From assembly GCA_021845615.1 (NCBI GenBank), contig JAJZVP010000010.1:1-34373 (forward strand): 34,373 bases of DNA. Direction: 5' to 3'. This DNA comes from a bacterium (GTDB taxonomy: Bacteria > Vulcanimicrobiota > Vulcanimicrobiia > Vulcanimicrobiales > Vulcanimicrobiaceae). This document shows, piece by piece, positions 1 to 34,373 of the stretch. The notes under the pieces were generated by a model. It did not search any database and had not been told where the DNA came from. It saw only the letters and a list, made by a program, of their open reading frames with translations. How positions within the stretch are numbered: position 1 is the first letter of the stretch; each line of letters opens with the position of its first letter. The position numbers were made by a program, and so were the translations under genes.

Positions 1-50
1 GAAAATCGGGAGGGAGGGAGTTGCATCGTGTGCTATACTCCCCAACCGTC

Positions 51-127
51 GGGCCATTAGCTCAGTTGGTTAGAGCGCATGCTTGATAAGCATGAGGTCC
101 CTGGTTCGAGACCAGGATGGCCCACCA
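51..127 (+). tRNA. tRNA-Ile (GAT), CCA encoded
   Basis: GGGCCAT/ATGGCCC acceptor stem, anticodon loop TTGATAA, T-loop GGTTCGAGACC, 3' ACCA. Confidence 0.97.
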
Positions 128-654
128 AGTCAAATACCCCGCATGCTTCGCGGTTTTTTTCTTTTTCCGTGGCCTTTTTCGCCTTTCTATGTGCACCCGC
201 GTTCGCCGTTTTGTCCCGGCGCCGCGGTCGCTTTCCGCTTGGCGGAGAATGTTCGACCCATGTACGGATAACAGACCCATCCTCACCCGGCGGACTTCAG
301 GCAAAAAGTTGTCGGATTTGCTCGATCGGGTCCGCGGCCTGGTTCGCTTGTGAGACCGATTCGATTCCCCCAATCGTCGCTTTGTATCAAGCACCGCTCG
401 AAAGCCACGGACGCCCGCGCATCCAAGCCGATATTCGCGATGAGTGACAGTGGACCAGTTCCAGAGCGTGGTTCGAGAGAAGGAAGGACCATGATTTCAG
501 GAAAACGAGAGCGCTGACAATCTGAATACTCATAACATCGTGCTCGCAGTCCGTTCGCTCACATCGGAATAGCCACGGTATGTTGGCCGTTCGGGCCGAT
601 GGAGCCATCGAAATAAAAAATGCACTCGCCAACCTTGAGGTTTTTTCACAACAG

Positions 655-1101
655 ATGAAGCTCAACAACATTATCCGCTCCGCGGTTTTCTCCATTGCTG
701 CACTTGCCATGTTCGGCGCGCTCTGCGCCCCGGCGCTCGCAGCCCAGTACAAACTCATGGTGGAGAACTACACGACGCAATCGTTTTCAATAACTACTTC
801 GCGTTCTTTTTGCATGCGATCGCCATTACCGGTGGGGACAATCCAACCACGTTCCAAACATGAATTCAGGATCGATACGGATTCAAACGGAGGATGCTCC
901 AATCCGTTTCTCGCTTCCGAACTCATTCTACAGTTCAATGAGGGCGATCATGTCATTCGTGTCGATCTCTCCAAGCGCACGCTATTACCTTGGGAAGCAT
1001 CGTCGTCCGACCGAAAAAACGTGCATCTTTTCACCGGGTTCGACGGCGTAACGATCGTCCTTGGGAACGATCCAAATATCGAGAGATACATGATCTACTA
1101 A
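655..1101 (+). CDS. Small secreted protein of unknown function
   Basis: Internal ATG at 655 of ORF 580..1101 gives a clear signal peptide (MKLNNIIRSAVFSIAALAMFGALCAPALAA). Confidence 0.6.
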   Translation: MKLNNIIRSAVFSIAALAMFGALCAPALAAQYKLMVENYTTQSFSITTSRSFCMRSPLPVGTIQPRSKHEFRIDTDSNGGCSNPFLASELILQFNEGDHVIRVDLSKRTLLPWEASSSDRKNVHLFTGFDGVTIVLGNDPNIERYMIY

Positions 1102-1156
1102 CGCGCAACAAATGAAACGGGCTGCTCTATCGGCAGCCCGTTTCATTTGTTGCGCG
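1102..1156. repeat. Perfect 24-bp inverted repeat with 7-nt loop
   Basis: CGCGCAACAAATGAAACGGGCTGC (1102-1125), TCTATCG, GCAGCCCGTTTCATTTGTTGCGCG (1133-1156). Confidence 0.95.
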
Positions 1157-1315
1157 GGCTGCGTCCACGGACGTGCGTAACTTCGCCGCGACGCCAAGTT
1201 GAGCGGCGAGTTTCTCGATCTTGCGCGTCGAGACGCCGCTGATGATCGCTTGGAGCACGAGCGCCCTGAGCTGGTGAAGATCGTCCCCTGGGGGTGCCGT
1301 CGACGAGGTTGTCAT
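1157..1315 (-). pseudogene. Possible remnant of IS256-family transposase
   Basis: Minus ORF 1127..1315 contains LRALVLQAIISGVSTRKIEKLAAQLG, resembling the conserved GVSTRxVxxLxxxLG stretch of IS256 transposases; no full-length ORF. Confidence 0.4.
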
Positions 1316-1468
1316 GAAGGGTGGAGTCGGGTACGATATTAGTCACCATCGGGCCTCCGTGTGATGCGGGCCCGGTTCCGTGGGTATTTTCCGCTTAGCG
1401 GAGAGCGGACGTTTGCTTGCCGAGGGACGCTGATATCCCTCGATACTGAAAGGGAGTTACCTGTATTC

Positions 1469-1954
1469 ATGAAGCGTTTCGCGCTCGTTCTCGTAAGTTG
1501 TCTGGCCGTGCTCGGGGGCGGACTCATGCCGACGCCGGCGTCGGCGGCGATCAACTACCACAACGGGTATATCAGTATCTTCAACCGCAGCTCCAAGCAC
1601 ACGCTCTACGTGTACGGCATCTGGCATTTCTTCGGCTTTCGTGGCGCGAAAATCGCCGGCTATAAAGAAATCCCTCCCGACGGGGAATACATTGCGAATG
1701 AGTGCTGTTATGCGGGAGGTTCCGGCTATGAAGTCGAGGCGTCATATTATCGCGATCAGGCGGAGTTCCCAGCACAGTATCCCAAATGGCGGTTCGTGAG
1801 CTATGCGATTGCCGATATGAAGTTGTGCAACCGCGCAGGGATCCCGTACGGCAAAGGCAAGGTCTGGTTCGAATCAGGGGACGTCGGCTACGGACCCGGG
1901 GGGATCGCGATTACCGGGTCGGCGTCGGAGGCGAGGAACCTGACGTGCGATTGA
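1469..1954 (+). CDS. Small secreted protein of unknown function
   Basis: Internal ATG at 1469 of ORF 1361..1954 gives a signal peptide (MKRFALVLVSCLAVLGGGLMPTPASAA). Confidence 0.65.
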   Translation: MKRFALVLVSCLAVLGGGLMPTPASAAINYHNGYISIFNRSSKHTLYVYGIWHFFGFRGAKIAGYKEIPPDGEYIANECCYAGGSGYEVEASYYRDQAEFPAQYPKWRFVSYAIADMKLCNRAGIPYGKGKVWFESGDVGYGPGGIAITGSASEARNLTCD

Positions 1955-2201
1955 GGTAAGCCGCTCATCCGGGGGCACCGGACGTGGCCTCGTCAGCTGA
2001 CGCCGGACTGCGCGAAGGCGTTGAGCGTGGACCGGATTGTTGTAGTTCTCCCACTCCGTCGGCTCCTTGCCGAACGCCTTATCAAGGTCGAGCATCGGCT
2101 TCTGCTTCCCTCGGTCTGCCATTATTTAGCGATCAGCTTGGGGATATACGACGACAGTTGCATCCCCTCGCGCCATCAACAACCTCAACACGAAGTCCCT
2201 G

Positions 2202-2230
2202 GAGCGAACGACCATTCGCTCGCTTTTTTT
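2202..2230 (+). terminator. Rho-independent terminator
   Basis: GAGCGAA-cgacca-TTCGCTC followed by GCTTTTTTT. Confidence 0.65.
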
Positions 2231-2246
2231 GCGTTTGAATCAAAAG

Positions 2247-2274
2247 TTTGAATCAAAAACACTCCGGGTATGCT
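2247..2274 (+). promoter_or_regulatory. Candidate sigma70-like promoter for the DUF4382-like gene
   Basis: TTTGAA (2247-2252), 16-nt spacer, TATGCT (2269-2274); overlaps a tandem 13-bp repeat GTTTGAATCAAAA (2233-2245, 2246-2258). Confidence 0.35.
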
Positions 2275-2316
2275 CCCCACTGCGGAGCGACCGCTCGCGC
2301 CGCCTAGGAGGAACAC

Positions 2317-3246
2317 ATGAAACTTGGAGCACTCGCACTTTCGCTCACCTTTGCCCTCGCCGCCTGCGGAGGTGGGAGCGGCGGCGGCACCGGCGCTATG
2401 CCGACATCGGGCACGTCGCAGCTCTCGGTCGCGATGATCGACGCACCGATTCAAATGAACGGCATTACCGTGACCGCCGTCAATCTCGGGATCGACAAAG
2501 TTGAGGCCGTCGGCAACGGCAACGCCGCGACCGTGCTGCAGGCGTACTCGTCGCCGAACGTCGTCAATATTCTGAATTACACCTCGGCTGCGAACGCGCT
2601 GAATTTCTCCGGCACGATCCCGGCTGGAAATTACCAACAGATCCGTCTGCTGCTCGATACCGCGACCACTACCATTTCGTACACGCAGAACGGCACCGCC
2701 TACACCGACGTCCCCTTGACCGTCCCCAGCGCGACGCAAGGAGGCTTCGGAAACGCAACCTCCACCGATCCCGGTGACGGCGCCGGGACGGCCGGCGTGA
2801 AGGTGAACGTCTCCCTTAACGCTCAGGCCGGCAATACGTACGGCTTCGTCCTCGATTTTAACGCCGACCAATCGATCGTCGAAACCGGGAGCGGCAATTT
2901 CATGATGACGCCCGTGATCGTCGCAACGGCGGTCGCTCAATCGGGATCGATCTCGGGAACGGTACTCAACCAAGCCGGTTCCCCCGTCGTCGGCGCGGAG
3001 GTTGAAGCCACCCAGAATGGGACGGTCGTCAACGCGGGCGTGACCGACACCAACGGGAACTTCACCATCGATGCGCTCCCGGCGGGCAGCTATACGCTGA
3101 TCGTCGAGAATAGCTACACGACGCAAGCGGGAGCTCAGGTCACCGCCACCGGCTACGATGCCTCGGTCGGCCTCTCGCTCACCGTATCGACGAGCGTGAC
3201 GGTTACCGCAGGGCAGAACGCGACGGTGACGACGATCGTCGACTAG
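2317..3246 (+). CDS. Lipoprotein, DUF4382-like domain plus carboxypeptidase regulatory-like domain
   Basis: TAGGAGGAA ribosome-binding site, lipobox LAAC, SQLSVAMIDAPIQMNGITVTAVNLGIDKVEA motif, C-terminal SISGTVLNQAGSPVVGAEV. Confidence 0.85.
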   Translation: MKLGALALSLTFALAACGGGSGGGTGAMPTSGTSQLSVAMIDAPIQMNGITVTAVNLGIDKVEAVGNGNAATVLQAYSSPNVVNILNYTSAANALNFSGTIPAGNYQQIRLLLDTATTTISYTQNGTAYTDVPLTVPSATQGGFGNATSTDPGDGAGTAGVKVNVSLNAQAGNTYGFVLDFNADQSIVETGSGNFMMTPVIVATAVAQSGSISGTVLNQAGSPVVGAEVEATQNGTVVNAGVTDTNGNFTIDALPAGSYTLIVENSYTTQAGAQVTATGYDASVGLSLTVSTSVTVTAGQNATVTTIVD

Positions 3247-3260
3247 CGGAACGATTCGCA

Positions 3261-3329
3261 GGCATCCCTCGTAACCGGTCGTTTCTCGCAGGCGCTGCGA
3301 GGAAGCCGAGCAAAGGTACGAGGGATGCC
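3261..3329. repeat. Nested inverted repeat: 13-bp outer stem, 6-bp inner hairpin
   Basis: GGCATCCCTCGTA (3261-3273) / TACGAGGGATGCC (3317-3329); inner CTCGCA (3285-3290) / TGCGAG (3296-3301). Confidence 0.9.
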
Positions 3330-4323
3330 CGCACGTCCGTTTCTCTGGCGCGCTCTCTCGCCCGCGATGTTCGCCATCGTGCCCCGCATGCAAAACTTCA
3401 TGCGCGCGCCCTCGTTCAAGCCATTCAAACGCTGGTGGTATCGTTGCTTCGCGGATCCCTATACGAACCTCCGCAACGAGCCCCTGGAGGTGACCGCGGT
3501 TTTCGGCGCGCGTTTTCGCGCCCGCCTCAGTGGCGTCGTTCAACGGAGCCTCTTTCACTTCGGCGTCTTCGAACCGAACCTCACCGCTTTTCTCTCCGAG
3601 CGCCTTCGCCCCGGCGACACGTTCGTCGACGTTGGCGCCAACGTTGGATACTTCACGCTTCTCGCTTCGAAACTCGTCGGAGACTCCGGGCGGGTCGTCG
3701 CGATCGAAGCCTCGCCCGCCACTTTCGCAGCGCTCAACGAAAACATCGTTCGCAATGAGGCGTGCAACGTACGAACCGCAAACGTGGCGGCGTACGATTG
3801 CGAAACGACGCTGCCGATCTATCACTTACCGGATGAAGAATTCACCAGCGGGGCGAGCGTGGTTCGCGCCATCGGCCCGCAGGAAGCCGCCATTCCGGCG
3901 CGACCGCTGCCGAGCATTATGACGGAGACGGAACGCGCGTCGGCGCGCGTCATTAAGATCGATGTCGAGGGGGCCGAGGAGCGCGTCGTCGAGGGATTGC
4001 TCGGCGCGACGCATTCGTTGCGCGAGGACGTGGAGATCGTCGTCGAGGTGCTTCCCGAATCCTATCGCTCGGTTATCGCCAAACTCGGCGAATGCGGGTT
4101 CGTCGCATCGGTTCTGAAAAACCCATTGGATCCGCTCGCCGACGCAGCGGGATCGACGGAGCTCGAAGCGATCGCTCCCTCCGCCTCCCCCGAACGCTTC
4201 ACGATGGCGCACGGGGTTCTCTATCTGGTCTTTGCACGAGCGCGCGTGAACGGAAAAATGGTGGAGACGACAGGAATCGAACCTGCGACATCCTGCTTGC
4301 AAAGCAGGCGCTCTACCAACTGA
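3325..4323 (+). CDS. FkbM family methyltransferase
   Basis: FVDVGANVGYFTLLASKLVG SAM-binding motif, IKIDVEGAEERVVEG motif; 3' end reads antisense through tRNA-Ala. Confidence 0.85.
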   Translation: MPARPFLWRALSPAMFAIVPRMQNFMRAPSFKPFKRWWYRCFADPYTNLRNEPLEVTAVFGARFRARLSGVVQRSLFHFGVFEPNLTAFLSERLRPGDTFVDVGANVGYFTLLASKLVGDSGRVVAIEASPATFAALNENIVRNEACNVRTANVAAYDCETTLPIYHLPDEEFTSGASVVRAIGPQEAAIPARPLPSIMTETERASARVIKIDVEGAEERVVEGLLGATHSLREDVEIVVEVLPESYRSVIAKLGECGFVASVLKNPLDPLADAAGSTELEAIAPSASPERFTMAHGVLYLVFARARVNGKMVETTGIEPATSCLQSRRSTN

Positions 4324-4334
4324 GCTACGTCCCC
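4262..4334 (-). tRNA. tRNA-Ala (TGC)
   Basis: Minus strand GGGGACGTAGCTCAGTTGGTAGAGCGCCTGCTTTGCAAAGCAGG...CGTCTCCA; anticodon TGC. Confidence 0.96.
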
Positions 4335-4450
4335 ATTGCGGCGCTCGTGGGTTGGCCCCGATAGCCGGAAACTCCTGTGCGGAGTCGAGAAGATTTACGC
4401 TCGCTCGAAGGACTCTGGAGCCCCGGCGTGAAGAGAAGGCGCCGCACCTT

Positions 4451-4526
4451 GGGGGCATAGCTCAGTTGGTAGAGCATCACGCTGGCAGCGTGAGGGTCAG
4501 GAGTTCGAGTCTCCTTGCCTCCACCA
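4451..4526 (+). tRNA. tRNA-Ala (GGC), CCA encoded; integration target
   Basis: GGGGGCA/TGCCTCC acceptor stem, anticodon loop CTGGCAG, 3' ACCA. Confidence 0.97.
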
Positions 4527-4538
4527 AGAAACGCCCGA
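4504..4538 (+). repeat. Left attachment repeat (attL), 35 bp
   Basis: TTCGAGTCTCCTTGCCTCCACCAAGAAACGCCCGA, identical to 13944-13978. Confidence 0.95.
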
Positions 4539-4560
4539 CATTCAGGGCGTTTTTCTTTTC
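4531..4560 (+). terminator. Terminator of tRNA-Ala(GGC), inferred to be supplied by the element
   Basis: ACGCCC-gacattca-GGGCGT followed by TTTTCTTTT. Confidence 0.85.
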
Positions 4561-4573
4561 TCAAGGTCAAAGT

Positions 4574-4590
4574 GTTGCCATTCCGTTGCC
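4574..4590 (+). promoter_or_regulatory. Candidate integrase arm-type site, left end
   Basis: GTTGCCATTCCGTTGCC; 16/17 identical to 13820-13836 at the opposite end. Confidence 0.6.
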
Positions 4591-4682
4591 GTAGGTGGGG
4601 GTCATGGCACCTGCGCCGCCCGTAAGGCAGTGAACCAGCCTAGCAGCGGGGAATATCCCGCAAATAGTGGTAACCTGGAATT

Positions 4683-4877
4683 GTGAAACAGCCGCCCCCG
4701 CCCAATCCGTTCGTCGAGTTATTCCGCACGCTCGTCAACAATCGCGCGCCGGAACTCGTTCAATTTGTCGAAGAGCAGACCGAGAGAGAGCAAGCAATAC
4801 GCCATCGTGGCGCGACATTAAGGCAAGAAGTTGAGCGAGCGGCAATTGCCTCCGGCGACCGACGTCGCACTGAATGA
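4683..4877 (+). CDS. Small hypothetical protein (64 aa), cargo
   Basis: GTG-start ORF rich in Glu/Arg, overlapping the next ORF by 47 nt. Confidence 0.5.
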   Translation: MKQPPPPNPFVELFRTLVNNRAPELVQFVEEQTEREQAIRHRGATLRQEVERAAIASGDRRRTE

Positions 4878-5700
4878 TTACCTTTACCTAGACCGAGACC
4901 GCATCGCTGCGTATCATACGCAGCTACGTGGCTCGGGAACCCCTCTCCAGTCAAAGTTCACGCAGAGCTTTAAAGAATCGTCCGAGAAATCCGGCGAAGC
5001 GAGCGCGCACTTCATCAAGGGCGGTATTCGGGGGGAGGTAGAGTCGACCGATGGGACGGAGCGAACGTTCGATCAATCATGGCCGATGATAATGGCCACG
5101 ATCGCTGAATTGTACGATCGTGGATGGGTTCGCAAGACCGCACTCGGTGTTCCGGTCGGAAGTTTGATCGAGCAAACGGGTTTGCTTCAAGTCGTCGACT
5201 TACGTGTGATGCGTGAGCTGTGGTCGCCCATAACTAAGTTGCTTGCACGAGGACAGCAGAGCAAAGCAAAGATTCCGACCAGGTCAGTGCTTTCCAACAT
5301 GGCGGAGTTCGCCAAGTACATACCGCATCCAATGGTGGCCCAGATGATTACCAATCCTGAGGATAAGCCTTTTGAGTTTGGGGAGTCGTCGTTGGTCGGA
5401 TGGGGACTTCTTGACACCAAAAACATTCTCGGAAATGCTGATGCTTTTGCGTTGATGAACGGTGGCCTGTTTGGCGGGCTCTACTCGATGATCGCGGTGC
5501 TCGACATCGGAGCCAATTCGGAGGCAGCACCATTCGTCGACCCCTTCGAAAATTGGGAAGTCAACAACTCATTTGAAATGATGCTTGGAATGCAACAGTA
5601 CATTCGCAGCATTTTCGGTCGCCCCAATTACGCTAACGGAGTAACGCCGCTGGCTATCTATCGGGCGCTGCCCCATGACGTAGGCGATGGTGAACCCTAG
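4831..5700 (+). CDS. Cargo protein of unknown function (289 aa), possibly DUF6414-like
   Basis: TTG start; N-terminal LNDYLYLDRDRIAAYHTQL; family assignment is from memory and tentative. Confidence 0.75.
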   Translation: MSERQLPPATDVALNDYLYLDRDRIAAYHTQLRGSGTPLQSKFTQSFKESSEKSGEASAHFIKGGIRGEVESTDGTERTFDQSWPMIMATIAELYDRGWVRKTALGVPVGSLIEQTGLLQVVDLRVMRELWSPITKLLARGQQSKAKIPTRSVLSNMAEFAKYIPHPMVAQMITNPEDKPFEFGESSLVGWGLLDTKNILGNADAFALMNGGLFGGLYSMIAVLDIGANSEAAPFVDPFENWEVNNSFEMMLGMQQYIRSIFGRPNYANGVTPLAIYRALPHDVGDGEP

Positions 5701-5718
5701 ACTATCGCTGCGCGTCTT

Positions 5719-6903
5719 TTAGCCGCCGGCAGCGATCCGTTCCATCCGTGCGCCGAGGCGGTCCGTCGCATCGTGCTTCACGTCATCGAAGGCGTGGGAG
5801 TAGATGCTCAGGGTGATCGTCGCGGATTCGTGGCCGAGGACGCCCGCGACGGTTACGGCGTCGCTGCCGTTGGCGATGAGATGCGACGCCGCGGTATGCC
5901 GCGTGTCGTGGAGCCGCTGCGTCGAGATGCCCGCAACGCGCGCGATCCGCCCGAACGCCTTCGTTGCCGCCATCGGCGTTACACGCTCGCCAAGCTCGTT
6001 CGTGAACACGGCACCCGAATCGACGTAAAGACCAACCGGAGCGCGCAGCCGTTCCTCTGCCTGCATCACCCGCTGCCGATGTAAGGCGTCGAGCGCCCAG
6101 GCCGACAGGCCGATTACGCGCTCGCGATGAGTCTTCGTGTCTTTCAGTTCGATTCGGCCCTTCGTCTGCGACAGCGATCGCCGGATGCGAACCTTGCGCG
6201 CATCTACCTGCACGTCTTCCCATGAAAGGCCGCACAATTCACCGCGCCGTGCGCCGGTAGCCAGTGCCAAGATGATGAAGGAGCGCCAGCGCGTCGGTTC
6301 CGCCGCCGCAAGCAGGCTACGAACCTCATCGTCGTTCAATGCAGTTCCGGCGTATCCCGAAGTCGTCGGTCTCGACGGTTTCGCCGCCTTCACGTCGCAG
6401 ACGTTGCGCCCGATATATTCGAGCCCGATGGCAAGCGAAAGCGCCGCGTGGAGCAGCCCGTAGACGTTATGAACAGTCTTCGGGGACAGGGGCTTCTTCC
6501 GCCGTCCTATCGTCGCCGCAAGCTCGTTTCTCCAGGCTGCGATGGTCGCAGGTTGGAGCTTCGAGAGCACGATGGACCCTAGCTTCGGCTCGATGTAGCG
6601 CTTCGATTTTAGCGTGTACGTCTCGATCGTCGCCGCCGTGTGGTGCTCGGGGTCGGATTTGCAGTAATCGAGGTATTCCGCCATCATCTGCCCGATGGTC
6701 AGAGATTTGGTAGCGACGTTGTGGCCCTTATCGCGCGCGGTTAACGCCTCGCGCTCTGCTTGCTCCGCCTCGTCGCGCGTCCCGTAAGTGCCGATGGTCT
6801 TCCGGGCGCGCTTCCCGCCTTCGCCTTGAATGTCGACAACGACGGTGTAGCGATGCTTCCCATTCTTGCGTGCTCGGACGCTCTTTCGCTTGTAGATGCT
6901 CAC
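5719..6903 (-). CDS. Tyrosine recombinase / site-specific integrase
   Basis: ATGARRGELCGLSW (Arg), LHDTRHTAAS (HxxR), LGHESATIT, IYSHAF (Tyr); N-terminal arm-binding-like domain. Confidence 0.96.
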   Translation of the reverse strand: MSIYKRKSVRARKNGKHRYTVVVDIQGEGGKRARKTIGTYGTRDEAEQAEREALTARDKGHNVATKSLTIGQMMAEYLDYCKSDPEHHTAATIETYTLKSKRYIEPKLGSIVLSKLQPATIAAWRNELAATIGRRKKPLSPKTVHNVYGLLHAALSLAIGLEYIGRNVCDVKAAKPSRPTTSGYAGTALNDDEVRSLLAAAEPTRWRSFIILALATGARRGELCGLSWEDVQVDARKVRIRRSLSQTKGRIELKDTKTHRERVIGLSAWALDALHRQRVMQAEERLRAPVGLYVDSGAVFTNELGERVTPMAATKAFGRIARVAGISTQRLHDTRHTAASHLIANGSDAVTVAGVLGHESATITLSIYSHAFDDVKHDATDRLGARMERIAAGG

Positions 6904-7595
6904 TTCGCTTCCTCTGCATGGGACAAGATTCGGGAGACGGTCATCGTGCCGCAGCCAACCTCCTTTGCGATCTTGCGAAGCGATAGACCGCGAGCCTTTG
7001 CATCAAGAATAGCGTCGCGGATCGCCGCGTGGTTCTCTGCGCCACGGGCTTTCGCTACGGCGCCTGCGTTCCGCGCGCCCCGCTTGCGCGCTTCATCAGT
7101 GAGGTTGCCCGGATTGCCGAGCTTCACGCCGCGCGCCTTCGCCGCTGCCAGCGCTGCCTTCGTGCGGACGCTGATCTTTTGTGCCTCTTCCTCGGCCATA
7201 CTCGCCTTGATATGGAGTACGAAGGTGTCGTCATTCGCTGCATCCACGCAGATGAATGGCGTCCCCTGCTTGATGAGGCCCGAGATGAAGTGAACGTCGC
7301 GAGCAAGGCGGTCGAGCTTGGCAATCAAGACCACGCCGCGCTCTCTGCGGGCCTTAGCAAAGGCTCGGGCAAGCTCAGGGCGATCCGCGCGCCTGCCGCT
7401 CTCGACCTCGGTGAAGGCTTGGCCGAGCGCGAGGCCGTGCTGGGTGCAGAAAGCCTCGACGGCCGCCTGCTGCGCCTCAAGGCCGAGCCCGGAGCGCCCC
7501 TGTTTCTGTGTGCTCACCCGGTAGTACGGAATGGCGACTGAGTTCTCGTAAGCGATCATATGCATACTGTACCATAGCCTTAGATGTTCGTTCAA
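6900..7595 (-). CDS. Serine recombinase (resolvase/invertase type)
   Basis: AIPYYRVSTQKQGRSGLGLEAQQ, LIAKLDRLARDV, C-terminal HTH LSLRKIAKEVGCGTMTVSRIL; ATGA overlap with the integrase; true start may be 7559 or 7565. Confidence 0.93.
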   Translation of the reverse strand: MNEHLRLWYSMHMIAYENSVAIPYYRVSTQKQGRSGLGLEAQQAAVEAFCTQHGLALGQAFTEVESGRRADRPELARAFAKARRERGVVLIAKLDRLARDVHFISGLIKQGTPFICVDAANDDTFVLHIKASMAEEEAQKISVRTKAALAAAKARGVKLGNPGNLTDEARKRGARNAGAVAKARGAENHAAIRDAILDAKARGLSLRKIAKEVGCGTMTVSRILSHAEEAK

Positions 7596-7623
7596 GGTAT
7601 TGGGACATTAAAGAGGCGGTGAC

Positions 7624-8535
7624 CTAGGCGGAGGTTGGCCGGAGCCGCCGCGCCGCTTCGAGGTCGGCGAGCGCGCGGCTAACCTGCCGATCCAGTCGGC
7701 GCTCGGCATCTTCGAGGATGCGCCCGACCTCTGCGCCGCATATCCAGTGAGCCGCCGTTTCCTCAGTGACAAGCAGAAGCGTTTGTGGAATCGCCGCTGC
7801 ATAAACTCTAGCGGCGCGCTCGCGCGCATTTTCGAGCTCGCGCCTATAGTGTGCAACCTGCTCCATAATCCAACACAAAAACTCGTAAGACGTTTCGGCC
7901 GGGTATAGTGGCTTGAATACGTCGCGGATCCCTGCGGCGATCTCCGCGACGCGCTTACGTGATGCTTTGCCGTGCTCTGGGAATAGGTCCCAAAAGTGAT
8001 CGGGCAAGTCGTTTCGCTCGCTCGTCGCCGCTCTCAGATAGACGTCGGCAAGCCACTTCGCCGCTGCGTCGAGGTCTTCGGAGGTCATACGTTCGCAGGA
8101 AGCGAGACGGAACATGGCGTCACTCTGGCGTTCGTGATCCGCTACGGCTTGCGCGGCGTCTTCGAGCGCCTTTCGCCTAAACTCCGCCTCCTCCGCAAAT
8201 CGGTTGAGGTGCGCCTGTTCGTAGCGTCGCGCGCGACGTGATCGCCAAAGGGCGCTAACTATTCGCTCGGCAAAGGCCATTTCGAGTGCGTTCTGCACGT
8301 CGAGCGCCGCGACGATCGCTCGGGCGAACCGCAAGTAGTCATCGCGGTCCTCGCCTTTGATAAGCACAGCGTCCGCGTAGATGCCATGCCGCAGGCTATT
8401 GAGTGCCGCGCGGCGCTTTCCGGCGGGCGTTTTCGGCCCGCTCGTCTTTCTCTCGGGAAACGAACCGGCCGGTGCCCCATAGCCATCGGCACGAATCGAC
8501 GTCGCTACCGCGAGCAGTTTATCGTTTTCGGTCAT
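7624..8535 (-). CDS. Hypothetical protein with SGPKTPAGKRRAALNSLRHG motif
   Basis: N-terminal SGPKTPxGK...N-LRHG motif; ATGA overlap with upstream ATPase gene. Confidence 0.75.
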   Translation of the reverse strand: MTENDKLLAVATSIRADGYGAPAGSFPERKTSGPKTPAGKRRAALNSLRHGIYADAVLIKGEDRDDYLRFARAIVAALDVQNALEMAFAERIVSALWRSRRARRYEQAHLNRFAEEAEFRRKALEDAAQAVADHERQSDAMFRLASCERMTSEDLDAAAKWLADVYLRAATSERNDLPDHFWDLFPEHGKASRKRVAEIAAGIRDVFKPLYPAETSYEFLCWIMEQVAHYRRELENARERAARVYAAAIPQTLLLVTEETAAHWICGAEVGRILEDAERRLDRQVSRALADLEAARRLRPTSA

Positions 8536-10370
8536 GCTGCATCCTCAGCGCAGGCTTCGCAAACGAAGGTTCCGTCGCCCATGTCGTAGGCGAGCCGAAT
8601 CGTTTTACACTTCCGGCAAAGCTTCCCATGATTGGAGAGCGCGCCGCGCGCCGAGGTACCCGTAGAATAGATGCTCATCGGCTCCCCATAGGCGCTCGAG
8701 CACGGCGTTTGAGCACCTATGGAATCTATGTGGGTATCAATGGGCGGTTGCTCTTCGTCGCCATAGGTTCTCACCGAATGAGCATCATCGGGGAGCGACC
8801 AGAACCATCGTCCCTCTTTGCCGAATCCGGTGCGTTGAACGGTCACATTCAAGGCGTCCTTCGCTCGGCGTAACGTCGCCTCCGAGATTCTTGCGCCCTT
8901 GGCGAGCCGTATGACCTCATCGGCTGCGCGTCCACCGTCGGCGAGACAATCTTCGAGGAACTGCGAGGCCGCCTCGACCGCCGATGCGGGCCTCGATCTC
9001 GGCGCTGCCAGAAGGCGCTCAGCCGTGAGATCCGGCGCAGCCTGGCCCCACCAGAAATGCCCTTCCGCGTCCAACCGGTATTCGATCGGATCGACCGGCG
9101 CCGCGAGATTTTGCTTGATCGGCACGATCGCGCGGCGCCCGTTCTCGGGATCAACACCGGCAAGGAGTACGCTACGTGCTAGGCCCGTAAACCCGATGCT
9201 ACCTCCGACCCGATAGAGAGTGCGCTCCGCGCTGGACTTGCGCAGGTGCATGATGACGAGCACGGCCGCGCGTGTTCGCGATGCGAGCTCGACAACGACT
9301 TGCAGCGACGCGCGCACCTCCGCGTCTCGATGCGAATCGATACCGCCGAGCAGGCTAGCGATCGGGTCGATAATGACGAGCCTCACGTTCCCGAGCCTTT
9401 CAATAAACTCGGCAATGCGGTAAACATCGGAGAGAGCAAACGGTTCAACGCGGCCTTCGGCGTCTCGCATCCCCGCAATCGCGTGGAAGCGATGGAGTTC
9501 AAGGCCGCATAGCTCAGCGCGCGGGCGCACAGTGTCTTCGAGACCGTCTTCTGCGTTGTAGGCCACGACGTTCGCGGGTTCGACTGAGTCACTATCCGGC
9601 AGCGCTATTCCTGTCGTTACGGCGGCCGCGATTGCCAACGAGGCGAAGCTCTTCCCGCTGCCAGGGTCGCCGACGAGCAGCGAGACCTTGCCCAGCGGGA
9701 TGCGTCCGCGCCATAACCACTCGACGCGCTCCGGCTGCACGGTATCGAGACGCACCGTCGAAAGCGAACTCGCGGGCCTTTCTCCCCCGCAGTCCGCTGG
9801 AAGCTGGGCAGGCTTCCCGTTTTCGATTGCTGCCTCAAGTACGCGATCGAACTCTGCCGCGTTATCTACGCACTCGACGTGCAGGTCAGACAGGTCTTTA
9901 ACGGGCAGGTCGGCGACAACAACCTTTCCGGTATAACCCAACTCGTACAATCGTTTCGGCACGTTGACAGCGAACTTTTGTCCCGCTGTGTCCGGTTCGC
10001 GAATCACGACGACGCGAACGAACTGCAATACGTCTTCGATTTCGACTTTATTATAAAGTGATGAACCCGGGATCCCAAGGGCCGGCTTCTTGTGAAACCA
10101 CGCGGTAAGAGAATCGCTTTCGCCCTCAACGATGAGCACGGTCGTGCTATGCTGCGCCATTCGCCCGACACGATCGTATCCATAGACGCGCATCGGCCGG
10201 TTATCGCTCTTGCTCCAGAGTGTCTTATGCGAACCAGCACGCGCTCGAATACGAACTCGCGCGTCTCCGTTCGTGAATTGGATCCCCGCTTCGGTTTCCT
10301 CGACGCCGTTCTCTTCGAGGAACGCGATCGGCAGGCGCTTGCGATCGGCAAACCGTTCCAGTTCAGTCAT
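8532..10370 (-). CDS. Toprim plus RepA/RecA-like AAA ATPase, C-terminal zinc ribbon
   Basis: VLIVEGESDSLTAW (Toprim), LVGDPGSGKSFASL (Walker A), VRLVIIDPIASLLGG (Walker B), C-terminal CRKCKTIR...FVCEAC; internal ATG at 10370 preferred over 10415. Confidence 0.9.
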   Translation of the reverse strand: MTELERFADRKRLPIAFLEENGVEETEAGIQFTNGDARVRIRARAGSHKTLWSKSDNRPMRVYGYDRVGRMAQHSTTVLIVEGESDSLTAWFHKKPALGIPGSSLYNKVEIEDVLQFVRVVVIREPDTAGQKFAVNVPKRLYELGYTGKVVVADLPVKDLSDLHVECVDNAAEFDRVLEAAIENGKPAQLPADCGGERPASSLSTVRLDTVQPERVEWLWRGRIPLGKVSLLVGDPGSGKSFASLAIAAAVTTGIALPDSDSVEPANVVAYNAEDGLEDTVRPRAELCGLELHRFHAIAGMRDAEGRVEPFALSDVYRIAEFIERLGNVRLVIIDPIASLLGGIDSHRDAEVRASLQVVVELASRTRAAVLVIMHLRKSSAERTLYRVGGSIGFTGLARSVLLAGVDPENGRRAIVPIKQNLAAPVDPIEYRLDAEGHFWWGQAAPDLTAERLLAAPRSRPASAVEAASQFLEDCLADGGRAADEVIRLAKGARISEATLRRAKDALNVTVQRTGFGKEGRWFWSLPDDAHSVRTYGDEEQPPIDTHIDSIGAQTPCSSAYGEPMSIYSTGTSARGALSNHGKLCRKCKTIRLAYDMGDGTFVCEACAEDAA

Positions 10371-10659
10371 GACCGTGGTTCTCCTCAAGCCAGCGCGCTG
10401 CCGACGCGCGGTCACGCGATATACCGAGCACGATCATTAAGTCGAGAATCCCGCCTTTGTCGCCACAACCGAAGCAAACATACCCGCGTTCGAGAACGTG
10501 AAAGCTCGGCGACCTCTCGTCGTGCTTTGGGCAGAGCATGAACCCGCTGCGATCCGGCGGCGGGAATCCGGCGAGAAAAAGAACGTCGCGCGCAGTAGCG
10601 CGACCAACCACCGAAGAAGTTGGGTTTCGGCGCGTCGAGGGCGAATCTCGGCGCGCCAT
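10363..10659 (-). CDS. Stand-alone CHC2-type primase zinc finger protein
   Basis: LCPKHDERSPSFHVLERGYVCFGCGDKGGILDLMIVL; ATGACTGA overlap with the Toprim/AAA gene. Confidence 0.9.
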   Translation of the reverse strand: MARRDSPSTRRNPTSSVVGRATARDVLFLAGFPPPDRSGFMLCPKHDERSPSFHVLERGYVCFGCGDKGGILDLMIVLGISRDRASAARWLEENHGHD

Positions 10660-10705
10660 TAATCTTGTCCCTCGCCGTGCGTGTGTTTGTCATAGCCTGC
10701 GCGCA

Positions 10706-10894
10706 TTATCGCTTCGCCTCCTGCTCCTCGATGTACTCCGCGATCGCTGCAAGCGAAACGAGACGACGGCGACCGACGCGAAATGAGCGGAGATCTCCGA
10801 CGCGACAGAGAGTCTTCGCGGTCGAGTGCGAGACGCCAAGTCGCTTTGCGGATTCGGCGACGCTTACTGCGCCGACATTAGCATTCGTAGACAT
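10706..10894 (-). CDS. HTH DNA-binding protein, excisionase-like
   Basis: SVAESAKRLGVSHSTAKTLCRVGDLRSFRVGRRRLVSLAAIAEYIEE, typical of excisionase-family HTH. Confidence 0.88.
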   Translation of the reverse strand: MSTNANVGAVSVAESAKRLGVSHSTAKTLCRVGDLRSFRVGRRRLVSLAAIAEYIEEQEAKR

Positions 10895-10906
10895 TGGGTT
10901 CCCCTT

Positions 10907-10937
10907 GGCGCTTAGCGCCTCTCAGTGTGCTACACTG
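10907..10937. promoter_or_regulatory. Divergent control region with two palindromes
   Basis: GGCGCTTAGCGCC (10907-10919) and CAGTGTGCTACACTG (10923-10937) between divergent genes. Confidence 0.6.
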
Positions 10938-11872
10938 ATTCTCAGGCAGGGGGCTCAATCACGTCAAACCCATCTCCTGGCGAGATCTGCGGCGTCCTGA
11001 TTGAGGTCGATCACTTGAAAGTCACGCTGACATCGGAGCAGATAAAAACGTTTCGCGCATTTCTTTCAGCAAGTCTCGTGCGCTACGGAATGGATGCTGC
11101 AGACATAGCGGATCACGTTTGCAGAATCGAGCCGAGCGGCAAAGAGCGCGAGGCTCTCAAGCATTTTAAGATGGGCTCTATGCGATGCCCATGCAAGGAA
11201 CTTAAGCTTGGCGGCGTGCAACGAGCGCGTCGGAAAAAAATGCGCGAAGCCGTTCAAAACGCACTCAACGAAAAGCGCCCCTTGTCGCACGCGAGAGCAT
11301 ACGCGCTCTATTTGCTTCTAATTAACTCAACGAAAGCCGTCGCATGGCGGCGGGCGCATCCAAAAGAGCGCGACCAAGCGTTAGAGCTTATGCACTCGCA
11401 ACAGCATTGGCCCTTTAGCATCCCACCTGACCTTGCCGATCGGACGCCACCGCAGCAATATCCCGCGGTTGCGCTCACGCCTCATGGCGTCGTCGCGTTA
11501 GCGGATGCGCTCACGGAGGCGCTACGAGAACAAAAGCTAATCCGACGCGCGAAAGATGATACCCGCGCCTGCATTATCGCGACGCTGCGCGAGATGCACG
11601 ACGAGTGCAACGACGCGCTCGTAGCACGCTTGAGGCTTGCCAGCGGCTTTCGCCCCATCCATGTTACAGAAGAGGAGGTGCCAATTGAATCTGAGATCGT
11701 GCGGCGCCAAGGTTTTACATCGTTCACTCGAAGAACGACTGTCGTTAGGGATTGGAAGGTACCCCCGCCCGACGGTGCGAGGGAGCCCGACCGTTGGGAG
11801 TATCTACAAGCTATGCTATGGGATCAATGGTGCTTGTTTGAGAGTCTCGCGAGCGACACCACGCATACCTGA
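10925..11872 (+). CDS. Hypothetical protein (up to 315 aa)
   Basis: Long ORF divergent from the HTH gene; listed GTG start lies inside a palindrome, so the true start is probably downstream. Confidence 0.65.
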   Translation: MCYTDSQAGGSITSNPSPGEICGVLIEVDHLKVTLTSEQIKTFRAFLSASLVRYGMDAADIADHVCRIEPSGKEREALKHFKMGSMRCPCKELKLGGVQRARRKKMREAVQNALNEKRPLSHARAYALYLLLINSTKAVAWRRAHPKERDQALELMHSQQHWPFSIPPDLADRTPPQQYPAVALTPHGVVALADALTEALREQKLIRRAKDDTRACIIATLREMHDECNDALVARLRLASGFRPIHVTEEEVPIESEIVRRQGFTSFTRRTTVVRDWKVPPPDGAREPDRWEYLQAMLWDQWCLFESLASDTTHT

Positions 11873-11947
11873 CTGTCGGCGGGCGGCTTTCTCCCTCCGA
11901 TCGCGGCCCCTGTTGCGTGCGTAATTGCTTGCGACAACGTAGCGCAT

Positions 11948-13252
11948 TCATTGGTCGTAGCCTGGCGGCATGATGCCGGGGACTGTACGCAAGGCGGGAA
12001 TCGGCGCGCCCCATCCGCAAGCCCAGGAAGTTTCGGAGCGATACACTGCGTTAACAAGTTCAAACTTACCTCTGAGTTGACCGCAGGCCCGGGAAAGAAT
12101 GAATCGCGGTAGGTGTTCGGCTGCGCTTCCCCGTGTATCCGAGGCGCAAACCTTCGCCGCATTAGCCTCCATCGACCAGTTGATGATTTCGTCGCCAAGG
12201 GTCGGAGTGCGCCTATTCGGCGCGATCATGACGGCGAGGAGATTCGCCATGGCGCTGCATCCAGGCGTTTGAGATGCGGGACTGTCGTTGAACGCTCGAA
12301 CGTCAGCCGAAAGTGCTGCCGTTATTGGAATTGGCGTTGCGGAATATCGGCGAGCGAGCAGTGCCTTCTGGCGCGCTATCTTCGCGTCGAGACGTGCTTG
12401 TTTCGCCTTCTGCGCTGCCGACTGTTGGTCGACTCCGACGATCACCATCTTTCCATTGGGGCACGTTACATAATCCTTAACACCGAGCTTCGCGTCGGTC
12501 GCGCGGGTATGCGCCATGGTGGCGATGTTTTGGGGATCAGGGGTGACATCGTTGCACGGAACGTCCGCGACATAAGCGAGCAACGCCCGATAAGCCGAGG
12601 GGTCGGTCTTCGACAGGGCGGAAAGATTCGGAAGCCCCCAGGTCTTTTTTGCAACCACAGGCGTGGTGCACGAAGAGCCGGCCTTGCAAAGCGCGCCCGG
12701 CGATGCAGAGATCGCGCTGATGCTCTCGTTGTGAGCCTGGGTACTCGCAGTGCAGCCGTCTTCCGGTGCGCCGTGCCGACATTCCTTCGAGACAAGATCA
12801 AAGGAGCCGCCGTTGTTCCCACAGCCTTGGTACGAACCTTTGAGCTGCCCGTCTCCTATGTATGATGTAACGTTGTAATCGCATCCCACCTCAAGCGACG
12901 AGTGAAGGACGAATGTCGCATGCCCGTCGGAAGCTTGCACGAAGTTGACGATCGTTCCGCGGTTGCTCATATTGCAGCAAAACGAGGCGAAAAACGTGCC
13001 TCCATCCGATGAGAAGCGGATCGTAATCGATCCACGACCGCCGCGTCCGTCGTCGATTTCTCCCGACCAAGAGTGATTGCTGATCGAAACAGCGCCCGGC
13101 GTCGGTGTCGCCGGTGTTGGCGTCGCATAAGTCGTCCCGGAGGGCTGCGCGCCCGCTCGACCGACAAGGGACAGAGTGAAGATCGCCACCGCAATGGGGA
13201 GCGCCGCGACTGTTCTCAGCGGTAGGGGCGACTTATCAAGCCAGCCAATCAT
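11948..13252 (-). CDS. Secreted Cys-containing protein of unknown function
   Basis: MIGWLDKSPLPLRTVAALPIAVAIFTLSLVGRAGAQ signal peptide, TPTPATPTPG linker, many Cys; ATGA overlap with the upstream gene. Confidence 0.75.
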   Translation of the reverse strand: MIGWLDKSPLPLRTVAALPIAVAIFTLSLVGRAGAQPSGTTYATPTPATPTPGAVSISNHSWSGEIDDGRGGRGSITIRFSSDGGTFFASFCCNMSNRGTIVNFVQASDGHATFVLHSSLEVGCDYNVTSYIGDGQLKGSYQGCGNNGGSFDLVSKECRHGAPEDGCTASTQAHNESISAISASPGALCKAGSSCTTPVVAKKTWGLPNLSALSKTDPSAYRALLAYVADVPCNDVTPDPQNIATMAHTRATDAKLGVKDYVTCPNGKMVIVGVDQQSAAQKAKQARLDAKIARQKALLARRYSATPIPITAALSADVRAFNDSPASQTPGCSAMANLLAVMIAPNRRTPTLGDEIINWSMEANAAKVCASDTRGSAAEHLPRFILSRACGQLRGKFELVNAVYRSETSWACGWGAPIPALRTVPGIMPPGYDQ

Positions 13253-13725
13253 CGGATTTCCGCGTATGATGAGCATTGCTTGTAAACATTACGGCCAAAT
13301 TGATCGGGCGACGTGTTCACTGGCGCACTCTCCGCGAGGCTTAGACCGTTTATTTCCTCTAGGCTAGCGCCGCTGTCGTTCTCAATCTTGTTCGTTAATG
13401 CAGCAAAGCGCGACTGGCTCCTTCTCTCAAGGTCCAGAAATGTTGCGGCATTGACGGCCATCATCTCGCACGATGTCAACTGATCGCCGACCGAGAAGCA
13501 TCGAATGGCGTAACTCAAATTGCCCACCTTTCCAATGAATCCGTCCCCATGCATCTTCATCATCCGGCAAGCTTGGACTCGGCTAAGGTCAGATTGTTCC
13601 ATCTTAGCTAGCGTAGCCGCCGTACTCACGCTGTCTGCTAAAGCGACATGGTTCAAAATACTAAGGAACAGGATCAGTCCCACCGCTATCAGCACCACGA
13701 TGGCACGCACGATACCAGTCTGCAT
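13249..13725 (-). CDS. Exported or membrane-anchored small protein of unknown function
   Basis: N-terminal hydrophobic segment MQTGIVRAIVVLIAVGLILFLSILNHVALA, then four conserved-looking Cys. Confidence 0.7.
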   Translation of the reverse strand: MQTGIVRAIVVLIAVGLILFLSILNHVALADSVSTAATLAKMEQSDLSRVQACRMMKMHGDGFIGKVGNLSYAIRCFSVGDQLTSCEMMAVNAATFLDLERRSQSRFAALTNKIENDSGASLEEINGLSLAESAPVNTSPDQFGRNVYKQCSSYAEIR

Positions 13726-13819
13726 TCTCCACCCTCCTCCCGGAAACGAACTGGCTGTCCGTTATCGCTATTAGTATTAGTCGAGCGCGTTAGGAAGGGC
13801 CTTTGCGCTGACGCAATCC

Positions 13820-13836
13820 GTTGCCATTGCGTTGCC
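13820..13836 (+). promoter_or_regulatory. Candidate integrase arm-type site, right end
   Basis: GTTGCCATTGCGTTGCC; 16/17 match to 4574-4590. Confidence 0.6.
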
Positions 13837-13943
13837 ATCCAGCACCAATCGCCACGCCCTCGGGCGCCCTTCGACAGCGGCTCCACGAGGAGAGCGTTGC
13901 GTCGGCGCCCCCTGATGCCCCCCTGAAACCGCGTCGTGACGTT

Positions 13944-13978
13944 TTCGAGTCTCCTTGCCTCCACCAAGAAACGCCCGA
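13944..13978 (+). repeat. Right attachment repeat (attR), 35 bp
   Basis: Identical to 4504-4538; displaced 3' end of tRNA-Ala. Confidence 0.95.
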
Positions 13979-14000
13979 TTTCACGGGCGTTTTTCTTTTC
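13971..14000 (+). terminator. Displaced original terminator of tRNA-Ala(GGC)
   Basis: ACGCCCGATTTCACGGGCGTTTTTCTTTTC. Confidence 0.7.
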
Positions 14001-14199
14001 GACAGGCGGTACGACGAAACGCCTTCGTCGTGCGTCCGTAGCCGTGCAATCGCCGATCGCGCGTGATGAGGCTCGCGCCGTACGCACGTTTACGTTTGGT
14101 CATACGATCCGACCAGTCTCATGAAATCGCAGAGCGATACCAAACGCCGCCTGCGTGGGCGCGGCAGGCTGTCGGCGTACCGGGCGCGTACCCCGAGCG

Positions 14200-14572
14200 A
14201 GCGGAGGGTGCCGGGCGACCGCGCCGTGGATGCGGCGAGGAAAGTCCGGGCTTCAGCGGGCAGGATGCAGGCTAACGGCCTGTCGGGGTAACTCGAAGGA
14301 AAGTGCCACAGAAACATACCGCCGTCGGCGCGAGCTGCCGGTAAGGGTGAAATCGTGAGGTAAGAGCTCACGGAGGACTACGGTGACGTAGCCTCGCGGT
14401 AAACCCCATCCGAAGCAAGACCGCTCGATACCTGTCGCTTGCGGCAGGCGGGTCGCCCACCCGGCTCGAGTTACGTTGCAACGAGGTGCGCGGTGACGTG
14501 CACCCCAGAGAGATGGTCGTCGCCCGCACCTGGTGCGGGTACAGAATCCGGCTTATAGGCACGCCTCCGCTT
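14200..14572 (+). ncRNA. rnpB: RNase P RNA, bacterial class A
   Basis: GAGGAAAGTCCGGGC, AGGGTGAAA, GTAAGAGCTCAC, GGTAAACCCCATCCG, ACAGAATCCGGCTTATA; P1 AGCGGAGGGTGCC/GGCACGCCTCCGCT, P2 GGGCGAC/GTCGCCC. Confidence 0.96.
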
Positions 14573-14649
14573 CTGCAACTTTCCAGGGCCGATGCGGCGT
14601 TGCTACGAAAAGAACCTCATTCCCCGCCCAATCCCTGTTAGGACCCACT

Positions 14650-15060
14650 ATGAGCGAGCAAACCTTTACTCCCGATATCACCGTCGATCAGGCCTTTAAG
14701 ATGCACGCCGGTGCGCGCCGCGTCTTCGCGCGTTTCCACCTCGGCGGCTGCAGCAATTGCGCGATCAGCGAATCGCACACCATCGGCGCGATCAGCGAAG
14801 ATTATGGCATTCCGTTGCCGATGTTGCTCGATGCGCTCAACGCGCTCTGGGATCAAGGGGCGCTCGCAATCGGCGATAAGGTCCGCATTCCAGCAGAGCT
14901 CCGGGCGAAGATTCCACAGCTCGCGCAGGTTCCCGAGACCGGTACGATCGTCGGCGTCGAGAGCGGCGCCTATACCGCCGAGTTCGGCGAGGTACGCCTG
15001 CAAGGGCTCGCCGAGGATTTCATCCCCTTCGAAGCGAGCGCCGAGGCCGCGAGAGCCTAA
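14650..15060 (+). CDS. DUF1858-like domain protein
   Basis: FTPDITVDQAFKMHAGARRVFARFHLGGCSNCAISESHTIGAISEDYGI. Confidence 0.75.
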   Translation: MSEQTFTPDITVDQAFKMHAGARRVFARFHLGGCSNCAISESHTIGAISEDYGIPLPMLLDALNALWDQGALAIGDKVRIPAELRAKIPQLAQVPETGTIVGVESGAYTAEFGEVRLQGLAEDFIPFEASAEAARA

Positions 15061-15473
15061 GGCTCCTCTCCCGGGCGCGCTTCGGATAGCGGGCGCCGCC
15101 GCTCGAAACCCTCGTGCTCGCCGTGCCAGTGCGCGACGACCGGCTCGCCGAACTTCCAACAGAGCCAGATCGACTCACCGTTCCGCTCGCTAGGAAAATC
15201 GATCAGGCCGAGATCGATATCTTTCACCACGCAACCGAAGTGCTCGATGCGGTGGATGAGCCGAATGATCTCGATCTTCATCTCGCCGAAGCGCGGCGTC
15301 GGGAGCGTCGAATGCGGCCCCGCGAGCCGGCTGCGGCTTCGGCCGACGCGCAGCTCCGGGTTGGTCGCAAGCAGGTTGATCGCCAGCTCGCGCCGCAAGC
15401 GCAAGAGCTCCTCAACCAGCGGCTCGATTTTAGCGATGAGGGCGTTTGCCTCGCGCGGAGAAAACAACGACAT
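15057..15473 (-). CDS. DUF2203 family protein
   Basis: FSPREANALIAKIEPLVEELLRLR, CVVKDIDLGLIDFPSERNGESIWLCWKFGEPVVAHWHGEHEGFERRRPL. Confidence 0.8.
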   Translation of the reverse strand: MSLFSPREANALIAKIEPLVEELLRLRRELAINLLATNPELRVGRSRSRLAGPHSTLPTPRFGEMKIEIIRLIHRIEHFGCVVKDIDLGLIDFPSERNGESIWLCWKFGEPVVAHWHGEHEGFERRRPLSEARPGEEP

Positions 15474-16347
15474 GCCGACTCCTGCCCCACGGTATCCCGA
15501 GATCCACCTGGTCATCGCCGCGGGCCTCTCCGGCGCGGGCGTCACCCAGACGCTCAAGATCCTGGAAGACATCGGCTTCGCCTGCGTGGCTCAACTTCCC
15601 GCCGAACTCCTCGACCCCACCCTCGAGCACTTTCATTCGCGCGGCGTCGAGCGCATCGCGCTCTCCTTCTCGCTCCCCGACGGTGAAGTCGCCGCCTTCG
15701 TCGCGCGCATCGACGCGGTTCGCAGCCAAGTCGCGCGGCTCGACGTGCTCTTTCTCGAAGCGGGCGAGAGCGCGCTCGTCGGCCGCTTCAGCGAGACGCG
15801 TCGACGCCATCGGTTGAGTCCCGGCGTGACGCTCACCGAAGCGATCGAGCGCGAACGCGCGGCGCTCGCGCCGATTCACGATCTCGCGACGACGACGATC
15901 GAGACCGATGCGATGACCCTCTCGCAGCTGCGCGCCCGGGTGGCGTCGGCGGTCGGAAGCGATCTCGGCGGAACGCTGGACGTGACGTTCCTCGCCTTCG
16001 GCTTCAAGTACGGCCTCCCACCCGAACTCGATATGCTGCTCGACGTTCGCTTTCTCGCGAACCCCAATTACGATCCCGAACTGCGCGAGCGGCTCGGAAG
16101 CGATCCGGCGGTCGCCGCGTTTATCGAACGCGACGATACGTTGGAGCCTTTTCTCGCGCGCGCCGGAGAGTTGATTCGCTTTCTTCTTCCGCACTACAAA
16201 CGCGAAGGCAAGACGCGCCTCACCATCGGCATCGGCTGTACCGGCGGCCGCCATCGCTCGCTCTACGTCGCGCGGCGCCTCCGCGGCACCTGCGCCGATA
16301 TCGCGGGCGTCGAGGCCGGCGTTGCCGCGCGGGATATCGGCCGCTGA
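15472..16347 (+). CDS. rapZ: RapZ/YvcJ family protein with degenerate P-loop
   Basis: IAAGLSGAGVTQTLKILEDIGFACVAQLP; conserved C-terminal domain DVRFLANPNYDPELRERLG, IGIGCTGGRHRSLYVARRL. Confidence 0.9.
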   Translation: MPTPAPRYPEIHLVIAAGLSGAGVTQTLKILEDIGFACVAQLPAELLDPTLEHFHSRGVERIALSFSLPDGEVAAFVARIDAVRSQVARLDVLFLEAGESALVGRFSETRRRHRLSPGVTLTEAIERERAALAPIHDLATTTIETDAMTLSQLRARVASAVGSDLGGTLDVTFLAFGFKYGLPPELDMLLDVRFLANPNYDPELRERLGSDPAVAAFIERDDTLEPFLARAGELIRFLLPHYKREGKTRLTIGIGCTGGRHRSLYVARRLRGTCADIAGVEAGVAARDIGR

Positions 16348-17678
16348 TGCGCTCGCGCATCCTTATCGGCGCGCAGTGGATACTGCCCGGTTTCGGCATC
16401 AAGCGCTGGATGTTCGTCGCGCTGCTCGGTCTCTTCTTCGTGCTCGATGCCGCGAACCGCATCGTCGTTGCCTCGGGGGTTCATTTTCGTCTCGACGAGA
16501 TGCTCGACGCCTTCGTCGTCGACGTCATGCCGCCGTCCTTTCTTACCACCGCGTTCATCGCGATCGGCATCCTCCTGATCTCGCTCGGCCTCTACTTCAG
16601 CGTTCGCGCCGTCGCGCGCTCCGCGCGCGAACCCCGCACCGATCCCTTAGGGCGCCTCCGACGGTTCAAACTCGCGCAGGGTTATAAAATCGTCGCCATC
16701 GGCGGCGGAACGGGGCTCTCGACGCTCCTGCGCGGCCTCAAGGCGCATACCAGCAATCTCACGGCGGTGGTCACCGTCAGCGACGACGGCGGCTCGTCTG
16801 GACGATTGCAAAAAGAGCTCGGCGTTCTTCCCCCCGGCGATATTCGCAACTGTCTCGTCGCGCTCGCTGACGACGAAGCGTTAGTCACGGATCTCTTTCG
16901 CTATCGCTTTTCCGATGGCGAGGGCCTCGAAGGGCATTCGTTCGGAAACCTTTTTATCGCCGCGATGACCGGGATCACCGGAAATTTCGATAGTGCGATT
17001 AAGGAGTCGAGCCGCGTGTTGAGCGTCGTCGGCCGCGTCCTTCCGTCGACGCTACGTTTCGCAACGCTCTGCGCCCGCCTCGACGACGGTAGCGTCATGC
17101 GCGGCGAATCCGAGGTCGGCGCGAGTGCGCGCCCGATCGCCGAGCTCTATCTCGACCCCGCCGACGTGAAGCCGCTCGACGAAGTGATCGAGGCGATCCG
17201 CGACGCCGATGCTATCGTTCTCGGGCCGGGATCGCTCTTCACCTCGATTCTTCCGAATCTCCTCGTCGATCGAATTGCCGCCGAAATCTCCGCGGCGCAC
17301 GCCGTAAAAATCTACGTCTGCAACGTCATGACGCAACCTGGAGAGACCACGGCGATGAGCGCGTCGCAGCACCTCGCGACGCTACAACGCTACGGCGGGC
17401 CGAAGATCTGCGACTACGCGCTCGTCAACGCGCAGCGACCGCGCCGGCTCCTCGACGTCTATGCCGTCGAAGGACAGCTCCCCGTCGAAAACGACGAGTC
17501 AGCGATACGCGCCCTCGGCGTCGAACCGATCGTCGCTGCGGTGATGAGTGAATCCGAGCACGTGCGCCACGATTCGGAGCGGCTCGCGCAGGCGGTTATC
17601 GAAACGATCGACCGGGTGGTGGCGAGGCGGGCGTCGCTGTTCCGGGGGCGCGAGCTTTCGCCTTCACCACGAGCCTAA
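16347..17678 (+). CDS. yvcK: YvcK/CofD-like protein with N-terminal transmembrane segments
   Basis: IVAIGGGTGLSTLLRGLK, TVSDDGGSSGRLQKELGVLPPGDIRNCLVAL, GPGSLFTSILPNLLV; 1-nt overlap with rapZ. Confidence 0.93.
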   Translation: MRSRILIGAQWILPGFGIKRWMFVALLGLFFVLDAANRIVVASGVHFRLDEMLDAFVVDVMPPSFLTTAFIAIGILLISLGLYFSVRAVARSAREPRTDPLGRLRRFKLAQGYKIVAIGGGTGLSTLLRGLKAHTSNLTAVVTVSDDGGSSGRLQKELGVLPPGDIRNCLVALADDEALVTDLFRYRFSDGEGLEGHSFGNLFIAAMTGITGNFDSAIKESSRVLSVVGRVLPSTLRFATLCARLDDGSVMRGESEVGASARPIAELYLDPADVKPLDEVIEAIRDADAIVLGPGSLFTSILPNLLVDRIAAEISAAHAVKIYVCNVMTQPGETTAMSASQHLATLQRYGGPKICDYALVNAQRPRRLLDVYAVEGQLPVENDESAIRALGVEPIVAAVMSESEHVRHDSERLAQAVIETIDRVVARRASLFRGRELSPSPRA

Positions 17679-17994
17679 CGACGACGGCATTCGGTTTACC
17701 GGGGGTAGCGCTGCCGCTGGAACTAAAGGTCCGGTATCCCGATACCTGCACGGTGTAATCGTAATCACCGGTCGGCACCTTCGCAAACGTGAAGTGCCCG
17801 GCGGCATCGCTCGTGGCCGTCAGCACGGTATCGAGGGTCACGATCGCTCCGGCGATCGGCTGGTTCGTCACCGCATCGATCACCGTTCCCGAGAGCGAGG
17901 CATAGCTCGCCCCGGGCGGTAGCGCCCCGTCGTTACATCCGGCGAGGATCGACGTGAGAGCGAGCAGCGCGATTCCGCGCAGGAGAACCTTCAT
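17596..17994 (-). CDS. Lipoprotein with carboxypeptidase regulatory-like fold
   Basis: LTSILAGC lipobox; SLSGTVIDAVTNQPIAGAIVTLDT...DAAGHFTFAKVPTGDY; 83-nt antisense overlap with yvcK. Confidence 0.75.
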   Translation of the reverse strand: MKVLLRGIALLALTSILAGCNDGALPPGASYASLSGTVIDAVTNQPIAGAIVTLDTVLTATSDAAGHFTFAKVPTGDYDYTVQVSGYRTFSSSGSATPGKPNAVVVRLVVKAKARAPGTATPASPPPGRSFR

Positions 17995-18011
17995 AGTACG
18001 TAAGGATTATT

Positions 18012-18077
18012 GCGTCGCACGCCGCCCCCCTGCGGGGCGCCCGACGCAGGCAGCGGGCAACCGCGCTAAGAAGCCCG
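18012..18077 (+). promoter_or_regulatory. Structured leader upstream of cbs
   Basis: GCGTCG(18012-18017)/CGACGC(18042-18047) stem with inner CGCCCC/GGGGCG; then exclusive GCGG-gcaa-CCGC or CGGGC/GCCCG. Confidence 0.4.
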
Positions 18078-18084
18078 GGACGCT

Positions 18085-19482
18085 ATGCAAAGCCCATCGA
18101 TCGAACGTTCCGCTCAACCGGAGTACTGCCGGGATGCGCTCGCCGCCATCGGCAACACGCCCCTCGTCCGCCTCAACAGCGTCACCGACGGTGCGCGCTG
18201 CCTGGTCTTAGCGAAAGTCGAGTATATGAATCCCGGCGGGAGCATTAAAGATCGCCCCGCCGTCGCGATGCTCGAGGCCGCCGAGAAAGCAGGGCTGCTC
18301 AAACCCGGCGGGACCATCGTCGAACCGACGAGCGGGAATACCGGGAGTGGGCTCGCCATGGCCGCGGCGATTCGCGGCTACCGCTGCATCTTGGTGATGC
18401 CCGACAAAATGTCGCGCGAGAAGATCGATCTGCTCAAAGCCTACGGCGCCGAAGTCGTCGTCACGCCGACCAACGTGCCCTCGGACTCCCCCGAGTCGTA
18501 CTACGGCGTCGCGAATCGTTTGGCGGCGGAGATCGCCGGCGCTTTCCAGCCGAATCAATTCCACAATCACCACAATCCCGACGCCCACTATGCAACGACC
18601 GGTCCGGAGATTTGGGAGCAAACGAGCGGCGCGCTCACGCATTTTGTCGCGGGCATCGGCACCGGCGGCACGATCTCCGGCACCGCGCGGTACCTCAAAG
18701 AACGAAATCCGAAGATTCACGTCGTCGGAGCCGATCCCGAGGGATCGATCTATTCCGGCGATACGCCGCGTTCGTATGCAGTCGAAGGGATCGGGATGAA
18801 TTATCTCCCCGAAACCGTCGATCTCAAAGTGATCGATGAGATGGTGCGCGTCTCCGATCGCGATTCATTCCTCATGGCGCGCCGCATTACGCGCGAGGAA
18901 GGCCTGCTGGTCGGCGGCTCGTCGGGAACCGCAGCGGTCGCGGCGATCCGGCTTGCCCAGACGCTGCCGGAGAACGCCGTCGTGGTCGTCATTTTCCCCG
19001 ACTCCGGACGCGGATATATGTCGAAGATTTTCAACGACGAATGGATGATCGCGAATGGATTCCTCGCCGAGGGGAAGCGCCGGGCGACCGTCGCCGACGT
19101 CCTGCGCAGCAAGACGCCGCTCCCGCCGATGATCGTTCTCGACGAACGCGAGACGGTGCAACGCGCGCTCGATATCTTGCGCACCTACGAAATCTCCCAG
19201 ATACCGATCATGCGCGGGAAAGAGCAGATCGGCAGCGTGAACGACGTGGCGGTGATGCAGGCGGTCTTCGATCGCAGCGATATCGTCCACCGTCAGGTCG
19301 GTGAGGTGATGGGACGGCCCTTCCCCTCGCTCGATAGCGCCGAGCCTCTGGAGAGCGCGTATAAATTGCTGACGTTGGCAAATCACGCGATCGTCGTCAC
19401 CGATGCCGACGAACCCGTCGGCGTGGTAACGCGGCAAGATATCATCACGTTCCTCTCGGGCAGCCCCGAGGCTGCGGGGTAA
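18085..19482 (+). CDS. cbs: Cystathionine beta-synthase (PLP domain plus tandem CBS domains)
   Basis: EYMNPGGSIKDRPAVAMLEAAE, PTSGNTGSGLAMAAAIRGY, VAGIGTGGTISGTARYLKE, C-terminal CBS domains. Confidence 0.93.
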   Translation: MQSPSIERSAQPEYCRDALAAIGNTPLVRLNSVTDGARCLVLAKVEYMNPGGSIKDRPAVAMLEAAEKAGLLKPGGTIVEPTSGNTGSGLAMAAAIRGYRCILVMPDKMSREKIDLLKAYGAEVVVTPTNVPSDSPESYYGVANRLAAEIAGAFQPNQFHNHHNPDAHYATTGPEIWEQTSGALTHFVAGIGTGGTISGTARYLKERNPKIHVVGADPEGSIYSGDTPRSYAVEGIGMNYLPETVDLKVIDEMVRVSDRDSFLMARRITREEGLLVGGSSGTAAVAAIRLAQTLPENAVVVVIFPDSGRGYMSKIFNDEWMIANGFLAEGKRRATVADVLRSKTPLPPMIVLDERETVQRALDILRTYEISQIPIMRGKEQIGSVNDVAVMQAVFDRSDIVHRQVGEVMGRPFPSLDSAEPLESAYKLLTLANHAIVVTDADEPVGVVTRQDIITFLSGSPEAAG

Positions 19483-19491
19483 CGCGCGCCG

Positions 19492-20643
19492 ATGAAGTTC
19501 AGCACGCGGGCCATTCACGTCGGGCAAGAGGCCGATCCGACGACCGGCGCGACGATCGTTCCGATCTACCAGACCTCGACCTACACGCAGAGCGCCGTCG
19601 GCGAACACAAGGGCTTCGATTACAGCCGCACCGTGAATCCGACGCGGAGCGCCCTGGAAGCGCAGCTCGCCTCGCTCGAAAACGCGCGCTACTGCAGCGC
19701 CTTCGCCAGCGGTATGGCCGCAACGGCGGCGGTTTTAAATATCTGTAGCGCCGGCGACCACATCGTCGTGACCGACGATCTCTACGGCGGCACCTATCGG
19801 CTCTTTTCTCGCGTGTTGAACCGTTACGGGATGCGTTTCACCTACGTCGACATGAGCGATCTCGACGCGGTCCGGGCGGCGATCGTAGCGGAGACGAAAC
19901 TGATCTGGATCGAGACGCCGACCAACCCGTTGCTGAAGGTCGTCGATATCGCCGCGGTCTCCGCGCTGCGGGATCCGCAACGCACGACCGTCGTGGTCGA
20001 CAATACCTTTGCGTCGCCGTATTTTCAGCAACCGCTCGCGCTGGGCGCAGACGTAGTCGTACATTCGACGACGAAGTATATCGGCGGGCACTCCGACGTC
20101 GTGGGTGGAGCGGCGATGACCGACCGTGCGGAGATCTACGACATCATCAAGTTCCATCAGAATGCGGTCGGAGGGGTTCCGGGCCCGCACGATGCGTGGC
20201 TGACGATGCGCGGGGCGAAAACGCTCGCGCTGCGCATGCGCGAACACGCCGCGAACGCCGCGCGCGTCGCCGAATTTCTCGAAGGGCACGACGAAGTCGA
20301 GCGCGTGTACTATCCCGGCCTCGCGAGCCACCCGCAGCACGCGATTGCCAAAGCGCAGATGAGCGGCTTCGGTGGGATGCTCAGTTTCGTTCTTCGCGGC
20401 CCGGTCGAGCGCGCTTTTGCCTTCGCCCGCGAGACGCAGCTCTTCAGCCTCGCCGAGTCGCTGGGCGGGGTGGAATCGCTGCTCTGCCACCCGGCGCGCA
20501 TGACGCACGGCTCGATTCCCAAAGAGGATCGCGAGCGTCGCGGCGTTACCGATGGGCTCCTACGGCTCTCGGTCGGCATCGAAGATTGCGACGATCTTAT
20601 CGCCGATCTGCGCCGCGCCATCGAGCGCAGCGCGCGCGGCTAG
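19492..20643 (+). CDS. Cystathionine gamma-lyase/gamma-synthase family PLP enzyme
   Basis: FSTRAIHVGQEADPTTGATIVPIYQTSTY, VVHSTTKYIGGHSDVVGGA (PLP Lys), SLGGVESLLCHPARMTH. Confidence 0.93.
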   Translation: MKFSTRAIHVGQEADPTTGATIVPIYQTSTYTQSAVGEHKGFDYSRTVNPTRSALEAQLASLENARYCSAFASGMAATAAVLNICSAGDHIVVTDDLYGGTYRLFSRVLNRYGMRFTYVDMSDLDAVRAAIVAETKLIWIETPTNPLLKVVDIAAVSALRDPQRTTVVVDNTFASPYFQQPLALGADVVVHSTTKYIGGHSDVVGGAAMTDRAEIYDIIKFHQNAVGGVPGPHDAWLTMRGAKTLALRMREHAANAARVAEFLEGHDEVERVYYPGLASHPQHAIAKAQMSGFGGMLSFVLRGPVERAFAFARETQLFSLAESLGGVESLLCHPARMTHGSIPKEDRERRGVTDGLLRLSVGIEDCDDLIADLRRAIERSARG

Positions 20644-21218
20644 TAGGGGCGACCGACCGGATAGGCGACCGCACTCGCGCCCGCGAGGTCGCGTTTCGCC
20701 TGGCGTTCGCTGATGTTGCCGGCGCGCGCCTCTTCGGAGAGCACGACGCCTCGAACGCCGTCGTACCAAACGTATGCGTAGGAGCGCATCTGGTTGAATC
20801 CATCTCCGGTGCTGATCTTGAGCCAATACGCCGGCATGCCGTTTGCGAGAACGGCGTTTTTACGACGGATGAAGGTGCCGCTTCCCGACGAGCTGCGCAT
20901 TTCGTTGATGTAGGTCGCGTAAAATCCGCGGAGCGATCCATTCGAAAAACGTTCGTACGAGATTGAAATAATACGCGCCTTCGATTTCCCGACATCGAAA
21001 CCCCAAATGGCCACGGGAGTCATGTGGGAGGCGTCTTGGTACGGCACTTCGCGACGACCGACGAACGTCACCCCTTCGGGCGCCACGTAATGGATCGCCG
21101 GATCGTCGTAGGTTCGCTGCGCGAGCGTCGCAATCGGAGGCGCCGTCGCCGCAGCGGCCGACGAAACGGCGAGCGCGAAGAGCGCGACCAAGGCAAGCGT
21201 ATATTTTCGAACCGTCAA
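20640..21218 (-). CDS. Secreted protein of unknown function
   Basis: Signal peptide MTVRKYTLALVALFALAVSSAAAA; ATGA overlap with the esterase gene. Confidence 0.65.
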   Translation of the reverse strand: MTVRKYTLALVALFALAVSSAAAATAPPIATLAQRTYDDPAIHYVAPEGVTFVGRREVPYQDASHMTPVAIWGFDVGKSKARIISISYERFSNGSLRGFYATYINEMRSSSGSGTFIRRKNAVLANGMPAYWLKISTGDGFNQMRSYAYVWYDGVRGVVLSEEARAGNISERQAKRDLAGASAVAYPVGRPY

Positions 21219-22249
21219 CGATCGAGTACCTCGAGAAGGGCGGAGATCGCGCCGATAGCGCGCTCCGTAGTGTTGCGGTGGCCGCCGGCAAACTCCTCGC
21301 TCCGTACGCGCACGCCGCCCTCAGCGAAGCGGCGGGCGAGCGCCCGAGCCGCGATATCGAGGCCGAATTCATCGCGTCGCCCGGCGTCGATGTAACAGAG
21401 CGAGAGCCGCGACAGCGCGTCGAGGCGAGGCGCGTCGTACTCGGCGGGGTCGAAGGCGAGCCAGCGGGCGAATACCTCGTCGTCGATCTCGCCGGTTCGG
21501 AGATCGAAGGGAAACGCCAGATCGAACGCCGTCTTCGAGCGCGGCGAATAGGCGGCGGCACACGCCAGAATAAAGAGTGCGAAGAAATCTTCGGCGCGCC
21601 GCGCGGGCTCGCGTTCGATCGCCGCCACGAATGCGGCCGCATCGCCACCACTCCGTTCGAGCGCCCGCTGCGCCGATGGAAAGAGCGCGGGCATCGTCAT
21701 CTGAAAATAGGCGTCGCCGGCGATCGACCCGACGGCGGAGAACCGCTCCGGATAGGTCGTGGCGAGATGGATCGCGCCGAAGCCTCCCGAGGATTTACCG
21801 AGTATCGCCCGCGCGCTCGCGCGTGCGATACTCCGATACTTGCGATCGACCTCGTCGACGATTTCGAAGGCGATATGTCTCGCCACCTCGCCATTTTGCA
21901 ACGAATCGACGTACTGCGAGCCGCCGAGACGGGTCGCGCCGTCGACGAGCACGACGATCGCAGGGCGCATCGAGCCGCCGCACATCGCATCGTCGGCCAT
22001 CTGCACCACGTTTCGCTCCCAGGGAGCCGCGGCGAGCATCTTTACGAGATTCGAGCCGTGCCCGTGCAGATAGTAGATCGTATCGTAGCGCTGCGAGCCG
22101 TTCGGATCGTAGTCCGGGGGCAGGTAGACCGCGAGGTAGCGTTCGTTGGAATCCCCGAACGCATTCGAGGCGAGCGCCGCCGAGTGCATCGCGCGGATTT
22201 CGAGCGTCCCGCGCAGGCCGAGCAGATCGCTCCAGGTTCGAAATGACAC
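21215..22249 (-). CDS. Alpha/beta hydrolase, esterase D-like
   Basis: TIYYLHGHGSN, RAILGKSSGGFGAIHLATTYPERFSAVGSIAG nucleophile elbow. Confidence 0.85.
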   Translation of the reverse strand: MSFRTWSDLLGLRGTLEIRAMHSAALASNAFGDSNERYLAVYLPPDYDPNGSQRYDTIYYLHGHGSNLVKMLAAAPWERNVVQMADDAMCGGSMRPAIVVLVDGATRLGGSQYVDSLQNGEVARHIAFEIVDEVDRKYRSIARASARAILGKSSGGFGAIHLATTYPERFSAVGSIAGDAYFQMTMPALFPSAQRALERSGGDAAAFVAAIEREPARRAEDFFALFILACAAAYSPRSKTAFDLAFPFDLRTGEIDDEVFARWLAFDPAEYDAPRLDALSRLSLCYIDAGRRDEFGLDIAARALARRFAEGGVRVRSEEFAGGHRNTTERAIGAISALLEVLDR

Positions 22250-22300
22250 CTTCGCTCCTTTCGCGCGAGGGGGGCGGCTTCCTCACCCGAAGACCCATCC

Positions 22301-24634
22301 ATGCCCACGCTGCGTCGCGTCGCACTCACTTTCGCGCTCTTTGGAATGCTCGCCGCGGCGCCGAGCACGTGGCGCGCGCACCGGCGCGGAATTCACCATT
22401 TTCTCTATGCCGCATCCTTCTTCTACGAGCGTACCCCACGCGCGCGGTGGGCCGAGGATCTCAACGCCTATCGGGCGATGGGGATCAACACGATCGATCT
22501 CTACATTCCCTGGAACTTCCAGGAACCGCGATCGGGCTTTTTCGATTTCACCGGGCGCAGCAATCCGCGTCGCGACGTTCGCGGGCTCTTCGCCCTCATC
22601 GCCGCAGACGGATTTCGCGTTATCGTGCGCCCGGGCCCCGTGATTCGAAACGAATGGCGCAACGGTGGTTACCCCGCATGGTTGCTCGTGCGGAAGCCAT
22701 ACGATATGCCGCTCCACGATATTCTGCAAGGACGCTATCCGGCGACGGCGACGCTTCAAAACGCGCACGCCGACGCAGCCGCCGAGGAATGGTTGACGAA
22801 TCGAATCCATCGGCATGCGGTTCGCCGCTGGTATCGAGCGCTCTTCGCCGCAATCGCTCCTTGGTCGGGAATCGTCGAAGCGGTCGCACTCGACGACGAC
22901 CAAGGAGCGTACATCGATAACGATACGTGGCCGGCGCCGCATTGGCACGCCTATATTCGGTGGTTGAAATCCGCGGTGCGCCGGGAGATCGGCCCGAACG
23001 TACCGCTCTTCATCAACACCTACCAAACGAAGGTTCCGGCGGCGACCGGGGCCTGGGCGTGGGGCAATTGGTACCAAAGCGATGCCTATCGCATCGGCAC
23101 GCACGATCTCGCACAATTGATTTTCTCCACCGCGCTCCTCCAAACACAGCCGCATCGCGCGGTGATGCAGAGCGAATTTCAAGCCGGATGGCTGCAAGGA
23201 GCAAACGAAACCGCGCCGCGCCCTGCCGCCCCGGAGAACACCACGATTGCGCTCCATCAGCTGCTGCAACTCGGCGCGCACGCGATCGTCGACTTCCCGG
23301 TTCAGGACACGATGAACCCCGCCGGCTGGGAGGCGCCGTGGGCGAACGCGCTCTATGCCTGGGACGCGGCGCTCGCTCTCGACGGAGTGCACCAAGCGCG
23401 CTACGCGCCGACCGCGGAGTTCGGCGCGCTCGTGCGGCAAGCGGGGGCGCGCTGGCTCGCGCGTCTCCATCCCGATGCAAACGTCGCGGTCGCATGGCCG
23501 GTCAGTGCTTATCCCTCGCGCGCGGTCGATAACGCACGAGTCGCTGCGTTTGCGGCGGCGACAATTCGTGCGTTCATGCGGTGCCGCGCTATGGCGCTGA
23601 CCTGTCGTGCGGTCGATCTGCGTTTCGCCGCGCCGGGAACCCTCGCTCGGTACCGCGCGCTCGTCGTTCCTCGAATCGCCGACGAAGTCGGCATGCTTCC
23701 GGCGGTCCGCGCGCGGCTCGAGCGCTATCGCAGCCACGGTGCGGTTCTCGCATCGCCGCGTGCGGCGCTGGCGCGCGGCATCGCCCCGACCAACGGCGCG
23801 ATCGAAGATGCGACGCTCCTCGTGAGCCCGCATCGGCGTTCGGCATTACTCGATCTTTTCAATCTCGCCACCACGGTGCGTCACATTCCGGCAAGCGCGA
23901 TTCGGCTCGGTTCCGCGTCGGTCGAAATTCCCGCTACGACGATCGCTCCGGGAGCGGCGTGCGATTGGCGCATCGACCGCCGCGACGCGTCGAGCGGGCG
24001 CGTCGCGTGGACGCTCTGCACCCCTCCCGTACCGCCTGCGGCGCCGATGAACGCCGACGACAATCTGCGCGCACTCGTTGCGGCGATACGATCCGACGGA
24101 ACGCCGACCTACGAGCTCGAAAACCGACGCCTGCGTTTGATCGTCAGCGCCGACGCCGGCGCGCGTTCCTTCGTGCTCGAGAATCGTCGGACGCATCGCA
24201 ATCTCGCGACGAGCGTCGGCCTCTTTCGCGACGATATCGCCACGCCGCCGCACCCATCCTCGCGCGATTATATCGCCGCATTCACCCATCCGTTTCCAGC
24301 GGGAACCTTCAACCGGCCCTATCGCTGCATCGATCGTAGCGGTGCGGCGGCGCAGGTGCTGCGTTGCCGCTACGTCGCGCCCGATCTTGCGAAGCAGCCG
24401 ATCGTTTTTACGAAGACCTTTATCCTCGATCCACGCGAGGGGCTGCTACGCATCCTCCTGCACTGCACGGCAACCTGCCGTTCGATCGACGCGTTCGCCG
24501 CCGCGGGCGACGAGCGCGTGCGGTTCTTCGGCGGTCACCTCCAACCGGTCGCGAGCCCGCCCGGAAGCCGTCTCGTCGAGCTGCAATACCGACGACGCGC
24601 CGAGATCGATATCGCCCTTCCAGGAGCGCCGTAG
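22301..24634 (+). CDS. GH35-like beta-galactosidase-family protein
   Basis: AMGINTIDLYIPWNFQEPRSGFFDFTG, RVIVRPGPVIRNEWRNGGYPAWLL, QSEFQAGWLQG. Confidence 0.82.
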   Translation: MPTLRRVALTFALFGMLAAAPSTWRAHRRGIHHFLYAASFFYERTPRARWAEDLNAYRAMGINTIDLYIPWNFQEPRSGFFDFTGRSNPRRDVRGLFALIAADGFRVIVRPGPVIRNEWRNGGYPAWLLVRKPYDMPLHDILQGRYPATATLQNAHADAAAEEWLTNRIHRHAVRRWYRALFAAIAPWSGIVEAVALDDDQGAYIDNDTWPAPHWHAYIRWLKSAVRREIGPNVPLFINTYQTKVPAATGAWAWGNWYQSDAYRIGTHDLAQLIFSTALLQTQPHRAVMQSEFQAGWLQGANETAPRPAAPENTTIALHQLLQLGAHAIVDFPVQDTMNPAGWEAPWANALYAWDAALALDGVHQARYAPTAEFGALVRQAGARWLARLHPDANVAVAWPVSAYPSRAVDNARVAAFAAATIRAFMRCRAMALTCRAVDLRFAAPGTLARYRALVVPRIADEVGMLPAVRARLERYRSHGAVLASPRAALARGIAPTNGAIEDATLLVSPHRRSALLDLFNLATTVRHIPASAIRLGSASVEIPATTIAPGAACDWRIDRRDASSGRVAWTLCTPPVPPAAPMNADDNLRALVAAIRSDGTPTYELENRRLRLIVSADAGARSFVLENRRTHRNLATSVGLFRDDIATPPHPSSRDYIAAFTHPFPAGTFNRPYRCIDRSGAAAQVLRCRYVAPDLAKQPIVFTKTFILDPREGLLRILLHCTATCRSIDAFAAAGDERVRFFGGHLQPVASPPGSRLVELQYRRRAEIDIALPGAP

Positions 24635-24668
24635 CGCGGCGCGAACCAAGGCCCCTGCCGATTCACGC

Positions 24669-24752
24669 GGGGAAGTGGCGGAATGGCAGACGCAGCCGCC
24701 TCAAAAGCGGCCGAGGCAACTCATGTGGGTTCGAGTCCCACCTTCCCCACCA
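24669..24752 (+). tRNA. tRNA-Leu (CAA), CCA encoded
   Basis: GGGGAAG/CTTCCCC acceptor stem, anticodon loop CTCAAAA, long variable arm. Confidence 0.95.
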
Positions 24753-24812
24753 TCGCTCTCGGAACGCCTACCTGCCGGAACGCCGCGCGCGAATGTGGAA
24801 GGTAGTGCGTCC

Positions 24813-26090
24813 ATGATCTTGCGCGCACCACGCTTCGAACCCCGATCCCTTCGCGGCGACGTCACGCTGCCCGGTGATAAATCGATCTCGCATCGCGCGC
24901 TCATCATCGCCGCGGGCTCCGAGGAGCCAACGCGTATCGAACACCTCAATGCCGGGCGCGACGTTCGCGCGACCGCCGAGGCGCTCCGGGCGATCGGCGT
25001 CGATATCTCGGCCGAGGGCGAGAATCTCATCGTGCGCGGTGCCCCGCTCCACGACCCCATCGCCGCGATCGATGCGATGAACTCCGGCTCGACCGTACGC
25101 ATGATGCTCGGCCTCTGCGCGGGCGCCGGCCTCCGCGCGCAATTCGTCGGCGATGCCTCCCTCTCGCGTCGACCGATGGAGCCCGTCGCGGCACACCTCC
25201 GTGCGCTCGGCGCGCGCATCGTCACCACCGACGGCAGGTTGCCGATCTCCATCGATGGCGCATCGGAGGATCGCTCCGCGCACCTGATTTTGGTTCACCC
25301 ATCGGCGCAGATCAAATCGGCGCTGCTCTTTTCCGCACTCTTCTCCCGCCGCGCGCTCAAAATATCGGGGGATCGCGAAACGCGCGATCATACCGAGCGT
25401 CTGCTCGCATCGATGGGCGCCGGAATACGTTGGGACGGGCGCGAGATCGATCTCTATCGACCGAGCGTGCTCGGCGGCGGCGAGATCGTCGTTCCGGGTG
25501 ACTTTTCTGCCGCGGCGTTTTTCGTCGTCGGCGCGACGCTCGCGCCGGGGAGCGCGATCGCGATTCGCGACGTCAATCTCAATCCGACGCGCACGGGGCT
25601 CCTCGACGTTCTCGAAGCGATGGGCGCTCGCATCGAACGGCGGAACCTTCGCGAATGGAGCGGCGAACCCGTCGGCGATCTCATCGTCGAACACGCACCG
25701 CTTCGCGCGACGAGCGTCGACGCGCAGAGCGCGCTTCGAGCGATCGACGAATTACCGTTGCTCGCGATTGCGGCGGCCTTTGCCAACGGTCGCAGCACGA
25801 TCTCCGGCGTCCGCGATCTCCGCAACAAAGAATCCGACCGGCTCGCGGCGATCCATCGTTTGTTGGCCGCGGTCGGCGTGGGCGCCGAAGATCTTCCGAA
25901 CGGCATCGCAATCGATGGCGGGTCGCCCGCGCCGTCGGGAAGCCTCGTGGAAACGCACGACGATCACCGCATCCAAATGGCCGCGGCGATGCTGGGCTGC
26001 GCGGCGGGTCCGGTGCAGATCGATTCCGTCGATGCCGTCGACGTGAGCTTCCCCGACTTTTTCGAGCGACTCGAACGAGCGAGCGTGTGA
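24813..26090 (+). CDS. aroA: 3-phosphoshikimate 1-carboxyvinyltransferase (EPSP synthase)
   Basis: LPGDKSISHRALIIAAGS, MNSGSTVRMMLGLCAG, RVDLRNKESDRLAAIH-type motif, ETHDDHRIQMAAAMLG. Confidence 0.95.
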   Translation: MILRAPRFEPRSLRGDVTLPGDKSISHRALIIAAGSEEPTRIEHLNAGRDVRATAEALRAIGVDISAEGENLIVRGAPLHDPIAAIDAMNSGSTVRMMLGLCAGAGLRAQFVGDASLSRRPMEPVAAHLRALGARIVTTDGRLPISIDGASEDRSAHLILVHPSAQIKSALLFSALFSRRALKISGDRETRDHTERLLASMGAGIRWDGREIDLYRPSVLGGGEIVVPGDFSAAAFFVVGATLAPGSAIAIRDVNLNPTRTGLLDVLEAMGARIERRNLREWSGEPVGDLIVEHAPLRATSVDAQSALRAIDELPLLAIAAAFANGRSTISGVRDLRNKESDRLAAIHRLLAAVGVGAEDLPNGIAIDGGSPAPSGSLVETHDDHRIQMAAAMLGCAAGPVQIDSVDAVDVSFPDFFERLERASV

Positions 26091-27301
26091 TGGAGATCTC
26101 CGATTACGTTTACTCCGTCAAGGAGTTCGAGGCCGAAGCGCGCTACATCGAAGCGCTGATCTGGGATGCAATTGCGGTTCGCGAGGGCGAGCGCGTTTTA
26201 ATCTGTGGTTACGGCGACGAAGCGCGCGCGGTACGCGCCGCTCTGGAACGCGGCGCGATCGTCACCGTGATCGAATCGCGCGACGAGGCGATCGCCGCGT
26301 ATGCCGAGATCGGCGCGACGCTGCTGCGCGGCAGCACCTCGGTGATCCCGGCGCGCGATAGCAGCTTCGATCTTGGATTGGCGTACCACTATCTGCACGA
26401 GGTCGATCCGCTCTTCCATTCGCAGATTCTCGGCGAGCTCGCGCGCGTTGCGGCTCGCGTCGCAATCGTGGAACCCGCGCCTCCCTCCGACCCGTTGGGC
26501 AAGCGCATCGCCTCGCTCTATTCTCAAGCGAAACGTTCGGCCGGGCTTTTCGAACGCTATCAAAATATCGATCATTGGAAGCGCTTGTTGCAGGGCGTCG
26601 AAGCCGAACTCTCCCAGCATACCTTCGCATTTGCAAAGGTTCCACCACCGCAGTACCTGCGCGACACCGTCGCATTGCTGCTCGACACCATGAAGGCCGA
26701 AGCGACCCCCGACGATATTATCGAGGAACTCCGCGCGATCGCGCGGCGCTCCGACGCGCAAATTCTGCCGCCGGTGCGCAACGTGCTCGTCGGCGCCGCG
26801 GTCGGCGATCTTCCGGCACCGCTCTTTACCGCGCGCCCGCCGTTGCTCGAAGAGCAGTTGGCGGCGACTGCGGCGAGCGCGTCGGCGGCTCGCGAGCGAC
26901 GCATCGATGCGACGAGCGCGACCGAAGCGCGCGTTTCACCGGAGAACGGATACGAGTTCCCGCCGCTTCCAGCGCCGCCCGCAGCGGCAGAACCCGAGGC
27001 AATGCGTCCCCCGGGGGTTCCGCCCGGCTTCACTCCAAACGCGCCGGCCTTCGTGCCGCCGCCGGCCTTCGTGCCGCCGCCCACCTTCGTGCCGCCGCCG
27101 AATTTTATGCCGCCTCCGGGGACCGGCTTCGGGCCGAGCGAGCCCCCCGCGCCGGGCGCCGCCGCTCAGCCGCCCTTCGGCGCGCCCTTTCCGCCGCCGT
27201 TTGCAATGCCGCAGCAGCCCGGATCTCCAGGAGCGCCGGGCACGGGGGTTGGCTGGCAATGGGAGCCTCCCGATTCAGGGACGAGCGAACCGCCCGTCTA
27301 G
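26090..27301 (+). CDS. Class I SAM methyltransferase-like protein with Pro-rich C-terminus
   Basis: GERVLICGYGDEARAVRAALERGAIVTVIES; 1-nt overlap with aroA; PPPAFVPPPTFVPPPNFMPPP tail. Confidence 0.7.
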   Translation: MEISDYVYSVKEFEAEARYIEALIWDAIAVREGERVLICGYGDEARAVRAALERGAIVTVIESRDEAIAAYAEIGATLLRGSTSVIPARDSSFDLGLAYHYLHEVDPLFHSQILGELARVAARVAIVEPAPPSDPLGKRIASLYSQAKRSAGLFERYQNIDHWKRLLQGVEAELSQHTFAFAKVPPPQYLRDTVALLLDTMKAEATPDDIIEELRAIARRSDAQILPPVRNVLVGAAVGDLPAPLFTARPPLLEEQLAATAASASAARERRIDATSATEARVSPENGYEFPPLPAPPAAAEPEAMRPPGVPPGFTPNAPAFVPPPAFVPPPTFVPPPNFMPPPGTGFGPSEPPAPGAAAQPPFGAPFPPPFAMPQQPGSPGAPGTGVGWQWEPPDSGTSEPPV

Positions 27302-27309
27302 GAGATCGC

Positions 27310-27561
27310 TCAGGCCGCGCTCTCGGAGGATGCGCTCGAGGAGCTGCTCTCCGAGGATCCCGCGCTCTCCGAGCCGCCGCCCGATGGGCGCGAGTCGGTC
27401 ACGTAAAAACCCGACCCTTTGAAAAGAATCGGCGCGGGATTGAATACGCGCACGAGCTCCCCACCGCAGGCGGCGCACGGGTCGCTCACGCGCTCGTCGA
27501 AACCGTGGCGAACCTCGCGTACGGCGCCACAGGCGGAACAGCGGTAATCATAGAGCGGCAT
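27310..27561 (-). CDS. FmdB family zinc ribbon protein
   Basis: MPLYDYRCSACGAVREVRHGFDE...CAACGGELVRVFNPAPILFKGSGFYVTD. Confidence 0.92.
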   Translation of the reverse strand: MPLYDYRCSACGAVREVRHGFDERVSDPCAACGGELVRVFNPAPILFKGSGFYVTDSRPSGGGSESAGSSESSSSSASSESAA

Positions 27562-27602
27562 GCTTTGATTCTAGCGGCTTTGGCACTCCAGGTCAACGAC
27601 TG

Positions 27603-28106
27603 CTAAGCGACGAGATTCGCCTCGAGCAGCCCCCGAAACTGCATCGTCGCTCGATCGAGCATCCCGGCGACCGCACGGCCTCGGAGCAGCCGATCGACCG
27701 CGCTGCCCATCGCCCCATGGTAGGTTGGATAGAGCCAGGCCACCCGCAAGCGCGCCCGATTGCTCTGCCGTTCGAGGCGGAAATCGATCCGACGTCGCGT
27801 CGAATAGGCGCCGACCAGCGTGAGGCAATAATTGGTGACCAGGCGCCGCACCTCGAAGAGTTGCTCCTCGTCGCGCGGCTCGCCGAGGCGAAGCAGCACC
27901 TCATCGCCGAGCGCGAGCGCGCCCTCGCGCTGCCGCTGGGCGCTGCGGACCAACGGGAGCCAGGCCGGCCATTTCTCGACCGTGCAGAGCAGCGCAAAGG
28001 CTTCTTCAGGAATTGCCGGGAGATCGATCGCGGCCTCGAAGTGCGCGCAGCCCCGCGGCAGGTCTTCGCTCCGATAGACGTCCATGGCGCAACGCTTCGG
28101 AGGCAC
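27603..28106 (-). CDS. SRPBCC (polyketide cyclase-like) family protein
   Basis: HFEAAIDLPAIPEEAFALLCTVEKWPAWLPLVRSAQ; start may be 28085. Confidence 0.7.
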   Translation of the reverse strand: MPPKRCAMDVYRSEDLPRGCAHFEAAIDLPAIPEEAFALLCTVEKWPAWLPLVRSAQRQREGALALGDEVLLRLGEPRDEEQLFEVRRLVTNYCLTLVGAYSTRRRIDFRLERQSNRARLRVAWLYPTYHGAMGSAVDRLLRGRAVAGMLDRATMQFRGLLEANLVA

Positions 28107-28136
28107 ATTTTGTAGTACCTGCTTTTGTCGCAGATA

Positions 28137-29330
28137 CTACGGGTTGCGTTTTCCGGGCAACGGAAGTGCACCCGAACCCATCGTCCGGGCGAACGTAACG
28201 AGCGCGTCGACCCCGTGCGGGAGCGCTGCTTCATCGAGGACGAACTCCGCGCTATGCCCCGAACGCACCGCGCCGATTTCTTCGTTGCGGATACCGAGGC
28301 GCATCTGCAATGCCGGTACCGCGAGCGCGATATAGGCAAAATCTTCGCCGCCCATCGTCGGCGCAGCCTCGACGACCGAGACGCCGGCCTCGCGGGCGAG
28401 GATCGGCGCGAATCCGCGTGCGATCTCGCCGTTATTCACCACCGGCGGATAGCCGCGACGCAGTTCGAGCACGCCGCGCGCTCCATATCCCTCGGCGACC
28501 GAATGCGCGATCCGTTCCACGCGCACCGCGAGTGCATCGCGTATCGCGGGATCGTGCGCGCGCAGGGTTCCGGTCATCACCACTTCATCGGCGAGCGCAT
28601 TATTGCGATATCCGCCCGCAATCGTCCCAATCGTTACGACCGCACCTGCGAGGGGATCGATCTCACGCGACACGATACTCTGCAACGCGCCTACCACCGC
28701 CGAGGCGGCAACGATCGCATCGACGCCGGTGTGCGGATAAGCGCCGTGTCCGCCGCGCCCGACTATGCGTAACGTAAACTCGTCGGCCGACGCATTCACC
28801 GGGCCAGGCGTTACCCCGATCGTGCCGGTCGGTAGACGGACGTCGACGTGCAACATCGCCGCGCACTCGACGCGAGGATTCTCCAGCGCGCCCTCGGCGA
28901 TCATCGGCTCCGCTCCACCGGGGCCTTCTTCGGCCGGCTGGAAGAGCAGCACGACGTTTCCGTGCAAGGTCGCACGCTGCGCTTGCAGCAGCGTCGCCGC
29001 GCCGAGCAGCATCGCAACGTGGGCGTCGTGGCCGCATGCGTGCATCGCATCGGGAATCTCCGATGCAAACGGGAGCCCGGTTCGTTCGGCGATCGGAAGC
29101 GCATCCATATCGGCGCGCAGCGCGACCGTGCGCCCGGCGAGCGCTCCGCGAATCACGCCGACGATGCCGGTCCGCGCGGCGCGTCGGTGCTCGATACCGA
29201 GTGCGTCGAGTTCGCGTTCGATCAGCGCTTGCGTTTCGGTCTCGTGAAAACCGAGCTCGGGGCGACGATGAATCGCTCTCCGCCATTCGATCACGCGACG
29301 GTTGAGGGCGCTCCGATCCGCAGTATCCAC
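28137..29330 (-). CDS. M20 family amidohydrolase
   Basis: RRPELGFHETET, VALRADMDALPIAE, MHACGHDAHVAMLLGAA, LFQPAEEGPGGAEPM, PTMGGEDFAYI; GTG start near 29330 inferred. Confidence 0.92.
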   Translation of the reverse strand: MDTADRSALNRRVIEWRRAIHRRPELGFHETETQALIERELDALGIEHRRAARTGIVGVIRGALAGRTVALRADMDALPIAERTGLPFASEIPDAMHACGHDAHVAMLLGAATLLQAQRATLHGNVVLLFQPAEEGPGGAEPMIAEGALENPRVECAAMLHVDVRLPTGTIGVTPGPVNASADEFTLRIVGRGGHGAYPHTGVDAIVAASAVVGALQSIVSREIDPLAGAVVTIGTIAGGYRNNALADEVVMTGTLRAHDPAIRDALAVRVERIAHSVAEGYGARGVLELRRGYPPVVNNGEIARGFAPILAREAGVSVVEAAPTMGGEDFAYIALAVPALQMRLGIRNEEIGAVRSGHSAEFVLDEAALPHGVDALVTFARTMGSGALPLPGKRNP

Positions 29331-29357
29331 GAGAGAGGAAGTGCGGTACCGGAAGCC

Positions 29358-30119
29358 ATGGCTCCTCTGCCGAAGAGCCCGGTGATGATCGGTGCCGACC
29401 TCGCGCTCGCGCTTCTCGTAAACCGCACGGCCGCCGCCTATAGCGCTCGGCCGCCGACCTACATCACCTACCGCGAGCGAACCAACGTCAGCGTTCCTTC
29501 GCTCGGGAGATCGCAAGAGATCGATCGCAGCGTCGAGGTCCGAAACGCCGATAATTACGCGATCATGCGCGACCTTCCGCATGGCGCGACGCGCATCGGC
29601 GAGGCCTTTCCCATCATTCCCTATTTCGATCCGTTTTCGAGTTTCACGTTTTCGTATTACGCAAATCTAAAAGCCATCACGATTACGCTCAGACGCGGAG
29701 CGCCGATCGTTTTTCCGATTCCGACACCCGATCCAGGCGCGGACGTCCTCGTTCCGTATATCAGCTTTCTCGATCCGACCTACGCACCGGACTCGACTCC
29801 CGGCGCGCTCCACATTCTCATCGCTCCGACGCCGCTGGACACCGGAATGTATCCCAGCGACGTACGCGTCGATCCGGCGACCGGTCTCCCACTGCACATC
29901 GTGCTCAGCGATAGTCGCAGCGACATGCGCATCGGGCTCACCTATCGGAGCGTCGACGGCTATTGGGTCGTCGTGCGCGGCGTCTTTTCGGCGACCGAAC
30001 ACGCACTCGGGTTTTCATTCAACGTTCGCGCGGTGACGCGCTACGATGAGTTCACGTTTCCATCGAGCGCGCCCGATCCCGCGCTTATGGGGACGCCGCG
30101 CCCGATAGCCACGCCATAA
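29358..30119 (+). CDS. Hypothetical protein
   Basis: ATG at 29358 of ORF 28848..30119; divergent from M20 gene. Confidence 0.65.
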   Translation: MAPLPKSPVMIGADLALALLVNRTAAAYSARPPTYITYRERTNVSVPSLGRSQEIDRSVEVRNADNYAIMRDLPHGATRIGEAFPIIPYFDPFSSFTFSYYANLKAITITLRRGAPIVFPIPTPDPGADVLVPYISFLDPTYAPDSTPGALHILIAPTPLDTGMYPSDVRVDPATGLPLHIVLSDSRSDMRIGLTYRSVDGYWVVVRGVFSATEHALGFSFNVRAVTRYDEFTFPSSAPDPALMGTPRPIATP

Positions 30120-33066
30120 CCGCGCGGACGCGCCGCGCCGTCACCTTCGCCAAGACGTCGTTCTCGCGCAACTGCTCTGCGGTCGGGGAGACCGGCGCGC
30201 TCTGCAACGAACCGATCTCGGTTTGCACGCGCTCGCGGATTCGATCGCGCAAGAAATCATCGTCCTGGTCGGCATGCGGGCTCGAGGTGAGGCTCGCGCG
30301 CAGGAGCGCGAGCCGAGCGAGCAGTGCCGAACGCCGCGCGCTCGCCGGTTGCCGGCGAATCACCGCCTCCCGCGCATCGAGCGCGTTGAGCGCCGCGTCG
30401 ATCGACGAGAGCATCGCAAACGCTCGCCGCGTCGCCCGTTGCGCCGCACGGTACGCAGCGATCGGCGCGTGCATCCGCGGATCGGGCGCGACGGTGAAAC
30501 GACGTGTGAAGACCCGCCCGTCGAGCGTGAGTTTCGCGGTGTAGATCCCGGGAAGCACGGAGGCGCCGCCGGAGTAGCCGCGGTTCCAACGCGGTGCGCT
30601 CTTCCAGGGAATCGGCGGATCCTCGCTGAGATCCCACACGATCCGGCCGATTCCAGCGCGATTGGGGAGATCGGTGAGATGTCGAACGACCCGTCCTCGC
30701 GCATCGAGAATGTCGATGCGCGGGGCGTTCCGGCTCGGATCTGTTTGGTAGTAGGAGAATATTGCGCCGTAGGGCGCGGATTCACCGTCTGCACGCGTGT
30801 TCCACCACGAATTTTCATTCAGGAGATACGCCGTGCGAGGCGCAAAGAATGCCGCCCCGGCGCGCTGCGCGCGCGCGAGGCCCTGGAGTGACGAGGCATC
30901 GTCGAGGATATAGAGCCCGCGGCCGTGCGTGGCGACGAGGAGATCGTTGCGTTGCGGTTGCACCACGATCGCGCGCACCGATACCGGCGGCATCGCGTCG
31001 TTGATGCGCGTCCACCGTGCGCCGCGATCCCAGGAGGCTTCGATTCCGCGCTCCATCCCGAGATAGAGCAGGCCCGGCGTTCGCGGATCGACCGTAATGC
31101 AGCGGGCGGATTCCAACGGAAGGCCGCGATCGATGCGCCGCCAATGCGCGCCGTAATCGTCGGTTCTGAAGACGTAGGGATGCGCGTCGCCGACCATATG
31201 TGCGTCCTCGATGGCGTACGCCGCTCCCGCACGACGGGGCGAGAGCGCGATGGACGCGAAACGTCCGAAGCGGATCGCATCGGGTGGGGTCACGTTCCGC
31301 CAATGTTTTCCACCGTCGCGCGTGAGTTGAATGAGCCCGTCGTCGGTCCCCACCCATATTTCGCCACGCCGAAGCGTCGAGGGCACGATCGTCAGAATCG
31401 TGTCGGAGGTCTCCGCGCCGGTACCGTCGAGGGTGATCCCGCCGGTCATTTTTTCGTGTGCGAGATCGTGCAGCGTGAGATCGGGGCTCAGCACGCTCCA
31501 GTGCTGCCCGCGATCCGTCGTTGCAAAGAGCACGTCACCCGCGGTGTACAGGCGGTGCGGATCGAAGGGGTCGAAGGCTAACGGCGTCTCCCAATTAAAG
31601 CGATAGCGCAGCTCCGAAGGCGGAACGACGTTTTGATCGCGAAGGTATGGTGAGAGATCGCGCGTTTCACCGGTCGCGAGATCGACCGAGTTTAACGTGG
31701 TGTCGTAGTTCCCGCCGGCGGAGGTCGTCCAAATCAGCTTCGAATCGGTCGGATCTGGATATGCCGCCGTTCCGTCGCCGCCGCCGACGCTGCGCCACGC
31801 GCTCGCCGAGAATCCCGAGGGATCGGGCATCGCGACGTGCGCGCAATAGATGCCGTTATCTTGTAACGGCACGCAGGCGCGATAATTCCATCCCGCGCTG
31901 ACGCCGACCCTATAGAGTTGCGAGATCGGCAGCACCTTTCTCCACGTCCATCGCTTGCCGCCGTCGTCGCTCATCGCGAGGCCACCGTCGTCGGCTTCGA
32001 GGATACGAACGCCGTCGCTCGAGATCCACATGTCGTGATGGTCGCCGTGCGTTCCACGCCCCGTGATATGCCAGCGCACGCCGCCGTCGGTGCTCTCGGT
32101 GAGATGCACCGATGCGGACCACAGATGATTTTCGTTTTTCGGGTCGACGGTGAGATGCGTGAAATAAAACGGGCGTTCGTCGATCGTCGAATCGTTGCTG
32201 ACGTTGCGCCACCGTTTGCCGCCGTCGCTCGATCGCCAGAGCAAGCCGTGCTTCGATTGCAACAACGCGTAGATGCGCGACGGATTCGACGGCGCGAAGG
32301 CAACGGCGATGCGCCCGAGCGGCCCTTTCGGCAGCCCCGGGGCTTGGACGCGCTGCCAGGTCGCGCCACCGTCGATCGAGCGATAGAGTCCGTCGAGCGG
32401 ACCGCCGCTCTGCAGGCTCCAGCCGGTTCGGCGCATCGTCCACGCTCCGGCGAGAATCTCGCGCGGGTTCTTCGGATTCATCGCCATATCGGAGATCCCG
32501 GTTCGCGGATCGAGAAAGAACGTGTGCCGCCACGTCGCGCCGTCGTTCTCGGTGACGTAGATTCCGCGATCGGTCGTCGCCGCAAACGGGTCGCCGAGCA
32601 CGCCGACGACGACGTGCGCCGGATTCGTTGGATCGATGAGAATCGAGGAGATCGAACTCTGCGGCAGTGCGAGCGAACGAATCCAGTGCGCTCCGCCATC
32701 GGTGCTGCGATAGAGGCCGTCACCGAGGCTCACGTCGTTGCGCGGATTCGCCTCGCCGGTGCCGACCCAGATCGTCGCCGGATCGACGGGATCGATCGCC
32801 ACGGCGCCGATCGCGCTCACGGGTTCGCGGTCGAAGATCGGGCGGAAATGCAGCCCACCGTCGTCGCTACGCCAAACGCCGCCGCCCGCACTCCCTACCA
32901 ACACGAGCATGGGGTCGCGATCGCTTCCCGCAACACTGCTCGCGCGACCGCCCGAGATCGCCGGCCCCACCGAGCGCCACGGCACCGAGCCGAGCGGGGG
33001 ATTGAGGCGCCCTGCCCCCAGCAGCACGGCGAGCATCGGCAAGAGCAGCGCGGTTCGAACGTTCAT
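30085..33066 (-). CDS. Large secreted BNR/sortilin-like beta-propeller protein
   Basis: Signal peptide, repeated YRSTDGGAHW/WRSDDGGLHF/YRSIDGGATW motifs. Confidence 0.88.
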   Translation of the reverse strand: MNVRTALLLPMLAVLLGAGRLNPPLGSVPWRSVGPAISGGRASSVAGSDRDPMLVLVGSAGGGVWRSDDGGLHFRPIFDREPVSAIGAVAIDPVDPATIWVGTGEANPRNDVSLGDGLYRSTDGGAHWIRSLALPQSSISSILIDPTNPAHVVVGVLGDPFAATTDRGIYVTENDGATWRHTFFLDPRTGISDMAMNPKNPREILAGAWTMRRTGWSLQSGGPLDGLYRSIDGGATWQRVQAPGLPKGPLGRIAVAFAPSNPSRIYALLQSKHGLLWRSSDGGKRWRNVSNDSTIDERPFYFTHLTVDPKNENHLWSASVHLTESTDGGVRWHITGRGTHGDHHDMWISSDGVRILEADDGGLAMSDDGGKRWTWRKVLPISQLYRVGVSAGWNYRACVPLQDNGIYCAHVAMPDPSGFSASAWRSVGGGDGTAAYPDPTDSKLIWTTSAGGNYDTTLNSVDLATGETRDLSPYLRDQNVVPPSELRYRFNWETPLAFDPFDPHRLYTAGDVLFATTDRGQHWSVLSPDLTLHDLAHEKMTGGITLDGTGAETSDTILTIVPSTLRRGEIWVGTDDGLIQLTRDGGKHWRNVTPPDAIRFGRFASIALSPRRAGAAYAIEDAHMVGDAHPYVFRTDDYGAHWRRIDRGLPLESARCITVDPRTPGLLYLGMERGIEASWDRGARWTRINDAMPPVSVRAIVVQPQRNDLLVATHGRGLYILDDASSLQGLARAQRAGAAFFAPRTAYLLNENSWWNTRADGESAPYGAIFSYYQTDPSRNAPRIDILDARGRVVRHLTDLPNRAGIGRIVWDLSEDPPIPWKSAPRWNRGYSGGASVLPGIYTAKLTLDGRVFTRRFTVAPDPRMHAPIAAYRAAQRATRRAFAMLSSIDAALNALDAREAVIRRQPASARRSALLARLALLRASLTSSPHADQDDDFLRDRIRERVQTEIGSLQSAPVSPTAEQLRENDVLAKVTARRVRAVMAWLSGAASP

Positions 33067-33144
33067 AGCGGCCGCGCTTGGCGATTAGCATACGAAAACC
33101 ATGCGGGGGGCGTGCCGACGGCCTCCGAAATACCCATCGGAACT

Positions 33145-34164
33145 ATGAGTTGCGACTGTCGTAAACCGATCGAGCCGACGCTTCCTACGCGCGGCACGCT
33201 CTTTCTCCGCACGGATATCGATCATCTTCGCGTGAAAATCGAACGCGCGCTCCCGAACCTTACGATGGAGCGCTCGTGGATGCGCGTCGCCGGGAGTTCC
33301 GAAGATCTTCGCGGGTACGTCGCGCGGCTCGCTGCGGCGATCACCTCGGTGGAGTCGGAGCGCCTGCACGCGCTCGTGGTTCCAAACGACGAGCAGCTCA
33401 CCGTCGATCGCGCGTTCGAAAGCACACCGTTTGCGGTATTACAGCGACGGATCGAATTCGACTGGCTCGGCGCTGCTATCGAGCGCCGCGCATTCACCAC
33501 GCATTTTCAGCCGATCTTCGAGGCTGCCGAGCCGACGCGCATCTTTGCACGCGAGGCGTTGTTGCGACTCGCGGATTCGAGCGTCCCCATCGGGCGCATA
33601 TTCAGCGTCGCCCAAGAGATTCGGCTCGCGCCGGCGCTCGATCGCGTCGCGCGCGAGAGCGCCATCGAAAGCTTTGCGGCGGCTGGGTTCGCCGGCAAGC
33701 TCTTCATGAATTTCATTCCGTCATCGATCTACGATCCGGTCACGTGTCTCGCGACCACCTTCGCCGCCCTGGAACGCAGCGGCATTCCCTTCGATCGCGT
33801 CGTTATGGAGGTCGTCGAGAGCGAGCGCGTCGATGACGTTCCGCACTTACTCCGCGTTCTCGATTTCTATCGCGAACGCGGCGTCGCCATCGCGCTCGAC
33901 GATCTCGGTTCCGGTTTCTCATCGCTCAATATGCTCGGAATGCTGCGCCCCGATTACGTCAAACTCGATATCGCGCTGATCGCCGGCATCCACCTCGACC
34001 CGTTTAAGGCGACGCTCGCGCGGCGCTTGATCGAACTAGCGAAGGAACTACAACTCGCCGTCATCGCCGAAGGAATCGAGCGCCCCGAGGAGCTTGCGTG
34101 GGCGGCGGCACAGGGCGTCGATTACGTGCAAGGCTTCCTTTTGGCCCGGCCCGCCGCGGCATAA
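33145..34164 (+). CDS. EAL domain protein (putative c-di-GMP phosphodiesterase)
   Basis: AREALLRL, FMNFIPSSIYDP, EVVESERV, IALDDLGSGFSSLNMLGMLRPDYVKLD, IAEGIERPEELAWAAAQGVDYVQGFLLARP. Confidence 0.92.
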   Translation: MSCDCRKPIEPTLPTRGTLFLRTDIDHLRVKIERALPNLTMERSWMRVAGSSEDLRGYVARLAAAITSVESERLHALVVPNDEQLTVDRAFESTPFAVLQRRIEFDWLGAAIERRAFTTHFQPIFEAAEPTRIFAREALLRLADSSVPIGRIFSVAQEIRLAPALDRVARESAIESFAAAGFAGKLFMNFIPSSIYDPVTCLATTFAALERSGIPFDRVVMEVVESERVDDVPHLLRVLDFYRERGVAIALDDLGSGFSSLNMLGMLRPDYVKLDIALIAGIHLDPFKATLARRLIELAKELQLAVIAEGIERPEELAWAAAQGVDYVQGFLLARPAAA

Positions 34165-34165
34165 A

Positions 34166-34200
34166 AAACGCTCCTCACCTACCAGGGATGAGGAGCGTTT
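34166..34200 (-). terminator. Rho-independent terminator of tRNA-Ser
   Basis: 12-bp stem AAACGCTCCTCA/TGAGGAGCGTTT; T-tract on the minus strand. Confidence 0.8.
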
Positions 34201-34206
34201 CGTACG

Positions 34207-34297
34207 TGGCGGAGAGGGAGAGATTCGAACTCTCGAGACGCTCATCACGTCTGCCCGCTTTCGAGGCGGGTGCCTTCAACCGCTCGACCACCTCTCC
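34207..34297 (-). tRNA. tRNA-Ser (CGA), CCA encoded
   Basis: Minus strand GGAGAGGTGGTCGAGCGGTTGAAGGCACCCGCCTCGAAAGCGGG...CCTCTCCGCCA. Confidence 0.95.
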
Positions 34298-34373
34298 ACG
34301 TTGCGACGCGGGTGCGACGCCCGTACTACCGCGGCGCTTCGCGATTCCCTTCCCGACGCGCGCGAAAAAATGC

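What the first reader, a model, noticed from the sequence alone, without database searches (positions are those of the whole stretch)
4683..5700. Two-gene overlapping cargo cassette between attL and integrase: candidate uncharacterised defence or toxin-type system
A 64-aa GTG-start ORF overlaps by 47 nt a 289-aa TTG-start ORF. The pair is convergent to int and occupies the att-proximal position where satellites often carry defence cargo. The larger protein starts with LNDYLYLDRDRIAAYHTQL and has no catalytic motif I recognise. Possible DUF6414 similarity is tentative.
Basis: partly seen in the sequence, partly recalled or inferred. Interest (0 to 1): 0.7.

Follow-up and report, generated by a model that had tools for sequence, protein, structure and literature searches.

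The report
Prophage-type overlapping DUF6414 defence cassette
A small gene and a larger overlapping gene next to a mobile island's integrase turn out to be a member of an undescribed two-gene unit carried by many prophages, which in E. coli sits in a slot otherwise filled by anti-phage defence genes, so it is probably a phage-defence cassette whose mechanism is unknown.

Summary
A 64-aa GTG ORF (4683-4877) overlaps a 289-aa TTG ORF (4831-5700) by 47 nt, inside a 9.4-kb tRNA-Ala island with attL/attR repeats and empty sites in relatives. The large protein is a divergent DUF6414 protein: 2.6e-4 to Pfam on its own, 7e-28 to phrog_9699, and 36 of 37 aligned proteins of the family match PF19952. 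Searches found at least 36 distinct prophage or phage relatives. In every one inspected, a 55-72-aa ORF ends at the same point inside the large ORF, one frame away, and the large gene starts inside it. In phages the small ORF is under purifying selection (dN/dS about 0.1-0.4). About half the units sit directly after a CI-like repressor. Near-identical E. coli prophages swap divergent alleles of the pair, and the same slot elsewhere carries SIR2, PD-T4-6-like kinase, PDC-M66 and PDC-M11 defence-type cassettes. PADLOC, NCBIfam and the PDB have no counterpart. Most likely this is a prophage/island-borne anti-phage cassette with a translationally coupled small partner. The defence role is inferred, not tested. 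The window's own 64-aa ORF matches the phage small ORFs only by position and architecture, not by sequence.

The parts
4504..4560 (.). attL: 3' part of tRNA-Ala(ggc) plus its downstream terminator
   Evidence: 57-bp direct repeat with 13944-14000, 94.8%; single copy at the empty site in G001, G002, G004 and G005
4683..4877 (+). small ORF, 64 aa, GTG start; proposed coupled partner
   Evidence: stop TGA at the same place as in all relatives; best of six frames by codon usage; no sequence match to phage small ORFs
4820..4823 (+). AAGG, possible Shine-Dalgarno for the large ORF, 7 nt before TTG 4831, inside the small ORF
   Evidence: sequence; relatives have AGAGGA/GAGGAG at the equivalent place
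4831..5700 (+). large ORF, 289 aa, TTG start; divergent DUF6414 / phrog_9699 protein
   Evidence: full-length relatives in phages; keeps all 18 invariant columns of the family
4939..5076 (+). codons 37-82 of the large protein: flexible insert between two short paired strands
   Evidence: low-confidence segment in both AlphaFold2 models
5719..6903 (-). tyrosine integrase, convergent with the pair
   Evidence: PF00589 1.3e-28
13944..14000 (.). attR

Best explanation
The pair is an accessory anti-phage cassette of the kind temperate phages carry next to their repressor, here carried at the att end of an integrative island. Shown: it is a conserved two-gene unit, the large gene starts inside the small one behind an internal ribosome-binding-like site, the two genes swap and diversify together as one allele, and the unit shares a slot with known and candidate defence systems. 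Inferred: translation of the small, helical, charged protein exposes the start of the large gene, so the two are made in a fixed ratio and probably form a complex. The DUF6414 protein is the sensor/effector that acts when another phage infects, and the small protein holds it in check or delivers it. The lesion caused (membrane, replication or other) is not known; the flexible hairpin insert at residues 37-82 is the best candidate active part.
For: Full-length relatives found only in phages, prophages and this island. Same overlap architecture in all 64 loci inspected and in 40 loci found independently with the small ORF; the stop-generating NNT codon in 34 of 34 distinct genes, joint chance about 10^-6.7 ignoring shared ancestry. 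Small ORF outside the overlap: pS 0.49, pN 0.18. Distances of small and large proteins correlate (r 0.67), repressor versus large less so (r 0.30). Upstream neighbours: HTH_3 in 17, Peptidase_S24 in 12 of 35. Prophages with 97-99% identical flanks carry alleles with no blastn match (L073/L074 in E. coli, L095/L059). Between the same repressor (or a close relative) and kil, other E. coli carry SIR2 PDC-S25, PD-T4-6/mad6-like kinase, PDC-M66A/B and PDC-M11A/B. The cI-N interval is a published hotspot that holds rexAB and bstA (PMC8585504).
Against: No phage challenge exists for any member. PADLOC and NCBIfam have no model for it. In Moraxella and Acinetobacter phages the unit lies among tail genes, not beside the repressor. 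Foldseek finds no functional analogue. The window's small ORF lacks sequence similarity to the phage ones.
Confidence: 0.6

Rival explanations
1. Toxin-antitoxin module: the small first gene is the antitoxin, the coupled large gene a growth-inhibiting toxin that stabilises the island or prophage.
For: Small-first order, overlap and coupling fit many TA operons; the unit sits at the att end of the island; one E. coli copy lies next to hokD.
Against: No toxin fold or catalytic motif found; swapping of divergent alleles at one locus is more typical of defence specificity than of addiction. A TA that acts as abortive infection would merge with the best explanation.
Confidence: 0.2
2. Prophage gene with a non-defence lysogenic role (regulation, lysogeny, host physiology).
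For: DUF6414 function is unknown; some units lie inside tail operons; a stand-alone DUF6414 gene in G121 lies in a chromosomal neighbourhood next to ATP synthase genes.
Against: Its slot in E. coli prophages is otherwise filled mostly with defence-type cassettes.
Confidence: 0.17
3. In the window the small ORF is only a leader or chance ORF and the large gene works alone.
For: No HMM similarity to phage small ORFs (1.3 bits); 12.6% of chance ORFs have as good codon usage.
Against: Stop, frame and overlap at the same place as in all relatives; Nitratiruptor's equally dissimilar small ORF has the same layout.
Confidence: 0.2
4. One fused protein made by +1 frameshifting from the small into the large frame.
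For: Constant +1 relation and short overlap.
Against: A Shine-Dalgarno-like AGAGGA/GAGGAG and a start codon sit at a nearly fixed place in nearly all members; no shared slippery site noticed; in several members the large frame is closed just before the start codon.
Confidence: 0.03

Closest known systems
PF19952 DUF6414 (Pfam)
   Same: 36 of 37 aligned family proteins match, some over nearly the whole profile
   Different: Function unknown; the window protein alone is below the cut-off (21.3 vs 25 bits); the one canonical member found in this phylum (G121) has no obvious overlapping small gene
Dodola defence system (DolA + ClpB-like DolB)
   Same: A canonical DUF6414 protein weakly matches PADLOC's DolA model over its N-terminus (E 0.05); from memory DolA is annotated DUF6414
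   Different: No family member tested matches DolA; partner is a 55-72-aa protein, not a ClpB-like ATPase (DolB described in PMC11514479)
phrog_9699 / phrog_15141 / phrog_29688
   Same: The large protein belongs to phrog_9699 (7e-28); phage small ORFs match phrog_15141 and 29688
   Different: PHROGs gives no function and no pairing; the window small ORF matches neither
lambda rexAB and BstA
   Same: Same prophage slot behind the repressor, presumably expressed in the lysogen (PMC8585504)
   Different: No sequence relation found; gene order and sizes differ

Membership tests
DUF6414 (PF19952) | Profile score above the gathering cut-off | tested here: inconclusive
   Window 21.3 bits vs 25; relatives 23.9-45.5 bits; 36 of 37 aligned proteins match at E<=0.01
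phrog_9699 | Full-length profile match | tested here: met
   7e-28, residues 12-280 to profile 9-268 of 270
phrog_9699 two-gene unit | 55-72-aa ORF overlapping by 38-50 nt, large ORF in +1 frame, stop at the [YFN]D codons | tested here: met
   window: 64 aa, 47 nt, same stop position
phrog_9699 two-gene unit | Small protein with tail G[AS]RxT[KN]HR[FI] | tested here: not met
   window tail IASGDRRRTE; HMM 1.3 bits, no better than shuffles; the Nitratiruptor phage small ORF also lacks the tail
Dodola | DolA homologue | tested here: not met
   no DolA hit for window or relatives at E<=10
Dodola | Adjacent ClpB-like DolB | tested here: not met
   neighbours are the small ORF, tRNA/att and integrase
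Anti-phage defence system | Restriction of phage plating | not testable with these tools
   needs a plaque assay
Anti-phage defence system | Location in a mobile slot shared with defence genes | tested here: met
   6 of 8 sampled other occupants of the E. coli slot are defence or defence-candidate types (5 by PADLOC scan, 1 by the same annotation)
Phage satellite | Integrase plus replication module at an att site | tested here: met
Phage satellite | Helper-phage hijack or packaging genes | tested here: inconclusive
   none recognised; several island ORFs match no Pfam family

The most novel reading that the evidence does not exclude
A previously undescribed family of anti-phage systems, spread over temperate phages of Beta- and Gammaproteobacteria and Campylobacterota and over an island in an unrelated phylum, built from a DUF6414 protein with no recognised fold and a small coupled partner encoded across its start, with alleles that diversify and swap at one locus.
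Probability: 0.5. Interest if true: 0.7.

Novelty: new variant of a known kind. Interest (0 to 1): 0.57.

Why it matters
If the inference holds, a widespread gene family annotated only as DUF6414 becomes a defence system with a ready experiment: E. coli prophages carry two divergent alleles in otherwise near-identical backgrounds. It would extend that defence repertoire to a poorly studied phylum through an island that recently crossed species, and raise the question of how a gene pair keeps an overlap across such divergence.

Tried and rejected
Direct scans of the two window proteins against PADLOC and NCBIfam: nothing. Close relatives by protein in the genome collections: only the same island in a second MAG. 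Literature search for DUF6414: no paper in the library. PDB by sequence: nothing. AlphaFold2 twice (pLDDT 69 and 76, pTM 0.66 and 0.69) and Foldseek three times: no significant match. Weak repeated matches to OB-fold-bearing subunits and MCM (E 0.01-0.3 and worse, TM about 0.2) are not used as evidence. Pore-forming hairpin idea: residues 37-78 show an amphipathic beta pattern clearly above shuffles in only a few of 37 members, including the window (p 0.02); left as speculation. HMM homology of the window small ORF to phage small ORFs: rejected. Frameshift fusion: rejected on start and Shine-Dalgarno conservation.

Full report
The two ORFs are exactly as described: GTG 4683-4877 (64 aa) and TTG 4831-5700 (289 aa), overlapping by 47 nt, the second in the +1 frame. 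The motif LNDYLYLDRDRIAAYHTQL starts at residue 14 rather than at the N-terminus. The pair ends 18 nt from a convergent tyrosine integrase.

The island is real. A 57-bp direct repeat (4504-4560 and 13944-14000) begins inside tRNA-Ala(ggc). Congeneric genomes G001, G002, G004 and G005 have left flank, a single att and right flank without the 9.4-kb insert. A second genome bin, G008 (JAJYRI010000078.1), has the same island with 2 differences in 9,383 nt, while its right chromosomal flank is only 90.9% identical to the window's and closest to another species, G002. This points to recent movement between species, with the caveat that G008 has 7% estimated contamination. The island also carries a resolvase, a CHC2/AAA+ replication module and a HTH_17 protein, and several ORFs without Pfam match.

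The large protein is a divergent DUF6414 protein. Alone it reaches 21.3 bits against a cut-off of 25, but it matches phrog_9699 over its length at 7e-28, and tblastn finds full-length relatives in Bordetella avium phages (3e-20), Acinetobacter phage qsb1 and Moraxella phages. A motif scan of viral contigs gave 63 loci. 36 of 37 aligned proteins of the family match PF19952. The window protein keeps all 18 invariant columns. Apart from one near-identical island, it was not found in 149 genomes of its phylum.

The overlapping small ORF is the most telling feature. In all 64 loci inspected a small ORF is open in the frame one base behind and ends at exactly the same place, inside the [YFN]D codons of the large gene. 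The large gene starts inside it, with an overlap of 38-50 nt in phages and 47 nt in the window, and in nearly all relatives an AGAGGA or GAGGAG sequence lies about 8-10 nt before the start. The stop depends on a T-ending codon before Asp; 34 of 34 distinct genes have it, although T-ending codons make up only 30-84% of these codons elsewhere in the same genes (joint chance about 10^-6.7, ignoring shared ancestry). Searching with the small ORF alone returned 40 loci; in those inspected after removing duplicates, each is followed by a large gene of this family. Outside the overlap the phage small ORFs are under purifying selection (pooled pS 0.49, pN 0.18; single pairs dN/dS 0.06-0.46), so they encode a protein. 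The conserved tail lies in the overlap and cannot be separated from the constraint of the large frame.

The main weakness concerns the window itself. Its 64-aa ORF scores 1.3 bits against a model of the phage small ORFs, no better than shuffled copies, while most left-out phage members tested score 41-50 bits and the most divergent one 17. Its equivalence rests on position, frame, stop, size and a possible AAGG ribosome-binding site. Nitratiruptor phage NrS-3 shows the same layout with an equally unlike small protein. Codon usage favours its frame over the five others, but 12.6% of chance ORFs do as well.

What the unit is for is inferred from its company. Upstream neighbours carry HTH_3 in 17 and Peptidase_S24 in 12 of 35 loci. 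In E. coli prophages the pair lies between a repressor and kil-gam-bet-exo, the place of rexAB in lambda; a published study calls the cI-N interval a hotspot and notes that the cI promoter is among the most active in lysogeny (PMC8585504). Two E. coli prophages with flanks 98.6% and 97.2% identical carry alleles of the pair with no blastn match to each other, and two other prophage loci (L095, L059) show the same: the pair is replaced as a unit. Small and large protein distances correlate at r 0.67, repressor and large at 0.30. Between the same repressor (or a close relative) and kil, eight other E. coli genomes sampled had other cassettes; six are defence or defence-candidate types: a SIR2 protein (PDC-S25, ThsA-like), a PD-T4-6/mad6-like kinase, PDC-M11A/B and three HipA-kinase/DUF3037 units (PDC-M66/M03-like; two scanned, one by its annotation). 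At least 15 of 5,426 complete E. coli genomes carry the pair. It appears in 16 of 50,697 phage records and in one plasmid-collection record that is of chromosome size.

Mechanism. Two structure predictions (pLDDT 69 and 76) give an alpha/beta protein with a flexible insert between two short paired strands and no significant match in the PDB or in viral models. The steps that are shown are the conserved unit, the internal start and the shared slot. The steps that are inferred are coupled synthesis, a complex, and activation on infection. A toxin-antitoxin reading and a non-defence lysogenic role remain open.

Relation to the known. Dodola's DolA is, from memory, a DUF6414 protein; a canonical DUF6414 protein from the same phylum weakly hits PADLOC's DolA model (E 0.05), but no member of this family does, and no ClpB-like partner is present. 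It is therefore not filed as Dodola. I file it as a new variant of prophage-borne defence-type cassettes, with the function to be tested.

Noticed in passing
window 4504-14000; L003 152-9534: Whole island differs by 2 of 9,383 nt between two bins while the right chromosomal flank differs by 9%: recent transfer between species of one genus (or a mis-binned contig; G008 has 7% estimated contamination).
   Followed up: yes
L131-L138, between the XRE/S24 repressor (WP_001295669.1 or a relative) and kil (WP_000233576.1): A defence cargo slot in E. coli prophages: SIR2 (PDC-S25), PD-T4-6-like kinase, HipA-kinase + DUF3037, PDC-M11A/B, and two occupants without a convincing PADLOC match (L133, L138) that may be new systems.
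   Followed up: partly
L003 9590-9904; absent from the window right flank after 14087: A PIN-domain gene lies just outside attR in the other bin (PF01850 1.7e-10); the window's flank lacks it.
   Followed up: partly
L008 5974-6809, L009 3995-4513, L057 6013-6492: Broken or truncated copies of the large gene with an intact small ORF, so loss of the large gene is tolerated.
   Followed up: partly
phrog_3735 profile positions 133-182: The end of a 182-aa phage protein family matches the small ORF (L006 1.5e-8), suggesting longer upstream proteins with the same tail before DUF6414 genes.
   Followed up: no
L078 6961-7857: A stand-alone canonical DUF6414 gene downstream of ATP synthase genes in another genus of the family, without an obvious overlapping small ORF.
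   Followed up: partly
window 10925-11872, 11948-13276, 13249-13725: Island ORFs of 315, 442 and 158 aa with no Pfam match.
   Followed up: partly
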